Below are positions 1 through 64,000 of a stretch of DNA of 64,000 bases, in pieces (within the stretch, counting starts at the first letter, position 1; every line of letters starts with the position of its first letter). The DNA is from an uncultured Erythrobacter sp. (GTDB taxonomy: Bacteria > Pseudomonadota > Alphaproteobacteria > Sphingomonadales > Sphingomonadaceae). Location: contig CANNCZ010000002.1 of NCBI GenBank assembly GCA_947503275.1, positions 826,733-890,732 of the forward strand, given 5' to 3'. A program made the position numbers and the translations under genes. The notes under the pieces were generated by a model, which saw only the letters and a list, made by a program, of their open reading frames with translations, was not told the origin of the DNA and ran no database searches.

Positions 1-291
1 GGAAAGCGCGGCAAAATCGCCTTTGCGATCCGGTTCCATCTGGGGCGCGGGGTAGAGGCGCATTTAACCGAAGATGGTCGCGGCGCGAGCCTGCTGACCC
101 CCGATGGCCGGCTGTGGCAGTTCCGCCTTCGCGGCGATGCTGCGGGCCCGGATGAGATGAAGCTCTCTTGTGAAGACAGCTTGTGGGTTGATGGCGATGG
201 ACGCCCTCACGCAACCGAACAATTGGTGATAGAGGGGCTGACATCGCGCGGCGGCGGCCAGTTTTCCTGGCTCCTCAAGAAAATGGGATAG
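1..291 (+). CDS. Heparinase II/III family protein, C-terminal fragment (cut by window start)
   Basis: Frame 1 is open from the first base and stops at TAG 289-291, giving 96 residues with no start in the window. The fragment includes [16 protein letters not shown] and ends in FSWLLKKMG, which resembles the C-terminal beta-sandwich of heparinase II/III-type polysaccharide lyases. In sphingomonads such a gene commonly lies just upstream of purH, and here purH begins 8 nt after the stop, so the two are probably co-transcribed. The catalytic domain is outside the window, so activity cannot be judged. The family call rests on the tail sequence plus gene order. Confidence 0.6.
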
Positions 292-299
292 TACCTCAC

Positions 300-1922
300 A
301 TGACATCGACGATCATCAAACGGGCTCTGCTTTCGGTGTCCGACAAATCCGGCTTGGCAGAATTGGGCGCGGCATTGGCGGCGCGCGGGGTCGAATTGGT
401 GAGCACAGGCGGCACCGCGCGCACTTTGCGTGATGCCGGATTGGAAGTCCGCGATGTCTCTGACCTCACAGGCTTCCCAGAGATGATGGATGGCCGGGTC
501 AAAACCCTCCACCCGACGGTCCATGGTGGGTTGCTGGCTCTGCGCGACAATGATGAACATGTCGCTGCGATGGAGGCCCACGGAATTGGTGCAATCGATC
601 TGGTGGTGGTCAATCTGTACCCGTTTGAGGCGACCGTTGCGAAGGGCGCCGAACGCGCCGAGATCATCGAGAACATCGACATTGGCGGCCCCAGCATGGT
701 CCGCTCTGCGGCGAAGAACCACGGCTTTGTGACGATCCTGACGGACCCGGCAGATTACGCTGGTCTGGCGCAAGAGCTTGAGACGCATGATGGCGCGACC
801 AGCGAGGCATTTCGCATTCGCATGGCTGGAAAGGCCTATGCCCGCACCGCTGCCTATGATGCGGCCATCGCCAATTGGTTTGCGTTTGGCGATGCGTTCA
901 CCCATCCGCTGGGCACAGAGGCTCTGCAAGCGACACCGTTCGTTGAGACCATGCCACTGGCGTTTAAGCGTGAGGACACGCTGCGCTATGGTGAGAACCC
1001 GCACCAATCTGCCGCTATCTATGTTCCGCAGGTTACCGGTGCACAGGGCGTGCCCCAGGCTGAGCAGCTTCAAGGCAAAGCGCTCAGCTATAACAATCTG
1101 AATGATGCGGATGCGGCGCTGGAACTGGCAGCAGAATTCGACGGCGGCGATCCGGCGGTCGTAATCGTCAAGCACGCCAATCCCTGCGGCGTGGCACAGG
1201 GTGCAACGCTTCTCGAAGCGTGGAACGCCGCGTTACAATGCGACAGTGTTTCCGCCTTTGGTGGGATTGTAGCGGTCAACACCGAACTGGACGGCGCCAC
1301 TGCCGAAGCGATCGCCAGTATCTTCACCGAAGTCGTGATCGCGCCCAAGGTCAGCGATGAAGCGCGCGCGGTGTTTGCGAAAAAGAAGAACCTGCGCCTG
1401 CTCGAATGCGGCACATTGCCTGATCCGCGTCGTGGCGGCTTCTTTATGAAGACCATCGCTGGCGGCATGTTGATCCAAGGCCGCGACAATGGCGCAGTGA
1501 ACGAGGCTGACCTCAAAATTGTGACCAAACGCGAGCCGACGCCGCAGGAGCTGAAGGATTGCTTCTTCGCTTGGACTGTCGCGCGCCATGTGAAATCCAA
1601 CGCCATCGTCTATGCCAAAGACGGCGCGACGGCGGGTATCGGTGCCGGCCAGATGAACCGGCGCGATTCGGCTCGGATCGCGGCGATCAAAGCGCGTGAG
1701 GCAGCGGAAACCTACGAATGGACCGCACCCAAAACTACGGGCAGCGCGGTTGCCTCTGATGCCTTCTTCCCATTTGCCGATGGTTTAATCGCCGCGGCAG
1801 AGGCCGGCGCGACGGCCGTTATTCAGCCCGGCGGCTCCATCCGCGATGATGAGGTTATCGCGGCGGCGGATGAGGCGGGTCTGGCCATGGTCTTTACCGG
1901 GATGCGGCATTTCCGGCACTGA
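300..1922 (+). CDS. purH: Bifunctional AICAR formyltransferase / IMP cyclohydrolase PurH
   Basis: PurH carries out the last two steps of IMP synthesis in the cytoplasm: it formylates AICAR with 10-formyl-THF, then closes the ring to IMP. The 540-residue product has the usual family length. The N-terminal MGS-like cyclohydrolase domain covers about residues 1-150 ([34 protein letters not shown]). The transformylase domain follows, with [11 protein letters not shown], the conserved KHANPCG segment and [10 protein letters not shown] near the end. The ATG at 300 lies 8 nt after the heparinase stop. A strong hairpin follows about 75 nt downstream. Confidence 0.97.
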
Positions 1923-1996
1923 TTGAGCGCCTGCGAAATGGGCGGAACAATCATAGTTTCGCTCACGTTAACCATACAATGACGGTTCGGACGTAG

Positions 1997-2031
1997 ACGG
2001 GCGGTACGCATCTTTTTTGCGTGCCGCCCGT
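1997..2031 (+). terminator. Hairpin downstream of purH, possible terminator
   Basis: A 14-bp inverted repeat (arms 1997-2010 and 2018-2031, one G-U-type mismatch) encloses a T-rich loop. It lies 75 nt past the purH stop and about 115 nt before the next start. The T-run is in the loop and the 3' flank is only TAACTTTTCA, so as an intrinsic terminator it is imperfect. It may instead protect the purH mRNA end. Confidence 0.45.
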
Positions 2032-2145
2032 AACTTTTCACGACCCACAGACGTATCCTTGCACAACAGACCATTCATTTTGGCGCAAGCGCGCCGTTCC
2101 TAGATGGACCGCAAGACCGCGTTACCGAACCCAACGAGACCCAGC

Positions 2146-2337
2146 ATGACCCTCTTTACCTCAGACCTCTATCGCAATTTCGCCATCGGCTTTGCCGCAG
2201 GAGCGTTGATGGTTGGGGCAGCGACGATTGATCAATGGGGCCCGCATCTTGAGGCTCCCGCACAGGCTTCTGAGCCGCTTTCCGCGCCGCAGCCAGCTGA
2301 TGAATTTGTGATTGAACCGTTGGAGATCTCTGAATGA
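2146..2337 (+). CDS. Small single-span membrane protein of unknown function, coupled to msrA
   Basis: A 63-residue product with one hydrophobic segment (about residues 11-27, FAIGFAAGALMVGAA) followed by an acidic, Pro/Ala-rich tail, probably periplasmic. I chose the ATG at 2146 because GAGAC lies a suitable distance upstream; an in-frame ATG at 2104 would add 14 residues but has no visible ribosome binding site. Its TGA stop overlaps the msrA ATG (ATGA at 2334-2337), which implies translational coupling. I do not recognise a family. It could be a membrane anchor or accessory for the exported MsrA, but that is inferred from position alone. Confidence 0.6.
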   Translation: MTLFTSDLYRNFAIGFAAGALMVGAATIDQWGPHLEAPAQASEPLSAPQPADEFVIEPLEISE

Positions 2338-3008
2338 AACGCGCGCTTTTGCTCGCTGCCGTCCTGGCGACGGCTTTGCCCGCTACCCCTGCATTCGCTC
2401 TTGAAGACCCTGTCAACGCGCCCGCGCCGCAACGGATCGCGCGCGAAGGTGCCGGTTTAAAGACCGCAATTTTTGCGGGCGGATGTTTCTGGGGTGTCGA
2501 AGGTGTGTTCAGCCACGTCAAAGGCGTTCGTTCTGCTGAATCCGGATTTCATGGCGGCTCCGCTGCCACTGCAAACTACAACCGTATCGTGTCCGGCGGC
2601 ACGCAGCATGCGGAAAGCGTGCGGATCACCTATGACCCATATGTCATCCGCTATGATGAGCTGCTGCGCATCTTCTTCTCAGTTGTAACCGACCCCACCT
2701 TGCGCAATCGCCAAGGTCCCGATGTCGGTGCGCATTATCGCAGCGCTTTGATCCCCACCAGTGCCGAACAGCGTGCGGTGGCTCAGGCATATCTCGCGCA
2801 AATGGGCAGCTCCGGTGTTTGGAACCGTCCGATTGTAACGCGGATCGAGAACCAGCGAACGTTCTATCCCGCAGAAACCTATCATCAGGATTTTATGGCG
2901 AAGAACCCGCGTCACGGATACATCGTGCGCTGGGACGCTCCCAAAGTGCGGGCGTTGCGCGCAATGTTCCCCAGCGATTATTCGGCGAGCTTCCTGCGCG
3001 ACGGATAA
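2334..3008 (+). CDS. msrA: Exported peptide-methionine (S)-S-oxide reductase MsrA
   Basis: MsrA reduces the S-epimer of methionine sulfoxide in damaged proteins. The 224-residue product starts with a signal peptide (MKRALLLAAVLATALPATPAFA), so it should act in the periplasm. The catalytic motif GGCFWG is at residues 49-54, with Cys51 as the nucleophile. The typical MsrA segments GGSAATANY, YDPYVIRYDELL and the late YHQDFM follow. It is coupled to the upstream small membrane protein by an ATGA overlap. A separately encoded, also exported MsrB lies at 33255-33761, so the cell appears to have both stereospecific repair activities outside the cytoplasm. Confidence 0.93.
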   Translation: MKRALLLAAVLATALPATPAFALEDPVNAPAPQRIAREGAGLKTAIFAGGCFWGVEGVFSHVKGVRSAESGFHGGSAATANYNRIVSGGTQHAESVRITYDPYVIRYDELLRIFFSVVTDPTLRNRQGPDVGAHYRSALIPTSAEQRAVAQAYLAQMGSSGVWNRPIVTRIENQRTFYPAETYHQDFMAKNPRHGYIVRWDAPKVRALRAMFPSDYSASFLRDG

Positions 3009-3060
3009 GCCACACGGCCGCCGTCTAGCGTAACGGACATTCAGGCCCTATATTGCGCGC

Positions 3061-3528
3061 ATGGCAACACAACATCAGCACGCTCATAAAGAGCATTCGG
3101 GCGAGGATTTGCTGCACGCGGCGCAAGCGGCATTGGTGGCAAGCGGTGAGCAATGGACGAGCATGCGCGAGTCGGTTTTTGCTGAACTCGCAAGGCATGA
3201 GCGGCCTGTCTCTGCCTATGATATTGCCGATAATCTGTCGAAATCGCGCGGAAAGCGGGTTGCACCCAACAGCATCTATCGCATCCTTGATCTGTTTGTG
3301 GCCAAGAACCTCGCCTTGCGGGTCGAATGCTCTAACGCTTACCTCGCCAACACCCATCCGGGATGTGAGCACGACTGCATCTTTTTGGTCTGCGACGAAT
3401 GCGGTGAAACCAAACATGTCGATGATGAAGCGGTCAGCCGCACTGTCCGTGCTCTCGCGGCATCAAAGAACTTCAAGGCAGAGCGCCCAGTCCTAGAGAT
3501 TCGCGGCATGTGCAGCCATTGCACCTGA
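3061..3528 (+). CDS. Fur-family metal regulator, Zur-like
   Basis: A 155-residue Fur-type repressor. The winged-helix DNA-binding part spans about residues 20-85 (RPVSAYDIADNLS, PNSIYRILDLFV). The C-terminal dimerisation domain has two structural CxxC zinc pairs, C111/C114 (CDEC) and C151/C154 (CSHC), plus a Cys/His-rich GCEHDC segment. The double CxxC and the His-rich N-terminus (HQHAHKEH) fit a zinc-sensing Zur better than iron-sensing Fur, but this is inferred. No zinc transporter genes are adjacent, so targets cannot be read from context. The gene starts 52 nt after msrA and may be read with it or alone. Confidence 0.85.
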   Translation: MATQHQHAHKEHSGEDLLHAAQAALVASGEQWTSMRESVFAELARHERPVSAYDIADNLSKSRGKRVAPNSIYRILDLFVAKNLALRVECSNAYLANTHPGCEHDCIFLVCDECGETKHVDDEAVSRTVRALAASKNFKAERPVLEIRGMCSHCT

Positions 3529-3666
3529 TCATGTGTGCATGATGCAACATTGAGGGTGTCGCGCCCGCCTGACGTTCGCAATTGTCACCAAATGCAGTCG
3601 TTTCGGCGACGAAGCGCCTCACAGCTGCGGTAAAGCGTTTATCGACAGTTCAGTTTCAAAGGTGTA

Positions 3667-5601
3667 GTGATTGTCACTATGAATTCTCCTCCTGCAACAC
3701 CGCTGCTCGATCAGGTTCCAACACCGGATGAGCTTCGCCAACTCAAGCCTGAGCAATTGCGGCAATTGTCCGATGAATTGCGCGCGGAAATGATCGATGC
3801 GGTCAGTGTTTCTGGCGGGCATCTGGGTTCTGGGCTTGGCGTGGTCGAACTGACTGTGGCGATCCATTACGTGTTCAACACGCCCGATGATCGGTTGATC
3901 TGGGATGTTGGTCACCAATGCTACCCGCACAAAATCCTGACCGGGCGACGCGACCGCATTCGGACATTGCGTCAGGGTGGCGGCCTGTCTGGCTTTACCA
4001 AGCGTTCGGAGAGTGAATACGATCCGTTCGGCGCGGCACACAGCTCCACCTCGATTTCGGCTGCGCTGGGCTTTGCCATGGCGAACAAGCTGAATGACCA
4101 ACCGGGCCGCGGGATTGCGGTGATTGGCGATGGCGCGATGAGCGCCGGGATGGCCTATGAGGCAATGAACAACGCGGCGCAGGCGGGCAATCGTCTGGTC
4201 GTAATCCTCAATGATAACGACATGTCGATTGCACCGCCGGTGGGTGGGTTGTCGGCCTATTTGGCGCGGATGGTGTCCTCATCCGAATATCTCGGCATTC
4301 GCTCTCTCGCGAGCCGTGCAGTCAAGAAAATGAGCCGCCGGATGCATGAAGGCATTCGTAAGGCAGAGGAATACACACGCGGCATGGTGACCGGCGGGAC
4401 TTTGTTCGAAGAGCTGGGCTTTTACTATGTCGGGCCGATTGACGGACACAATCTCGATCATCTGATCCCCGTCCTTGAGAATGTGCGCGACACTTCAGAG
4501 GGTCCGGTGCTGATCCATGTCGTGACCGAAAAGGGTAAGGGCTATAAATACGCCGAAGAGGCCGCCGACAAATATCACGGCGTGCCCAAATTCAACGTTG
4601 TGACCGGCGAGAAGAGCAAGGGCGCCGCTGGCCCGCCAGCCTATCAGAACGTCTTTGGCGACACGTTGGCAAAGCTGGCAGACACAGATAGCCGCATTTG
4701 CGCGATTACCGCCGCGATGCCGTCTGGCACTGGGGTGGACCGCTTCGCAACTGCGCACCCAGACCGCAGTTTTGACGTCGGCATTGCTGAGCAGCACGGC
4801 GTAACGTTCGCCGCCGGATTGGCTGCGCAAGGGATGCGTCCGTTTGCGGCAATCTATTCGACTTTCCTTCAGCGCGCCTACGACCAGGTCGTGCATGATG
4901 TCGCGATCCAAAACTTGCCTGTACGCTTTGCGATTGACCGGGCTGGGCTGGTTGGCGCGGATGGCTGCACCCATGCCGGCGCATTCGATGTGACCTATTT
5001 GGCGACACTGCCGAACATGGTGGTGATGGCAGCGGCTGATGAGGCTGAGCTTGCCCACATGACCTACACCGCGGCGGAATATGACGATGGCCCCATCGCT
5101 TTCCGCTACCCACGCGGAAGCGGCACCGGCGTTCCGATCCCTGAAACGCTCGAAAAGCTCGAAATCGGCAAAGGGCGCGTTGTTCTTGAAGGGAACAAGG
5201 TTGCGATCCTGTCGCTCGGCGCGCGTCTCGAAGAGGCCAAAAAGGCTGCTGAGACGTTGGAGGCCAAAGGGCTTTCAACGACGGTCGCTGATATGCGCTT
5301 TGCCAAGCCGCTCGATGAAGACCTGATCGCCAAACTGATGCGCACGCATGAGGTCGTGGTGACGGTCGAGGAAGGCGCGATTGGTGGCTTAGGTGCGCAT
5401 GTGCTGACCTATGCCAGCGATGAAGGTCTGACCGATGGTGGCCTGAAAGTGCGCACAATGCGCCTACCAGACACGTTCCAGGACCACGACGCGCCGGATA
5501 AGCAGTATGAGGAAGCAGGCCTAAACGCGCCGCAGATCGTCGATTGCGTGCTTAAGGCTCTCAAGCACAATTCATCAGGCGTTGAGGAAGCGCGGGCTTA
5601 A
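3667..5601 (+). CDS. dxs: 1-deoxy-D-xylulose-5-phosphate synthase
   Basis: Dxs condenses pyruvate and glyceraldehyde-3-phosphate to DXP using thiamine diphosphate, the first step of the MEP isoprenoid pathway. The product is about 640 residues, the normal length. Visible signatures include [31 protein letters not shown], the ThDP-binding [16 protein letters not shown], and the transketolase-type [13 protein letters not shown] with [10 protein letters not shown]. Two starts are possible: GTG 3667, placed well behind an AAAGG at about 3657-3661, or ATG 3679. I list the longer one because of the ribosome binding site. The gene converges on the MlaA-like gene and the stops overlap by 4 nt. Confidence 0.97.
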
Positions 5602-6659
5602 CGGGTCGCAAGCATTGCGCCCGGCTGTGTAACCACCACTGCCACTGAAATTGGCGGCAATTCGCGCGGTTGCAGGACCGAAACCTCTGGAGTCTCGCTT
5701 TGGTCTTCTGGTTCATCCAGAAGTTCATCCTCGTAATCCACGCCTTCCTCAATCTCTCGCAGGATCGTTGGCGGTTCGGGCGGTTCTTCGCCGCGCAGCT
5801 CCGCAATGTCGCGTGCTCGCCGATAGAGGTATGTGTCGCGGCGGGCGGCATAGGGGTCAATTGTCTCACCAATCCGCTCCAGCTCCTCATCAACCTCAAG
5901 CCGCGCATCAAGACCGTTGATGACGAAATAGGACGCGGCATATTCGGGCCGGTTGAACGGAGAGCCGACGGCCACAGGCAAGATAAACTGATCCAAGGTG
6001 TTACCCACCAGATCGCGCGCCGACGTCGCCCCTGTGATCGGCAAATAGAGGTAAGCGCCCGGCCCAACCCCGTAATATCCCAGCGTGTTAGCGAAGCCAT
6101 TGCGGCGATAGGGCAGGTTGATGCCCGGCTTTCCAGCGATGTCGATCAACCCGCCAAGGCCCAGCGTCGAATTGATCGCAAACCGCCCCAAAGTCTCAAA
6201 CGCTTTGCCAATTTTGAGTTGCAGCAGGAAATTGAGGAAGTTCGCAGGCTCTCCCAAATTGCGCACAACATTGCCCAATCCATCACGGATCGGTCCGGGC
6301 AGGCCATCGCGATACGCATAAGCGACGGGCTCTAGGAAAACCTCATCAAGCTCCTGTGTGATGCGATAGCTTGTTTCGTTAAAAACGGCCACGGGGTCGT
6401 TTTCGACAGGGCCATATTCGCCCTCGACCACGATCTCATTCTCTGTGCTTTCATCGCCCACGCCCGGCTCACCATCGGGCGGTCCCTCGGGTTGTTCTTG
6501 ACCAGCGGTCAGCGACCAATCGATGGGGAGGAGGGGTTCTGTGCGGATAGATGTGTCGATCGCGACTATGGCTGGCTGGACAGCGACGCTCACTTCGACG
6601 GGAGCGACCGGGCCAAACATTATAGGTGCGGCCATCGCCAACAAAGAAGCATGCGGCAT
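5598..6659 (-). CDS. MlaA/VacJ-family protein without a lipobox
   Basis: MlaA proteins sit in the outer membrane and remove mislocalised phospholipids, passing them to the Mla ABC pathway. This 353-residue product carries the domain at about residues 85-290: [28 protein letters not shown], the typical [11 protein letters not shown], and [16 protein letters not shown] with YLYLPITG. It is preceded by an AGGAG ribosome binding site. There is no cysteine near the N-terminus, so the usual lipobox is absent and a plain signal-like segment ([16 protein letters not shown]) leads instead. A low-complexity Glu/Pro-rich linker precedes the domain and an acidic tail follows it. No mlaBCDEF genes are adjacent. 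Confidence 0.88.
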
Positions 6660-6865
6660 TCGTATTCTCCTGCCAATTCTCTTGGCTTGTATAGCGTTCG
6701 GGAATTAGGGTTCCCATACTGAACTCATACTTAGTGCGCGCGGCGCTAAAGTGGGAGAGAATAAGACGCTATGTCGCATATTACTGGCATGCCAACCGAA
6801 TTGCAGCGACACCCACGAGTTCGCTTGTGCCCCAAGCGCGATAGAATGAATTGGATTGTTACGGC

Positions 6866-7660
6866 ATGATCGCGATTGCGACTCGACTTCTGGTCTTTAT
6901 TGCGACTGTTTATCTGGTGTCGCTGGCGGTGCTATTTGTGTTCCAAAACCGGTTTCTGTTTCCGGCACCGCAAGAGCGCCATTCACCGGCTGCGGGTTTT
7001 GAGGCGGTGGCGATCACCACATCGGATGGGCTGGATCTGACTGCGCATTGGCGCGCGCCGGATGAGGGGAAGCCGGTGGTGGTCTGGTTTCATGGCAATG
7101 CGGGTTCCTTAGCCGGGTCGACGAACGAAACGCGGCTCTTGGCAGATGAGGGCTATGGCCTGCTACTTGCCCCCTATCGCGGATATGGTGGCAACCCGGG
7201 TGATCCATCCGAGGATGGCTTTTACCGCGATGGCCGCGCGGCGATGGCGTTCCTTCAAAGCGAGAATGTAGCGCCGGATCGCACCATCATCGCGGCCAGT
7301 TCAATCGGCTCAGGAACGGCGGTCCAAATGGCGAGCGAACACACGCCAGCTGCATTGATGTTGGTCGCTCCCTTTACCAGCCTCGTCAATGTGGCGGCAG
7401 ATGCGCTACCGGTGTTTCCGGTCCGCATGTTGATGCGCCACCGCTTCGCCAATGCGGAGAAACTTCCTGATTTGGAAATGCCGATCCTAGTGCTGCACGG
7501 GGACGCGGACGAAGTCGTGCCATTCGAGCAAGGCAAGGCTCTGGCGCAAACCAATCAGGCAGCCGAATTCGTCGCTTTCCCGGGTGCGGGGCATGATCTG
7601 AGCTATTGGCGTGAGGCGCAGGTCACTCAGGTCGAGTGGTTGGCCGCGAACGGCCTCTAG
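6866..7660 (+). CDS. Membrane-anchored alpha/beta hydrolase (BEM46/ABHD13-like)
   Basis: A 264-residue serine hydrolase-fold protein. An N-terminal transmembrane segment (about residues 5-26) should anchor it in the inner membrane. The fold shows WFHGNAGSLAG (oxyanion region), PYRGYGGNPGDPSE, the nucleophile elbow ASSIGSG, the acid loop VLHGDADEVVP and the catalytic His in PGAGHDLSYW. The elbow has Ala for the first Gly of GxSxG, which is tolerated in this subfamily. The ATG at 6866 begins right at the membrane segment; an upstream in-frame TTG at 6851 is less likely. Substrate is unknown; the family is often annotated as lysophospholipase-like. Confidence 0.85.
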   Translation: MIAIATRLLVFIATVYLVSLAVLFVFQNRFLFPAPQERHSPAAGFEAVAITTSDGLDLTAHWRAPDEGKPVVVWFHGNAGSLAGSTNETRLLADEGYGLLLAPYRGYGGNPGDPSEDGFYRDGRAAMAFLQSENVAPDRTIIAASSIGSGTAVQMASEHTPAALMLVAPFTSLVNVAADALPVFPVRMLMRHRFANAEKLPDLEMPILVLHGDADEVVPFEQGKALAQTNQAAEFVAFPGAGHDLSYWREAQVTQVEWLAANGL

Positions 7661-7662
7661 GC

Positions 7663-8337
7663 TTAGAACCAGCGCCAAATGCCCGCGGGAATTCCGCCAA
7701 GCGGCACATGCAGCCAGCTAAAAAACACAAAGAAGATCAGGCCCAGCGACCATGGCAGCGCGCCCGCAGTCGCAAAACCGGAAAGTCGCGGCCAATAGCT
7801 GGTGCGGCTCTCCCATTGCGCCCAAGCTTCACCCATCTGCTTTTGCTTCTTTGCATCCTGCAGCCTGGACCCGACCAGCGCCAGAACCGCCATGGCAAAG
7901 GCGGTCACCATTGTGCGCACGCTCCAGAAAAGGATCATGTGCGAGAACGCCCACAAAGCAAAACCCCACATCATGGGGTGCCGTGTGATCGTGAAAACGC
8001 CCTTGGGCTCGGCGCGCGCCTGATCCTGCGCCATCGGTGTGGGTAGAGCCGGATTGCCAATGACAGACCCTGCGAAAAGGATCATGGCCGGCAGCATCAA
8101 GAAGGTCGCGATTGCCCAGCCCACTTGGCCGCTGCCGGGCAAGTCAGATGGCGAGGCGGCGCTGAATGCGAAGTAGACCCACGCCAGCGTTGCAAAACTC
8201 ACCAGCGAATAGACGATCTGAAAGCCGGTCTCGCCCAATTTGGCGACCAGAGGTTGCCGCAAACGATGCGACATCGCGAAATGCGTGCCGACAAAGGCAG
8301 CATTGGCCGCAATCAGACTGATAATTGCCATTCTCAT
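7663..8337 (-). CDS. NnrU-family integral membrane protein
   Basis: A 224-residue membrane protein with about six hydrophobic segments. The conserved core TRHPMMWGFALWAFSHM is characteristic of NnrU and the related isoprenylcysteine methyltransferase-like membrane proteins, and HFAMSHRLRQPLVAKLG near the start is also typical. NnrU was named from nitrite/nitric oxide reduction clusters, but most homologues occur outside denitrification loci, as here, and their function is unknown. It converges with the upstream hydrolase gene with only 2 nt between the stops. Confidence 0.85.
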   Translation of the reverse strand: MRMAIISLIAANAAFVGTHFAMSHRLRQPLVAKLGETGFQIVYSLVSFATLAWVYFAFSAASPSDLPGSGQVGWAIATFLMLPAMILFAGSVIGNPALPTPMAQDQARAEPKGVFTITRHPMMWGFALWAFSHMILFWSVRTMVTAFAMAVLALVGSRLQDAKKQKQMGEAWAQWESRTSYWPRLSGFATAGALPWSLGLIFFVFFSWLHVPLGGIPAGIWRWF

Positions 8338-8370
8338 GTGGTGCAGCGTAACACCAGCACGCCTGAACGT

Positions 8371-8877
8371 CTAACGACCGTCAATTCCCAGCAGCTCAAC
8401 CTTAAACAGCAAGGTCGCCCCACCCGGTATCGGCCCTCTACCGCGCGGGCCATAGGCAAGGCTGGCGGGCGCGGCGATTTCGATTGTCTCGCCAACCGCC
8501 ATTTGCGGGATTGCCATTTCCCAAGCCGGGATCAGGCCACTGAGGCCGAACTGGGCAGGCTCACCCCTTTCATAGGAGCTGTCGAACGGCTCCCCATCGA
8601 TAAAGGTCCCGGCGTAATGCACCGTTACCCGGTCGGCGGCTGTCGGTTTTTCCGTACCGCCCGTGTATTCGACATAGCGCCAGCGTAATCCGCCATCCAT
8701 CGTGTACCAGCCATCGGCTGCTTGGAGGCTCGAAAGATAGGCTTGCTGCGCGTTGTGATAGGCGCGTTCGGCAGTGGCTTGCTCAGCTGGTGTGGCTTCG
8801 GTGTGGCCATCGGCCAAAGCCGGAGTTGAGGCGATCAACAACGCCGCAAGGGGCAAGGTAGTTCTCATCATGTGCAT
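8371..8877 (-). CDS. Exported FKBP-type peptidyl-prolyl cis-trans isomerase
   Basis: A 168-residue protein with a signal peptide (MRTTLPLAALLIASTPALA) and a C-terminal FKBP domain: DRVTVHYAGTFIDGEPFDSS, LIPAWEMAIPQMAVGE and LAYGPRGRGPIPGGATLLF. These are the drug-pocket and active-site segments of FKBPs, so a periplasmic folding role is likely. I chose the ATG at 8877 because it overlaps the stop of the upstream amidohydrolase by one base (TGATG), implying translational coupling. It is the third gene of a tight run with the two amidohydrolases, so it may help fold those exported partners. Confidence 0.9.
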   Translation of the reverse strand: MHMMRTTLPLAALLIASTPALADGHTEATPAEQATAERAYHNAQQAYLSSLQAADGWYTMDGGLRWRYVEYTGGTEKPTAADRVTVHYAGTFIDGEPFDSSYERGEPAQFGLSGLIPAWEMAIPQMAVGETIEIAAPASLAYGPRGRGPIPGGATLLFKVELLGIDGR

Positions 8878-10193
8878 CACCAATCGTATGCTTTGGGCAA
8901 ATCGCTTTCATCCAAATCGCGATAGCGTTCGCGCAGACGGCTTTGATGGCTTTCGAGAGATTGTTCGACCCCACCGATAAAGACACGCGTCGGGACTGAG
9001 CCAACTTCGAGCGGATCGCCATCCCAGATTACCACATCGCCCATTGCGCCGGGTGCCAGAACGCCCGCTTGACCGTCATAGCCGCTGATGCTTGCGGGGA
9101 TGGAGCTGATCGCGGCGAATGCCTGACCCCAGCTTAGACCGGCCGCGCCCGGTATTTGGTTCAGGGCGACGAGATTACCCGCCGCTTGGTTGATATTGCG
9201 CGGATTGGTGCCGGAATTGGCGCTGATCGCGACTTTTACTCCGGCGCGCACCATGCGTCCGATATTGCTTTGCGTTGCGGCAAGCACTTCAAAGCTCTCG
9301 GGCAAATCATCCAACGCATCGGCGATCACTGGCACACCAGCGGCGGCGATAGCATCGGCTACGAGCCAGCCCTCGCCAGCGCCCACCAACACCATGTCGA
9401 GCCGGGGGAAATCCTCTCGCAAAGCCAGTGTGGCGCGAATGTCTGATGCCCGCTCTACTGCCACATAAAGTGGCTGCTGTCCCGACACGACCGGGACCAA
9501 GGCTTCCGCATCAAAGCGGCCCAAGAGCACTTCATCATCAATCGCGATCTCGGTGGTTTGCGGAGTTCCGCGTGCTCCGGACAAAGCCTGAGCCTCTCGC
9601 AAAGCTGCGCGCAAGAGAACATGCGCCGAGGCTCTGCTACCGCCAGAAAGCCGCGCACCGCCCTCGCCAAGCGCGACCATCTGAAACGCGCGTTCGCGCA
9701 TTACCGGGTTGGCATCGCCATCCAAATCGATGATCGCGCCTTGCCCTGCGAAGATGGAGCCTGATGGCATGGTTGATGTTGCCGCGCGCGTGATCCCGGC
9801 GGCGCGGTGGACCAAAATATGCTGAGAGCTGGGGTTGACGATGGGGGCTGTATCCAGCGCCGCGCTGAACGGAGCTCCGCCTGCTCTTTGGTCGTTGGAT
9901 TCGCTAACCGCACCGACATCCCACAAACCCAATGTGGTGAGCGTCGCAAACAGGCCAGGCGTTACATAGGCGCCGTCGACCGTGAGCACTCGGTCAGTCG
10001 AATACTCGCCTGCGCCGGACCGTGGGCCAGCATAAACGACTTTGCCATCATCAACCATGACGACACCGTCGGCAATGGGTTCGCTGCCATCGCCGGTGAC
10101 CAAAGTTGCATCGGCGATGACAAAATCCTGTGCTGCGACAGGGGCCGCAGACAAGGCGAGTGCGGAGGCGGTGAGTGTAAAGAGCCGCTTCAT
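8877..10193 (-). CDS. Amidohydrolase-like exported protein lacking the HxH metal motif
   Basis: A 438-residue protein with a signal peptide (cleavage near VAAQD, residues 19-23) and the overall organisation of the amidohydrolase superfamily: an N-terminal beta-sandwich strand GDGSEPIADGVVMVDDGKVVYAG, the PGLF turn at residues 79-82, and the C-terminal GVLAPGAMGDVVIWDGDPLE. After PGLF the sequence reads ATLTTLGLWDVG, where active family members carry HxH. The late metal Asp region reads AISANSG instead of a GSD-type motif. It is therefore probably catalytically altered or a pseudoenzyme. The start overlaps the stop of the intact paralogue upstream by 4 nt (10190-10193), suggesting the two make a complex. 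Confidence 0.85.
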   Translation of the reverse strand: MKRLFTLTASALALSAAPVAAQDFVIADATLVTGDGSEPIADGVVMVDDGKVVYAGPRSGAGEYSTDRVLTVDGAYVTPGLFATLTTLGLWDVGAVSESNDQRAGGAPFSAALDTAPIVNPSSQHILVHRAAGITRAATSTMPSGSIFAGQGAIIDLDGDANPVMRERAFQMVALGEGGARLSGGSRASAHVLLRAALREAQALSGARGTPQTTEIAIDDEVLLGRFDAEALVPVVSGQQPLYVAVERASDIRATLALREDFPRLDMVLVGAGEGWLVADAIAAAGVPVIADALDDLPESFEVLAATQSNIGRMVRAGVKVAISANSGTNPRNINQAAGNLVALNQIPGAAGLSWGQAFAAISSIPASISGYDGQAGVLAPGAMGDVVIWDGDPLEVGSVPTRVFIGGVEQSLESHQSRLRERYRDLDESDLPKAYDW

Positions 10194-11614
10194 TTCACAT
10201 CTCCTTCGCCGGGTTGACCCAGCTCAAAATCGCTCACCGGACGCCTGCTGCGATCATTGGCATTATAGAGCAGCGCGCCATCGACCCAGACCCGTTCTGG
10301 CCGCGAATAGACGCTCAATGGATCACCGTTCCAGAGCACCACATCGGCCATTTTGCCGGGTTCCAGACTGCCGGTCATTTCGTCGATCCCCATCGCCTTG
10401 GCAGCGTTGAGGGTGATCCAGCTGATGACGTCGGCATCGGGCAAGTCGATACCCATGCGCACGCCCGCTGCCTGTGCCTTGGCGGCCTCTTGGTTCAGGC
10501 GCTGAATGTCTGCTTCGCTGTCGGAGTGTATCACCACGCATGCGCCTGCTTGTTGCAACAGGGCCGCGTTTTCGAGGATGCCGTCATAGGCTTCCATCTT
10601 GAAACCATACCAATCGGCCCAGATCGCGCTGCACACCTCGTTTTCACGCAGCAGATCGCCAATTTTGTAAGCCTCGACTGCGTGATGGAACGCGGTAACG
10701 CGGTATCCCATCTCTTTGGCCATATCCATGACCAGCGCCATTTCATCGGCGCGATAGCAGTGATTGTGGACCAGAATATCGCCATCGAGCACACCGACCA
10801 ACGTCTCCATCGCCAGATCGCGGTCGGGATCATCTTTGTTCGCATAGTTGATCGCATCGAGCCATGTCTGGCGATTGTAAGCAAAATTGCCCATCCGGGT
10901 CGAAGGCGCGCGTCCGCGTCCGCCGTAAACCCGTTTCGGATTCTCACCGCATGCCATCTTGAAACCATAGGGTGCGCCGGGGAACTTCATGCCCTGAACC
11001 GTGCGGCTGGGCACGTTTTTGAGCGTTACTGTGCGCCCGCCCATAAGGTTTGCGGAACCGGGCAGGATTTGCAGCGACGTGATCCCGCCATTGGCCAGCG
11101 CGCGGCTGAAACCGGGATCTTGTGGCCAGACGGAGTGCTCTGCCCAAACCTCAGGAGTGGTCGGGCTGGTTGCTTCATTGCCGTCATTGTGTGCCTGAAC
11201 GCTGGGCGTCGGATAATCGCCCAGGTGCGAGTGGATGTCGATGATGCCCGGCGTCACAAATTTCCCGGTGCCATCGATGACATCATAGCCTTCGGTCGAC
11301 AGATCACTGCCGCCGATTTCGACGACTTTGCCATCGCGGAATAGCACAGTGCCATTCGCGATCATCCCGCCCGCACCATCAAACACAGTCGCGCCAACTA
11401 AAGCGGTTGGGCGGCCGGGATAGGCGTTATAGGTGGAGGGGAACGGCCCTTCATCCTCGGTCGCAGCGGCATAGCGCGGCGCATCGTCATCATCCGATGC
11501 GGCGCTAGCGGTGCCAGTTGTCGCGCATGCGGCGAGCGCCAAGGCGCTGCCTATTGCAACAAGGCTGCTCCAACCCGTTTTTTCCGAAACACCAAACCGC
11601 AATTCCCGCGCCAT
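10190..11614 (-). CDS. Amidohydrolase-family lipoprotein, metal motifs intact
   Basis: A 474-residue imidazolonepropionase/dipeptidase-like amidohydrolase. The lipobox ALAAC places the lipidated Cys at residue 30, so it should be tethered in the envelope. Metal ligands expected for the superfamily are visible: HSH at 128-130 (TPGIIDIHSHLGDYP), HNHCYRADE, AFHHAVEAYKI and the HSDSE segment. The C-terminus returns to the beta-sandwich (GSLEPGKMADVVLWNGDPL). Substrate is unknown; an N-acyl amino acid or cyclic dipeptide is possible. It leads a three-gene run with a degenerate paralogue and an FKBP. A long hairpin covers its ribosome binding site. Confidence 0.9.
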   Translation of the reverse strand: MARELRFGVSEKTGWSSLVAIGSALALAACATTGTASAASDDDDAPRYAAATEDEGPFPSTYNAYPGRPTALVGATVFDGAGGMIANGTVLFRDGKVVEIGGSDLSTEGYDVIDGTGKFVTPGIIDIHSHLGDYPTPSVQAHNDGNEATSPTTPEVWAEHSVWPQDPGFSRALANGGITSLQILPGSANLMGGRTVTLKNVPSRTVQGMKFPGAPYGFKMACGENPKRVYGGRGRAPSTRMGNFAYNRQTWLDAINYANKDDPDRDLAMETLVGVLDGDILVHNHCYRADEMALVMDMAKEMGYRVTAFHHAVEAYKIGDLLRENEVCSAIWADWYGFKMEAYDGILENAALLQQAGACVVIHSDSEADIQRLNQEAAKAQAAGVRMGIDLPDADVISWITLNAAKAMGIDEMTGSLEPGKMADVVLWNGDPLSVYSRPERVWVDGALLYNANDRSRRPVSDFELGQPGEGDVK

Positions 11615-11621
11615 AGCTGGC

Positions 11622-11667
11622 CCCCTGATTTACCCGGTAAAGCCATTGCTTGACGGGAAATCAGGGG
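11622..11667 (-). promoter_or_regulatory. Long hairpin overlapping the ribosome binding site of the amidohydrolase lipoprotein gene
   Basis: Perfect 10-bp arms (11622-11631 and 11658-11667) are extended by a CCCG/CGGG pairing (11633-11636 with 11654-11657), leaving a loop of about 17 nt. Read on the minus strand, the 3' arm ends in AGGGGG, the apparent Shine-Dalgarno, 8 nt before the ATG at 11614. The structure would hide that site. It also lies 23 nt after the POT transporter stop, so a transcription or mRNA-end role is an alternative. There is no T-run. Confidence 0.5.
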
Positions 11668-11689
11668 CTTGTCCAGCCGCTTGGCAGCG

Positions 11690-13249
11690 TTAGCTTTGCG
11701 GTGTGACCGGAGCGGGGCCGTCGCCGAACACATGTTCAGCCTCAGACCCTGCATCGTCGTCCTGCAAAGTGTCCAGATGCATCAGTTTCTTGATCAGCGG
11801 GCTGACGATCATCACGCCAACTCCAATAATGACCGCGTAGAGGCCAACGGTTTCGTAGACACCCAAAACGACCTGCTTGCCTGCGGCTTCACCGACGCCT
11901 TCTGCGCCGGTCGCCGAGGCGATCAGGCCAGCGGCGAAATTGCCGGTCGCCGAGGCAAAGAACCACGTGCCCATAATAAGCGAGGCCATATGCGCAGGAG
12001 CCAAGCGGTTCATCGCCGAGAGCCCCACTGGCGACAGGCACAATTCGCCAGTAGTGTGCAGTAGATAGATCAGGAAGATAAAGATCACCGGCGTCGGCAC
12101 ATCGATACCAACGCTGCTCGCGCCCCAAACCAGGACCAGAAAGCCGAGGCCAACTTGCACGATACCAAGGCCGAATTTGAGGGGCGATGACGGTTCAAAA
12201 CCGCGCTGACCCATCCATGTCCAAAGCGTCGCGAAAATCGGCGCAAGCAGAATGATGTAGATCGCGTTGATCGATTGGAACGTCGATGCCGGAACACCGC
12301 CGCGATCAACGTGGCGATCAGTGAACAGGTTCAGAGACGAACCCGCTTGCTCAAACAAGGCCCAGAACACGATTGAAGTCGTAATCAGGAACAAGGCTGC
12401 AAAGATGCGGTCGCGGTCCTCGGCAGGCAGTTTAATGACTGCAGTGAAGATCACATAGCCCAGCAGCAAAAGGCCAAACCCGCCAAGCAGGAAGCCAACG
12501 ACTGATTGATATTGGATCAGGACCCAGCACACAGCAACCAGTCCAAAGCCGATAGCATACATGCTCCATTCGCGGCTCTTGGCGAGTGCCTTTGGTGGTT
12601 CACCCCGGCCAAGCAGAACGCCTTTGCCCAATGTGAACACGACCAAACCGGCAAGCATGCCGATCCCAGCCAGACCGAACCCATAGGCCCAGCCATAGGT
12701 CTCCCCGATATAACCGCACAGCAGCGAACCGATCGCCGCACCGAGGTTAATGCCCATGTAGAAGATGGTGTAAGCCCCGTCGCGGCGCACATCGGTGCGC
12801 GGGTACAATTGACCGACCATCACCGAAATGTTGGCTTTCAGGAAACCCGAGCCAACGATGATCAAAGCCAGCGCCAACCAAAAAACATAGATAACCGGAT
12901 TGTTCTCATTGCCAGCCGCAGCTTCGCCCTCAAACGCCATGAAAAAGTGGCCTAGTGTCAGAAGCACCGCGCCGAACGCGACAGCTTTTCTCTGCCCCAG
13001 CACTTTATCGGCCATATAGCCGCCGACCGCAGGGGTGATGTAGACCAGCGCCGTGTAAGCGCCGTAGATGATCCCTGCTTCGCTATCTGAATACAGCCAG
13101 TGCTTAGTCAGATAGAAGATCAGCAATGCGCGCATTCCGTAATAGGAAAACCGCTCCCACATTTCTGCGAAAAATAGCACGAAGAGCCCCTTTGGGTGCC
13201 CCATGATCGTGCCTGCGCTGTCGCCATGCGGCAAAGCTTGACTGGCCAT
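11690..13249 (-). CDS. POT-family proton-dependent oligopeptide transporter
   Basis: A 519-residue major-facilitator protein of the PTR2/POT family that imports di- and tripeptides with protons. The hallmark ExxERFxYYG motif is present near the N-terminus (EMWERFSYYGMRALL). Further family segments are ADKVLGQRKAV, FYMGINLGAAIGSLLCGYIG, SIVFWALFEQAGSSLNLF and GELCLSPVGLSAMNRLAP. About 14 hydrophobic segments are present. The frame is open for 195 more codons upstream, but that part overlaps the divergent GntR gene and is not transporter-like, so I start at ATG 13249. The neighbouring exported amidohydrolases suggest peptide uptake and breakdown together. Confidence 0.93.
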   Translation of the reverse strand: MASQALPHGDSAGTIMGHPKGLFVLFFAEMWERFSYYGMRALLIFYLTKHWLYSDSEAGIIYGAYTALVYITPAVGGYMADKVLGQRKAVAFGAVLLTLGHFFMAFEGEAAAGNENNPVIYVFWLALALIIVGSGFLKANISVMVGQLYPRTDVRRDGAYTIFYMGINLGAAIGSLLCGYIGETYGWAYGFGLAGIGMLAGLVVFTLGKGVLLGRGEPPKALAKSREWSMYAIGFGLVAVCWVLIQYQSVVGFLLGGFGLLLLGYVIFTAVIKLPAEDRDRIFAALFLITTSIVFWALFEQAGSSLNLFTDRHVDRGGVPASTFQSINAIYIILLAPIFATLWTWMGQRGFEPSSPLKFGLGIVQVGLGFLVLVWGASSVGIDVPTPVIFIFLIYLLHTTGELCLSPVGLSAMNRLAPAHMASLIMGTWFFASATGNFAAGLIASATGAEGVGEAAGKQVVLGVYETVGLYAVIIGVGVMIVSPLIKKLMHLDTLQDDDAGSEAEHVFGDGPAPVTPQS

Positions 13250-13438
13250 TATAGTCTTATTCCCTCTTATCGCGCTCTGCGGCCCATCCCCGCGAGCGTC
13301 CCCGAAAGCGCAGCACCCTAGCGACCAATCCGCCCGTGTGAAGCTTTTGTTTCGCGCTGCATGTGTAATCTTGCTTGGGTGTCTCACGCTTGACGCGCAT
13401 GGGTGTATTATGGCACTGAAGCACCTAGCGAGAAACAC

Positions 13439-13777
13439 ATGACCCAATCCAGACCCGTCTATCTCAAACTGCGCGATCAGATCGCGGCTGCCATTATCCA
13501 GGGCGATTACGCCGAAGGGGCGATGTTGCCATCGGTGCGCGCTTTGGCTGCGGCGCAGGGGGCCAACCCGTTGACCGTGGCGAAAGCGTATCAGCAATTT
13601 CAGAATGATGGTCTTGTCGAGGTGCAACGCGGAGTGGGTATGTATGTGGTCAAAGGTGCCGCCGAATTGCTGCGCAAGCGCGAGCGGGAACAATTCTTGA
13701 GCGAGGAATGGCCCGAAATTCGCGCGCGGATGGCGCGATTGGGGCTCAAACCGGCGGACCTTGCCGAACAACACTGA
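13439..13777 (+). CDS. GntR-family (YtrA-type) transcriptional regulator
   Basis: A 112-residue one-domain regulator. The winged helix-turn-helix fills about residues 8-75 (YLKLRDQIAAAIIQGDYAEGAMLPSVRALA, then NPLTVAKAYQQF and VEVQRGVGMYV). Only a short helical C-terminus follows, with no effector-binding domain, which is typical of the YtrA subfamily. The ATG at 13439 begins the conserved domain. It is divergent from the POT transporter gene with 189 nt between, so it may control that gene, but YtrA regulators more often control ABC transporters. I see no convincing palindrome in the intergenic region. Confidence 0.88.
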   Translation: MTQSRPVYLKLRDQIAAAIIQGDYAEGAMLPSVRALAAAQGANPLTVAKAYQQFQNDGLVEVQRGVGMYVVKGAAELLRKREREQFLSEEWPEIRARMARLGLKPADLAEQH

Positions 13778-13996
13778 ATGCCTTTTCCAGTGCAAGTTCG
13801 GGAAAGCCGCTGAAAACCTTTGGTAAATTTGCAACTAACAATTTTCACCGCTGTCCTTGCGGGAATTGCTCCGTTCTGGCACTTGTATCATTTAGACATT
13901 GCCTGACGGGTCCGGGCTTGATTGGAACAATGGCGGGCGATGTCCCGCAGCGGTTGTGGCGCGGAATGGGGCCGCAATGCTTACCGGGAGGGCTAC

Positions 13997-14278
13997 ATGA
14001 TACGATCCGAGCTGCTGCAAGAGCTGCACAAAGATAATCCCGAATTGCGCGCGGAGGAAATCGAACAGGTTGTCGATGTCTTCTTCGATGAGATTGCGCA
14101 ACGATTGGCCGAAGGGGGCCGGGTCGAATTGCGTGGGTTTGGCGCATTCTCAACCCGCGATCGCGAAGCGCGCACTGGCCGCAACCCGCGCACTGGGGAA
14201 TCGGTATCGGTCCCGGCGAAGCGCGTGCCTTATTTCAAAGCTGGCAAAGAGATCCGTAAGCGCCTCAACGAAGGTTGA
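13997..14278 (+). CDS. ihfB: Integration host factor beta subunit
   Basis: A 93-residue HU/IHF-family DNA-bending protein. The start MIRSELLQEL, the VELRGFGAFSTRDREARTGRNP core and the ending VPYFKAGKEIRKRLN match IHF-beta, including the ArgAsnPro beta-arm tip that intercalates into DNA. Its partner IHF-alpha is not in the window. A strong GGGAGGG lies 7 nt before the ATG at 13997. It is isolated between the GntR gene and the convergent antiporter gene. The upstream 220 nt hold no other gene. Confidence 0.95.
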   Translation: MIRSELLQELHKDNPELRAEEIEQVVDVFFDEIAQRLAEGGRVELRGFGAFSTRDREARTGRNPRTGESVSVPAKRVPYFKAGKEIRKRLNEG

Positions 14279-14305
14279 AGCCCGGGCCTGATGGCTCAGG
14301 ATTGA

Positions 14306-15991
14306 TTACGCATATTCAAGAGCGCGGTCTTCGTCGCTCATGATTTGCGTTGGCATTTTGCGTTCACGGCCGAGAGCCTGAAACACCATTTCGATGATTT
14401 TTTCAGTTCCGCTCGGCGCTTTGACGTTGACCGGCATCATGCCCAACTGTGTGAACTCATCCAGACCCTCGGGTCCGGGCAAAGCGATGACTCGCGCGAT
14501 ATTGGGCAAGCGCTCCTGAACCAGAGGCGAGAGTTCGCGTGAGACCGACAGGTTGGCCGTCGCGATTACGACCACTTCCCTTTTGCCCATTCCTAATGCG
14601 TCCCAACTGCGCGGATCGGCTGGGTTCGCTTGGTGAACGTGATAGCCATCGGCCAACGCGGTTTCGAAACGTTGCGCATTGGCTTCTACCCCAAGATAGC
14701 CGATTTCATTGTAGCTCAACGCATCGGCAACGGCTCGGCCTGCGGCGCCAAACCCAATGATGATGACCGGCGCATCGTCACCTGCGAGCTTCTTATCAGC
14801 GGGACCTTGGCGCAGTTTACCAGCGAATTTGCGGCCCAGGTTGGAGACAAACGGTGTGACCGCGAGGCTGATCGCGATGGCGGTCACGATGATCGAAATC
14901 AAGCGCGGCTCAACCAGCCCGGCGACCGCTGGCAGCGCAAAGATGACCAGCGCAAACTCACTGCCCTGTCCGAGCAGAAAGCCCAACTGCACCGATCCCG
15001 GCGCCGACCAACGATTGGCGAGGCCTGCGAGCACATTGAAAAGGCATTTGAGAGCGATCAGCCCTGCAGCCGCTGCGATGACCCACGGCCAGTTCTCGAC
15101 AAGCAGGGTCGGGTTGATCGAGAGCCCGACAGAGATGAAAAAGAAGCTGAGGAATAGCCCTCTGAACGCATCAATCTCGGTCTGGACCATGATGCGATAG
15201 CGCGAATCGGCCACCGCCATCCCGCCCAAAAACGCGCCCAGCGTCAGTGACAGGCCCACCATCCCGGTCGCCCAACCCGCAGCCAAGGCGATGAACAGAG
15301 CTGTGGCGGTGTAGACCTCGCTGCTTCCAACCCGTGCGATAATGCGGAACAAGGGTCCAGTGAGATAGCGGCCAAAGAGCACGGCAATCACAAAAGCAGC
15401 GATTGCCTTAAGCCCCGCGATCCCCAGCTCCGGTGCCAGCGCTCCGCCTGAACTGAGCGAGCCAGCTGCGACCAAGAGCAAGATTGCGGCGATATCCTGA
15501 AATATCAAAATGGACTGAGCCGCGCGGCCGACCGGGCAGTCTTCTTGATCGCGCTCTCGTACCAATCCGATCACCACGGCTGTGGAGGAAAGGCCGAGTG
15601 CAAAGCCGCCGATAATCGCAAATTCGGTTGGCAGGCCAAACGCGAAGAACAAGGCGGTAAACCCGCCTCCTGCAACCAGCATTTGCAACGCACCAAAGCC
15701 GAAGATGTTTGCGGCCTCGGCTTTGATCCGCCCCAGCGAGAAGTGCAGGCCGAGGTTGAACAGCAGGAACATCACCCCTGCCTCTGCCATGGCGGCGACC
15801 ACAGGTCCGCTGAAACTGTCTGCAAATCCCAATGCGCTAATGGCCAAGCCCAGCCCGAGATAGCCGACAATCGGGTTTAATCGACATGCGCGAGACAGCA
15901 GCGCCGCGCCAATGCCCAACCCCAGCAAGGTAATCGCCGGCTGGATTGTCGCTACAACCGCATGGGCATCGTGAACGCTTTCGCCTGCCAT
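14306..15991 (-). CDS. CPA2-family cation:proton antiporter with TrkA-N domain (KefB-type)
   Basis: A 561-residue inner-membrane protein. Roughly residues 20-390 form the Na+/H+ exchanger domain with about 12 hydrophobic segments (PIVGYLGLGL, GFALGLSSTAVVIGL, GAFLGGMAVADS, GFLLGQGSEFALV). A cytoplasmic Rossmann domain follows (VIIIGFGAAGRAVADAL, then GVEANAQRFE), which binds nucleotides in TrkA-N/KefB proteins. It probably exports potassium or sodium in exchange for protons. I start at ATG 15991 (MAGESVHDAH) because the region upstream is Arg-rich and not family-like. The gene converges on ihfB, leaving 27 nt between stops. Confidence 0.92.
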   Translation of the reverse strand: MAGESVHDAHAVVATIQPAITLLGLGIGAALLSRACRLNPIVGYLGLGLAISALGFADSFSGPVVAAMAEAGVMFLLFNLGLHFSLGRIKAEAANIFGFGALQMLVAGGGFTALFFAFGLPTEFAIIGGFALGLSSTAVVIGLVRERDQEDCPVGRAAQSILIFQDIAAILLLVAAGSLSSGGALAPELGIAGLKAIAAFVIAVLFGRYLTGPLFRIIARVGSSEVYTATALFIALAAGWATGMVGLSLTLGAFLGGMAVADSRYRIMVQTEIDAFRGLFLSFFFISVGLSINPTLLVENWPWVIAAAAGLIALKCLFNVLAGLANRWSAPGSVQLGFLLGQGSEFALVIFALPAVAGLVEPRLISIIVTAIAISLAVTPFVSNLGRKFAGKLRQGPADKKLAGDDAPVIIIGFGAAGRAVADALSYNEIGYLGVEANAQRFETALADGYHVHQANPADPRSWDALGMGKREVVVIATANLSVSRELSPLVQERLPNIARVIALPGPEGLDEFTQLGMMPVNVKAPSGTEKIIEMVFQALGRERKMPTQIMSDEDRALEYA

Positions 15992-16147
15992 CTTCGTTCC
16001 CGTCCTGTGGTTTTGCCCAATCTTGACCTGCCATGACATGGGCGCACCCCGCCGCTCTCGCAAGCCTTACTGGAACACTGTGTTGCCCCGCGCCGCATCG
16101 CTGTCTATCGCGCATTTGCGTTTGATGATGAATTCAGGCGCTAGAAT

Positions 16148-16234
16148 GCGGGTGTGGCGGAATGGTAGACGCCGGGGACTTAAAATCCCCTGATCCTATA
16201 GATCGTGTGGGTTCGAGTCCCACCACCCGCACCA
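16148..16234 (+). tRNA. tRNA-Leu (anticodon UAA)
   Basis: An 87-nt type II tRNA. The acceptor stem GCGGGTG (16148-16154) pairs with CACCCGC (16224-16230), followed by an encoded ACCA. The anticodon stem is GGGGA/TCCCC (16174-16178 and 16186-16190) around the loop CTTAAAA, giving anticodon TAA at 16181-16183. The T arm contains GGTTCGAGTCC. The long variable arm is normal for Leu tRNAs. It lies directly before the surface-glycan region. Confidence 0.96.
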
Positions 16235-16320
16235 TTGTCTAATCCGCTGCAAAATCAGCGCTATTTACGCCCTTCTAACGAGTGCTGATGTAAGGGCGCC
16301 TACTTTCAATTTGTGCGAGG

Positions 16321-17874
16321 ATGTCTTTGGGTATGACCCTGAGCAGCGATCCGAAAAATTCAGGTCAGCCGGGCAATTTCGGCAATATGGCGCTCATTGC
16401 GGGCGTGGCCTTTGTGCTGCTTGCCTGTTTGCAGCTGTTTTATAGCGCGTTTTATTCGATCCACACGGATTTGGCCGGTGCCGCTTTGTCGGGTCGCCTT
16501 GCTTTGTCTCTCGGCGATAGTTTTGTCGATTACAGCCTCTATTTCCCACCGGCAGAGCAAGTTTGGTTCACGCTGGCGGCTTGGTTGAGTGATCTGACGG
16601 GATTGCGGCTGGACCTCACGATCATCGCTATGACGGGCGTGGCGCTGCTGTTTTCCACTGGGCTTGCCTATCATATTCGCCGCGTGACTGTTGGGGCGTC
16701 GCCGCTGTTTCTGATCGGATCGATAGCGGTTCTGGTGATTTTGCCGGTGCTGTATAAGAACGTGTTTGGCCTGCGCGAACATCTGGTTGTTCTGGGTCTG
16801 TGGCCATATCTGGTGCTGCGCCTTTCGGATCCTGAGGGGACCAAGATTGGATTGCCCCTGCGCATTGTCGTCGGCCTATGGATGGGCGCGACTTTGCTGC
16901 TCAAATATCTCTATGCGCTGGTTGTCTTGTTGGTTGAGGTTGCCGATGCTGCTGTTCAGCGAAAGCCGTTATTCCTGTTCCGCATCGAGAACCTGATTTC
17001 GGGCGCAATGGTCGCGCTTTACTTGCTGTTGTGGCTGGTCCTTGATCCAGAGCAGCGCGAGATCATGGGCGCCGTGGTCAGCGCGATTGATGCGAACCTG
17101 ACGAGCACGCGCATTAATCTGGAGCAGGCCGGCCTGCACGGCGCGCTTGCCCTATTCTTTCTCATGCTGGGCTTTATCTACAAATTGCCTGTGCGGATGA
17201 CTGCAATAGGGCTGGGGTTGGTTATCGCCGCCATCGCTGCGGCTTGGATTCAGTCGCGTTGGTACAGCCATCATTTGTTTCCGATCACGATGGCCTATGT
17301 GACGTGGCTTTGGATGATCCATCGCCAGACAAAGCTGCTTTGGCTGGTCGGCCTTGCCATCATTATCGCTCGCCCAGTTTTGGGCGAATACGTTAATTCG
17401 CGCATCTATCAGGTGACCGTGACTGAACTGGACGAAGCGATGGAACGCTCTGCAATCCCCATTGAAGGCAAGCAGGTCGGCGTCCTCACCATGCACCCAT
17501 CGCCGTTTAACCAGCACCTCGCCGCAAATGGCGCGGTGCGGTGGAATGTCAGCATGAACAATTCCTATGTCGCGACGGCTCTAAAGCCGCTCGACCGGCC
17601 TGAGAATGAAGGCGTTATTCCGCCGCCAGTGACACTGGATGATCCGGGGATGCAGATGCTGCATGATGAGATGCTGCGCCTGTGGGAGGACAAGCCGCCG
17701 GAATTCCTGATCCTTGATGAGAGCACCAGTTGGCCGCTGCAATTCGTCGAAGTGAAGTGGCAGGAAGTGTTTGCTGAGGATGAGCGTTTCAACGCTATCC
17801 TTGCAGGCTACGAGCCGGTCTTTGAGCACGAAGGCGAATGGCTTGAATTCACCGTCTACGAGCGCATCGACTAG
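16321..17874 (+). CDS. Polytopic membrane protein, GT-C-like, function unknown
   Basis: A 517-residue protein with about 10-12 hydrophobic segments through residue ~360, followed by a soluble C-terminal domain of about 150 residues (HPSPFNQHLA, PPEFLILDESTSWPL). This architecture resembles GT-C glycosyltransferases and other lipid-linked sugar enzymes: short acidic loop motifs after the first segment (HTDLAGAAL, GDSFVDYSLYFPPAEQ) are where catalytic acids sit in that fold. I do not recognise a named family. It lies between tRNA-Leu and the convergent pseI gene, with 3 nt between the stops, so a glycan role is plausible only from context. ATG 16333 is an alternative start. Confidence 0.7.
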   Translation: MSLGMTLSSDPKNSGQPGNFGNMALIAGVAFVLLACLQLFYSAFYSIHTDLAGAALSGRLALSLGDSFVDYSLYFPPAEQVWFTLAAWLSDLTGLRLDLTIIAMTGVALLFSTGLAYHIRRVTVGASPLFLIGSIAVLVILPVLYKNVFGLREHLVVLGLWPYLVLRLSDPEGTKIGLPLRIVVGLWMGATLLLKYLYALVVLLVEVADAAVQRKPLFLFRIENLISGAMVALYLLLWLVLDPEQREIMGAVVSAIDANLTSTRINLEQAGLHGALALFFLMLGFIYKLPVRMTAIGLGLVIAAIAAAWIQSRWYSHHLFPITMAYVTWLWMIHRQTKLLWLVGLAIIIARPVLGEYVNSRIYQVTVTELDEAMERSAIPIEGKQVGVLTMHPSPFNQHLAANGAVRWNVSMNNSYVATALKPLDRPENEGVIPPPVTLDDPGMQMLHDEMLRLWEDKPPEFLILDESTSWPLQFVEVKWQEVFAEDERFNAILAGYEPVFEHEGEWLEFTVYERID

Positions 17875-17877
17875 GCT

Positions 17878-18933
17878 CTAGCTAATTGCAGCCCAATCGA
17901 GCGGCTCACCGCGTTTAAGGTCGCGGGTCGCTTTCTTGCCCAGAACATCCGGCATGTGCTTGGGCGCAAGACCCTGACCGGGGCGGATTGAACGCACATT
18001 CTCTCGCGTCAGAACATCGCCCGCCGCCACGTCACCTACGACATAGAGTGAACGGCGAAACTGCACCGATGCGCTTTCGCTGCCTTGCAGGTCATAGGTT
18101 GCCTTGCCGAGCGATCGCCAAGCGCGCTTGCAATCGTCAACCAGGCTGGAGAATTCTTCGGGCTCAAGGCTGAATGCGGAATCCGGACCGCCATCGGCGC
18201 GGCGCAATGTGAAGTGCTTTTCGACCACACATCCGCCCAGCGCGATTGAAGAGACCGCAACCGCCGATCCGCCCGTGTGATCCGACAGGCCCGAAACCAC
18301 GCCAAAACGTTCCGCCAGATCGGGGACCGTGCGAATATTCGATTGCTCATCGGGCGCGGGATAGGAGCTGACGCAATGCAGCAGAACCAATTGTTCGCAG
18401 CCATTGTCGCGCGCAGTCTTCACCGCCTCACCAATCTCATCGAGGTTGGCCATGCCGGTGGAGATGATCATCGGCTTACCCTTTGATGCGCAATAGGCAA
18501 CGAGCGGCAAATCGACCGCTTCGAATGAAGCGATTTTGTAGGCAGGTGCACCGAGCTCTTCGAGTAGGTCGACCGCGCTTTCATCAAATGGTGATGAGAA
18601 CAGGGTCACACCCAATTCGCGCGCGCGGCGGAACAAAGGTTCGTGCCATTCGAACGGGGTCTGAGCCTCGCCATAAAGGTCGTAAAGCGTGCGCCCATCC
18701 CAAAGGCCACCTTCGACGGTGAAATCGGGGCCGTCGTGATCGATAGTGATCGTATCGGCGGTGTAGCTTTGGATCTTGATTGCATCTGCGCCCGTCGCAG
18801 CAGCCGCTTCGAGCAGCGTGATCGCGCGTTCCAGACTGCCATTGTGATTGCCCGACAGTTCGCAGATCACATAGGGCTCATGACCCGGACCGATTTGCCT
18901 GCCTGCAATGGTGATTTCGGGGGCGTTGGTCAT
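17878..18933 (-). CDS. pseI: Pseudaminic acid synthase PseI (NeuB family)
   Basis: PseI condenses 2,4-diacetamido-2,4,6-trideoxy-L-altrose with phosphoenolpyruvate to give the nine-carbon pseudaminic acid. The 351-residue product has the NeuB TIM-barrel (ELSGNHNGSLERA, ADAIKIQSYTADTITID, GVTLFSSPFDESAVD, AYKIASFE, LLHCVSSYPAP, SGLSDHTGGSAV, VEKHFTLRR) and a C-terminal SAF antifreeze-like domain (VVGDVAAGDVLTRENVRSIRPGQGLAPK). The YTADT and FDESAVD segments favour PseI over the sialic or legionaminic acid synthases. Its ATG overlaps the WbqC stop by 4 nt. It is the last gene of the minus-strand run. Confidence 0.93.
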   Translation of the reverse strand: MTNAPEITIAGRQIGPGHEPYVICELSGNHNGSLERAITLLEAAAATGADAIKIQSYTADTITIDHDGPDFTVEGGLWDGRTLYDLYGEAQTPFEWHEPLFRRARELGVTLFSSPFDESAVDLLEELGAPAYKIASFEAVDLPLVAYCASKGKPMIISTGMANLDEIGEAVKTARDNGCEQLVLLHCVSSYPAPDEQSNIRTVPDLAERFGVVSGLSDHTGGSAVAVSSIALGGCVVEKHFTLRRADGGPDSAFSLEPEEFSSLVDDCKRAWRSLGKATYDLQGSESASVQFRRSLYVVGDVAAGDVLTRENVRSIRPGQGLAPKHMPDVLGKKATRDLKRGEPLDWAAIS

Positions 18934-19676
18934 GCGGCTTCCTTTAGCTCGGCGCTGGTAAGCATGGGCTGACGGCCCGAGCGAATGATTTCTAGCGCGG
19001 ATGCATATCCGCAATGCATCAACAGATCGACGATGCTCATATATCCTACGAACTCGTCGCTGGATTGCTCGTATGGGGGGTGCGCAAAGTTGTGATAGCG
19101 CAGCTCCACCCCTGACCCTGCGAAAGCGCCGGATTGATGATCTTTCTCGATATAAGCGGCGCTACCCTGAGCGGAGAGATAGGTGTCCGCGCCGATCGCG
19201 CGGCAGATGGACAAGAGCCATTCGTCCTTGCGGCCACTTACGCCATCGAGCTGGGAGGACTGCACAAAGGGTGTCGTGATCCCCATGCGCTCAGCGGTCG
19301 CGGTGATGAACGCTTGATTGAGCGCGCCGATTGTCGCGTGTCCCGCGCCCATCAAGGCCTCTAACTGTGCGAAAACTTCCGCGAAATGCGGAGCCTTGGA
19401 ATAGGCGTGACGGATCGTTGACAGGTGCGTCTTGCGCCATTTCGGATGTGCATCGACGGCGGTGCTCACAAAGGTGCAATCCTCGCTCTGGCTGTGTCCG
19501 GTAAGAGGCACGGTGAGAAACGTTTCACCATTTTGGCCCAGCACGCGGTTGCGCACACCCCAGCTGCGTTTGAGCACCTGTGCATCGTCGAGAAAGACGA
19601 ATTGATCCACGCTGTCGATCAGGTCGAAATATCCGATCCACGGCAGATAAGTGGGCTGCATAATCGCGGTGATCAT
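18930..19676 (-). CDS. WbqC-like family protein in the pseudaminic acid operon
   Basis: A 248-residue protein of the WbqC-like family. The signature MQPTYLPWIGYFDLIDSVDQ with VFLDDAQ is at the N-terminus, and RNRVLGQNGETFLTVPL and the late YHNFAHPPYEQ are also family-typical. These proteins occur in O-antigen and surface-sugar clusters; their reaction is not settled, and a role in attaching an amino-acid or acyl group to an amino sugar has been suggested for some loci (from memory, unverified). It overlaps the flavoprotein upstream (ATGA at 19673-19676) and pseI downstream (ATGA at 18930-18933), so its product is needed together with them. It might stand in for the missing PseH step. Confidence 0.85.
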   Translation of the reverse strand: MITAIMQPTYLPWIGYFDLIDSVDQFVFLDDAQVLKRSWGVRNRVLGQNGETFLTVPLTGHSQSEDCTFVSTAVDAHPKWRKTHLSTIRHAYSKAPHFAEVFAQLEALMGAGHATIGALNQAFITATAERMGITTPFVQSSQLDGVSGRKDEWLLSICRAIGADTYLSAQGSAAYIEKDHQSGAFAGSGVELRYHNFAHPPYEQSSDEFVGYMSIVDLLMHCGYASALEIIRSGRQPMLTSAELKEAA

Positions 19677-20917
19677 GATGCTTTTGCAACCATTGTGACG
19701 CCCAGTGCCCTTTGCAAATCGGCTTCCACTTCTGCGAATTTCTCGCCCTTGGCATAGGCTTCCCATGCGCCGGGAATAAAGCGGTCGCCGCGCTGTGCCG
19801 CGATGGCTTTGCGCAACTCGCCAAGTCTATCAATCGTATCGACCGAATGATACAGCCAGCGCGGCTTTACCGTCCGGAACAGCTCTTTGCCGATGGACAA
19901 TTCGCCTTCAAATCCGTCATTCAAAGTGTGAATTTCCTCGACGAGAGCGGCATCATCGGTTTCCGCCACGCATTCGGCGGTCAACAAGACGCGGCCATTG
20001 CTTTTGTAGATATAGGTTCGGAAACAGCTGCCCTGCGCGGTGAAGTTTTGGACGTAAAACGGGACCGGCCCCGTCCAATCAACCTCGAATGTGTGCGTTG
20101 CGAATTTGCGCGCAGGAGCCTTGGGCGTCTCAACGCCGACCGCTTTGAACAAAGGCATCGGGCTGGCCGCCCAGATCACGATGTCTTCGGCGGTTTCCTC
20201 ACTCAGCATGGCGCCCGGTGTCGCAAGTTTGCGATCATAGATGCTCACGCCGATTTCGTTGAGCGCGCGGCGGCATTGCTCAAACATGCCGGTGAAGCCG
20301 CCCACGGGCAGACTGGCCTGACTATTGTTCGAATAATTCCACAATGCGCGCGGAATGCCGAACAGGTCGTTCGCCAATGGTGAGGATTGCTTTGCCGCAG
20401 ACAGGGCATCCAAGGAAACGCCGGTTGGAAACACCCGGTTGATCGCCAGCGGGATGGCGGCGCTGGCGTGCAATTGCGCAGGCGCGCATCCGACATGCCA
20501 GCGGACATATTTCGCAAGCGGGAAGGCCAAAGCGTCTTCGTAACATTCTAGCCGACTGAGCAGGTCTTCACCCTCAAGAGTGTTGAGGTCAGTCATGGTC
20601 GCCGACAATGCCGGGCCGCCGAAATCGTCGGTGTAAACCAGACCATCTTTGCCCGGACTAACCGATCCAAAGCGATTGTCGACGTCCTTGAAAACCGCGC
20701 CGTGTTCTTCGAGCAGGCCGCGCATGGGATCACCTTTAGGCCCGAAATAGACGCAGCCTTCGCGCATTTCGCTGCCTTCGCGAACCTGCGGCAAGGCAAC
20801 GCCGCCCAACGCATCCAAACGCTCGTAAAGTTCAATATTGCGTGCGCCCAAACGGTGCGCCTGAAACGCGGCCAAGATGCCGGTGAGACCCCCGCCAACA
20901 ATGCGAACGCGCCTCAT
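19673..20917 (-). CDS. FAD-dependent oxidoreductase (UDP-galactopyranose mutase/amine-oxidase-like) in the pse operon
   Basis: A 414-residue flavoprotein. The N-terminal Rossmann motif VRIVGGGLTGILAAFQAHRLG (GGGLTG at about residues 8-13) ends in an acidic ribose-binding ELYER, followed by LGGVALPQ, as in protoporphyrinogen-oxidase and UGM-type flavoproteins. The rest is not diagnostic to me. Nothing known in CMP-pseudaminic acid synthesis needs such an enzyme, so it probably modifies the sugar or a linked group. It is locked into the operon by an ATGA overlap with wbqC downstream. A 130-nt gap, holding two small palindromes, separates it from the methyltransferase gene upstream. Confidence 0.75.
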   Translation of the reverse strand: MRRVRIVGGGLTGILAAFQAHRLGARNIELYERLDALGGVALPQVREGSEMREGCVYFGPKGDPMRGLLEEHGAVFKDVDNRFGSVSPGKDGLVYTDDFGGPALSATMTDLNTLEGEDLLSRLECYEDALAFPLAKYVRWHVGCAPAQLHASAAIPLAINRVFPTGVSLDALSAAKQSSPLANDLFGIPRALWNYSNNSQASLPVGGFTGMFEQCRRALNEIGVSIYDRKLATPGAMLSEETAEDIVIWAASPMPLFKAVGVETPKAPARKFATHTFEVDWTGPVPFYVQNFTAQGSCFRTYIYKSNGRVLLTAECVAETDDAALVEEIHTLNDGFEGELSIGKELFRTVKPRWLYHSVDTIDRLGELRKAIAAQRGDRFIPGAWEAYAKGEKFAEVEADLQRALGVTMVAKAS

Positions 20918-20975
20918 GCCCCGACTTCCATCGGGTTAAGGGTCCAGCACGGGGCAATTTCGCAGCGCATACCCA

Positions 20976-20988
20976 CCCCGCTACGGGG
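20976..20988. repeat. Short G/C palindrome between methyltransferase and flavoprotein genes
   Basis: CCCCG-CTA-CGGGG at 20976-20988, with a further GGGG copy just after, lies in the 130-nt gap of the pse run. A second stem, GGGCC-N7-GGCCC, is at 21029-21045, 2 nt beyond the methyltransferase stop on the minus strand. Neither has a T-run. They may be mRNA-processing or attenuation hairpins or an intergenic palindromic unit. Confidence 0.35.
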
Positions 20989-21047
20989 AAGGGGTAGACA
21001 ATTCGTTAACTACAATTTGCCGATTGCAGGGCCTATCGCTGGCCCGC

Positions 21048-21707
21048 TCAGATATTTAGGGCGCGCGGCTCAATATCGCTGGTGTGGACATAGATCGTGA
21101 ACTCGAACGGGATCGCACCGGGCCGCACTGCATAATCGTGCCGAAGGGACACCAGCGGTGACAGGTTTTCCTTGCAGAATTGAAACGCGCTGAGCGGATC
21201 TTCGTAATACAATCCATCATCGAAGTAATCGACGAAGCGGCTGAGCATGTTGAACGCATAGCCTTTGCGCGCATGCTGCATCAGGCGCCGCGATGCCGCT
21301 TCGAAGAAGCCGCGATTGTCGCTCATCGCGTTGTTAAAGACGCCGCTGACGAGGACGAAATCGAATTCTTCTTCTGGCGGATTCTCGAGGATGTCGCGCA
21401 CTTCAAAACGCCCTTTGGGATGCGCTTTGCGTGCAAATTCAATCGCTTCGGGTGACACGTCATAGCCGACATATTCCCCCTCAAACCCGATCGTGCGTTG
21501 CAGCAGGCTGAGCATCTGTCCCGTTCCGCAACCGAAATCGAGCACTTTGCTGTCTTTGGTCACGCCGATATCGCACAGCACCTCCATCCGGCGTTCCTGC
21601 GTTTCGCGGTCGGCATATTGTGCGCCTTCGGCTGCATCGCCGTGTTTGTTGACGAGGTCGCCGTAATGTTTGGCGAGAGCATCGATGTCGTTTTTGAAAG
21701 TGTTCAT
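21048..21707 (-). CDS. SAM-dependent class I methyltransferase in the pse operon
   Basis: A 219-residue Rossmann-fold methyltransferase. Motif I is VLDFGCGTGQ at about residues 55-64, the acidic residue after strand 2 is in YVGYDVSPEAIEFAR, and motif post-I ends in FEVRDILENPPEEEFDFVLVSGVFN. It starts directly after the pseG stop (1-nt spacing), at the position where pseH acetyltransferase is found in many pseudaminic acid clusters. The protein has no GNAT features, so it is not PseH. Methylation of the nonulosonic acid, of its N-acyl group or of a linked residue are possible roles. The substrate is unknown. Confidence 0.88.
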   Translation of the reverse strand: MNTFKNDIDALAKHYGDLVNKHGDAAEGAQYADRETQERRMEVLCDIGVTKDSKVLDFGCGTGQMLSLLQRTIGFEGEYVGYDVSPEAIEFARKAHPKGRFEVRDILENPPEEEFDFVLVSGVFNNAMSDNRGFFEAASRRLMQHARKGYAFNMLSRFVDYFDDGLYYEDPLSAFQFCKENLSPLVSLRHDYAVRPGAIPFEFTIYVHTSDIEPRALNI

Positions 21708-22715
21708 CTAGCGCCTCATGGCCTCAAGAATTGCATTGGCCGCATTTGCGGATGGATCGGCGACAAAGCTTGCGCGCATCTGTTTGGCCATGCCGGCGCG
21801 CAAGTTTGTGTCTGAAAGGAAAGTGTTCAATCTCGCCGCCAAATCATCGTCGCTGACTGTATCGGCGAGGCCCAGATCGAAGACAAGCCCTGCGCTTGCA
21901 AACACCTTGGTTTCGCCGTCCTGCCCTTCGTTCTGAGCAATCGCAGCGGCGGGGACGCCCATATACGCGCTCTCATATTTGATCAGACCGCCGCCCGTGA
22001 TTGCGGCATCCGCCCAGATGAGTTGTTCGGAAAGGTCGGGTTGCCGCGGCACGATTTGGCTGCCGGTGGCGAAGCGCGTCAATAAAGCTTCCAGATCGGC
22101 ATTGGGCTGAGCAATCGCATGGACGCACAGGTCGCGGGTCTGCTCACCAAGCAGGCGGGTGAGGCGGAGCGCCAACCCCTTTGGATCAGAACCGCCAATT
22201 GCGATCAGGAGATTGCGGATTGACCCGGTTCGGGCGCGCTGCACGCTGGTTTCCCGGCGTTCGACCAGTTTGCGCCTTGTCAGCAAATGGTTGTGGCCAA
22301 GGATCAGTGTGGGGCCTTTGGGATAACCGAGCTTAGGGGCTTCCCATGTGAAATTGAGGATGGCGTCGCAGGGATAGGCCGATAGCTTGCAGAAATCGTC
22401 GATGACGACAGTGCGAAGGCTCAGGGATTGGAGGTTGTGGAGGTATTGCTCGTCTACGCGGTAGCTGTCGATGACCACGAAATCGGCCTCGAATCCGCCA
22501 AATTCGCGCGTCGCCGCCCCGGAATTGACCGGCTGCGCGAAGGCTTTGCTCGCAAAACCGGCGGATGCGATTTGGTTTGTGGCGGCATGGTCAAATTGCC
22601 CGGCAAAAGTGCTTTCGACGCCAGACAGTTGCAATGCCTCGGCCAGCGCAATGCAGCGGCTGAGATGGCCAAAACCGATGTCCGTGGTCGCATCGCACCG
22701 GAACACGGCGTGCAC
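21708..22715 (-). CDS. pseG: UDP-2,4-diacetamido-2,4,6-trideoxy-beta-L-altropyranose hydrolase PseG
   Basis: PseG removes UDP from the altrose intermediate before PEP condensation. The 335-residue product has the MurG-like GT-B fold of the family. The hallmark FRCDATTDIGFGHLSRC is at the N-terminus, containing the GxGHxxR segment with the catalytic His. VVIDSYRVDEQY, IGGSDPKGLAL and ITGGGLIKYESAYMGVP are also typical. It starts at GTG 22715, which overlaps the pseF TAG stop by one base (TAGTG); the upstream codons belong to pseF in another frame. There is no fused acetyltransferase domain, so the PseH activity is not supplied here. Confidence 0.92.
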   Translation of the reverse strand: MHAVFRCDATTDIGFGHLSRCIALAEALQLSGVESTFAGQFDHAATNQIASAGFASKAFAQPVNSGAATREFGGFEADFVVIDSYRVDEQYLHNLQSLSLRTVVIDDFCKLSAYPCDAILNFTWEAPKLGYPKGPTLILGHNHLLTRRKLVERRETSVQRARTGSIRNLLIAIGGSDPKGLALRLTRLLGEQTRDLCVHAIAQPNADLEALLTRFATGSQIVPRQPDLSEQLIWADAAITGGGLIKYESAYMGVPAAAIAQNEGQDGETKVFASAGLVFDLGLADTVSDDDLAARLNTFLSDTNLRAGMAKQMRASFVADPSANAANAILEAMRR

Positions 22716-23404
22716 TATGCATCCCCTTGGGTGGCGGCGAACAATCGCTCGGCCATCACCCAATCCTCTGGTCGGTCAATATCGACCGCGCGCCATTCGG
22801 GCAGTTCCATAAAGCGCGTGCGGGGGCCGAAAAACGGGCGTCGTTCGAGCCAAGCATCGCGGCTCCCCCAGTAAAACTGGCCGGAATCGTGAAAAACTGG
22901 CGGCAGGTCTTGAGTGCGTGTGGCGCGATGCTCTGGTTGCGTGAATTCAGGGCAACCCTCGCCGCTATCGGTAAAGCCGCGTTGGGGCGGATGGCCGTAT
23001 CGGACCGCCGGAAATGCGAAATCGCATTGGTCGGAAAGCTTGGCTCGCGCCGCCGAAAGATCTTCCGCGGAGATGAAAGCGGCGGTGGCGTAGATGCAAG
23101 CGGCGGCTTCGACCTGCCATCCGGCAGCCAAGGCCCAAGACAGCGCATGGACGATGACATCGGTCGTGCCGGTGTGATCATCCGATAATTCGGCGGGGCG
23201 CATGAAGGGGGTTTGTGCGCCCGATGCCCTGGCGACTTCGGCAATCTCTTCGTCATCGGTTGAGACGATAACGTGTTCGAACAATCCCGATTCCAGCGCC
23301 GCTGCAATCGGCCATGCGATCATCGGGCGGCCACAGAATTCGCGGATATTCTTGCGCGGAATGCGTTTACTGCCCCCACGAGCCGGGATAATCGCGATGT
23401 TCAT
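22715..23404 (-). CDS. pseF: Pseudaminic acid cytidylyltransferase PseF
   Basis: PseF activates pseudaminic acid with CTP to CMP-pseudaminic acid, the donor for transferases. The 229-residue product carries the nucleotide-binding start MNIAIIPARGGSKRIPRKN and the CMP-sugar synthetase segments VIVSTDDEEIAEVA, LSDDHTGTTDVI and VFHDSGQFYWG; the last separates PseF from NeuA. Its ATG at 23404 overlaps the pseC stop by 4 nt (ATGA at 23401-23404), and its own stop overlaps the pseG start. Confidence 0.94.
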   Translation of the reverse strand: MNIAIIPARGGSKRIPRKNIREFCGRPMIAWPIAAALESGLFEHVIVSTDDEEIAEVARASGAQTPFMRPAELSDDHTGTTDVIVHALSWALAAGWQVEAAACIYATAAFISAEDLSAARAKLSDQCDFAFPAVRYGHPPQRGFTDSGEGCPEFTQPEHRATRTQDLPPVFHDSGQFYWGSRDAWLERRPFFGPRTRFMELPEWRAVDIDRPEDWVMAERLFAATQGDA

Positions 23405-24558
23405 GCGCAGACGGCCTTTGCGACCTCGGCAATGACGGTCTGCTGTTGCTCTTCGGTGATCGTCGGGAACATCGGGATGCTGATAGCCTCGGCATAGTAG
23501 GCCTCGGCATTGGGGCACAATCCGGGGGCAAAGCCCAGCTTGCGATAATAGGGTTGCAGATAGACGGGGATGTAGTGGAGGTTCACGCCAATCCCGGCTG
23601 CGCGCAGATGATCAAACACCGCGCGATGCCTCGCCGCATCGACCCGGATCACATAGAGATGCCATGCTGAGGCCGCGTCGGGATGCTGCCATGGTGTCAT
23701 GACCGGCATATCGGCAAAGGCCGCGTCATAGGTCGCGGCGATTTTGCGACGGCGGGTGATGAAGTCGGCCAAGCGGTCCATCTGGCTCAAGCCCAGCGCC
23801 GCATTGATATCGGTCATCCGGTAATTGTAGCCAAGGCTGTGCTGCTCGTAATACCAAGCGCCCTCATCGATCCGTTCAAGCAGGGCGGGATCGCGGGTGA
23901 TCCCGTGGCTGCGCCCTGCTCGCATGCGTTCGGCAAGTTCGGGGTCGTTGGTCATCGCCATGCCACCTTCGCCCGTGGTCACGATCTTGACCGGGTGGAA
24001 GCTAAAGATGGCGATATCGCTGTATTCGCAATGGCCGACCGGGTTCGCCCCGAAAGAGCCGCCAATTGCGTGCGAGGCGTCTTCGATGATCCGGACGCCG
24101 TGTTTGCTGGCGGCGGCATGGATCGCGGCCATATCGCAGGATTGGCCTGTCAGATGCACTGGGATGATGGCTTTGGGCAGTCTCCCTTCGCGGGCTGCAT
24201 AGTCGAGTTTCTCGGCCAGCCTCTCAGGGCACATATTGTAGCTGCGTTCGTCCACGTCGACGAAGTCCACGCTGGCCCCGCAATAGAGCGCGGCGTTTGA
24301 GCTTGCGACGAAGGTTAGCGGGCTGGTCCAGACGCTGTCACCCGGTCCCACATCCAGTGCCATACAGGCCATATGCAGCGCGCTGGTGGCGCTGTTGGCG
24401 GCAACTCCAAAGCGCGCATCACTGATCTTCGCGACCGCTTCCTCGAAAGCCGGGCCGACCGGCCCCTGCGTCAAAAAGTCAGATTTCAGGACCTCGACGA
24501 CAGCGGCAATGTCATCCTCGGTTACCGACTGGCGTCCGTAGGGAATGTAGCCGGCCAT
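23401..24558 (-). CDS. pseC: UDP-4-amino-4,6-dideoxy-N-acetyl-beta-L-altrosamine transaminase PseC
   Basis: PseC transfers an amino group from glutamate to C4 of the 4-keto-altrose intermediate, using PLP. The 385-residue product is a DegT/DnrJ/EryC1 aminotransferase. The start YIPYGRQSVTEDDIAAVVEVLKSD, the TSPLTFVASSNAALY segment, EDASHAIGGSF and the PLP-lysine segment FSFHPVKIVTTGEGG are visible. The C-terminus HYIPVYLQPYYRKLGF is typical for this subgroup. It overlaps pseB by one base (TGATG at 24556-24560) and pseF by four. Confidence 0.94.
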   Translation of the reverse strand: MAGYIPYGRQSVTEDDIAAVVEVLKSDFLTQGPVGPAFEEAVAKISDARFGVAANSATSALHMACMALDVGPGDSVWTSPLTFVASSNAALYCGASVDFVDVDERSYNMCPERLAEKLDYAAREGRLPKAIIPVHLTGQSCDMAAIHAAASKHGVRIIEDASHAIGGSFGANPVGHCEYSDIAIFSFHPVKIVTTGEGGMAMTNDPELAERMRAGRSHGITRDPALLERIDEGAWYYEQHSLGYNYRMTDINAALGLSQMDRLADFITRRRKIAATYDAAFADMPVMTPWQHPDAASAWHLYVIRVDAARHRAVFDHLRAAGIGVNLHYIPVYLQPYYRKLGFAPGLCPNAEAYYAEAISIPMFPTITEEQQQTVIAEVAKAVCA

Positions 24559-25568
24559 CAGGCAACATGCGTCGGATCGACGTGTTTGCGGATTAATGCG
24601 CGCAGTTCTTCGACCGACAGGAAGTCTGGATTTGAGCCGCTTTCATAGCAAAAGCCCGGTTCAACCCGTGTCCCGCCGCGTTTTTCCAGATAGTTCTCTG
24701 AAAGGAACTCGGTCGTGCTGGGCAGGATCGCGTAATAGGGGCCGAGGTCGATCGTGTTGAGGCTGTCACTGGAGGTGATCATTTCCTCGTGAATCTTTTC
24801 ACCGGGACGAATGCCAACAATCTTCTGCTCGCATTCCGGCGCCACCGCTTCGGCCACATCGGTGATGCGGTAGCTGGGGATCTTGGGCACGAAAATCTCG
24901 CCGCCATGCGCATTTTCAAGCGCCCACAGGACCATCTCCACACCCTCTGCGAGTGAGATGTTGAACCGCGTCATGGTTGGGTCTGTGATCGGGATTACGC
25001 CGCTTTCGCGCTGAGCCATGAAGAACGGCACGACCGAGCCCCGGCTGCCGATGACGTTGCCATAACGCACGACCGACAGGCGCAGATCACGCGATCCGCG
25101 AATATTGTTGGCCGCGGTGAAGATCTTGTCAGAGCACAGCTTTGTCGCGCCATACAGATTGATTGGTGCGGCAGCTTTGTCCGTGGAGAGCGCAACGACA
25201 TTGGACACATTGTTGTCAAAGCATGCTTCGATCACATTTTGCGCACCCAGCACGTTGGTCTTGATGCATTCAAACGGATTGTATTCGGCCGCCGGCACCT
25301 GTTTCAATGCTGCCGCATGCACGACAATATCGACCCCTTCCAGAGCGCGGCGCAGCCGGTCCTGATCGCGGATATCGCCAATGAAATAGCGCAGCTGAGG
25401 ATATTCTTGCGGCGAGAATTCCTGGCTCATCTCGTACTGTTTCAGCTCGTCGCGCGAATAAATCACAAGACGGCCAACGTTTAGATATTTATCCAAAACA
25501 GCCCGAACAAAGGCCCGCCCAAACGAGCCAGTTCCACCGGTCACCAGAATGTTTTTATTGTCCAGCAA
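24558..25568 (-). CDS. pseB: UDP-N-acetylglucosamine 4,6-dehydratase (inverting) PseB
   Basis: PseB starts the pseudaminic acid pathway by dehydrating and C5-inverting UDP-GlcNAc, using bound NADP. The 336-residue product is an extended SDR of the FlaA1 type. The GGTGSFG cofactor motif lies at residues 11-17, the catalytic segment STDKAAAPINLYGATK contains the Asp-Lys pair and the SDR Tyr and Lys, and ALKQVPAAEYNPFE and MTRFNISLAEGVE are family signatures. The inverting type, rather than a retaining PglF/LegB type, is judged from these segments and from the adjacent pseC. The start lies 14 nt inside the wzx gene. Confidence 0.94.
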   Translation of the reverse strand: MLDNKNILVTGGTGSFGRAFVRAVLDKYLNVGRLVIYSRDELKQYEMSQEFSPQEYPQLRYFIGDIRDQDRLRRALEGVDIVVHAAALKQVPAAEYNPFECIKTNVLGAQNVIEACFDNNVSNVVALSTDKAAAPINLYGATKLCSDKIFTAANNIRGSRDLRLSVVRYGNVIGSRGSVVPFFMAQRESGVIPITDPTMTRFNISLAEGVEMVLWALENAHGGEIFVPKIPSYRITDVAEAVAPECEQKIVGIRPGEKIHEEMITSSDSLNTIDLGPYYAILPSTTEFLSENYLEKRGGTRVEPGFCYESGSNPDFLSVEELRALIRKHVDPTHVA

Positions 25569-26847
25569 GCGATTTTGCTCCTTTTCGCAGGTTCATATAG
25601 CGGGCAATCACAAGGACACCGCTGATAATGAATGCGGCCCCGAATGACACCGCCGTCGCAAACATAATACCCCGAATTCCCATGCTTTGCGCCCACAGAA
25701 TGCTGAGCGCGATATTGAGAACGATGGTCATCACGCTGAATGCGGACATCATCTCAATCCGCTTGTCGAAATGGAGGAATTTCATGTTGTGCATGAAGAA
25801 GCCCTGCAAGACGATGGCGAGCATGATGTATTGCAACAATGGGATAGCGCTATGGAATGCTTCGCCGAGTAGGATCGGCGCGAACAGCAACGCAAAGAAA
25901 TAGAACGCTGCCGCAGCGACAGCCGCCAGCACGAAATAGAGCAGGGAGACCGAGGCGACCTCTTGCAGGCCGTCTTCGGCTGCGCCCTTCAATTTGCGGA
26001 ACAGCCACGGCGTCCATGCCATCACAAAGCTGTAGTTCACCATCCAGAATGCCGAGGCGAACAGAGCGGCGACGCCGTACATCGCGCTGGCCTCAACCCC
26101 CAAAAAGTGCGCCGCGACGACTTTGTCTGTGGTGCCAACCACCATGACAACTGCGCCAGCGGGCCAATACACGACGCCGAAAGAGGCGATGTTACGGTAG
26201 AATGACCGTTCAGGGATCTTGAATAAGGTGGGCAGCGTAAAGCCGAGCGAACGCAGCGAGTATACTGCCGCAATCGCCATGCCCAGCATCCGCCCCAGAA
26301 CCACGCCGCGCCAATCCCAGCCTGAGCTGAGGAAGATGACGATAAAGGCCATGGACAGCACAGCTTGGATCACTTGCGTCACTAGGAACGCTTTGCGCCG
26401 ATTATGGAACTGCTGCAGCGCAAGGACCATATAGAACACTTCATACAGCAGGGCTGCGATGACGATGCTGACGAGCCATGCTTGCGGAAATTTGGTCGCG
26501 GTTGCCAGCAATTCGCCGAACACGACCGTCACCAGCGATACGAATATCGCCAGCGTGACCATCACGAACAAAGCGGTGTGAGTGAATTGATCGAGCTGTT
26601 TCTGATCAAATTCGAGGAAGCGCATCCGTATCGCGTCCTGTGTCGTCAATCCGACGATAGGGCGCATAAAGGTCGCGTATGTGATGAACAAAACCCACAC
26701 GCCATAGCCGGTTGGATCAAGCATTCGGGTAAGGATCGGTGCCAGCAAAAGCGGCACGAGCGCTTCGATGCTGTTGGCAAACGCATAGAATAAAGATTGC
26801 AGCGCCAAAAACTGTTTGGCGTTTAAATTGAACGCTTTACGTATCAT
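25555..26847 (-). CDS. Wzx-type polysaccharide/oligosaccharide flippase
   Basis: A 430-residue MOP/PST-superfamily membrane protein with about 12 hydrophobic segments. The N-terminus (ALVPLLLAPILTRMLDPTGYGVWVLFITYATF) is the usual Wzx entry sequence. Such flippases move lipid-linked oligosaccharides to the outer leaflet of the inner membrane. It is the first gene of the minus-strand pse run and overlaps pseB by 14 nt, so the nonulosonic acid is probably part of a lipid-linked surface glycan rather than only a flagellin decoration. I start at ATG 26847; a TTG lies one codon upstream. Confidence 0.88.
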   Translation of the reverse strand: MIRKAFNLNAKQFLALQSLFYAFANSIEALVPLLLAPILTRMLDPTGYGVWVLFITYATFMRPIVGLTTQDAIRMRFLEFDQKQLDQFTHTALFVMVTLAIFVSLVTVVFGELLATATKFPQAWLVSIVIAALLYEVFYMVLALQQFHNRRKAFLVTQVIQAVLSMAFIVIFLSSGWDWRGVVLGRMLGMAIAAVYSLRSLGFTLPTLFKIPERSFYRNIASFGVVYWPAGAVVMVVGTTDKVVAAHFLGVEASAMYGVAALFASAFWMVNYSFVMAWTPWLFRKLKGAAEDGLQEVASVSLLYFVLAAVAAAAFYFFALLFAPILLGEAFHSAIPLLQYIMLAIVLQGFFMHNMKFLHFDKRIEMMSAFSVMTIVLNIALSILWAQSMGIRGIMFATAVSFGAAFIISGVLVIARYMNLRKGAKSLAGQ

Positions 26848-27006
26848 CAACCGCCCTTGCGCATTGCCCCTGAAGCACTCGCCGCGGCCAGTGCATTACA
26901 GTTTGTAAACCTAAATTGTTAACGATTGCCTGAGATAAGCTCGTTCAAGCCTGACCGGTCATAACCGGCGGGTTTTTAGTAACTGCTTGCCTTGAGGTAG
27001 ATCAGC

Positions 27007-28422
27007 GTGGCTTTCAAAGCTGTTAAAATGCGCGAAGTGTTCGCTGAGACGGAAGACGTCGCAGTTCGCGAGATTGAGCCTGAAACTGAGAGTTCTGCGC
27101 GGCGGGATCGCTATGATCTTGCGACCGCTCTTGGCATTGTGCGCGAGATGGAAACATCCGCTGGGCGCGCTGCGGTGTTTGAGGAAATCAAGAACAAGAA
27201 CGCGATCTATCGTCTGGTTGATGCGATTTACACCAAATCCGGCACCGGGCTCCTCCAGCCGCTATTCCTGTTCATTTACATGCTGAAATGCGTGGTTTCG
27301 CTTGGCCCGTTTAAAGATGCAGGGGCCGAAGCGGTCTCCATCGCCAATTTCGACAATGAACACAAAACGATCGCGCGGATCGCAAAGCTGGTTCCCGATG
27401 TGCCGTTGATGCATGTCTCGGTTGAGCGCAAACACATCTTTGCCATTGAGCAAGTGAAAGCAGCCTTTGCGATGCTGGGTTCATTTGGCCGCGCATTTTC
27501 GTTTCTGCGCATTCTGGTTCGCACGCACAGCTTTATGCCCGCAGCTCGGATCGCCAGCGCGCTCGCATTCTACATGCGCTTTTCGCAAATGTTCTCAGAG
27601 CGCCCCAAGCTGAAGGCGGCCATTGTCGCTAGCAATTACAGCCCTGAATCGGTCGGCATGGCTGCGGCCGCGCACCGCCATGGTCGCCGGGTTGTTTATT
27701 CAAACCACGCGCCCGTCCCCGCCAACGGCCCCGTTGTGCCCCCAGTCTTCGCCGATTGCGCGCTGTTTTACGGTGAGGAAACGCGCAAGACATATGAGCG
27801 CCGTAGCGCTTGCACCGCAGAGGTCGGCTATATCGGCGAGCCGGGGACGGCACGCGCTATGGAATGGCGCGATGAGGTGAAAACTGTCGGCATATTCCTA
27901 ACCTCGGGCACCAAAGTCGATGTGCTGCAAAGCCTGATCGCGACGATCCGCGTCAGCCTGCCTGATGCGCATGTTTTGATCCGACAACATCCGGTTCAGC
28001 TGCTCAGCACCGATTTTTCCGGACTTGAGCTTGATGATGCCAATGTCGAATTGACAATCGGCAATCCGCTGGATGCCGAAATCGCCGCCTGCGATCTGGT
28101 GATTTGCGGCAATAGCGGCGTTGCGATGAACGTCCTGAGCGCAGGCAGACCAGTCGCTTATCTCTCAAGCCTTGATGGGATACTCTTCGATTCCAACGGG
28201 TTCATCGCTAGCCGGCTGGTCTACAACATGCCGTGGTGGAGCGATGATCTGTATGATCGGCTTCGTGGGTTTTATCAGGCGCCGGGATGGCGCGGCGTGA
28301 TGCAGGACTACGACGCATCCTACGGGGTTGAAGATGATGTGCTTGCAGAAGCGGCGAGAAACACCCTGATGCGCCACCTTCGCCCTAACACTCAGATAAA
28401 TTCCGCGAAGGAAGCTGCGTAG
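27007..28422 (+). CDS. Putative GT-B glycosyltransferase with HP motif, candidate nonulosonate transferase
   Basis: A 471-residue protein, divergent from the pse/wzx run. I cannot assign a family by name. The C-terminal half reads as a nucleotide-sugar-binding Rossmann domain: VKTVGIFLTSG, then IRQHP with His328-Pro329, then DLVICGNSGVAMNVLSAGRPVAYLS with Asn369-Ser370-Gly371. An HP motif and a later Ser/Thr motif are the conserved donor-site features of several bacterial sialyltransferase families and of KpsC/KpsS-type transferases that use CMP-sugars. With CMP-pseudaminic acid made next door, it is a good candidate transferase, but that is inferred. The start is GTG 27007 behind GAGG; ATG 27028 is an alternative. 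Confidence 0.6.
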   Translation: MAFKAVKMREVFAETEDVAVREIEPETESSARRDRYDLATALGIVREMETSAGRAAVFEEIKNKNAIYRLVDAIYTKSGTGLLQPLFLFIYMLKCVVSLGPFKDAGAEAVSIANFDNEHKTIARIAKLVPDVPLMHVSVERKHIFAIEQVKAAFAMLGSFGRAFSFLRILVRTHSFMPAARIASALAFYMRFSQMFSERPKLKAAIVASNYSPESVGMAAAAHRHGRRVVYSNHAPVPANGPVVPPVFADCALFYGEETRKTYERRSACTAEVGYIGEPGTARAMEWRDEVKTVGIFLTSGTKVDVLQSLIATIRVSLPDAHVLIRQHPVQLLSTDFSGLELDDANVELTIGNPLDAEIAACDLVICGNSGVAMNVLSAGRPVAYLSSLDGILFDSNGFIASRLVYNMPWWSDDLYDRLRGFYQAPGWRGVMQDYDASYGVEDDVLAEAARNTLMRHLRPNTQINSAKEAA

Positions 28423-28527
28423 TCCAGACGGACCCACGGCATTCGCACGAGGTTGGCATTATGTCGGTCTTAACCGGTCCGAACTTACACCCGTTCATAA
28501 GATCACGAATTTATTAGGAGCGCGCTT

Positions 28528-28587
28528 GTGTCCTTTGACATGAGTGGTGCCGTTTGGGCGAACACACTATGGACCACGCAGCGTTAA
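28528..28587 (+). CDS. Possible 19-codon leader peptide overlapping the PilZ gene start
   Basis: GTG 28528 lies 7 nt after AGGAG (28516-28520) and opens a frame for MSFDMSGAVWANTLWTTQR, ending at TAA 28585-28587. The PilZ gene starts inside it at ATG 28569 in a different frame and has no clear ribosome binding site of its own. The arrangement suggests that PilZ translation depends on the leader. The peptide itself has no recognisable family, and it may be fortuitous. Confidence 0.35.
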   Translation: MSFDMSGAVWANTLWTTQR

Positions 28588-29243
28588 CCCCGCCCGCGCA
28601 CGATAATAGCGATGATGACGCTGTTCAGGACAACGTGCAGGATACTGGTCCCGGTGCTGCTAATGGCCGTGCTGCCCCGCGAACGTCTCTGCTGATCCGG
28701 GCGGCGAAACTCGTAACATCGCAGGGTGAGTTTGTTTGCGTCTTACGGGATGTCTCAGAAACCGGCATCTGCGTTCGCCTGTTCCACTCCGCACCCGCTG
28801 GCGATCCTGTAGAGCTCCATATGCCCGCTGGTGGGGTCTACGCTTTGCGATCCGTATGGGAGAAGGACAGGGAAGCGGGCTTTGAATTCATCGAAAATGT
28901 TGATGTCAGCCGCCTGATCAATGAATCCGGTGAATATCCCAAACGCGGGTTGAGGCTTGGCGTGTACTTTCCGATTACCATCAACACTCTCACCCAATCC
29001 GCCGAAGCGGTGGTCGAAAACCTGTCTCAACAGGGCGCCCGCTTTGAAAGCGATGCGAAGTTCGCGATTGATCAGAACATACGCATCGGATGCACAGAGG
29101 GAGGTACAACTGTGAAAGATCTTCGCGCGAAAGTGCGCTGGCGCCGGGATAAGCAATATGGCGTGGTCTTCGATGATACGCTCACACTGAGCGATTTCGC
29201 ACGCTTTGCAGCCAGCATTCAGTGCCCGCGATTGATCGACTGA
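28569..29243 (+). CDS. PilZ-domain protein
   Basis: A 224-residue cytoplasmic protein. About residues 38-110 look like one PilZ-like beta-barrel (RTSLLIRAAKLVTSQGEFVCVLRDVSETGICVRL), and a second occurs at about 125-215 (RLGVYFPITI, VVENLSQQGARFE, KVRWRRDKQYGVVF). The canonical c-di-GMP RxxxR and D/NxSxxG signature is only partly recognisable: DVSETG and NLSQQG fit the second motif. Nucleotide binding is therefore uncertain. It may couple a second messenger to the glycan genes around it. The N-terminal 35 residues are acidic and low-complexity. Confidence 0.8.
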   Translation: MDHAALTPPAHDNSDDDAVQDNVQDTGPGAANGRAAPRTSLLIRAAKLVTSQGEFVCVLRDVSETGICVRLFHSAPAGDPVELHMPAGGVYALRSVWEKDREAGFEFIENVDVSRLINESGEYPKRGLRLGVYFPITINTLTQSAEAVVENLSQQGARFESDAKFAIDQNIRIGCTEGGTTVKDLRAKVRWRRDKQYGVVFDDTLTLSDFARFAASIQCPRLID

Positions 29244-29378
29244 CAGTTTTTGCGCTGAATCTGCGAAATTTGGCGGGTTTCGGGGGCGATCTTTACGCCT
29301 CGCTAACCAATTTCCTTCACTCCCCTTGGGATAAGCCTGTCGCACAATTGCGGATCAGGTGTTCTAACGGGGGCTTGC

Positions 29379-31028
29379 ATGACGCAGCTTGGCGGCAACG
29401 CAACGACTAAAACACCCGCTGGCCAGGGGGCCGGCATTCTCGACGTGGACGTCGCCATTATTGGCGCGGGGCCCGCGGGCCTCACTGCGGGTTACCTGCT
29501 GACCAAACAGGGCAAAACGGTCGCGATCATCGAGAAGGACGAAACCTATGTCGGCGGCATCAGCCGCACTGTGGAGCACGAAGGCTACCGCTTTGACATT
29601 GGCGGACATCGGTTCTTTTCAAAGTCCCAGCAAGTTGTCGATCTGTGGAACGAGATCTTGCCGGACGACTTCATTCAACGCCCGCGCATGAGCCGCATCT
29701 ATTATGAGGGCAAATTCTATTCATACCCGCTGCGCGCATTCGAAGCGCTCGGCAATCTGGGTATCCTGCGCTCAACCGCCTGCATGCTCAGCTACCTGCG
29801 GTATAAGCTGTTCCCGATCAAAGACGTAAAAAGCTTTGAGGATTGGACCACGAACCAGTTCGGTAAGAAACTCTATTCGATTTTCTTCAAGACCTACACT
29901 GAGAAAGTGTGGGGCATGCCGTGCGATGAAATGAGCGCCGATTGGGCGGCTCAACGCATTAAAGGGCTTTCGCTTTGGAGCGCGGTCACAGACGGGCTTA
30001 AACGCTCGATGGGCCTGAACAAGAAACCCAATGACGGCATGGAAACCAAAACCCTGCTCGAAACCTTCCGCTATCCGCGGCTGGGCCCCGGTATGATGTG
30101 GGACGCGGCGCGTGATCAGATTGTGGCGACGGGTAAAGGCCAGGTGTTGATGGGCCATGCGCTTGATCAACTCGCCAAAATCGGCCCCAATGACGAAGGG
30201 TTCGACTGGTCGATGACTGCGGCGAGCAAGGATGGCAAAGTTCAAATCCGCGCGCGCGATGTGATCAGCTCTGCGCCTATGCGTGAGCTGTCCAAGCGTA
30301 TTCACCCATTGCCGCAAAGCTCGCTTCAGGCGGACAAATTGCGGTATCGCGACTTCCTGACTGTGGCTTTGATGGTGAAGTCCGATGACCTGTTCCCGGA
30401 CAATTGGATCTATATCCATGATGACCGTGTGCAGGTTGGCCGCGTGCAAAACTTCCGCAGCTGGTCACCAGAAATGATCCCGGACGAGGATATGGCCTGT
30501 GTTGGCCTTGAATACTTCTGTTTCGAAGGGGACGGATTGTGGTCGTCGAGCGATGACGATCTGGTCGCGCAAGCCACACGCGAAATGGAAATCCTTGGCC
30601 TGTGCGATCCCGCTAAAGTCGTTAGCGGCGCGGTGGTTCGTCAGGAAAAAGCCTATCCCGTTTATGATGATGATTACGAGGCCAATGTCGCCTCTATGCG
30701 GCATGAACTCGAAGACGCGCATCCCAGCCTGCATCTGGTCGGACGCAACGGCATGCACCGTTACAACAACCAAGATCACGCGATGATGACCGCTATGTTG
30801 ACGGTTGAGAATATCCTCGCGGGTAAGCGCGTCTATGACACGTGGTGCGTCAACGAGGATGCCGAATATCACGAAGCGGGCGATGAAGGTGAAGAGGCCA
30901 AGCTGCCTGCGCGCGATACCGAGACGAAACCGTTGAGCGATGACCAAGTTGCGGCTTTGACGTCGTTGCGCGGTGTGCCTGAACGCATTGTACCTGCTGA
31001 TGAAGAGCAGATCCGCAAGTCTGCCTGA
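29379..31028 (+). CDS. FAD-dependent oxidoreductase, UGM-like, upstream of GtrA
   Basis: A 549-residue flavoprotein. The Rossmann motif VAIIGAGPAGLTAGYLL starts near residue 27 and is followed by IEKDETYVGGISRTVEHEGYRFDIGGHRFFS, the amine-oxidase/UDP-galactopyranose-mutase pattern. WGMPCDEMSADWAAQRIKGLSL and RNGMHRYNNQDHAMMTA are conserved in a subgroup often found beside GtrA and membrane glycosyltransferases. The reaction is not known; a ring or redox change on a lipid-linked sugar is plausible. It is the first gene of a three-gene run, and 4 nt separate its stop from gtrA. It is not closely similar to the pse-operon flavoprotein. Confidence 0.85.
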   Translation: MTQLGGNATTKTPAGQGAGILDVDVAIIGAGPAGLTAGYLLTKQGKTVAIIEKDETYVGGISRTVEHEGYRFDIGGHRFFSKSQQVVDLWNEILPDDFIQRPRMSRIYYEGKFYSYPLRAFEALGNLGILRSTACMLSYLRYKLFPIKDVKSFEDWTTNQFGKKLYSIFFKTYTEKVWGMPCDEMSADWAAQRIKGLSLWSAVTDGLKRSMGLNKKPNDGMETKTLLETFRYPRLGPGMMWDAARDQIVATGKGQVLMGHALDQLAKIGPNDEGFDWSMTAASKDGKVQIRARDVISSAPMRELSKRIHPLPQSSLQADKLRYRDFLTVALMVKSDDLFPDNWIYIHDDRVQVGRVQNFRSWSPEMIPDEDMACVGLEYFCFEGDGLWSSSDDDLVAQATREMEILGLCDPAKVVSGAVVRQEKAYPVYDDDYEANVASMRHELEDAHPSLHLVGRNGMHRYNNQDHAMMTAMLTVENILAGKRVYDTWCVNEDAEYHEAGDEGEEAKLPARDTETKPLSDDQVAALTSLRGVPERIVPADEEQIRKSA

Positions 31029-31032
31029 TCCA

Positions 31033-31476
31033 ATGAACGGTGCGCTCGCCTCGATTATTGCCAAACTGCGCGATGTCCGTTTCGTGCGCTATATCTGCGC
31101 GAGCGTGGGGGCATTGGCCGTCGATGTGGGCAGCTTTTTAGGGCTGATGGTAGTTGGTATCGCCGCTGCACCTGCTTCCGCAATCGGATATTCGCTGGGC
31201 ATTTTGGCGCATTGGTTGATGTCGAGCCGCGCGGTTTTTCAGGATAGCGTTGCATCAGGCGGCACAGCACGCACCCGGCAAAAGGCATTGTTTGTGATTT
31301 CGGCTCTGCTGGGATTGGCGTTGACCACGGCGATCGTCGGACTTGCCGATAAAGGCGGGATCGATCCGCGCATCGCCAAAGGCATCGCGATCATCGTGAG
31401 CTTCTTTGTGACATGGCTCATCCGCAGCCGCATCGTGTTCCGCGCACCGGGCCACGCGGTCACTGGTGAGGCGTGA
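31033..31476 (+). CDS. GtrA-family membrane protein
   Basis: A 147-residue protein with four hydrophobic segments. FVRYICASVGALAVDVGSFLGLM near the N-terminus and IAKGIAIIVSFFVTWLIRSRIVF at the end are the usual GtrA signatures. GtrA-like proteins are thought to help move polyprenyl-phosphate-linked sugars across the inner membrane. It lies 4 nt after the flavoprotein and 4 nt before the GT-C-like gene, so the three probably form one pathway. The ATG at 31033 starts at the expected position. Confidence 0.88.
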   Translation: MNGALASIIAKLRDVRFVRYICASVGALAVDVGSFLGLMVVGIAAAPASAIGYSLGILAHWLMSSRAVFQDSVASGGTARTRQKALFVISALLGLALTTAIVGLADKGGIDPRIAKGIAIIVSFFVTWLIRSRIVFRAPGHAVTGEA

Positions 31477-31480
31477 TCCG

Positions 31481-33268
31481 ATGTTGGTTGAACGACGCAG
31501 ATCCGCCTTTCCCGGCGAATTTATTGCGCGGGTAGGGATTGCTTGGGCGATTATCAGCGGGCTGCTGATCGCGATCAATTGGAGCGCTATCTCTTCCAAC
31601 CGTTTCCCCGATCCCGATGATATTATGCGGCTGGTTCAGGTGCGTGATCTGTTGGCCGGACAGAGTTGGTTTGACCCCACACAATACCGTGTCGATGCGG
31701 CCGGTGGAGGCGTGCCGATGCATTGGTCGCGGCTGGTCGATGCTCCGCTGGCGTTGGTGATTCTGATATTGACCCCGCTGATCGGCTCCGCTGCGGCGGA
31801 GACGACCGCGCTGGTCGCAGTGCCTCTCATTACTTTGGGCATCGCCATGATGCTGGCTGCGCGGATTGCGTGGCGGTTACTGGGCGAGGAAGAGGCGACC
31901 TTTACAACGCTCGTCGTCGCGATTTCCGTGCCGGTGCTGTTTCAGCTGGGGCCGATGAGGATTGATCACCACGGGTGGCAGATTGTCTGCGCCCTGGTCG
32001 CGATCAACGGGCTGATGGCGCGTTCGCCGCGTGTCGGCGGATGGGTTATCGGTGGTGCCTTCGCTTTTTGGCTGTCGATTTCGATCGAAGGCCTGCCGCT
32101 CGCTGCTATCGCCTTTGCGGTCTTGGCGCTGCGATGGTTGAAGGATCGCAATGCTCAGGTCTGGTTGGTCAGCGCAATTCAATCGCTAGCGCTGATTGGC
32201 GTTTTACTATTTGGTCTGACACGTGGGATTGGCGATTTAGCGACTTATTGTGATGCGATCAGTCCGCTGCACCTTGCCATGTTTGGCTGGGGAGCGGTCA
32301 CCCTGACGTTGCTTGCTCGCCTCGAACCTGCGCCGCGCGGTGTTATTTTTGGCGGCTTCGCTGTCGCAGGGGGCGGTGCGTTAGCCATCCTTTTGACCGC
32401 GGCCCCACAATGCGCCGTTGGCGGAGGTTTTACAGAACTCGACCCGCTGGTTGCGAAATATTGGCACGCCAATGTGCTTGAGGGGATGCCAGTCTGGCGT
32501 CAGTCGCTGATTGTCGCGCTGCAATACGCCGTGACGCCATTGATCGGAGTGTTCGCAGCGTTCAATCTGGCGCGTCGTTCACATGATTGGCTGCGCGGGT
32601 TTTGGACCGATTACGCTGTGATCCTTGCTGGAGCTTTGGTGGTTTCGCTGTTTGTGTCGCGTGCCGGAGCGGTTGCCTGCGTGCTCGCCGCACCGCCACT
32701 TGCATGGCAGTTGCGCGAATGGCTCAGGGCGATCCGATTGATGCGAAACCCCGCTCCGCGCATGGCGGCGATGACGGGTGTGGCCTGCGCTTTGTTGCCT
32801 GCGTTGCCCGCTATGGTGCTCACCAGCGCAATGCCTGCGCGCGCGTCTTTGGCAGGCCCGACAAACGCACCGATTAAAGCGATTGATTGCCGGGTTCAGG
32901 ATGCCGCTGAGGCGTTGTCAGCGCTTCCCAAGGGTGAGTTCTACGCGCCCTTCGATATTGCGCCTGAACTTTTGCTCACAACCGATCACACGGTCCTCGC
33001 CACCGGACACCACCGGGGGCATTCCGCGATGAAGGTTCTACTTGAGACGGCTCTGGGAGCGGCGGATGAGGCGCAAACCACTTTGCGAGCGCGTGGATCA
33101 GCCTATGTCGCTGTGTGCCCTGCCTTGGCGGAAGCGCGCATGTATTCCAAGATCGCGCCTGATGGATTTGTCGCTCAGCTTATGAAAGACGAGGCTCCAG
33201 AATGGTTGGAGCCGGTCGCACTTGAGGCAGCAAACGGCCTCAAAGTCTGGCGGGTTAAGCCGGAATGA
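31481..33268 (+). CDS. GT-C-type membrane glycosyltransferase-like protein
   Basis: A 595-residue protein with about 11-13 hydrophobic segments and a soluble C-terminal part of about 130 residues. The first periplasmic loop has RFPDPDDIMRLVQVRD, with DPDD at residues 44-47, followed by MHWSRLVD. This DxD-like loop and the RIDHHGWQ segment resemble STT3/oligosaccharyltransferase-type GT-C enzymes that use lipid-linked sugars. With GtrA and a flavoprotein upstream it probably moves a modified sugar onto a surface acceptor. The substrate is unknown. The 3' end overlaps the convergent msrB gene by 14 nt. Confidence 0.72.
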   Translation: MLVERRRSAFPGEFIARVGIAWAIISGLLIAINWSAISSNRFPDPDDIMRLVQVRDLLAGQSWFDPTQYRVDAAGGGVPMHWSRLVDAPLALVILILTPLIGSAAAETTALVAVPLITLGIAMMLAARIAWRLLGEEEATFTTLVVAISVPVLFQLGPMRIDHHGWQIVCALVAINGLMARSPRVGGWVIGGAFAFWLSISIEGLPLAAIAFAVLALRWLKDRNAQVWLVSAIQSLALIGVLLFGLTRGIGDLATYCDAISPLHLAMFGWGAVTLTLLARLEPAPRGVIFGGFAVAGGGALAILLTAAPQCAVGGGFTELDPLVAKYWHANVLEGMPVWRQSLIVALQYAVTPLIGVFAAFNLARRSHDWLRGFWTDYAVILAGALVVSLFVSRAGAVACVLAAPPLAWQLREWLRAIRLMRNPAPRMAAMTGVACALLPALPAMVLTSAMPARASLAGPTNAPIKAIDCRVQDAAEALSALPKGEFYAPFDIAPELLLTTDHTVLATGHHRGHSAMKVLLETALGAADEAQTTLRARGSAYVAVCPALAEARMYSKIAPDGFVAQLMKDEAPEWLEPVALEAANGLKVWRVKPE

Positions 33269-33761
33269 AATCCATCGCGACGCCATTGATGCAGTGGCGT
33301 TTTCCGGTTGGTTGCGGCCCATCGCCAAAGATGTGACCCAGATGCCCGCCGCAATCGGCGCAATGCACCTCTGTGCGTGGAACTCCAATTTTGTAGTCGA
33401 CCGATGTCCCGACCGCGCCGCGATCAATCGGGCGCCAGAAACTGGGCCATCCGGTGCCGCTGTCATATTTGTGCACTGACGCATACAATCGGTTGTTGCA
33501 GCCTGCGCAGACAAAGGTGCCGGGACGGCCTTCATTGTCCAAAGGTGAGGAATAGGCGCGTTCGGTGCCCGCTTCGCGTAGGATGCGGTATTCTTCGCGG
33601 GTCAGCTGACGCCGCCATTGCGCATCGGTTTTGCTGATCCGATAGGTGCGTTCTTTGCGTGCTTCGACAATGCCGCCACCACAGCTGGCCAACACTGGCA
33701 TGGCAGCGGCGAGGCCGGTTGCGGCGATAAAGCTGCGGCGGCTGGTCAGAGTGAATGGCAC
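33255..33761 (-). CDS. msrB: Tat-exported peptide-methionine (R)-S-oxide reductase MsrB
   Basis: MsrB reduces the R-epimer of methionine sulfoxide. The 168-residue product begins with a twin-arginine-like leader (TSRRSFIAATG) and a lipobox LASC, so it may be a folded, lipid-anchored envelope protein. Both zinc CxxC pairs are present (CAGC and CADC), followed by GGHLGHIF and the catalytic RHCINGVAMDF. The GTG at 33761 is chosen because it puts the RR motif near the N-terminus; the upstream frame is Ser/Arg-rich and not leader-like. It pairs functionally with the exported MsrA near 2.3 kb. It overlaps the GT-C gene end. Confidence 0.92.
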   Translation of the reverse strand: MPFTLTSRRSFIAATGLAAAMPVLASCGGGIVEARKERTYRISKTDAQWRRQLTREEYRILREAGTERAYSSPLDNEGRPGTFVCAGCNNRLYASVHKYDSGTGWPSFWRPIDRGAVGTSVDYKIGVPRTEVHCADCGGHLGHIFGDGPQPTGKRHCINGVAMDFIPA

Positions 33762-33846
33762 GATAGAGTTCCTCGAAAAGTGAGCTTCTTCTCTCTTATA
33801 CGTCGAAAATGGCCGAAAAGTTTCACTTTGTTCGAAGTGCGCTGAC

Positions 33847-35184
33847 CTAGAAGTCGGTGATTTCGACCTCAAGTTTGCGGAAGCCGTGCACGAAATTCGC
33901 TCGCACCCGTTCCACATCGCCCGCAACGTGCACCCGCATGCGGCGTTTGTGCATCTCTTCCATCAACACCTTCAGCTGCAATTCGGCCAAACGCGCACCG
34001 ACACAGCGGTGAATGCCGTAACCAAAGGCGATATGACGGCGCGCATTGTCGCGGGTGATGTCAAGCTTATGCGGGTCGGGGAACACGCTCTCTTCGCGGT
34101 TCGCGCCCAAATACCACAGCACGACTTTGTCGCCCTTTTTGATAGTCTCGCCGAACACCTCAGTGTCTTCAGTGCAGGTCCGGCGCATGTGAGCGAGCGG
34201 CGTTTGATAGCGCAGGCATTCCTGCACCGCATTGGGGATCAATTCGGGCTGTTCTTCGAACAATTTGCGTTGATCGGGGAATTTATCGAGCGAATGGATA
34301 ATCCCGCTCATCGTGTTGCGCGTGGTGTCATTGCCGCCCACGATCAGCAAAACGAGATTTCCGATGAATTCCTCAGGGCGCATTTGGTTCATCGCCTCGG
34401 AATGGATCATCATCGAAATGAGGTCATTGCCCGGCTCTTTGTCCATCGTCCGCTCGACCCAGATCGATTGGAAATAGGCTGCCATTTCGTGCAGAAATTC
34501 CCAGCGCAGCTCATCCAGCTCGCGCACGCCAGCCAGTTCAGTGTCTCCTGACCAATCGGACCAGAATGTCAGCATCCGGCGGTCTTCCCAAGGGAAGCCA
34601 AACAGGATTGCGAGCATGCCGGTGGTTAGCTCGATTGACACGGTGTCGACCCAATCGAACACTTCGCCGCGCGGCAATGTGTCGAGCAATTCGCCAGTTC
34701 GGCGGCGGATTTCAACCTCCATATCGGTCATGGCAGAGGGGGTGAATTTGGGTGCGACCGTGCGGCGCTGCCCGGTGTGCTGTGGCCGGTCCATCGCGAT
34801 GAACATCGGCAATTCGCGGCGGTCAGCCTCGCTTTCTGCCAACTCTTCTTCGCTCAGCCGTTCAAGTATCGTAATCCCGCCATATTCCCAGCTTGATGAG
34901 AATATCTCCGGCTGCGCTTCGATATGCTGGATCGCCTTGTGGCCAACCACCGCCCAATAGGGGCCATAGGGGCTATCAGGGATATAGTGCAGTGGCCCTG
35001 CATCCTGCATCTCTTTGAAGATTGGCTGCCACGTGTCTTCGAAATAGATCTCGGAATTGCTCACATCCCATTTGTGCGGATGCTCTGGCCGCTCGCCCGG
35101 ATGCTTTGCGTAGTGTTCTTTGATCGCTTCGTAAGCGGTCGGCGAAGTGCGGACTTTGGGACGTGTCGGTGCTGCGGTAGCCAT
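33847..35184 (-). CDS. Cytochrome P450, CYP153-like
   Basis: A 445-residue soluble bacterial P450. The heme ligand is Cys394 in AFGYGIHRCVGARLAELQ, the I-helix oxygen-activation motif is GGNDTTRNTMSG, and AMDRPQHTGQRRTVAPKFTP and PLAHMRRTCTEDTEV match the CYP153 group of terminal alkane and fatty-acid hydroxylases. CYP153 enzymes need a ferredoxin and a ferredoxin reductase; a reductase lies at 38702-39946 but no ferredoxin is visible here. I start at ATG 35184 (MATAAPTRP), 15 codons inside a longer frame. A TGACA-N4-TGTCA palindrome sits 77 nt upstream. Confidence 0.9.
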   Translation of the reverse strand: MATAAPTRPKVRTSPTAYEAIKEHYAKHPGERPEHPHKWDVSNSEIYFEDTWQPIFKEMQDAGPLHYIPDSPYGPYWAVVGHKAIQHIEAQPEIFSSSWEYGGITILERLSEEELAESEADRRELPMFIAMDRPQHTGQRRTVAPKFTPSAMTDMEVEIRRRTGELLDTLPRGEVFDWVDTVSIELTTGMLAILFGFPWEDRRMLTFWSDWSGDTELAGVRELDELRWEFLHEMAAYFQSIWVERTMDKEPGNDLISMMIHSEAMNQMRPEEFIGNLVLLIVGGNDTTRNTMSGIIHSLDKFPDQRKLFEEQPELIPNAVQECLRYQTPLAHMRRTCTEDTEVFGETIKKGDKVVLWYLGANREESVFPDPHKLDITRDNARRHIAFGYGIHRCVGARLAELQLKVLMEEMHKRRMRVHVAGDVERVRANFVHGFRKLEVEITDF

Positions 35185-35260
35185 TGCTCTCTCCTTGTCA
35201 GAGGTCGCGGCTTTTGCCGTTTTTACCAACCCCTCCCTCAGCTGTGCATCCTGCCCTAAC

Positions 35261-35275
35261 TGACAAAGATGTCAA
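35261..35275 (-). promoter_or_regulatory. Palindrome and -35-like site upstream of the P450 gene
   Basis: TGACA-AAGA-TGTCA (35261-35274) is a perfect 5-bp palindrome with a 4-nt spacer. On the minus strand its first arm is part of TTGACA (35275-35270), a consensus -35 element, and the P450 ATG lies about 77 nt downstream. A repressor bound here would block the promoter. No -10 is clear at the expected spacing, and no regulator gene is adjacent. Confidence 0.35.
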
Positions 35276-35307
35276 TACGGGTTGCGATTGGCTACTTATT
35301 TTCCTGG

Positions 35308-36603
35308 CTATTCGGCGGGTTCAGCAGAGCGGCTCCAGCCCTTGTTCTTTGCGCGGCTCTTCTTTTCGCGGCCAGCTCCACCCGATTTCATCACCCGCTT
35401 GCGGAACAGCATCGATCCGCCTTTGACGAGGATCGCGACCCACATGGCCTGCCACAGCAGCGCGGCAGCGTGAATCCACAGTGTCTCCTCCATCGCGGCG
35501 CGCGCGAGCAGGGCAAAGGGTGAGGATAGCGGGAAGATCACCGCAACCATTTCCAGCTGCGATCCGGCATCGGTAAGGGTGGCGGCCGCAAGGAAGAACA
35601 CCATGAGCTGAAGCATGGTGACCGGCATCGATAAGGTCTGCACCTCGCGCACCGTGTTCGCCATGGCGCCAATGGTCAGGAACAATGATCCAAGCAACAA
35701 ATACGCCATCGAGAAATAGGCAATACTGAGTGCCATAAACAGCGGCCAGCCCACCGCAGGGCCGGGCAGGTTGCGGAAATCGGTCTGTGTGACAGTGGTA
35801 ATCGCATCCTCGGCAATAGCCCAAAAGCCCCAGCCAAGCGTGCCCCAAACCGCGATCCCCACGAACGAAACGCCCAGCATCGCGAACAGTTTGCCCATAA
35901 ACACCGCATCCATTGGGATGGCAGCGGCGAGAATCTCGATGATCTTGTTACCCTTTTCCTCGGCAAGGTTGGACAGCACCATGCCCGCGAGAAGCATGGT
36001 GAGCAGGAACATCACCATTTGCGCGGCCTGCGCGGTGCGAATGCGGTTCTTGCGTTCCGATGCCGCGCTGTTGGTGACTTGCTGAGTGGTGGATTGTGGG
36101 AAAGCGAGCGGTGTGGGTGCGACCGCGTCTGCCGCGATCAGTTCAACCGCGCCCTGCCAACGCCGGATTTGCCCGCCGGTGCCAACGACTTCGGGCTCGG
36201 CAAGAGTGCCGGTTACGATCGCCGCATAATTGCCCTGCCGCGCCTCAAGAAACGCTTTGGCGTCAAAATCGGCATTGCCGCGCGCTTCGGGCACTTCGCG
36301 TAAAGATGGAACCGCGCCGCGCAGTGCCGGTTCGAGCCGGTCGCGGGCCTCAATCATTGCTGCGTTGTCGGCGGCGCTCATCGCGAGGCCGACTTCGACC
36401 ACGGCAACATCGCGGGAAACCTGGCTGCCGATGCTACCAGCCAAACCGCCCACAAGCACAGGAAAGAGCGGGCCAACCAGAAAGAACAAAAATGCACGGC
36501 TGAACAGCACGGCGATAAAATCACGCCGGGCGATAACCCATGCGGCCTCTAACCGAGAGAGTCGCGGGTTGGATTCGATGGCGGCTTGGTTTTGAGCGCT
36601 CAC
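35308..36603 (-). CDS. ABC-2 type permease (NatB-like)
   Basis: A 431-residue membrane protein. An N-terminal segment (RRDFIAVLFSRAFLFFLVGPLFP) is followed by a long extracytoplasmic domain of about 150 residues, then about five hydrophobic segments (MVMFLLTMLLAGMVLSNLAEEKGNKIIEILAAAIP is the ABC-2 signature). This arrangement matches NatB-like exporters, which pump sodium or small molecules out. The start overlaps the stop of the ATPase gene (36600-36603, ATGA), so the pair forms one exporter. A cytoplasmic basic tail is present. The substrate cannot be read from sequence. Confidence 0.88.
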   Translation of the reverse strand: MSAQNQAAIESNPRLSRLEAAWVIARRDFIAVLFSRAFLFFLVGPLFPVLVGGLAGSIGSQVSRDVAVVEVGLAMSAADNAAMIEARDRLEPALRGAVPSLREVPEARGNADFDAKAFLEARQGNYAAIVTGTLAEPEVVGTGGQIRRWQGAVELIAADAVAPTPLAFPQSTTQQVTNSAASERKNRIRTAQAAQMVMFLLTMLLAGMVLSNLAEEKGNKIIEILAAAIPMDAVFMGKLFAMLGVSFVGIAVWGTLGWGFWAIAEDAITTVTQTDFRNLPGPAVGWPLFMALSIAYFSMAYLLLGSLFLTIGAMANTVREVQTLSMPVTMLQLMVFFLAAATLTDAGSQLEMVAVIFPLSSPFALLARAAMEETLWIHAAALLWQAMWVAILVKGGSMLFRKRVMKSGGAGREKKSRAKNKGWSRSAEPAE

Positions 36604-37610
36604 GATTGGACTCCTTGCGCGTCCGCTTCGAGCTGGCGGGCAGCGGCCTCTCCGGCGATGGAGACGAAAGCATCGTGCAAACCGGCGCGCTCAATCGACA
36701 GGGAAAGAATGCCTGCTTCACCTTCGATGAGCTGGCGCAGAAGCGGCTCAACGCCATCTTCTGGTAGTGGGAAATAGAAGAAATCGCCTTCGCGCCGTGT
36801 GTCTTCGGGCAAGGCGGCGGTCCAGCCGCCTTCGCGAGCGCGCGTTTCCAGCCGCACTTGCGCGGGGATCCGGTCACGCGCGGCCTCAACGCTGCCGGCA
36901 TAGGGCACTTTGCCGCCTGCGATGATGGCAACGCCTTCGCATAGACGCTCTGCATGGTGGATGACGTGGGTGGAGAAAATCACCGTCACACCGTCTTCTG
37001 CCAAGGTGCGGATCATGCCTTCGAGCTTGCCTTGGTTGATTGCATCGAGGCCCGAAAACGGCTCATCCAACACCACCAAACGCGGTTGGTGCACCAGCGT
37101 ACCGAGCAACTGGACCGTTTGCGCCATCCCTTTCGAAAGCTGACGGATTTGCCGGTCGGCGGCGTAGGCAAGCGAATGGCGTTCGAGCAATTCCATGCCG
37201 CGTTTACGCCCTTCGGCCAGCGAAAGGCCGCGCAATGCGCCCATGAAGGCAATCGCTTCGATGCTCTTCATCGCGGGGTAAAGCCCGCGTTCCTCTGGCA
37301 GATAGCCGATCAAGCGCCCGATATCGTGGGGCCGGTCATGGCCAAACACGCGGCGTACCCCTTCGTCGGGGTCGATAATGCCCAAGAGCATGCGCAAAGT
37401 CGTTGTCTTGCCTGCGCCATTGGGGCCAAGGATGCCGTAAATCGCGCCTTCGGGCACCGATATATCGACCCCGTCGACCGCGCGGGTGCCGTCAAAGCTT
37501 TTTACTAGCCCGCGCGCTTCGATTGCGAGTGGGCGTGTGTCGTCTGGCGCGGTATCGACCGCTGCATCAGAATTGCTCAAGAATGATTGATCGCTTACGG
37601 CCATATCCAT
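36600..37610 (-). CDS. ABC transporter ATP-binding protein (NatA-like)
   Basis: A 336-residue ATPase. Walker A is GPNGAGKTT, the signature loop is the variant LSKGMAQ, Walker B is LVVLDEPFSGLD and the H-loop is FSTHV. This variant signature is common in NatA/DrrA-type drug and sodium exporters. A C-terminal extension of about 90 residues follows the ATPase domain (RLETRAREGGW, LIEGEAGILSLSIERAGLHDAFV), as in this subgroup. It is the promoter-proximal partner of the NatB-like permease and is divergent from queG, with 34 nt between starts. ATG 37604 is an alternative start. Confidence 0.9.
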   Translation of the reverse strand: MDMAVSDQSFLSNSDAAVDTAPDDTRPLAIEARGLVKSFDGTRAVDGVDISVPEGAIYGILGPNGAGKTTTLRMLLGIIDPDEGVRRVFGHDRPHDIGRLIGYLPEERGLYPAMKSIEAIAFMGALRGLSLAEGRKRGMELLERHSLAYAADRQIRQLSKGMAQTVQLLGTLVHQPRLVVLDEPFSGLDAINQGKLEGMIRTLAEDGVTVIFSTHVIHHAERLCEGVAIIAGGKVPYAGSVEAARDRIPAQVRLETRAREGGWTAALPEDTRREGDFFYFPLPEDGVEPLLRQLIEGEAGILSLSIERAGLHDAFVSIAGEAAARQLEADAQGVQS

Positions 37611-37644
37611 GGGTTGCGGGGTTAACGTGTGAGATTAAACGGGA

Positions 37645-38718
37645 ATGTCCCCAAACATGGTTAACGAGCGTGCAACCATTGGTCTAGCTGAACAGATCGC
37701 GGCTGAAGCGCGCGCGCTGGGCTTTGCGGCATGCGGTTTTGCGAGCGCGGCAGAGGACCCGGTGCGCAGCGATCGGCTGGAGCAATGGCTGGGCGATAAG
37801 CACCACGGCTCGATGGAGTGGATGGAGGCGCGGCAGCACCATCGCCGCTCTCCGCAAGGTCTATGGCCAGAGGCGAAGAGCGTCATCGCGTTGGGCATGA
37901 GTTATGCGCCGGCACTGGACCCGATGGCTTTGGAGCATGCCGGGGATCGCGCGCGCATTTCGGTCTATGCGCAGGGGCGCGATTATCACGACGTGGTGAA
38001 AAAGCGGCTGAAAGCGCTGGCCCGGTGGCTAGTGGCGAACGAGCCTGATGCTGAGGTGAAAGTGTTCGTCGATACAGCGCCCGTGATGGAAAAACCCTTG
38101 GGTGAGGCAGCCGGGATTGGGTGGCAGGGTAAGCACACCAATCTGGTGAGCCCTGATCATGGCAGTTGGCTGTTTCTGGGCGCGATTTATACCACGCTGG
38201 ACCTGACGCCAGCGGAGCCGCACCGGGATCAATGCGGTTCTTGCCGGGCGTGTCTTGATGTGTGTCCGACCGATGCCTTCCCTGCGCCCTACAAGCTCGA
38301 TGCGCGGCGCTGCATTTCCTATCTGACGATTGAGCATAAGGGCCCGATTGCAGAGGAGTTTCGCGAAGCGCTTGGCAATCGCATCTATGGCTGTGATGAT
38401 TGCCTGGCTGTGTGCCCGTGGAACAAATTTGCAGCCGAAGCCCATGCGGCGCGCGAATTCCTGCCGCGTGCTGAATTGACCGCGCCTCGCTTGGCGGAAT
38501 TGCTGGCGTTGGGTGATGCAGGTTTCCGCGCACTGTTGTCGGGATCGCCGATCAAGCGGATCGGGCGCGATCGGTTTGTGCGAAATTGCCTCTATGCCGC
38601 AGGCAATAGCGGGGATGCGAGGCTGGTGGAGCCAGTGCGCGCCTTAGCGGATGATCCCGACCCGGCGGTCGCAGAAGCGGCCGCATGGGCGCTCCGCAAA
38701 CTCACATCAGCTCTTTGA
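37645..38718 (+). CDS. queG: Epoxyqueuosine reductase QueG
   Basis: QueG reduces epoxyqueuosine to queuosine in tRNA, using cobalamin and two [4Fe-4S] clusters. The 357-residue product shows the cobalamin-domain catalytic segment [23 protein letters not shown], where the Asp is the proton donor. The first cluster motif is [16 protein letters not shown] and the second is [11 protein letters not shown], with [11 protein letters not shown] between them. A short C-terminal HEAT-like stretch ends the protein. ATG 37645 or ATG 37657 could be used. The 3' end overlaps the convergent flavoprotein gene by 17 nt. Confidence 0.95.
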
Positions 38719-39946
38719 GCGGAACCTCACTATCGGCGAGCAGCGCTGGATCAATCCTGTCCGCGCCCGCTTCAAGCATTTTGCGACCCTGCACATAATC
38801 CTTCATCGAATTCACACAGTCGAAGGCGATGGGCCGCCCCTCTTTCAGGTAAACGACGGTGAATTTGCGAGCCTCTGGATCACCGCGCAGGACCGTTGCA
38901 TCAAACCCGATATTCAGGCCCGCCGTTTGCAGTTTCAGGTCGTATTGGTTCGACCAGAACCACGGCAGCGCGTGGTATGGCTGTTTATCGCCCATGATCG
39001 CGCGGGCGACAGTGTTGGCCATATCGTTGGCATTCTGCACCGATTCGAGCCGGATGACCGCGCTGCCCGCGAAATCATTGGCATGCGCGGCGCAGTCTCC
39101 TATGGCGTAAATATCATCAAGGGTGGTGCGGCAAAACACATCGACATCCACACCGTCTGACCCGGCTGCTCCCGCCGCGATAAGGGGCGCGACCGCTGGC
39201 ACAATGCCGATCCCGACCACGACCATTTCGCATTCGACGACTTCGCCGCCTTCCAGCTCAACGCCTGTTACCTTGCTGTCATCGCCAAGGATTGCGGAGA
39301 CCCCCTGCGAAAGCCGCATATCGACCCCTTGGCGGCGATGTTCCGCTTCGTAGAACCGGGCCATTTCTTCGCCTGCGACACGGGCCAGCACGCGGTCCTG
39401 CATTTCGATGACGGTCACGTCGCAGCCGAGTTTGCGCAAAACCGCCGCCGCCTCTAACCCGATATACCCGCCGCCAATGACCGCAGCGCGTTTTGCTCCG
39501 CCATCCAGCGCCGCCATCATCGCATCGGCATCGCGTTTGTCGCGGACGTAATAGATACCTTTGAGATTTGCGCCCGGAATGCCCAGACGCCTTGGATCCG
39601 CACCGCCAGCCCAGACCAGCTTGCGATAGCCAATGGTGCTACCATCGGTGAGCGTGACAGTGTGGCGCATCCAGTCAATTTCGCTGACACCGCGCCCCAA
39701 TTGCAGATCAATGCCCTTATCCGTCCAAAACTTCTCAGGCCGGATCATAATGCGTTCAAACGTCTTGTCGCCTGACAGATATTCCTTGGACAAAGGAGGG
39801 CGTTCATAGGGCGGCACGCTGTCGCGCCCGATCAGCATGATCGTACCCTCATGCCCTTGCTGGCGCAGTGAAATGGCGGCCTGCGCACCGCCATGCCCGG
39901 TGCCGACAATCACCACATCAGCGGAAGAAGAACTCGCTCCGTTCAT
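38702..39946 (-). CDS. Ferredoxin reductase-type FAD/NAD-dependent oxidoreductase
   Basis: A 414-residue class I-type reductase. The FAD Rossmann motif [18 protein letters not shown] is near the N-terminus, the NAD motif is [19 protein letters not shown], and [11 protein letters not shown] is the second FAD contact. [14 protein letters not shown] and [17 protein letters not shown] are signatures of rubredoxin/ferredoxin reductases that serve P450s and dioxygenases. It may feed the CYP153-like enzyme at 33847-35184 through a ferredoxin encoded elsewhere. Ser-rich N-terminal residues precede the fold. Confidence 0.88.
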
Positions 39947-39994
39947 AGTTCCACGCTTTTGCTAAAAATGCGTGGCCGTCAAGGTGCGATGCAC

Positions 39995-42900
39995 TTACCG
40001 TTCGAGCAGATTGCGCGCTTGGCTCGCGATTTGAGCGAGCACGGCGGGTGCAACTGGTGGGCGTGATTGCGCGCGTACGATCATCGCTTGGAACTGCTCC
40101 ACGGCGGCGCTGTTGCGCTGCGCCCATTGTGCCACGGCTTTGCTTGGATCGTCCTTTGCTGCCTTGCGCCGCGTCAATCGCCGCAGGAACTCCAATCGCA
40201 TATGCTGGAAATCGCGGGCCAATCCATCGACCAGCAAACGCTCCCATACATCGGATGGCGACATATGCGCGGCCGTACCCTGAGCCCAGTCGAGTCCCAC
40301 CCGGTGACCAATCTCACCAAAGGCTCGGGTCAATTCCTTGGGGTCAATCCCAGTAGAAAGGGCAAGATGAGCCAGACCGACTGACCCATCGTAATCGAAC
40401 AGATCGGCGACTCGATCGGCAAGCTTGCGCGGGCATCCCTGCGCTGTGAATCCGGCGCGCAATGCTTCGGATCGATCCAGTGTTTCGCCGGAGATCAATG
40501 TGCCGCGCGCCTCGCACAATATCGCCACTCCGCCGCGCAATTGTTCAATCATCGCGCCCGCTTCAACCCGGCCTGATGCCGTTCGCAGCACATCGGACAT
40601 CAGATTGCCGACGGCTGCGGCGAGGCGGTCAAGCAACGAGAGGCGCGCTGTCTCGTTCATTGTCTCGCGATCAATATCGTCCCACAATTCCTGAAGCCCA
40701 AAAAGCTGTTCGACGACGATGAAGGCCGCGGCCACATCGGCCAGACCTACGCCCTCTTCCTCAGGCAGTTCATAGGCATGAATCAGGCCAAGCCGGTTGA
40801 CGATCCTATTGGACAGGTCGGTTGCGATCAGCTCACGGCGGAGGCGGTGATCTTTGATCTGACCTGCAAATTTGCTGCGCATGGGCGCTGGGAAAAGCTC
40901 GATCAGCGATGGTTCAAGGCACGGATCATCCGGTAATCCGCTCGCTTCGATGGCATCTTGCAGAGCCAGCTTGGTCGATGACAGCAACACAGCGAGTTCA
41001 GGCCGTGTGAGTCCGCGTCCATCGGCAGCACGCCGAGTGTAGGCCTCCGCGTCCAGCAACCCTTCATTGCGGCTGTCAAGCGCGCCCATTTCTTCAAGCT
41101 GTTCGATCAGGCGAACATAAGACGCGCTCGCGCCTGCCCCGCCCGTTTCAGCAATCGACAAGGCCAGCGCCTGCAAGCGGTTGGATTCCAGCACGATGTC
41201 GGCGACTTCGTCCGTCATCTTGGCCAACAGATTGTTGCGCTTTGTTTCGGTCAACGCTCCTTCGCGCGTCGCGGCGGCCAAAGCGATTTTGATATTCACT
41301 TCATTGTCTGAACAATCGACGCCCGCCGAATTGTCGATGAAATCGGTGTTGATGCGCCCGCCATTGAGCGAATATTCAATGCGACCCGCCTGCGTTGTTC
41401 CCAGATTGGCACCTTCGCCGATGACTTTCGCGCGCAATTCGCGGGCATTGACGCGCAAGGCATCATTGGCCGGATCGCCGACATCCAGATGGCTCTCATG
41501 TTCGGCTTTGATATAGGTGCCGATCCCGCCGAACCAGATCAGGTCCACTTGCGATTTCATGATTGTAGAGACCAGCTCATCCGGCTCGATCTCCTTCTCC
41601 TCAATCCCCAACAGATCGCGCGCTTTCTTAGGCAATTTGATCCGTTTCAGATCGCGTGAGAACACGCCGCCGCCCTTGGAAATCAGCGCACTGTCATAAT
41701 CCTCCCAGCTGGACCGGGGCAGTTCGAACAGGCGCTTGCGCTCTTTCCAGCTGGCCGCAGGATCGGGGTCTGGATCAATAAAGATGTGGCGGTGATCGAA
41801 TGCGGCGACCAGTTTGATCGCCTTTGACAACAGCATGCCATTGCCGAACACATCGCCGGACATATCGCCGCAGCCCGCGACGGTGATTGCGTCCGTTTGA
41901 ACATCGACGCCCATTTCGAGGAAGTGCCGTTGAACGCTGACCCATGCGCCGCGTGCGGTGATGCCCATGGCTTTGTGGTCATATCCGTTCGAACCACCGC
42001 TGGCGAAAGCATCATCGAGCCAAAAGCCAGCTGCTTCCGCAATGCCATTGGCGACATCGGAGAAGCGCGCGGTGCCTTTATCGGCGGCGACCACGAAATA
42101 GGGGTCTTCGCCATCATGGATGCGCACGGATTGTGGGTGGACGACTTTGCCATCGACGATGTTGTCGGTGACTGACAGCAGCGTGCGGATGAACACCTCG
42201 TAGCTGGCCTGACCCTCTGCTGCCCAAGCATCGCGATCAATCGCGGGTGAGGGGAGCTGTTTGGGATAGAATCCGCCTTTCGCTCCGCTCGGCACAATAA
42301 CGGCATTCTTGACCTTTTGCGCTTTCATCAGGCCAAGGATTTCGGTGCGGAAATCGTCGCGCCGGTCGGACCAACGAAGGCCCCCACGAGCCACCGCGCC
42401 AGAGCGCAAATGGATGCCCTCAACCCGGCGCGAATAGACGAAGATTTCGCGCCACGGCACGGGCTTTGGCAGGCCGGGTACAAGACTGGAATCGATCTTG
42501 AACGCCAGCGCCTCTTCCCCAGCGGGGGCAAAGGCATTGGTGCGCAAAATTGCATCAATCACTGCGCTATAAAGTCGCAGCAGACGGTCATCATTGATCG
42601 CGCTGACTTTGGCGAGGCCGCGTTGATATCCTGTGGTCGCGGCAGTGATGGCAGCGGCGCGTCCACCTTGGAAATCCGGGTCGTGGCGGGCGACAAACAG
42701 GTCAATCATCGCCTGAGTTACGGCGGGTGCGCGTCGCAAAGCATCGACCACCGTGTAGATTGTGAATGTGATGCCGGTTTGGCGCAAATAGCGATAGATT
42801 GCGCGCAGCCACACTGCTTCTTTCGCGTCCAATCCGCCGCCTGTGACCAAGCGATTGAAAGGGTCATCCTCTGACCGGCCATTCAGAACGTCCGCAATGG

Positions 42901-44683
42901 CCGTTTCAATAACATCTGCGCGTTCCATCAGGTTATCAGCCGCAACGCCCGGCGGTAACTCAAGCGTGAATTCGTGGATCGTGCCAAGCTCGCGATCTGT
43001 GAGCCGGGTCGGCATTTCCGAGAGTACGCGGAAGCCAAAATTCTCCAGCGCCGGAACAGCATCGGAAAGCGGCATTTCGCCGCTCGTGTGATATATCTTC
43101 AAACGCAGATCGCCGATTGGGTCATGCGCCAGTTTGTAGAGGCGGCATGTTCGTGCCTGCGGATCATCGCTCAAAGCGATGGCGCGCAATTCTGTAATGT
43201 CTAGCGCGGCCTCGGCTGCGCCATATCGCGCGCGATACCCCGTCGGAAACGCTCCTGCGTAACGCTGAGCGATGGCGAGCACGCGCGAACTTTCATCAGC
43301 TTCGGCCAAGTGCGCTTCGACAGCTTCGTCCCACCCTTTGAGCAGGTCCACCAATTCGGCCTCAATCTTGGCTGCATTTGGCATTTCGCCAGTGGCACGC
43401 GAGTCGAGCAAATATTGCAGCATGGCGAGAGTGCCGCCTTCGACTTCAAGGCTCCAACTGAGTAGGTCGATCCCGGTTGTCTTGGTCAAAAGGTCCTGAA
43501 TTTGCAGGCGCACACCCGTCGAGAGCGTATCACGCGGCAGCCAGACAAATGCGAATACGTGCCGCTCCAGCGCCGATTGCACGAGGATCAGCCGCGGGCG
43601 CGGACGATCAACCAGGCTCATCATAGCCGTTGCCAGCCGCTCAATATCCGCCGTGGCAAATCCGGTCAGCAGGTCATGCGGCAGCGATGTGAATGCGTGG
43701 ATAAGCGCCTTTCCAGCATGGCCAGAAGGGTCAAAACCGAGGCTGTTTGTGATGTCGCTCAACGCCTGACGCAGGACAGGTATCTCGCCCGGCGGTGTGG
43801 CGAGTGCCGCACTGGTCCAAACACCAGTATGGACGGAAAGCGCAGTGACTTTTTTGCCTTCCCGAACAGGCACAATGAACAGATCAAGCGGTGCGCGGCG
43901 ATGCACGGTGGAAAGGCGATTGGCTTTAATGACCAAGAGGTGACGCGCAGAGCCACTAGGCCCGGTTTGGTCGAACCAGTCAAAGGCACGATCAAAGGAT
44001 GCATCGGCGAGAATTTGACGCGCGCTTTTGCGGCAAACGCCAAGCACGCCGCTTTCCTTGCCATCGCGGTGGCGGGTCAAATGGCCAAGCTGCGTCAGCA
44101 TTCCTTCATTGAGCCATGTAAGCAGAGCAGCATTTTCGGCGTCGCTCGCGTCCATTGTCTCCGCATCGCTGGCCATGGCTGTGCGCATTTTCGGCCAGTC
44201 ATTCACAGCCGCGCGGACATCACCCAATGTGACACGCAGTTCTGCGATTAGGTCACGCCGCTGACGGGCATCGACACGCGGGGTTTCGATATAGATGAAG
44301 GACTCGCGCGAACCTGCACCACTGGCCTTGGTCAGACTTTTCAGCGCGCCCGTTTTGTCGCGTTCTACACCCACAACCGGATGGATCAGCTGGTGAATGC
44401 TCAGACCTTGCGCAGTGATCGTCGCCGCGATGGAATCGACCAGAAACGGCATGTCGTCATTAATGATTGCAATGCGCAGTCGGCGCTCGCCAGTGTCCGA
44501 TTCGAGTTTGAGCGATGATCGCGCCGCAGCGCGCGTTTGCGCCGCATCAAGCAGGAAGGCGGCGGCATCGTCGAGAGCTTTGCCATCCAGCGGAGTGTCG
44601 CCCGGTAGGATCGCCGCTTTGAGGTGCTTTTTCAGCTCTTGCCGCAGGGGTGATTTCCCGCTGCCCGACGTCTTAGCGTTCAT
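39995..44683 (-). CDS. Large NAD-dependent glutamate dehydrogenase (GDH-180 type)
   Basis: A 1562-residue protein of the large NAD-specific glutamate dehydrogenase family, which oxidises glutamate to 2-oxoglutarate and ammonia. The N-terminal half is regulatory (ACT-like segment ERRLRIAIINDDMPFLVDSIAA). The catalytic domain in the C-terminal half contains GGLRWSDRRDDFRTE, KNAVIVPSGAKGGFY with the catalytic Lys, MSGDVFGNGML and WFGGIGTYIKAE. The family length and order fit. I start at ATG 44683 (MNAKTSGSG); a GTG nine codons upstream is possible. It is transcribed alone, 49 nt before the ferredoxin-reductase gene on the same strand. Confidence 0.96.
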   Translation of the reverse strand: MNAKTSGSGKSPLRQELKKHLKAAILPGDTPLDGKALDDAAAFLLDAAQTRAAARSSLKLESDTGERRLRIAIINDDMPFLVDSIAATITAQGLSIHQLIHPVVGVERDKTGALKSLTKASGAGSRESFIYIETPRVDARQRRDLIAELRVTLGDVRAAVNDWPKMRTAMASDAETMDASDAENAALLTWLNEGMLTQLGHLTRHRDGKESGVLGVCRKSARQILADASFDRAFDWFDQTGPSGSARHLLVIKANRLSTVHRRAPLDLFIVPVREGKKVTALSVHTGVWTSAALATPPGEIPVLRQALSDITNSLGFDPSGHAGKALIHAFTSLPHDLLTGFATADIERLATAMMSLVDRPRPRLILVQSALERHVFAFVWLPRDTLSTGVRLQIQDLLTKTTGIDLLSWSLEVEGGTLAMLQYLLDSRATGEMPNAAKIEAELVDLLKGWDEAVEAHLAEADESSRVLAIAQRYAGAFPTGYRARYGAAEAALDITELRAIALSDDPQARTCRLYKLAHDPIGDLRLKIYHTSGEMPLSDAVPALENFGFRVLSEMPTRLTDRELGTIHEFTLELPPGVAADNLMERADVIETAIADVLNGRSEDDPFNRLVTGGGLDAKEAVWLRAIYRYLRQTGITFTIYTVVDALRRAPAVTQAMIDLFVARHDPDFQGGRAAAITAATTGYQRGLAKVSAINDDRLLRLYSAVIDAILRTNAFAPAGEEALAFKIDSSLVPGLPKPVPWREIFVYSRRVEGIHLRSGAVARGGLRWSDRRDDFRTEILGLMKAQKVKNAVIVPSGAKGGFYPKQLPSPAIDRDAWAAEGQASYEVFIRTLLSVTDNIVDGKVVHPQSVRIHDGEDPYFVVAADKGTARFSDVANGIAEAAGFWLDDAFASGGSNGYDHKAMGITARGAWVSVQRHFLEMGVDVQTDAITVAGCGDMSGDVFGNGMLLSKAIKLVAAFDHRHIFIDPDPDPAASWKERKRLFELPRSSWEDYDSALISKGGGVFSRDLKRIKLPKKARDLLGIEEKEIEPDELVSTIMKSQVDLIWFGGIGTYIKAEHESHLDVGDPANDALRVNARELRAKVIGEGANLGTTQAGRIEYSLNGGRINTDFIDNSAGVDCSDNEVNIKIALAAATREGALTETKRNNLLAKMTDEVADIVLESNRLQALALSIAETGGAGASASYVRLIEQLEEMGALDSRNEGLLDAEAYTRRAADGRGLTRPELAVLLSSTKLALQDAIEASGLPDDPCLEPSLIELFPAPMRSKFAGQIKDHRLRRELIATDLSNRIVNRLGLIHAYELPEEEGVGLADVAAAFIVVEQLFGLQELWDDIDRETMNETARLSLLDRLAAAVGNLMSDVLRTASGRVEAGAMIEQLRGGVAILCEARGTLISGETLDRSEALRAGFTAQGCPRKLADRVADLFDYDGSVGLAHLALSTGIDPKELTRAFGEIGHRVGLDWAQGTAAHMSPSDVWERLLVDGLARDFQHMRLEFLRRLTRRKAAKDDPSKAVAQWAQRNSAAVEQFQAMIVRAQSRPPVAPAVLAQIASQARNLLER

Positions 44684-44817
44684 CGCCTGTATGCTCCTGA
44701 CATCCTGCACCCGGCTTGAGGCTTTGAAATTATGTTATGCCAGGTTGTTTTTATCGTGCCGCCACTCTTACGCCCAATGGGGTGTAAGGCGCAACCAAGA
44801 TAACGCAGTAAAAGCCC

Positions 44818-45810
44818 TTAGGCCGCTACGGCTTCGCAGGCTCTGATTGTCATTTCGAGTGAACGCAGTCGTGCCTGCGGATCATAGGTCGCACCGCACA
44901 GGACAATCTCATCGGCTTTGGTGCGCTGAGTGAACGCTTCGATCGCATCACGCACCATACCCGGCGTGCCCACCGCGGCGGCCTGACCCAAGTGATTGAG
45001 CATAGCGCGCGCAGGGGCGGGAAGCGTCGAAGTGTAGTCGGAGATTGGTGGCGGAAGTTTACCCGGTGTGCCTGTGCGCAGTGCGACAAAGCTCTGTTGC
45101 TGACTAGAAGCGAGATCGCGCGCGGCCTCTTGCGTATCGGCGGCAAAGACATTCATCGCGACCATAACATGCGGTTGTGCGAGCGCTTCGCTTGGCTGAA
45201 AATCGCGGCGATACAGTTCGAGCGCTGCGTCCAGATGATCAGGTGCGAAATGCGCGGCAAAGGCATAGGGCATGCCGAGTTTGGCTGCGAGACTTGCGCC
45301 AAATAGGCTGGAACCTAGCATCCAGAATTCGATGTTTGATCCAAGGCCCGGTGTCGCCTTGACCGGGAGCTCAACGTCACCAGTCAACAAGGCGCGCAGT
45401 TCCAACACGTCTTGAGGAAAGTACTCCGACGCCTGGTGCAGGTCTTTGCGCAGAGCGCGCTGCAATTCTGGTCCAGCCCCCGGCGCGCGGCCCAGACCCA
45501 GATCGATGCGACCGGGAAACAATGCGTCGAGCGTGCCGAATTGCTCGGCGATCTGAAACGGGGTGTGGTTGGGCAGCATGATCCCGCCGGACCCGATGCG
45601 GATGCGACTGGTCGCATTGCCGATATGCGCCAGCACCACTGAAGTCGCGCCGCCAGCGATGCCATCCATCGCGTGATGTTCGGCGACCCAGAACCGCTTG
45701 CAACCCAAATCCTCTGCCGTGCGAGCAAGTTGTGTCGCGGCATCGAACGCTTCGCTGACCGTCCCGCCTTCGCGCACGGGGACCAGATCAAGGACGGAAA
45801 ATTCGGTCAT
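44818..45810 (-). CDS. LLM-class flavin-dependent oxidoreductase (MsnO8-type)
   Basis: A 330-residue bacterial-luciferase-like TIM-barrel monooxygenase. The start FSVLDLVPVREGGTVSEAFDAA, AEHHAMDGIAGGATSVVLAHIG, GSGGIMLPNHTPFQIAEQFGTL and RIDLGLGRAPGA are MsnO8-family signatures. Such enzymes use reduced FMN (or F420) to oxidise small organic substrates. The reductase partner and substrate are unknown. The ATG at 45810 overlaps the TPR gene stop by 4 nt, so these two are co-translated. Confidence 0.9.
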   Translation of the reverse strand: MTEFSVLDLVPVREGGTVSEAFDAATQLARTAEDLGCKRFWVAEHHAMDGIAGGATSVVLAHIGNATSRIRIGSGGIMLPNHTPFQIAEQFGTLDALFPGRIDLGLGRAPGAGPELQRALRKDLHQASEYFPQDVLELRALLTGDVELPVKATPGLGSNIEFWMLGSSLFGASLAAKLGMPYAFAAHFAPDHLDAALELYRRDFQPSEALAQPHVMVAMNVFAADTQEAARDLASSQQQSFVALRTGTPGKLPPPISDYTSTLPAPARAMLNHLGQAAAVGTPGMVRDAIEAFTQRTKADEIVLCGATYDPQARLRSLEMTIRACEAVAA

Positions 45811-46721
45811 AGCGGCTCCTGCGAAACTGCCTGTGCAGGGGCCAGAGTAGAAGGGGGTCCGAGTTGTGCAAGGTAGTCTTGCGCAGTCAGTGCGGCATCT
45901 GTTGCAGGGGCCAAGTCGATCACCGATTGCCAGCTCGCCCGCGCCGCCTCATCGCGGCCCGAAAGCACCGCGATGACGCCCGCCTCAAGGCCGATTGCCG
46001 ATCCGGTCACAAGATCGCTTGGCGCCTGAGCGCCCCTCCCGCTGGCCGCGCTGGCCGCGCCCGCCGCCTCAATCGCGACCTGTGCTGCATCCAGCCGTTC
46101 CAAGCGGCGCAGCAATGTCGCCTGAAGCAGCCAGCTTTCCGCATTGGCTGGGTCAAGTTGTGTTGCAAGCTCCAATTGGACGAGCGCATCTTCGGGCCGG
46201 TTTTGCGCAACCAAAGCGCGCGCCAGATCGGTGGCCGCAATCGCCTGTAGCGGCGCGGAAGCGGCCTCGCCTGCTTCCAACAGCGCGCGCGTCAGCAAAA
46301 TCTCCGCCATCGCATGTTGCCCGCCCGCCAGCGCAGCATTGCCCGCCATAGAGCCAAACCGCGCCTTTGCGCGCAGTTCGCCTGCGGGTATCTCATCGCG
46401 CGCCGCAGAAAAGGCGGTGATCGCATCGTCCCAGCGACCAAGCTCTGTCGCGGCCAAGCCAAGGCAATGGTTCGCCAGCACCCGGTCCGCACCTGTCGTC
46501 TCATTACGTTGCACTTGCGCCAAAGTGTGCGCGCGCGACGCATCATCGTCCAGCTGTTCGAGACACTGCGCCAACCATTTCGCCGCAGGGTCTGTGGGCG
46601 CAGTGTCGTCTTCGCGCACCTGCCTCTCGCGCACCTCAGAATGACCATCGGTTAATGGCATCGTGTTGGGATTGGGGCCCACTTGTAGCGCGGCGAGGAT
46701 GAGGGATGAGGTTAGAATCAC
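45807..46721 (-). CDS. Exported tetratricopeptide-repeat protein
   Basis: A 304-residue Ala-rich helical protein. A short hydrophobic start (MILTSSLILAALQVG) looks like a weak signal peptide, and an acidic linker follows. TPR-like helical pairs are seen from about residue 60 to 230: GLAATELGRWDDAITAFSAA, LARALVAQNRPEDALVQLELATQLDPANAESWLLQATLLRRLERLDAAQ. TPRs mediate protein contacts, so a scaffold role is likely but the partner is not known. It starts with GTG 46721; ATG 46661 is an alternative that would drop the signal-like part. It overlaps the LLM oxidoreductase gene downstream. Confidence 0.75.
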   Translation of the reverse strand: MILTSSLILAALQVGPNPNTMPLTDGHSEVRERQVREDDTAPTDPAAKWLAQCLEQLDDDASRAHTLAQVQRNETTGADRVLANHCLGLAATELGRWDDAITAFSAARDEIPAGELRAKARFGSMAGNAALAGGQHAMAEILLTRALLEAGEAASAPLQAIAATDLARALVAQNRPEDALVQLELATQLDPANAESWLLQATLLRRLERLDAAQVAIEAAGAASAASGRGAQAPSDLVTGSAIGLEAGVIAVLSGRDEAARASWQSVIDLAPATDAALTAQDYLAQLGPPSTLAPAQAVSQEPL

Positions 46722-46735
46722 AAGAGGGGTTTCCG

Positions 46736-47467
46736 TCAGTAAAAGCTGCTCACGATCGACTTCAAAAGCGCGATATCTTGGTCGCGCGAGAGCCGGTGAT
46801 CGCCATCCTTTATCAGTGTTACCTGTATGTCGTCCGAACGCAGAGCTTCAGCCAATTTCAAGCTGGTCTGCCAAGGGACATCGGCATCGCGCTGACCATG
46901 GATCAGGCGGACAGGACACGTCAGCGCAATCTCGCCATCGAGCTGCAACTGCTCCTCGGCATCTGCAAAAAAGCCCGGATGCGTCGGTGTTGGCTCGGGG
47001 CCATAGGGGTTCTCTTCCAATAGCACCTCGCCTTTTGCGAGCGTTGCGCGCTTATCATCGGAAAATCCCCAGCGGGTGAAATCAGGCGCGGCAGCGATGC
47101 CGATTACCCCGGCCAAGCGCTCCTTAATCCGATCTGCGACCAACAGCATCAGCCACCCGCCCATAGAGGAGCCGATCAGCAGAATTGGACCCGTCGTATG
47201 GGCATCGACCAACGAAGCCACCTCATCGCACCAGCGCGACAAAGTTCCATCGGCAAAGTCACCCGAACTGACCCCACAACCCGAATAATCGAGCAAAAGG
47301 CATGCGCGCCCCTGTGCCTGCGCTTCTGCGAACAGGGCAGTGGCTTTGCCGCCTGTCATGTCGGACATATATCCGGGCAGGAACACTAAAGTCGGACCCA
47401 GCCCTTGTGCGCGGCGAAAGGCAATCCGGCGGCCATCGGGCATTTCGTGGTGTTGTACAGCGTCCAT
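46736..47467 (-). CDS. Alpha/beta hydrolase (serine hydrolase)
   Basis: A 243-residue hydrolase with no signal peptide. The oxyanion loop FLPGYMSDMTGGKA, the DYSGCGVSSGDFADG segment, the nucleophile elbow GSSMGGW, the acid in LIHGQRDADVPW and the catalytic His in DGDHRLSRDQD are all present. It resembles ABHD10-type thioesterase/carboxylesterase proteins. Substrate is unknown. I choose ATG 47467 (MDAVQHHEMPDGR) because the upstream in-frame starts run into the divergent phosphatase gene. It is followed 15 nt later by the TPR gene on the same strand. Confidence 0.87.
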   Translation of the reverse strand: MDAVQHHEMPDGRRIAFRRAQGLGPTLVFLPGYMSDMTGGKATALFAEAQAQGRACLLLDYSGCGVSSGDFADGTLSRWCDEVASLVDAHTTGPILLIGSSMGGWLMLLVADRIKERLAGVIGIAAAPDFTRWGFSDDKRATLAKGEVLLEENPYGPEPTPTHPGFFADAEEQLQLDGEIALTCPVRLIHGQRDADVPWQTSLKLAEALRSDDIQVTLIKDGDHRLSRDQDIALLKSIVSSFY

Positions 47468-47563
47468 GCGCACGCTTTTGCCCGGATTGCTTGGGTGGAT
47501 GCAAGGGCCGCCCACCGTGTGGCTTGTCATGGGCACGCAATGCATGCGACGTATCGTGCCACC

Positions 47564-49225
47564 ATGATCAAAACCGACACGTTTGTGCAACCCTCACCCG
47601 CTTCAACTGGCCTCTCTCGCAGAGGCATATTCGCGCTTGCAGGAGCAACGGCCGCCATCGCCGCGACCCCTGTCCATGCGCGCACATTCGGCACCGGGTT
47701 CACGCATTGCGTGGCGAGCGGAGAGCCGCAGGCGGACAGCGTATTGCTTTGGACCCGCTATGTCAGCGACACTGAGACAACGCTTGATTGGCAAATTAGC
47801 GAAAGCGCCGAGTTCACCAGCATTATTGCAGAAGGGCAGGTGAGTGCCTCACCAAACCGTGACTTTTGCGCAAAGGCGACCGCGAGCGGCCTGACGCCGG
47901 ATCGCTGGTATTTCTATCGTTTTATAGCACCCGGCGGGATCAGCTCACCCGTGGGCCGGACGCGCACTTTGCCGCAAGGGCCATCGTCCAAATTCCGCCT
48001 TGCCGTGTTTTCCTGTGCCAATTTCGGGTTTGGCTGGTTCAACGCCTATGCCCATGCGGCCGAGGCCAATGATTGCGATCTCGCGGTGCATTTGGGCGAC
48101 TACATCTATGAGTATGGCGGCGGCACTTACCCTTCGGCGGGCCAACGTCATCCAGAACGTAACCTCGAACCTGAAAACGAGATTGTGGCGCTCGCTGACT
48201 ACCGCCTGCGCTATGCCACCTATCGGAAGGATGCCGACCTACAACGGCTGCATCAGGTCCTGCCTATGGTCGCGGTGTGGGATGACCATGAAAGCGCCAA
48301 TGACAGCTGGAAAGACGGTGCGCAAAACCACCAAAGCGAAACCGAAGGCAGCTGGGACGTGCGCAAGAGCGTGGCCAAGCGGGTTTATAGCGAATGGATG
48401 CCGGTCTCCGATGCGCCCTATTCCACCTATGACATTGGCGATCTGGCAACCCTGTTCCGGCTCGACACCCGGCTTGAGGGGCGTGAGGAGCAGTTCAACA
48501 TTCGCCAGCTGATTGCGGGTCAGGAAAACCCCGAGGCGATGATCGCCGCCTTGGATGCGTTTCGTGACGGCGATTACGCCGATCCCGCCCGCCAATTGCT
48601 GGGTACGGCACAGGAACAATGGCTCACGGACGGGCTTGCTGCATCAAAGGCGCGTGGAGCGACATGGCAGGTGCTGGTGCAGCAAGTGCTGATGGGTAAG
48701 CTGTCATCACCCACCGGCATGCTGGAGATGTTGGGTGACAATGCGCCTCCCTTTATCCGCAATCGTGTTACGGCTTCCGCCATGGCAGCCGAAGCGGGCC
48801 TGCCGCTCAATATGGATGCATGGGATGGCTATCCTGCGGCGCGCAACCGGGTGTTTGAAGGGGCTTTGTCGGCTGATGCGAACCTTTTGGTTCTCGCGGG
48901 CGACACGCATAATGGCTGGGCCTTTGATCTTGCTCATGAGGGTGAGAAAGTGGGCGTGGAATTGGGTGTGTGTTCCGTTAGCTCGCCGGGATTTGAAACC
49001 TATTTGCCGGTTCCGCCGGAGCAAATGGCGCAGCTTGTGGTCGGCACCAATGAAGAGCTGAAATGGGCGGACACCGCACAGCGCGGCTATATGACGGTTG
49101 AGCTAACGCCTGCGCGCGCGACTACCGAATACCGTTTCGTCAGTGGTATTCGCCAGCGTTCAACTCAGCTTGCAGGGACCAAAAGCATCACATGCGAGGC
49201 TGGCTCGAATGCGCTTTCAATTTAA
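47564..49225 (+). CDS. PhoD-type alkaline phosphatase/phosphodiesterase, Tat-exported
   Basis: A 553-residue secreted metallophosphatase. The leader GLSRRGIFALAGATAAIAATPVHA is a twin-arginine signal, fitting the PhoD family, which is exported folded with Ca/Fe. An N-terminal Fe-binding-like domain with FTHCVASGEPQADSVLLWTRY is followed by the catalytic part: VFSCANFGFGWFNAY, LAVHLGDYIYEYGG, AVWDDHESANDSWKDG and LAGDTHNGWAFDL. The metal ligands expected in the motifs GDY, DDHE and GDTHN are visible. It probably scavenges phosphate from phosphodiesters. No pho-box-like site is obvious upstream. Confidence 0.92.
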   Translation: MIKTDTFVQPSPASTGLSRRGIFALAGATAAIAATPVHARTFGTGFTHCVASGEPQADSVLLWTRYVSDTETTLDWQISESAEFTSIIAEGQVSASPNRDFCAKATASGLTPDRWYFYRFIAPGGISSPVGRTRTLPQGPSSKFRLAVFSCANFGFGWFNAYAHAAEANDCDLAVHLGDYIYEYGGGTYPSAGQRHPERNLEPENEIVALADYRLRYATYRKDADLQRLHQVLPMVAVWDDHESANDSWKDGAQNHQSETEGSWDVRKSVAKRVYSEWMPVSDAPYSTYDIGDLATLFRLDTRLEGREEQFNIRQLIAGQENPEAMIAALDAFRDGDYADPARQLLGTAQEQWLTDGLAASKARGATWQVLVQQVLMGKLSSPTGMLEMLGDNAPPFIRNRVTASAMAAEAGLPLNMDAWDGYPAARNRVFEGALSADANLLVLAGDTHNGWAFDLAHEGEKVGVELGVCSVSSPGFETYLPVPPEQMAQLVVGTNEELKWADTAQRGYMTVELTPARATTEYRFVSGIRQRSTQLAGTKSITCEAGSNALSI

Positions 49226-49413
49226 TCCCGGCTGAAAATTTCCTCAATCGGAAGCGCAAACACTTCGGAGATTGAGAATGCCAGTGGGAGTGAGGGATCA
49301 TACCGCCCCTTCTCAATCGCATTCACGCTCTGGCGGCTTACGCCGAGCCGGTCGGCCAGATCCTGCTGGCTCCAATCCCGCTCTGCGCGCAGGACTTTGA
49401 GGCGGTTCTTCAC
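49222..49413 (-). CDS. Small XRE-family transcriptional regulator
   Basis: A 63-residue Cro/CI-type helix-turn-helix protein: NRLKVLRAERDWSQQDLADRLGVSRQSVNAIEKGRYDPSLPLAFSISEVF. Proteins of this type commonly regulate their own operon. GTG 49413 is chosen because it forms a GTGA overlap with the stop of the upstream membrane-protein gene (49410-49413). It is the last gene in a four-gene minus-strand run, whose upstream region carries a 28-nt palindrome. It converges with the PhoD gene, whose 3' end overlaps by 4 nt. Confidence 0.9.
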   Translation of the reverse strand: MKNRLKVLRAERDWSQQDLADRLGVSRQSVNAIEKGRYDPSLPLAFSISEVFALPIEEIFSRD

Positions 49414-50042
49414 AGAGCGCCCCAAGTGCCGTGCTCAACCCGGTTCACCGCCGCGCCGATCATCAGGCCAAAGAACCAGATCATCGCGAACCAATAAGCA
49501 TCGATACGCACCACCAATTCCGCCGCCTCCAGAAATCCCCAGATCGAGGCTGAACTGAGCGCAATGGCAGACGCAATCAACGTCTGGCGGATGGTCAGCA
49601 CCCGAATGAACTCGTCGGTTTCCTCGATGATAAGCCGGCCCGTAGCCCAAAACACCCCGCTGACAGCAAGTCCGGTGAGCACAGCGAACACAAATATAAC
49701 GGCGCGCGGTGGATCCAGCTCATTTCCGAGAAATTCGGTTGCCGCAAAACCCAGCACGTAGAGCGAAGTGCAAATCGCCACCCGCTTGATATAGCGTTGT
49801 TGCGCCGCGCCCCTTGCAAGGCATCCCGGCTCCGCACTGCTCGCCAGCATATAGGCAGAGCGCATCATGGCGATGAAGTTGGTGATCGGGATCAGCATGA
49901 GCATGATCAGCACGCCTTTGCCTTCGATCGCTTCGGACACCCCTAAGCCGACCACCAATGCGGTGGAGAGCAAGGTGAGAGCGCCCCAAAAGAATGGCCC
50001 TCGGCCCAGAACGCCGGATGTTTGTTTGGCTGCCTTGGTCAT
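49410..50042 (-). CDS. Membrane protein, paralogue of its upstream neighbour
   Basis: A 210-residue protein with about six hydrophobic segments. Its C-terminal part (GVFWATGRLIIEETDEFIRVLTIRQTLIAS, then WFFGLMIGAAVNRVEHGTWG) aligns with the 143-residue protein encoded just upstream (GVFWAVMRLLVEERDEYMRMLFVRQALFAT, then WFMGLGLGAIYNQVTMGDTF). The two therefore share a module of three or four spans with a conserved D/E-D-E-(Y/F)-x-R loop. The function is unknown. It is coupled to both neighbours by short overlaps, and the regulator gene follows. ATG 50042 begins the first sensible N-terminus. Confidence 0.75.
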   Translation of the reverse strand: MTKAAKQTSGVLGRGPFFWGALTLLSTALVVGLGVSEAIEGKGVLIMLMLIPITNFIAMMRSAYMLASSAEPGCLARGAAQQRYIKRVAICTSLYVLGFAATEFLGNELDPPRAVIFVFAVLTGLAVSGVFWATGRLIIEETDEFIRVLTIRQTLIASAIALSSASIWGFLEAAELVVRIDAYWFAMIWFFGLMIGAAVNRVEHGTWGAL

Positions 50043-50470
50043 TGGCCTGGCTCCTTGCGAAAGGTGTCGCCCATGGTCACTTGATTGTAGATCGCGCCCA
50101 ATCCAAGTCCCATGAACCATATGAACGCTGCTCCAAACCCACCATTGCCCGGCGGGACGAGTTCGAAATTCTGCAGCCATTGCCATATGGTCACGATGGT
50201 TAGGCAAAACCCTGTTGCGAACAGGGCTTGGCGCACAAACAACATACGCATGTATTCATCGCGTTCCTCGACGAGCAAACGCATGACGGCCCAGAACACC
50301 CCGATCAACGGCAATGCGGGCACGATGGCCAAGGCATAGGCGAGTGGGCCTTGAGGGGCGAGCGCTTGAAACAGCCATTTCGCGCCAAATAGCGCCACCA
50401 TGTAAAGGGTCATAAAGACGGCGATGCGGCGCAGGTAACGCTTTACCGCGGGGCTTGTATTTTTCGTCAT
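50039..50470 (-). CDS. Small membrane protein, shared module with next gene
   Basis: A 143-residue protein with four hydrophobic segments (YLRRIAVFMTLYMVALFGAKWLF, YALAIVPALPLIGVFWAVMRLL, LFATGFCLTIVTIWQWL, AAFIWFMGLGLGAIYNQ). The loop EERDEYMRMLFVRQ and the C-terminal segment match the larger paralogue encoded downstream. It overlaps that gene's ATG by 4 nt. I do not recognise a named family. It could form a two-component membrane complex with the paralogue, controlled by the XRE protein. Confidence 0.72.
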   Translation of the reverse strand: MTKNTSPAVKRYLRRIAVFMTLYMVALFGAKWLFQALAPQGPLAYALAIVPALPLIGVFWAVMRLLVEERDEYMRMLFVRQALFATGFCLTIVTIWQWLQNFELVPPGNGGFGAAFIWFMGLGLGAIYNQVTMGDTFRKEPGQ

Positions 50471-50473
50471 GGT

Positions 50474-50668
50474 TCAGGCGTCCTGATGGCAGAATTTGCG
50501 TGCGCAGCTTCCGCTCGTTGCCGGCAGAACCAGCACGGCGGCTGCCAGCGGGGGCAGAAACACAGATGCCTGCTTGGCCACGTTTTCAGGCAAAATTCCC
50601 ACTGCGCCCATCAGAGCGACAAGGATGATGGCCGCGGCCCAGAGGCAAGCTTTGAGAATCATCGGCAT
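50474..50668 (-). CDS. Very small membrane protein, first gene of XRE operon
   Basis: A 64-residue protein with two hydrophobic segments (LKACLWAAAIILVALMGAVGIL and VFLPPLAAAVLVL) and a Cys-rich C-terminus (GSCARKFCHQ). It starts 3 nt before the 143-residue membrane gene, on the same strand. No family is recognised. Position suggests it belongs to the same membrane complex. An in-frame ATG two codons in is an alternative start. Confidence 0.6.
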   Translation of the reverse strand: MPMILKACLWAAAIILVALMGAVGILPENVAKQASVFLPPLAAAVLVLPATSGSCARKFCHQDA

Positions 50669-50701
50669 TGGTAAAGCTCCCTTTCAAATATGGAAAGGAA
50701 A

Positions 50702-50729
50702 CTTGTCATTAATCGATGCTTATGTCAAG
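50702..50729. promoter_or_regulatory. 28-nt imperfect palindrome, candidate operator for the XRE operon
   Basis: The arms CTTGTCATTA and TAATG/ATGTCAAG form an imperfect inverted repeat with half-site CTTGWCATWA, centred 50716. On the minus strand it contains TTGACA (50728-50723), a consensus -35, about 55 nt before the small membrane-protein start at 50668. It lies in the divergent 198-nt region before thrS and might affect both. The XRE protein is the obvious candidate binder. Confidence 0.4.
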
Positions 50730-50804
50730 CGTGCTTTCCATTCCTCACATTCATGTTGCATGCGTCTTTGTGTGTTTCTCTTCAAAATTGCAGAAACGCG
50801 CGAA

Positions 50805-50820
50805 CACCGCTCTTTCGGTG
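50805..50820 (+). promoter_or_regulatory. Small hairpin in the thrS leader
   Basis: CACCG-CTCTTT-CGGTG lies 47 nt before the thrS ATG. There is no T-run, so it is not an intrinsic terminator. It could be part of a translational operator, as known for thrS in enterobacteria, but no tRNA-like mimicry is visible. Confidence 0.2.
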
Positions 50821-50866
50821 CACGCAGGACTGTGGCAGGTGCGCGGCCAAACTACGGACGATAGAA

Positions 50867-52891
50867 ATGACTCAATTGCTCAAAATCAGCCTGCCCGATG
50901 GATCCGTGCGCGAAATGGAGCCCGGCAGCTCGCCTGCTGACGTTGCTGCTGCGATTGGCCCCGGCCTTGCCAAAGCGGCGCTGGCGGCGCGCGTGGATGG
51001 TGAAGTGCGCGACCTTAATCGGCCATTCGATGGCGATGCTGAGCTGGCGCTGATCACTGCGCGTGATGAGGCGGATGCGCTTGAGCTGGTGCGCCATGAT
51101 TATGCGCATTTGCTGGCTGAGGCGGTGCAGGCGCTTTTCCCTGGTACGCAGATTACCTTTGGTCCTGCGACCGATGATGGCTTTTACTATGACGTGATGG
51201 CGCCAGCCAGTCGCGCGCCTTTCAGCAGTGAGGACTTGCCCGCGATCGAGGCGAAGATGCGCGAGTTGATCAAAGCGGACAAACCGCTGCGCCGAGAGGT
51301 GTGGTCACGCGCCGATCTGATCGCCAAATGGGAGGCCGATGGCGAAGCGTTCAAAGCGGAATGGGCCAAGGAACTGCCCGAGGGCGAGGAGTTGACGGTC
51401 TATTGGTCGGGTGATGATTGGCTCGATATGTGCCGCGGCCCGCATTTGGCCTCCACCGGAAAGCTGGACCCGGATGCGTTCAAATTGACCCGGATTGCCG
51501 GTGCATATTGGCGCGGGGATCAAAGCAATCCGCAATTGACGCGCATTTACGGCACGGGCTGGCTGAACAAGAAGCAGCTGAAACAGCACCTCCATAATCT
51601 GGAGGAGGCCGCGAAGCGCGATCACCGCAAGCTGGGCCGGGAAATGGACCTTTTTCACCTTCAGGAAGAGGCGCATGGCAGCGTTTTCTGGCACCCCAAA
51701 GGCTATATGATCTGGCGCGAGCTGGAGGCATATATGCGCCGCAAAATGGACGCGACCGGATACCGCGAGATCAAAACGCCGCAGCTGATGGATGTGCGCC
51801 AGTGGGAGCAATCGGGGCACTGGGGCAAATATGCCGAGAACATGTTTGCTGTGCCCGACATGGTGCCGCAAGTGGACGAAGACGGCGATGGGCCCGCCAA
51901 GCCTACGGTTGAAAAAGACGCCGATTGGATGGCGATCAAGCCGATGAATTGCCCCGCGCATGTGATCGTTTTTAAGCAAGGGATCACGTCTTATCGTGAC
52001 CTGCCAATCCGGCTGGGTGAGATGGGCTGTTGCCACCGCAATGAGCCGCATGGCGCGCTGCATGGATTGATGCGCGTGCGTCAATTCACTCAGGATGACG
52101 CACACATCTTCTGCACCGAAGAGCAAGTGGTCGAAGAGGTCCGCGCATTCTGCGAGCTCGCCAACAGCGTCTATAAGGACTTCGGCTTCACCTATCATGT
52201 GAAGCTGGCCCTGCGCCCTGAAAAGCGGTTCGGCTCCGAAGCGGACTGGGATAAAGCCGAGCAGGAATTGCGCGATGCTGTTGCTGAGGCAGGCATGGCG
52301 AATGAAGAGTTTGGGTGGGAAGAATTGCCGGGAGAGGGCGCGTTTTACGCGCCTAAGCTCGAATGGCATCTAACCGATGCTATCGGGCGCACATGGCAGG
52401 TTGGTACGATTCAGGGCGACCGGGTGCTGCCCGACCGGCTCGATGCGACATATGTTGGTGAAGATGGCGGGCGGCACCGCCCTGTCATGCTGCACCGCGC
52501 GATTTTCGGCTCTTATGAGCGTTTTATCGGTATTTTGATCGAACATTTCGCCGGCCGCCTGCCAGTGTGGCTTGCGCCAGTTCAAGCAGTGGTTGCCCCA
52601 ATTGTCTCCGACATTGATGGCTATGCGAGCGAGGTTGAGGCCAAACTGAAAGCCGCAGGTATTCGTGTGGAAAGCGACCTGCGCAACGAGAAGATCAACT
52701 ACAAAGTGCGCGAGCACTCGCTGGCAAAGGTGCCGCATCTGTTCGTCGTCGGTAAACGCGAGGCCGAAGAAGGCACTGTCGCAATCCGCACCTTGGGTGA
52801 AAAAGAGCAGCGTGTCATGCCTCTGGATGAAGCGGTCGCGATGCTGAAACAGGCCGCAACGCCGCCTGATTTGGCCGACCAAACGGCCTGA
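50867..52891 (+). CDS. thrS: Threonyl-tRNA synthetase
   Basis: A 674-residue class II synthetase with the usual domain order. An N-terminal TGS domain ([28 protein letters not shown]) precedes the editing domain ([25 protein letters not shown], with the HxxxH-type site). The catalytic core shows [14 protein letters not shown] with the zinc Cys, [28 protein letters not shown] (motif 2) and [15 protein letters not shown] (motif 3). The anticodon-binding domain is at the end. The frame is open upstream to 50690 but that part is Cys-rich and not conserved-looking, so I use ATG 50867. Confidence 0.97.
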
Positions 52892-52902
52892 CGAGGCTCT
52901 TC

Positions 52903-53646
52903 GTGGAGCTTCTCGCAGGCTTTTCTGCGACGCAATTCGGGATAGCATTCGCAGCGACATTTCTGTCCGCCTTCATTCGCGGGCTAACCGGGTTCGGCAT
53001 GGCGATCATATTGGTGCCGGTTTTGGCATTGGCGCTGCTGCCTGTTGAATCGGTCATGATTGCCAACGTGCTCGGCGTGCTGATCGGATTAAGCGAGATA
53101 CGCCGATTGGTGCGCGAGGCGGAAAAGTCGGCTTGGGTGATTTGCGCGATGGTTGTGCTCGCCACGCCTCCGGGGCTTTGGTTGCTCACTGTGACAGAGG
53201 CCGACCTTGCGCGGCTCATCATTGCATTGGTCGCCGTATTTGCCTTCGCGATTGTCCTGGTACCGCAATCGACCCGCGCGGTGCATGGGCCAATAGCCAC
53301 GGGCGGGGTTGGGCTGTTGAGCGGCCTTATGACGGGTTTCGCCGGAATGCCTGGGCCGCCAGTTGTTCCGTACTATGTTGGGCGAGACTTACCGCGCGCC
53401 GTGATGACAGCGTCCATGTTGCTGATCTTCACAGTGGCAGCGGCAACGGGTCTTGGCGCAGGCGCGGTATTGGGGAATCTTGATTGGGGGTTGGCCGGGC
53501 TTGCTCTCGCGCTGTTCCCAGCGGTTCTCTTAGGCAATTGGGTGGGAGCGCGCACTTCAGGCCGCGTTAGCGATAGAGCTTGGCGGATTTGCGTGGGATT
53601 GGTCTTGGGCGCTGTCGCCTTTACCGCACTGCTGAGACTGATTTGA
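52903..53646 (+). CDS. TauE/SafE-family (sulfite/organic anion) permease
   Basis: A 247-residue inner-membrane protein with about eight hydrophobic segments. FIRGLTGFGMAIILVPVLALALLP is the family's first inverted repeat, and GGVGLLSGLMTGFAGMPGPPVVPYYVG is the second. These proteins export sulfite, sulfoacetate or similar anions. No sulfur genes are adjacent, so the substrate is unknown. It starts with GTG 52903, 11 nt after thrS, and is probably read with it. Confidence 0.88.
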   Translation: MELLAGFSATQFGIAFAATFLSAFIRGLTGFGMAIILVPVLALALLPVESVMIANVLGVLIGLSEIRRLVREAEKSAWVICAMVVLATPPGLWLLTVTEADLARLIIALVAVFAFAIVLVPQSTRAVHGPIATGGVGLLSGLMTGFAGMPGPPVVPYYVGRDLPRAVMTASMLLIFTVAAATGLGAGAVLGNLDWGLAGLALALFPAVLLGNWVGARTSGRVSDRAWRICVGLVLGAVAFTALLRLI

Positions 53647-53671
53647 CGTTTTGCCTTTGAGTGGCAGCGCC

Positions 53672-53806
53672 TCAGAGTGGCAGAGGTTGCCCAGCGAGGA
53701 TCAACGCGGCTCCGCAGGCGAGCACGATCACGCTACCGGCGGCGTCGAATTGACGAGCGCGGGCGGCCGCATAGGTGCTGCGAGAGAGGGCGATGGCTTT
53801 TTCCAT
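53672..53806 (-). CDS. Possible 44-residue membrane microprotein downstream of agmatine deiminase
   Basis: An uninterrupted minus-strand frame (ATG 53806-53804, TGA 53674-53672) encodes a 44-residue peptide with a basic N-terminal helix (RSTYAAARARQFDAA) and one hydrophobic segment (GSVIVLACGAALILAG). It begins 35 nt after the agmatine deiminase stop on the same strand. The ribosome binding site is weak. The amphipathic-then-hydrophobic layout favours a real protein, but conservation is unknown. Confidence 0.4.
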   Translation of the reverse strand: MEKAIALSRSTYAAARARQFDAAGSVIVLACGAALILAGQPLPL

Positions 53807-53841
53807 GGCACCCAAAATCGCGCAAAATTCCTAACAGTGCG

Positions 53842-54834
53842 TTAACTTTTCGCTTTGGGAGCGCCTGGCATTTGCTGGCTGGCGCAATGAAATCCGCCTC
53901 CGCCTGCTAAGACCGCATCTGCAGGCAGGCCGATAGTGGCCCGGTCGGGGAAGAGATTGGCAATGGCTTCAACCCCAGCTTCATCATACGGTGATCCAAA
54001 AGTGGGGACCACGACCAGATGCGTCGTGATTGCGAAATTGACGTAACTCGCCGGTTCGATTGCGCCGTCTCGAATGATCAGGCCGGGGGACGGGACGTTC
54101 AAGACCTCCACACCAGCTCGTTCAGCACGGCGCCGCGCATCGGCATAGATTGCCGCATTGGGATCATTGACCCCGGTTGCTTCTGGCACCACCAGCCTGC
54201 CGGGACCGACAAAGCGCGCCAGATTGTCGACGTGGCCATCGGTGTGATCGTTAATCAGACCATCACCCAGCCACAGCACGCGGTCGAAGCCCAGCGAGCG
54301 TGCAAGCTCCGCTTCGATCGCGCGTTTCGACATGCCCGGATTGCGGTTGGGGTTCAGAAGGCACTGCTGAGTCGTCGCGACAAGGCCGGTGCCATCGCCA
54401 TCCAACGCGCCGCCTTCAAGCACCACGGGTGATGTCTCAACGGCCAAGCCCGCATCGCGAGCAAGCTCTGCCCCGATGCTCTCATCACCGGGCATTTTGT
54501 ATTTGCCGCCCCAGCCATTGAAGCCGAATCTGCGTGCGGATTGGGCATCGCCATCGTGTACGACCAAAGGCCCCGTATCGCGCAGCCAGATATCGCCATA
54601 GACACGCCGTTCGACACGGACCGCACCGCTCACCAAGTCCCTCGCACGCGCTTCATTGGTGGCATCGCGCACAAGCAAGCGCACCTCTTGCCCGCAATCC
54701 GCGACCGCATTGGCGAAGGCTGCAATCTGCTCTTGCGCGCGCTCCAGATAACCCGGCCACTCCTCGGCCAAATGTGGAAAGCCGATCCACAGCCAGTCCT
54801 GCGGCGCCCATTCAGGGGGCATCAGAACGGCCAT
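53842..54834 (-). CDS. Agmatine deiminase / porphyromonas-type peptidylarginine deiminase family
   Basis: A 330-residue guanidino-modifying enzyme. It probably hydrolyses agmatine to N-carbamoylputrescine and ammonia, in polyamine synthesis. The catalytic Cys is near the C-terminus in AGGGGFHCASQQMP, the His region is DHTDGHVDNLARF, and the Asp/Trp segment is DIWLRDTGPLV. FGFNGWGGKY and EGGALDGDGTGLVATTQQCLLNPNRNP are also family motifs. The N-terminus MPPEWAPQDWLWIGFPH is the standard start. It is slightly shorter than many AguA proteins, so another guanidine substrate is possible. No polyamine amidohydrolase gene is adjacent. Confidence 0.9.
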   Translation of the reverse strand: MAVLMPPEWAPQDWLWIGFPHLAEEWPGYLERAQEQIAAFANAVADCGQEVRLLVRDATNEARARDLVSGAVRVERRVYGDIWLRDTGPLVVHDGDAQSARRFGFNGWGGKYKMPGDESIGAELARDAGLAVETSPVVLEGGALDGDGTGLVATTQQCLLNPNRNPGMSKRAIEAELARSLGFDRVLWLGDGLINDHTDGHVDNLARFVGPGRLVVPEATGVNDPNAAIYADARRRAERAGVEVLNVPSPGLIIRDGAIEPASYVNFAITTHLVVVPTFGSPYDEAGVEAIANLFPDRATIGLPADAVLAGGGGFHCASQQMPGAPKAKS

Positions 54835-54875
54835 GGATCGGCTCTCTACTCGTTCAAGTCTGGTCTAGATGCTGT

Positions 54876-56582
54876 TCAGCACCCAGTCTCCGCCGAAGCG
54901 CAGCTTTCATCACGGATGGCGCGGAATTCATCGCCTTCGTTCCAGTTTGGCCAGCTCTCGCTCATCGCCATCATCCGACCAAGGCGATACATGAGTTGGA
55001 GGTCGCCCATGACGCCGGACCAATCCCAGTTTTCGTCGAATTCGTCTTTTGGCCCGTGATACCGGTTGTCGCGGTAATCTTTCGCCACCGCTTCACCCGC
55101 CTCGCGGCCACCTTCGATCAGGTCTTCACCACCATCGACATACAGCATCGGCACGCCTTCTTTGGCGAATGCGAAATGGTCGGAGCGGTAATAGTAGCCT
55201 GCCTCCGGGCTGGGGTTAGGCGTGGCGACGCGGCCATCGGCGCTCAGTGCCGCCTCTAGGAACAGGTCGAGCTGCGATTTGCCCGGTCCCACTACGGTCA
55301 CATCGCGCGATGGACCAGCAACGAGGAATGCGTCCATGTTCACCCCACCAACGGTTTGGTCGAGTGGAAAGATCGGGTTCGCCGCATAGTAATACGCACC
55401 CAGCAAACCCGACTCCTCAGCTGTTACCGCCAAGAAAACCAGACTGCGGTTTGGCGCGCCAGCTTTGCCATGCGCCTCTGCCAAAGCGACGAGAGCAGCT
55501 GTGCCTGTCGCGTTGTCGACTGCACCGTTGCAGATATCATCGCCATCATCGGCCGGCGGGTTGCAGGTACCGAGGTGATCCCAATGCGCGGTGTGAAGCA
55601 CATATTCATCCGGCGCCTCGCTGCCCGGCAATATGCCGATGACGTTCTGCGAAGTGAAGCTGCGGAATTCGTTTTGGAAGCTGGTTGACGCTGTCATGCC
55701 TAACTCAACCGCTTCGAAGCCTTCTTCCTTTGCGGCGGCTGTCAATGCGTCCAAATCCTGCCCTGCGGCAGAAAGAATTTCGCGCGCGACTTCTTTCTGA
55801 ACCCAGCCATTCACGCTGGTCATTTCAGGCGCGTTTTCGCCGCGTTGAGGATAGGCTTGTGGGCCGCCCCATGAGCTTTCGACCACATTCCAGCCATAGC
55901 TGGCCGGTTCAGTATCATGGACGATCAACGCGCCCGCTGCACCTTGGCGCGCGGCTTCTTCGTATTTGTAGGTCCAACGGCCATAAAACGTCATCGCCTT
56001 GCCGTTGAATGTGCCCTCCAGCCCCTCTGTTTCCCAATCGGGATCATTCACGAGGATGACGACCGTTTTGCCTTCGACATCGACGCCTTCATAGTCGTTC
56101 CAGCCACGCTCTGGTGCGTTGATGCCGTATCCGACAAAGACCATTTCGCTATTCGCGAGCTGTGTCTGAGCGTCTTCGCGATACGTGACGCCGGTCCATT
56201 CGCTACCGTAATCAAAAGCGAGATCGGTTTCGCCATTGGTGATGGTCAGTGGCGCGAAATTGCTGCCGGTGATCTCCACCAAAGGCACTTCCTGCACCCA
56301 GCTATCGCCATTGCCGGGTTGCAAGCCCGCTGCTTCAAACCGCTCGGTTAGCAAGGCTACCGTTAGCTCTTCGCCTTCGGTGCCGGGCATGCGTCCGCCA
56401 AACTCGTCGGTCGACAATGTTCGCGTGATATCGATCATGGTCGCTTCGGAAATATCGCCCGCTTCGACCTCTGGAATGTCAAGTGCAGGCCCGTCAGAAC
56501 CTGACAGCCCCATATCCTCGCAACCGGTCAATGCCAGCGCTCCAGCGGCCAATCCGGCCAGCATGATGGCGCGTTTGATCAT
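54876..56582 (-). CDS. M28-family metallopeptidase lipoprotein with PA domain
   Basis: A 568-residue zinc aminopeptidase. The signal LAGLAAGALALTGC has its lipobox Cys near residue 21, so it should be envelope-anchored. A protease-associated domain is inserted at about residues 150-300 (GARQ-type AARQGAAGALIVHDTEPASYGW). The catalytic M28 part follows: HTAHWDHLGTC, NGAVDNATGTAALVALAEA, FLAVTAEESGLLGAYYYA, MDAFLVAGPSRDV and the late YYRSDHFAFAKEGVP. These carry the zinc ligands His, Asp, Glu, Asp and His. It probably releases amino acids from peptides outside the cytoplasm. Confidence 0.93.
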   Translation of the reverse strand: MIKRAIMLAGLAAGALALTGCEDMGLSGSDGPALDIPEVEAGDISEATMIDITRTLSTDEFGGRMPGTEGEELTVALLTERFEAAGLQPGNGDSWVQEVPLVEITGSNFAPLTITNGETDLAFDYGSEWTGVTYREDAQTQLANSEMVFVGYGINAPERGWNDYEGVDVEGKTVVILVNDPDWETEGLEGTFNGKAMTFYGRWTYKYEEAARQGAAGALIVHDTEPASYGWNVVESSWGGPQAYPQRGENAPEMTSVNGWVQKEVAREILSAAGQDLDALTAAAKEEGFEAVELGMTASTSFQNEFRSFTSQNVIGILPGSEAPDEYVLHTAHWDHLGTCNPPADDGDDICNGAVDNATGTAALVALAEAHGKAGAPNRSLVFLAVTAEESGLLGAYYYAANPIFPLDQTVGGVNMDAFLVAGPSRDVTVVGPGKSQLDLFLEAALSADGRVATPNPSPEAGYYYRSDHFAFAKEGVPMLYVDGGEDLIEGGREAGEAVAKDYRDNRYHGPKDEFDENWDWSGVMGDLQLMYRLGRMMAMSESWPNWNEGDEFRAIRDESCASAETGC

Positions 56583-56665
56583 GTGATGTGTCCTTTTATT
56601 CGGCAAATTCGCTGCGTCTCTCTTGCAGATGGGCTTGCAGGCCGCAACCGGCTTGGCCAAGGATC

Positions 56666-59398
56666 ATGGTTATGGCCGAGCAAGCGGAACCGGATTGGGC
56701 AGAGGCGCTGACGCGTGCGCGGACACACGCACCCTTTCTGGCGCGCGCGTTGGATCGGCAAGGCGAGTTGGCTGAGATGTTAGCGCGTGGCGAAGGCGAA
56801 GCGGCGCTGACATGGGCAAACGCACGCGGCGAGCATGAGGATGCAGGCGTGGGATTGCGCCGGCATCGGTTGGCTTTGGCGGCAACACTTGCGGTCGGCG
56901 ATTTGGCGGGCGCGTTTGCGTTGCCCCGTGTTTTGAGCGAGCTTTCGAGCTTCGCTGATCAAGCTCTGGATTGCGCGATCCGCACGGCCATTGCTGAACG
57001 CACAGGGGCCGATAATTGCGCAGGCATGATCGCCTTGGCTTTGGGCAAACAGGGCGCGGGAGAACTCAATTACTCCTCCGATATCGACCCGATCCTGCTT
57101 TATGATCCTGCCACTTTGACGCGGCGCGAGAGTGATGATCCGGGCGAGGCCGCACAGCGTTATGCCCGGCGGGTGGTGCAATTGCTGTCCGACAATACGG
57201 CCGAAGGGTATGTGCTACGCGTCGATCTAAGATTGCGCCCGGCAAGCGAGGTCAGTCCGTTGGCGGTCCCGCGAGCGACGGCAATGGCGCATTATCAGGG
57301 ACAGGCTCTAGCGTGGGAGCGAGCCGCCTTTATTCGTGCGAGAGCGGCTGCGGGAGATATTGCCGCGGGCGAAGCATTTCTGGGTGAAATCGCGCCATTT
57401 GTTTGGCGTCAGGCGCTAGATTTCGGCGCGATTGAGGAAATACGCGCGCTCACCCGACGTATTCGCGATAACAATAGCGGGCCTGATCAACCCGGACCGG
57501 GCTTCGATGTGAAACGGGGGCGCGGCGGGATTAGAGAGATCGAATTTTTCGCTCAAACGCATCAGCTCATCCATGGCGGACGTGATGCATCTTTAAGGGT
57601 GCGGGGCACGCGCGCGGCGTTGGATGCGCTGGCATCGGCGGGCCGGATTGAAGCCGATCATGCGCGCATTCTTGGCGAGGGATATGATCGCCTGCGGACC
57701 ATTGAGCACCGCCTGCAAATGGTGAATGATCGCCAGACGCATGAACTGCCAGAGGGTGATGCTCTCGCTGGCGTGGCGTATCTGGACGGGATGGGGAGCG
57801 GCGCCGCGCTCGTCGCAGAACTGACTGAGCTGACGGCGGAAACGGCGCGTATTTACGAAACTCTCATCGGGCGAGAGAGCGCAAGCGCTCCAGCAACACC
57901 TCGGCCCAGCGAATTGGCTACCGATTTCAAAACGCTTGAGTTCAAACAGCCCGAAGCTTTGGCAAAGCGCGTTGAAGGTTGGCGCGATGGTCGGTTCGCA
58001 TCGGTTCGCTCTCCCCAAGCCATCGCGGCGTTCGATGCGCTCTTGCCCAAACTGATGAGCGCACTCGCGACAAGCGATGATCCTGATCGCGCGATCACCC
58101 GGTGGGAAAGTGTTCTCGAACGAGCGCCCTCAGCCATCACACTATTTCGGCTGTTGGTGGCAGAGCCGGAACTGCTTGAGCGATTGGTCGCTACATTGAC
58201 GCTCGCCCCGACACTTGCAGATGAGCTGGGCCGACGCCCGGAATTGCTCGATGTGCTGATCGATCCAAAGCCGTTTGACTTTGATGATCCGGTGCGTGCG
58301 ATGATCGAACGGATGGAGGAACGATGCGCGCGCGGCGACTACGAAGCGCAACTCGACAGCATCCGCTGGGTTACAGGTGAAACGCGCTTTGCCTTGGGCG
58401 TCGCATTGATCGAACACAGCCAAAAGCCATCAGTGATTGCGCAGGGCCTTTCCGCCACAGCTGAGGCCGCAATTGATGTGGCTGTCCGTGCGGCAAGCCA
58501 GGAATTTGCCAAGACGCACGGGAGGATTGCCGGCGGTGAGTTGATTGTGCTGGGCCTAGGCAGGCTAGGTGGCGGTGCGCTGACTCACACTTCCGATCTC
58601 GACATGATCTATCTGTTCACCGGTGAGTTTGACGCGCAGTCCGATGGCGTACGGCCGCTGGGTGCGACCTTGTATTTCAACCGCTTGGCTAGCCGGGTGA
58701 GCGCGGCTTTGTCTGTACCCACGGCGCAAGGGGCGCTGTACGAAGTGGACACGAGACTGCGCCCTCAAGGCAACCAGGGCCCGCTGGCAGTGTCGCTTGA
58801 TGCCTTCGCGAAGTATCAGCGCGAGGCGGCGTGGATTTGGGAGCATATGGCGTTGACCAGAGCGCGCGTTTTGGTCGGATCGCCAGCTGCTCGCGCGCAA
58901 GTTGATGCAACCGTCGCAGACGTCTTGTGCAAGCGGCGCGATCCCGCCGAACTGCGCAAAGCGGTGTTGAAAATGCGCGGTGAAATGGCGGAGCATAAGG
59001 AGCCTAAAGGCTTGTTGGATGTGAAACTTTTGCGAGGTGGGTTGGTCGATGTGGAGTTCCTGGTCCACTTCCTACAACTGCGTCATGGGCATGAGATCGG
59101 CGGTGATCGCACCTCGACGCTCAATCCCGATTTGATGAGCGCGATCCGTTCTTTGGCCAGTGAAGGCTTGGCCGATCAGGAATTGGCGAGCGCTTATGAC
59201 TTACTGACCGGCATGTTGGTGGCAGGGCGGTTGTTGTCACATGATGGCCAAAAGCCGGCACCCGCTGCGGCGAAAGCGCTTGCACGGGCCTGCGGTCACA
59301 CTAGCTATGCAAAACTGAAAAACGACTTTGCCGATGCGCGCACGATTGTGGCGCGCTGTTGGTCGGACACATTTGAACAATCGCTGGAGATAGAATGA
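56666..59398 (+). CDS. glnE: Bifunctional glutamine synthetase adenylyltransferase/deadenylase GlnE
   Basis: GlnE adds and removes AMP on glutamine synthetase in response to PII. The 910-residue product has two nucleotidyltransferase domains: LNYSSDIDPILLYDPATL in the N-terminal deadenylating half and LTHTSDLDMIYLFTGEF in the C-terminal adenylating half. KRGRGGIREIEFFAQTHQLIHGG and KLLRGGLVDVEFLVHFLQLRHG are the matching helical-domain signatures. I start at ATG 56666 (or 56672); the upstream in-frame codons lie in the divergent gene's promoter region. The bcp ATG overlaps the stop. Confidence 0.95.
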   Translation: MVMAEQAEPDWAEALTRARTHAPFLARALDRQGELAEMLARGEGEAALTWANARGEHEDAGVGLRRHRLALAATLAVGDLAGAFALPRVLSELSSFADQALDCAIRTAIAERTGADNCAGMIALALGKQGAGELNYSSDIDPILLYDPATLTRRESDDPGEAAQRYARRVVQLLSDNTAEGYVLRVDLRLRPASEVSPLAVPRATAMAHYQGQALAWERAAFIRARAAAGDIAAGEAFLGEIAPFVWRQALDFGAIEEIRALTRRIRDNNSGPDQPGPGFDVKRGRGGIREIEFFAQTHQLIHGGRDASLRVRGTRAALDALASAGRIEADHARILGEGYDRLRTIEHRLQMVNDRQTHELPEGDALAGVAYLDGMGSGAALVAELTELTAETARIYETLIGRESASAPATPRPSELATDFKTLEFKQPEALAKRVEGWRDGRFASVRSPQAIAAFDALLPKLMSALATSDDPDRAITRWESVLERAPSAITLFRLLVAEPELLERLVATLTLAPTLADELGRRPELLDVLIDPKPFDFDDPVRAMIERMEERCARGDYEAQLDSIRWVTGETRFALGVALIEHSQKPSVIAQGLSATAEAAIDVAVRAASQEFAKTHGRIAGGELIVLGLGRLGGGALTHTSDLDMIYLFTGEFDAQSDGVRPLGATLYFNRLASRVSAALSVPTAQGALYEVDTRLRPQGNQGPLAVSLDAFAKYQREAAWIWEHMALTRARVLVGSPAARAQVDATVADVLCKRRDPAELRKAVLKMRGEMAEHKEPKGLLDVKLLRGGLVDVEFLVHFLQLRHGHEIGGDRTSTLNPDLMSAIRSLASEGLADQELASAYDLLTGMLVAGRLLSHDGQKPAPAAAKALARACGHTSYAKLKNDFADARTIVARCWSDTFEQSLEIE

Positions 59399-59871
59399 TG
59401 AGCAGTTTCCCCGCAGCTGGCGACGCAATGCCCGATATCGAAATGGGAACGCCCGATGGCGGCAGCGTCAAACCCTCCGATTTCAAGGGCAAAAGCCTCG
59501 TCGTCTTTTTCTACCCCAAAGACAACACGCCCGGCTGCACCACAGAGGCGAAGGATTTCACCGCCTTGAAAGCCGATTTCCAAGCGGCGGGTGTGGAATT
59601 GCTGGGCGTCAGCAAGGATTCGGCGAAAAAGCACCAGAACTTTATCGCCAAGCATGATCTGACAACGCCATTGGCAACCGATGCGGAGGAAGGCGGACTT
59701 TCCGATACTCTGGGCATTTGGACCGAAAAACAGATGTACGGAAAGACCTATATGGGCATGGTCCGATCAACCTATCTGGTCGATGCTACTGGTAAAATCG
59801 CACAGGTTTGGAACAAGGTGAAAGTCAAAGGGCACGCTGAAGAAGTGCTGGCGGCAGCAAAGGCACTTTGA
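59395..59871 (+). CDS. bcp: Thioredoxin-dependent peroxiredoxin, BCP/PrxQ type
   Basis: A 158-residue peroxiredoxin that reduces hydroperoxides. The active-site segment is FFYPKDNTPGCTTEAKDF with the peroxidatic Cys48. It is the only cysteine in the protein, so the intramolecular resolving Cys of many BCPs is absent and it should work by a 1-Cys mechanism with an external thiol. STYLVDATGKIAQVW is the typical later strand. ATGATG offers starts at 59395 and 59398; the first overlaps the glnE stop (ATGA). Confidence 0.93.
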   Translation: MMSSFPAAGDAMPDIEMGTPDGGSVKPSDFKGKSLVVFFYPKDNTPGCTTEAKDFTALKADFQAAGVELLGVSKDSAKKHQNFIAKHDLTTPLATDAEEGGLSDTLGIWTEKQMYGKTYMGMVRSTYLVDATGKIAQVWNKVKVKGHAEEVLAAAKAL

Positions 59872-59878
59872 CCCTCTG

Positions 59879-60682
59879 ATGCAATCCGTTGCTCGTGCTA
59901 TTCGCGCTGCGCTTTTGACAGGTAATCCGCGCGCCAAATGTTTCGCGACACGTGATGTTGCACGGCGATGGCGGCGCGGTGATTTGGCGTTTGCGTTTGA
60001 TGTGGACATGCCAGACCAACCCGCATGGCCCGACAGTCCCGAACTGCTTCCCCCGGCGCAAATGCCCAAACGCGGCAAATTTGGCTCCGAGCGCGGGAGG
60101 ATCGCATTGTGGCATAGCCTTGCGCACATCGAATTTGTCGCGATTGATTTGGCGCTGGATATGGCGGGGCGCTTTGGAGGTCAGCTGAGTGAGGAGGAGG
60201 GGCGCGAATTCGTCTCCGACTTTCTGGATGTTGCTGCGGACGAAGCGATGCACTTTGCTCTGCTCGCGCGAAAGCTGGAGAGCCTAGGCTCATCCTATGG
60301 CGCGCTACCTGCGCATGGCGGATTGTGGCAAGCGGCGCATGAGACGCGCAATGATATCGCGGCGCGATTGGCGGTCGTGCCGATGGTGTTGGAGGCACGG
60401 GGCCTTGACGTCACACCTGCCACTTTGGAGCGGGTTAAAGCGGCGGGTGATGAGCATGGTGCAAAAATTCTTGCCCGCATTCTTGACGACGAAATTCGGC
60501 ATGTCGGATTCGGCACAAAGCACTTTTTGAGAGCTGCGGAACGCGACGGTAAGATTCCCGAAATCATGTGGAAATCCCTAGTTCGTGCGCACTTCAGAGG
60601 CCCGATAAAGCCGCCATTTAACGACTCAGCGCGTCTTGCAGCCGGTTTGTCGCGAGAGTTTTACGAAGATGTTGCGAATTAA
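59879..60682 (+). CDS. DUF455 ferritin-like protein
   Basis: A 267-residue helical protein of the DUF455 group. The diiron-type ligands expected in this ferritin-like family are visible in LWHSLAHIEFVAIDLALDMAG, VAADEAMHFALLARKLE and ILDDEIRHVGFGTKHFL: paired E..H motifs separated by the usual spacing. The biochemical role is not known; relatives include tRNA-modifying MiaE-like diiron proteins. It starts 7 nt after bcp on the same strand and is probably read with glnE and bcp. Confidence 0.88.
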   Translation: MQSVARAIRAALLTGNPRAKCFATRDVARRWRRGDLAFAFDVDMPDQPAWPDSPELLPPAQMPKRGKFGSERGRIALWHSLAHIEFVAIDLALDMAGRFGGQLSEEEGREFVSDFLDVAADEAMHFALLARKLESLGSSYGALPAHGGLWQAAHETRNDIAARLAVVPMVLEARGLDVTPATLERVKAAGDEHGAKILARILDDEIRHVGFGTKHFLRAAERDGKIPEIMWKSLVRAHFRGPIKPPFNDSARLAAGLSREFYEDVAN

Positions 60683-60840
60683 CGAATCGCGCCGATAACT
60701 CCTGACACATATTGAGATGTGGGGATCTCAGCACACCGGTTGAAGCGCGTCATCGAGCTGAAAGGCTCGAAAAAGAGAGCATAATAGGTCGCCTCCAACC
60801 CTTACGAATGGCGCGAACCGCCAGTCAGGACCGGGTTAGT

Positions 60841-61593
60841 ATGAATACGCTTTTCAAGCGTCCAGTTTCCAAGCTTGCGGCGGCACTTTGTGCAGCAGCA
60901 GCTTTGATTGCGGCAAGCCCTGCGGCCGCCAACACCTCAACCAACACCACGGCTGCTGCCGATGTGACCGAACCTGTGCGCGATGTGCAGAACGGTTCGC
61001 TGGCTTCAGGTGATGAGCGGTTCCGCGAATTGTTTGCAAGCTGGAGCGCGCTCGACACTGTCCCCACGACAGTTCCCGATGCGCCTGCGCCGGCATTTGA
61101 GCGTCCAACCATCTCTGTTCCGTCGATCATGCCATTGCGCGGTGCCCGGATGAGCAGCGGATATGGTATGCGCAATCACCCTGTCCTGCGCCAACGTCGC
61201 CGTCACAATGGTGTCGATATGGCTGCGCCCACCGGCACCCCTGTTTATGCAACAGCAGATGGCCTTGTCGGTCGTGCGGATTGGTTTTCAAGCTACGGCC
61301 TTTATATCAGCCTCGATCACGGTGCTGACCTCGAAACGCGTTATGCGCATTTGTCCCGGCTTGCTGTTGCAGCCGGTGATCGTGTGAAAAAGGGCGATTT
61401 GATTGGTTATGTCGGTTCGACAGGCCGTTCAACCGGACCGCATCTGCACTATGAAGTGCGCGTCGATGGGGTTGCAGTGAACCCAATTCCCTATATGACA
61501 GAAAGCCAAGAGCAAGTGCGCGCCTCTGGCGGCGCCACAGTGCAAGGCCAACTTCTTCCTGGCCGTCGCCGCGCTGGTGCTGGCGGCCAATAG
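60841..61593 (+). CDS. Exported M23-family (LytM) metallopeptidase
   Basis: A 250-residue peptidoglycan endopeptidase-type protein. The signal peptide ends near AAN at residue 31, and an Ala/Pro-rich linker leads to the LytM domain at about residues 100-215. The zinc ligands are His122 and Asp126 (RRHNGVDMAAPTGTPVYA) and His203 in GPHLHYEVRVDG. SSYGLYISLDHGADLETRYAHLS is the other family motif, with the active-site His170. All ligands are intact, so it should cut peptide cross-links rather than be a dLytM activator. A strong terminator follows. ATG 60841 begins a normal signal peptide. Confidence 0.93.
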   Translation: MNTLFKRPVSKLAAALCAAAALIAASPAAANTSTNTTAAADVTEPVRDVQNGSLASGDERFRELFASWSALDTVPTTVPDAPAPAFERPTISVPSIMPLRGARMSSGYGMRNHPVLRQRRRHNGVDMAAPTGTPVYATADGLVGRADWFSSYGLYISLDHGADLETRYAHLSRLAVAAGDRVKKGDLIGYVGSTGRSTGPHLHYEVRVDGVAVNPIPYMTESQEQVRASGGATVQGQLLPGRRRAGAGGQ

Positions 61594-61652
61594 GCTGCAA
61601 AAGAGATACTCGCTGAAAAGCGGGTCGGACATTGGAGAGGGTGTCCGAGTAT

Positions 61653-61682
61653 AGGCGGCGGGTTTACCCGCCGCCTTTTTTT
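61653..61682 (+). terminator. Strong intrinsic terminator after the M23 gene
   Basis: A 9-bp perfect G/C stem (61654-61662 with 61667-61675) with a TTTA loop is followed by seven T's (61676-61682). It lies 60 nt after the stop. This is the clearest Rho-independent terminator in the window. Confidence 0.95.
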
Positions 61683-61805
61683 GTGCGCCGGTCAGATGCG
61701 TTTTCGCTTGAGTGCCAAGCAAGCGGCGCTAGGTTTTGCCCTGAGAGAAATCAGCGATCCGCGCGTGCCGTCCGAGGCGCGTGAGTGACCTGTATGGGAG
61801 AGACA

Positions 61806-63350
61806 ATGAGCCTGCATCCAATCGCACATGCTGCGAACCGCCCTGACCATCCAGCGATCATCATGGCGGGCAGCGGTCAGCAAATGACTTATGGTGAGCT
61901 TGATCAAGCGGCCAATCGCTTTGCTCAATTGCTGCTTGCGCATGGTTTTGCACCTGACGATGCGTTTGCGGTTCTGCTCGAAAATAGGATCGAGTATTTC
62001 ACACTAGTGTGGGGATCACAGAGGGCCGGCACTGTGCTGGTGCCTATTTCTACGCGGCTAACCGCGCCTGAGATCGCCTATATCCTCAACGATAGCGGCG
62101 CGAAATTGCTCATCACATCGCCCGCCTTTGATGAGATCATGCCTGACATCCGCGCTGCTTGCCCCGACCTACCGGTGCTAATGTGCGATGATGGCGGAGA
62201 GGAGAGTTTCGCGGCGGCTCTTAGCAATTGTTCCGCAGAGCCAATCTCTGATCAGCGGGCCGGTGCGACAATGCTTTACAGTTCCGGTACAACCGGGCGG
62301 CCTAAGGGGATCCGTCCCGCCCCTCCCGAGGACCCCGACCCGCAAGCGATGATCCCATTCCTGGGTCTCGCTACCATGGGCGCAGGGATGCCTGCGGATG
62401 GATCGATGATCTACCTGTCGCCTGCGCCGCTCTATCACGCCGCGCCGCTTGCATGGTGCGGTGCGGCTCAGCGTTTGGGCGCGACTTTGGTGGTGCTTGA
62501 GAAGTTTGAGCCGGAAGCAGCACTCGCTGCGATTGAGAAATACAAGATCACTGATAGCCAGTGGGTGCCGACGCATTTCGTGCGGTTCCTGAAACTCGAT
62601 CCCGCAATCCGCACAAAATACGACCTTTCAAGCCACAAGCGCGCTCTTCATGCAGCCGCGCCGTGCCCTGTTCCTATTAAGCGCGAGATGATCGAATGGT
62701 GGGGCCCGATTGTGAACGAATATTACGCCGGTAGCGAAGGCATCGGCATGACGATGATCGGCGCGGAAGACTGGCTCGCGCATCCGGGCACCGTTGGCAA
62801 AGCGATCTATGGCACGGTCCATGTCTGCGGTCCCGATGGCAAAGAGGTCGCCGCAGGAGAGGATGGGCTCATCTATTTCGAGAATGCGCTGCTGCCGACC
62901 TATCACAACGATCCGGAGAAAACCGCAGAGGCGATGCACGCCGATGGGTGGATGACGTTGGGCGATATCGGCCATGTAGATGCGGATGGCTATCTCTTCC
63001 TAACCGATCGCAAGAGCCACATGATTATTTCGGGCGGGGTCAATATCTACCCGCAGGAGATTGAGAACCTGTTGGTGACGCATGACAAGGTGATGGATGC
63101 CGCCGTGATTGGTGCGCCTGATCCCGATCTGGGCGAAAAGGTCGTGGCCGTGGTCCAGCCATTGGACATGGCCGATGCGGGCGACGCATTCGAGGCGGAG
63201 TTGCGCGACTTCCTCGCACCTAGCCTTGCTCGGATCAAAATGCCCAAACTGTTCGACTTCCGCCCGGAGTTGCCGCGAGAAGCGAATGGCAAATTGTATA
63301 AGCGCGAGCTGCGCGATGAATACGATGCGAAGGCGAAAGCGGGGATATAA
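61806..63350 (+). CDS. Acyl-CoA synthetase (AMP-forming)
   Basis: A 514-residue ANL-superfamily ligase that activates a carboxylic acid with ATP to an acyl-AMP and then to its CoA thioester. The P-loop motif YSSGTTGRPKG, the A5-type YYAGSEGIG, the A7-type GWMTLGDIGHVDADGYLFLTDR and the catalytic Lys segment PREANGKLYKREL are present. ATG 61806 follows GGGAGAG; ATG 61794 is also possible. Five nt separate it from a P450 gene, a pairing found in steroid or terpenoid catabolic clusters, so a hydroxylated side-chain acid is a likely substrate (inference). Confidence 0.92.
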   Translation: MSLHPIAHAANRPDHPAIIMAGSGQQMTYGELDQAANRFAQLLLAHGFAPDDAFAVLLENRIEYFTLVWGSQRAGTVLVPISTRLTAPEIAYILNDSGAKLLITSPAFDEIMPDIRAACPDLPVLMCDDGGEESFAAALSNCSAEPISDQRAGATMLYSSGTTGRPKGIRPAPPEDPDPQAMIPFLGLATMGAGMPADGSMIYLSPAPLYHAAPLAWCGAAQRLGATLVVLEKFEPEAALAAIEKYKITDSQWVPTHFVRFLKLDPAIRTKYDLSSHKRALHAAAPCPVPIKREMIEWWGPIVNEYYAGSEGIGMTMIGAEDWLAHPGTVGKAIYGTVHVCGPDGKEVAAGEDGLIYFENALLPTYHNDPEKTAEAMHADGWMTLGDIGHVDADGYLFLTDRKSHMIISGGVNIYPQEIENLLVTHDKVMDAAVIGAPDPDLGEKVVAVVQPLDMADAGDAFEAELRDFLAPSLARIKMPKLFDFRPELPREANGKLYKRELRDEYDAKAKAGI

Positions 63351-63354
63351 GCGC

Positions 63355-64000
63355 ATGGCAAGCATACCCACGCTCGATGCGGAAAATGGCCGCGCGGTGA
63401 TTGACCCGAAAAGCTACGCCGATTGGGACCGTCTGCTTGATCGATTTGATACGATCCGATCCGGTTCACCGGTTGTCCGCGTAGAAGGCGTTGATGAGGT
63501 CCACCGTCCATTCTGGCTGGTCACCGGATATGATGAGGTGATGCAGGTCTCTAAAGACAACAAAACCTATCTCAACAATCCGCAAACTGTCGTGTTTTCG
63601 CTCAATGAAGGGATCGCCTTTGCCAAGTCGATGACCGGCGGCAGCGAACATATGGTCGCCAGCCTCGTGACGTTCGATGCGCCGGTGCACATGAAATATC
63701 GCAAGCTGACCCAAGAATGGTTCATGCCCAAGAACCTTAAAACCATCGAAGCAGAGATCCGCGCACTTGCGCAAAAGACGGCGCAGCGCATGGTTGATGC
63801 GGGGGCTGAAATTGACTTTGTGAAAGAGGTATCCGGACCCTATCCGCTGCATGTTGTGATGCAAATCTTGGGCGTGCCCGAAGCGGATGAACCGCGTATG
63901 ATGATGCTCACACAGCAGATGTTCGGAGGTCAGGACGATGATCTCAACCAATCGCCGATGGCCGGGATGACGGCAGAGCAGATCACCCAATTGGTGGCGG
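63355..64000 (+). CDS. Cytochrome P450, N-terminal part (cut by window end)
   Basis: The frame from ATG 63355 is open to the end of the window, giving 215 residues of a bacterial P450. ASLVTFDAPVHMKYRKLTQEWFMPKNL is the C-helix segment with the heme-propionate Arg/His pair, and ILGVPEADEPRMM is the following typical helix. The I-helix and the heme Cys lie outside the window. It begins 4 nt after the acyl-CoA synthetase stop. It is not a close copy of the CYP153-like gene at 33847-35184; it is more like CYP125/142 or CYP108-type enzymes, a weak judgement. Confidence 0.88.
   Translation, partial: MASIPTLDAENGRAVIDPKSYADWDRLLDRFDTIRSGSPVVRVEGVDEVHRPFWLVTGYDEVMQVSKDNKTYLNNPQTVVFSLNEGIAFAKSMTGGSEHMVASLVTFDAPVHMKYRKLTQEWFMPKNLKTIEAEIRALAQKTAQRMVDAGAEIDFVKEVSGPYPLHVVMQILGVPEADEPRMMMLTQQMFGGQDDDLNQSPMAGMTAEQITQLVA

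Follow-up and report, generated by a model that had tools for sequence, protein, structure and literature searches.

A pseudaminic acid locus of an uncultured Erythrobacter sp. points to an undescribed version of a surface sugar, seemingly made without the usual acetylating enzyme

Flagella and surface polysaccharides are coated with nonulosonic acids, whose N-acyl groups can influence recognition by other cells and by phages. A 64,000-nucleotide stretch of an uncultured Erythrobacter sp. (contig CANNCZ010000002.1; hereafter the window) raises the question of how pseudaminic acid is completed where the acetyltransferase gene pseH is missing. The original prediction described a pse locus lacking pseH and interleaved with three genes from outside the known pathway, from which a modified nonulosonic acid was expected. 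As a whole that interpretation is partly supported by the analyses described here, and the locus points to an undescribed version of the surface sugar.

The pse island occupies positions 17878-26850, entirely on the minus strand, where the order is a flippase-type gene, pseB, pseC, pseF, a divergent pseG, a methyltransferase gene (MT), an FAD protein gene (FAD), wbqC and pseI. Recognition of pseB, C, F, G and I on a single strand was confirmed with TIGR models. Scores above cut-off were obtained for pseB (24558-25568, inverting UDP-GlcNAc 4,6-dehydratase; TIGR03589, 527 bits), pseC (23401-24558, the aminotransferase making the 4-amino sugar; TIGR03588, 546 bits), pseF (22715-23404, CMP-pseudaminic acid synthetase; TIGR03584, 280 bits) and pseI (17878-18933, pseudaminic acid synthase; TIGR03586, 505 bits), though the UDP-sugar hydrolase pseG (21708-22715; TIGR03590, 134 bits) fell below its cut-off of 153.6. 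Starts of pseF, wbqC and pseI were taken from ATGA junctions, and a GTG start is proposed for pseG at a TAGTG junction. The flippase-type polysaccharide biosynthesis protein (25555-26850; PF01943, 58 bits) lies directly upstream of pseB, which it overlaps, and was absent from the original prediction. It is kept at the same place in L003-L006, and a homologue stands directly before pseB in L117, a locus with PseH and a formyltransferase; the 590 bits of that homologue come from a profile that includes the L117 member, which entered at phmmer E < 1e-10.

Between pseG and pseI the three non-pse genes were identified as a class I SAM-dependent methyltransferase (MT, 21048-21707; PF13847, 56 bits), an FAD-binding oxidoreductase that is amine-oxidase-like by its N-terminal part (19673-20917; PF13450, 26 bits) and WbqC (18930-19676; PF08889, 231 bits against a gathering cut-off of 21.3). 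The translational coupling claimed for this trio stood only in part. pseG directly adjoins MT, and ATGA overlaps join FAD to wbqC and wbqC to pseI, but a gap of 130 bp separates MT from FAD, and theirs is the sole junction of the island that neither overlaps nor abuts. This spacer (20918-21047, minus strand) holds a 15-bp core, invariant in 5 of 5 island genomes compared, of which a 19-base version occurs once in the window's own genome at up to 3 mismatches. It also holds an 18-codon mini-ORF, likewise in all five, whose stop overlaps the FAD start.

No PseH was found at the locus, as had been claimed, nor elsewhere in the genome by TIGR03585 or by our own PseH profiles. With TIGR03585 the best score over the whole genome was 14 bits. 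That model alone is insufficient as proof of absence, because PseH domains of fused proteins in the same family fall under its cut-off of 93 (47 bits in L043; L039 not among the matches listed at E 1e-6), and a second profile test was therefore needed. Our own 29-sequence PseH profile gave six GNAT-type matches over the whole genome, the best being partial at 38 bits, while three PseH-type relatives scored 133-145 bits. Because these three were themselves profile members, the search was repeated after holding all eight PseH domains of fused family proteins out of the profile; those domains then scored 74-102 bits and the best GNAT of the genome 33.

Comparison of the same slot in relatives points the same way. 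Among 199 family genomes there are 12 PseI loci over cut-off, of which 10 have a PseH domain and/or a formyltransferase near pseI; the two that do not (the window and L037) carry the trio, and both represent one island. Across the phylum a missing linked PseH is not rare, since 15 of 60 loci have neither WbqC nor a detected PseH or formyltransferase. L159 also lacks PseH, but on a contig of only 6.4 kb, which makes the absence weak. It seems that this marine bacterium dispenses with the usual acetylating enzyme in making a bacterial relative of sialic acid.

The island gene order is kept in five genomes, the window and L003-L006, of which L005 is Pontixanthobacter rizhaonensis RZ02. The order pseG-MT-FAD-wbqC-pseI recurs in two divergent flagellar loci with flagellin nearby, L104 from the same family and L141 from another class. 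The proposed co-conservation of the trio with pseI was thus borne out, and its association in relatives is not random. Both flagellar loci are mosaic: pseB, pseC and pseI are nearest to loci without the cassette, while pseG, MT, FAD and wbqC are nearest to each other. In L141, pseB, pseC and pseF are nearest L118 and pseI is nearest L115, L116 and L118, whereas the four cassette genes are nearest L104. The pattern is only partial for the window, whose pseC is nearest another WbqC locus (L124, 62%). PseI proteins of WbqC loci do not form one clade, with or without L100 (L167 was left out of these tests, and the near copy L003 out of the trees); G708, which ends inside pseI, was not among the loci compared. 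MT homologues 37-45% identical are found in WbqC loci L104, L141, L145 and L100, and L145 combines WbqC and MT with a GNAT (104 bits by our own iterated profile, 33 by TIGR03585).

When the family and phylum samples are pooled, loci with WbqC close to pseI more often lack PseH and formyltransferase (5/6 versus 15/65, Fisher p = 0.006; 4/5 versus 15/65, p = 0.017, when the island is counted once). The phylum alone gave 3/4 versus 15/55 (p = 0.08), or p = 0.03 with L167 counted as a WbqC locus. L167 was left out of the tests, its wbqC being 5.6 kb away from pseI on the other strand and no pseG being detected there, as were L104 and L100, which were found through FAD or WbqC searches.

PseG is still the best family for the window hydrolase despite its low score, and its IGFGHxxR stretch aligns to PDB 3hbm (E 0.002). 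PseG reached 0.30-0.58 bits per residue in 7 WbqC lineages, whereas the 59 other loci had a median of 0.95 (p = 1.7e-7; L104 and L100 included, L167 left out). Among the enzymes of WbqC loci PseG stands out: pseB, pseC and pseF are not different and PseI is only weakly diverged. Low values also occur in the PseH loci L164 (0.50) and L131 (0.56). A single clade for PseG of WbqC loci was not rejected (p-AU 0.09), and the window pseG is nearest L145 at only 30%, the same as to the PseH-type L163 (30%). Because the order recurs, nearest relatives are mosaic and PseG is the outlier, the cassette seems, by sequence comparison, to replace pseG-pseH.

We consider it fairly probable that a cassette has taken the place of the pseG-pseH segment in this pseudaminic acid pathway, one that gives a non-acetyl N4 substituent and includes an altered PseG. 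PseB and PseC would make UDP-4-amino-4,6-dideoxy-L-AltNAc as usual, this product being established enzymology. In place of acetylation by PseH, the cassette would add a different, probably methylated substituent to the 4-amino group. This is most likely an amide, with WbqC the likeliest enzyme to form the bond, and MT and the FAD protein may act on the new group. The altered PseG would then take UDP off this uncommon substrate, after which ordinary-type PseI and PseF would yield a CMP-activated pseudaminic acid with something other than plain acetyl at N7. In the window's organism the sugar is probably destined for a surface glycan exported by the flippase; the cassette lies in flagellar loci of the two other lineages. 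No match to flagellin (PF00669) was obtained in the window's own genome at E 0.001.

An unlinked GNAT might instead perform the PseH step and give ordinary Pse5Ac7Ac, with the trio decorating the sugar further at other positions, for example by O-methylation. The six GNAT-type matches noted above would allow for this. The flmH gene of Caulobacter crescentus is, by its locus tag, remote from neuB, and mutants without it differ in phenotype from those lacking the other genes, which the available text ascribes to redundancy or promiscuity (PMC7591256). Furthermore, L136 has a 35%-identical FAD homologue flanked by pseG on one side and a true PseH (161 bits) on the other, and neither WbqC nor a window-type MT was detected there; because of this adjacency the FAD protein cannot strictly be called a substitute for PseH. 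However, no match in the window's own genome scores like a PseH when set beside the held-out family domains, the trio occupies the position of the acylating enzyme in relatives, and PseG, which acts just after the PseH step, is changed in WbqC loci. As such, we regard an unlinked acetyltransferase as unlikely.

A free or only N-methylated amino group, giving mono-N-acetyl pseudaminic acid while WbqC and the FAD protein act on another part of the glycan, appears less probable again. A precedent is the 274-Da nonulosonic acid of Shewanella oneidensis flagellin, read by its authors as pseudaminic acid with a single acetyl, but that sugar bears a further 236-264 Da unit with methyl groups (PMC3765264). 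WbqC is also linked to sugar aminotransferases in other contexts: DegT proteins make up 11 of 76 near ORFs versus 2 of 70 far ORFs (p = 0.018; L080, L091 and L097 were left out for want of WbqC or for failed gene calls). No general link to methyltransferases was seen in the same count, the commonest models being in 4/76 near and 4/70 far ORFs. That the trio serves another sugar of the same glycan and lies among pse genes by operon accretion is very improbable: WbqC is present in 87 of 398 genomes of the phylum (E 1e-20), mostly without a nearby pseI-like gene in the 19 loci fetched, and a conserved spacer element goes with the FAD-side half alone, yet the same order accompanies pse genes of different ancestry in L104 and L141, with PseG divergent alongside.

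Returning to the proposed exchange of the pseG-pseH segment, the canonical PseBCHGIF pathway of Campylobacter jejuni and Helicobacter pylori, as given in the available part of PMC7910423, shares PseB, PseC, a PseG-type hydrolase, PseI and PseF with the window. It differs in that the window has a divergent PseG and MT, FAD and WbqC instead of PseH, which was not found in the genome. The same-family loci L038-L047, PseH-fused or of formyltransferase type, have related pseB and pseI. The slot from the PseC product to PseI corresponds to that of the window, but an acetyl- or formyltransferase fills it, and PseG is ordinary; L040 has a fused PseG-PseH. The available text on Shewanella sfmABCDE likewise reports no clear PseH, together with a predicted methyltransferase and a PseI-like protein (PMC3765264). 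There an ATP-grasp protein, not WbqC, is suggested as the carboxylate-amine ligase, the system is flagellar, that text mentions no oxidoreductase and, unlike the window, it gives no clear PseG, PseI or PseF orthologues (PMC3765264). Neither ATP-grasp (SfmE-type) nor TPP-dependent (SfmB-type) domains were among Pfam matches of the window locus. Aeromonas polar flagellin islands resemble the window in having constant pseBCFI, variable pseG/pseH (with a fused PseG-PseH) and extra genes between pseG and pseI, but the extra genes named in the accessible text include neither WbqC nor an FAD protein (PMC7874193). The PtmG/PtmH derivatives and Leg5GluNMe7Ac of Campylobacter and Clostridium are nonulosonic acids bearing N-methylated groups, with dedicated methyltransferases, though the enzyme families are other ones and, in the part of PMC13317340 available, the Clostridium locus has identified PseH and LegH. 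TIGR03587 also describes a methyltransferase of pse loci (Pse_Me-ase), but the window MT is not of this family (22 bits, cut-off 112).

Pfam matches of the FAD protein are limited to its Rossmann-type N-terminal part, and a profile of 7 homologues matched PDB flavoproteins, among them those of amine-oxidase type, in their N-terminal FAD domains. Identity as a UDP-galactopyranose mutase was rejected, no such family being among Pfam matches of the 7 homologues, and no homologue was matched in plasmids. Of the profile searches of WbqC against PDB, one gave no match and the next chance-level matches only. The QPxYLPWxGYF motif had suggested a HUP-type, pantoate ligase-like enzyme, but comparison with PF02569 homologues in hhalign gave no support (probability 0.03% versus 0.03-0.36% for nine unrelated profiles, the PanC profile being shallow). 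Structures predicted from 5-sequence alignments were too poor to use (pLDDT 39 for WbqC, 38 for the FAD protein), and a search of the literature at the level of titles found no work on WbqC function. A bolder proposal, offered tentatively and as somewhat doubtful, is that WbqC is the first representative of an enzyme class, as yet uncharacterised, that installs sugar N-acyl (amide) groups. With a dedicated methyltransferase and flavoprotein it would build an undescribed N7 substituent of pseudaminic acid, the cassette with its retuned PseG moving between polysaccharide and flagellar loci of different bacterial classes as a pseG-pseH swap-in. If true, a common family would gain a testable role, and a modular site for acetyl, formyl or perhaps a third chemistry, each swap being matched by a change in the following enzyme, would provide a genome-readable rule for unusual pseudaminic acid derivatives.

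Two plus-strand genes border the island. The divergently transcribed 27007-28422 encodes a 471-aa candidate glycosyltransferase with no Pfam family above cut-off and chance-level PDB matches only; it lies beside the island in L003-L006 too, and a 28%-identical homologue (287 aa, E 4e-17) is found near pseI in L039. Adjoining pseI, 16321-17874 encodes a 517-aa putative membrane protein, again with no Pfam family above cut-off, that is kept with the island in L003-L006 at 61-98% identity.

In the window's family, 12 of the 199 sampled genomes contain a PseI above the cut-off. In ten of these 12 loci, fetched with their flanks, pseI has a PseH domain, a formyltransferase or both in its vicinity. 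In eight of the family loci (L039, L040 and L042-L047) a GNAT domain is fused to the C-terminus of PseG, while L038 and L041 have a formyltransferase between pseG and pseI, and L042 and L044 combine a formyltransferase with the fused GNAT and a PIG-L-type deacetylase. Slot domains were checked with Pfam in L038, L039, L041, L042 and L043 and assigned by reading and profiles in the remaining loci. In the last two of the 12, the window and genome G179 (its locus L037 lies at the same position of the contig as L005), the slot is filled by genes for a SAM methyltransferase (MT), an FAD-binding oxidoreductase (FAD) and WbqC. The island, a run of eleven genes in constant order, recurs in loci L003-L006.

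The window locus is transcribed from the minus strand in the order flippase-type protein (26850-25555), pseB, pseC, pseF, pseG, MT, FAD, wbqC and pseI, ending at 17878; its neighbours encode a 471-aa protein, transcribed divergently, and a 517-aa protein. PseB, PseC, PseF and PseI score above the curated NCBIfam cut-offs, and PseG below (134 vs 153.6 bits). The original prediction held that all three inserted genes are translationally coupled, which stands for every junction except MT-FAD: flippase/pseB overlap by 14 bases, pseB/pseC share TGATG, pseC/pseF ATGA and pseF/pseG TAGTG, pseG and MT abut, and FAD/wbqC and wbqC/pseI each share ATGA, but MT and FAD lie 130 bases apart. The same minus-strand spacer (20918-21047) is found in L003-L006. 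Its 15-bp core, TAGTTAACGAATTGT, is identical across the five island genomes compared, and a 19-base version occurs once in the window's genome with up to three mismatches allowed. A mini-ORF of 18-24 codons lies 3' of the core, and in all five island genomes its TGA stop overlaps the ATG that starts FAD. The spacer may comprise an internal promoter and a leader ORF; no comparable spacer separates MT and FAD in the more distant loci L104 and L141.

With the curated PseH model (TIGR03585), the best match across the window's 3.41-Mb genome was 14 bits. Because the fused PseH domains of relatives score under the cut-off of that model, we built our own profile from 29 sequences. It gave a best, partial match of 38 bits in the window's genome and 34 and 36 bits in the two other island genomes searched; three PseH-type relatives, whose own sequences belong to the profile, reached 133-145 bits. 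When all eight fused family domains were removed from the profile, these domains scored 74-102 bits vs 33 for the best match in the window's genome; as in the locus, no PseH was found in the rest of the genome. The absence is less sure for G893, home of variant locus L124, because a GNAT of 71 bits lies elsewhere in that genome.

The distribution of the cassette (divergent pseG-MT-FAD-wbqC) is patchy. An FAD profile matched 4 of 397 family and 2 of 385 class genomes, with the window's genome counted in both, and no pse gene occurs within the 20 kb fetched around the match in G304 (L080). In the family of G781, a full-length FAD match was found in G781 alone among 90 genomes. Genome G956 (L104) has the order pseB-pseC-ORF-pseF-pseG-MT-FAD-wbqC-pseI with flagellin upstream, at 45% (MT), 28% (FAD) and 36% (WbqC) identity. 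Of the 398 genomes in the phylum sample, 62 have a PseI above the cut-off; the loci of 60 were fetched, the window and G708 being left out. Calling WbqC at ≥100 bits and ≤10 kb from pseI, and PseH at ≥60 bits, we found WbqC in 5, PseH in 36, formyltransferase in 10 and none of the three in 15. L141 reproduces the window's pseB-C-F-G-MT-FAD-wbqC-pseI order exactly, with flagellin nearby; no flagellin match was found in the window's genome. The three genes are co-conserved with pseI in other genomes, as the island in L003-L006 and as a recurring order in L104 and L141. L124, L145 and L159 fit more loosely: all three have WbqC and a divergent pseG along with a different or an extra methyltransferase, and in L124 and L145 there is also an amine-oxidase-type FAD protein, matched weakly or not at all by our FAD profile. 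In L167 wbqC is on the opposite strand, 5.6 kb off, and no pseG was detected. L100, found through WbqC, contains pseF, pseG, pseI, wbqC and MT, its PseI slightly below the cut-off. Across the seven PseI-WbqC lineages with pseG (the island, L104, L141, L124, L145, L159 and L100), a SAM methyltransferase lies within two genes of wbqC in all seven and an amine-oxidase-like FAD protein is present in five.

Pooling family and phylum, both PseH and formyltransferase are lacking in 5/6 WbqC loci vs 15/65 others (Fisher p = 0.006), or in 4/5 with the island counted once (p = 0.017); the phylum sample alone gives 3/4 vs 15/55 (p = 0.08). Related loci are not independent in these locus statistics. PseG was scored with profiles trained on PseH-only loci, which were themselves scored by fivefold hold-out. 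In the seven WbqC lineages it reached 0.30-0.58 bits per residue, vs a median of 0.95 in 59 others (p = 1.7e-7), with p = 5e-8 against the 49 PseH/formyltransferase loci alone and p = 1.3e-6 for the five loci whose choice did not depend on WbqC. PseB, PseC and PseF scores did not differ between WbqC lineages and other loci (p 0.17-0.44), and PseI differed weakly (p 0.03). In formyltransferase loci, which the training set likewise excluded, PseG scores normally (median 0.97); low values also occur in PseH-type L164 (0.50) and L131 (0.56).

Nearest relatives differ along the loci. In L141, pseB, pseC and pseF are closest to PseH-type L118 (83, 68 and 66%) and pseI to L115, L116 and L118 (76, 72 and 76%), none of which has the cassette, while pseG, MT, FAD and wbqC are closest to L104 (43, 64, 45 and 51%). 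In L104, pseB, pseC and pseI are closest to PseH-type loci (L040, L138, L110) and pseF to island locus L006 (42%). By the same comparison the mosaic is less clean in the window. There, pseB and pseF are closest to PseH-type L040 and L118, MT to L104 (45%), wbqC to L145 (43%), pseC to the WbqC locus L124 (62%) with L127 (63%) close behind, pseI to L167, L125, L120 and L039, pseG to L145 and PseH-type L163 (both 30%), and FAD to L136 (35%). The PseI tree rejects a single clade of WbqC loci (p-AU 1.5e-7), also without the outlying L100. In the PseG tree, which contains long branches, L104 and L141 share a stem of 1.44 changes per column, and three label changes are required; a single clade of WbqC loci is not rejected there (p-AU 0.09). 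From the mosaic relatives and the two trees, we read the pseG-MT-FAD-wbqC unit as exchanged for pseG-pseH within otherwise ordinary Pse loci.

In the known pathway, PseG is the enzyme directly after PseH (PMC7910423). If the unit replaces both, the N4 group has, on the simplest account, already changed when PseG meets the sugar; the replacement would, we infer, lead to a new N7 group. WbqC is a candidate for the bond-forming enzyme, proposed because amine-making enzymes lie near wbqC. In 17 of the loci fetched by WbqC search, sugar aminotransferases make up 11/76 ORFs within 2.5 kb of wbqC vs 2/70 beyond 4.5 kb (p = 0.018), and PIG-L deacetylases three near ORFs and at most one far ORF among the matches listed. 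Two of the 17, L090 and L093, are nonulosonic-acid loci. In L090 (4906-8867) a NeuB-family synthase, a PseG-like protein, WbqC and a PIG-L-like deacetylase (by reading) are consecutive; by its gene content this is WbqC within another nonulosonic acid cluster. The FAD homologue of L136 (10584-13539; 35% to the window) lies between pseG and a 161-bit PseH, with a TylF-type methyltransferase nearby. Judged by this homologue, the FAD family extends beyond the cassette, and since the homologue sits beside PseH, the FAD protein may act on another position.

In the openly licensed literature we found no paper joining WbqC and pseudaminic acid, nor one joining a pseudaminic acid gene cluster, methyltransferase, FAD-dependent protein and flagellin. 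In Shewanella oneidensis (PMC3765264), where the authors saw no clear PseH, a locus encoding a methyltransferase and a protein predicted to be a carboxylate-amine ligase accompanies a mono-N-acetyl Pse to which a 236-264 Da unit bearing methyl groups is attached. This is a precedent for the chemistry proposed here, not for the enzymes. In Aeromonas, pseG and pseH are variable and extra genes lie between pseG and pseI (PMC7874193).

Other gene sets were noted in the family. In L042 and L044 the fused PseG-PseH is accompanied by a PIG-L-type deacetylase and a formyltransferase-like protein (Pfam-checked in L042; the L044 deacetylase by reading), which suggests a sequence of acetylation, deacetylation and formylation. 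Between pseC and pseG, L039 and L044 carry an ATP-pyrophosphatase-type protein with HisH- and HisF-like ORFs (by reading), a combination known from acetimidoyl-forming systems; Pfam left the ATP-pyrophosphatase-type protein unnamed in L039 and matched it only weakly in L044. The 471-aa protein beside the window locus (27007-28422) belongs to no named family and has a 28%-identical homologue near pseI of PseH-type L039 (4615-5442), and it is a candidate Pse transferase.
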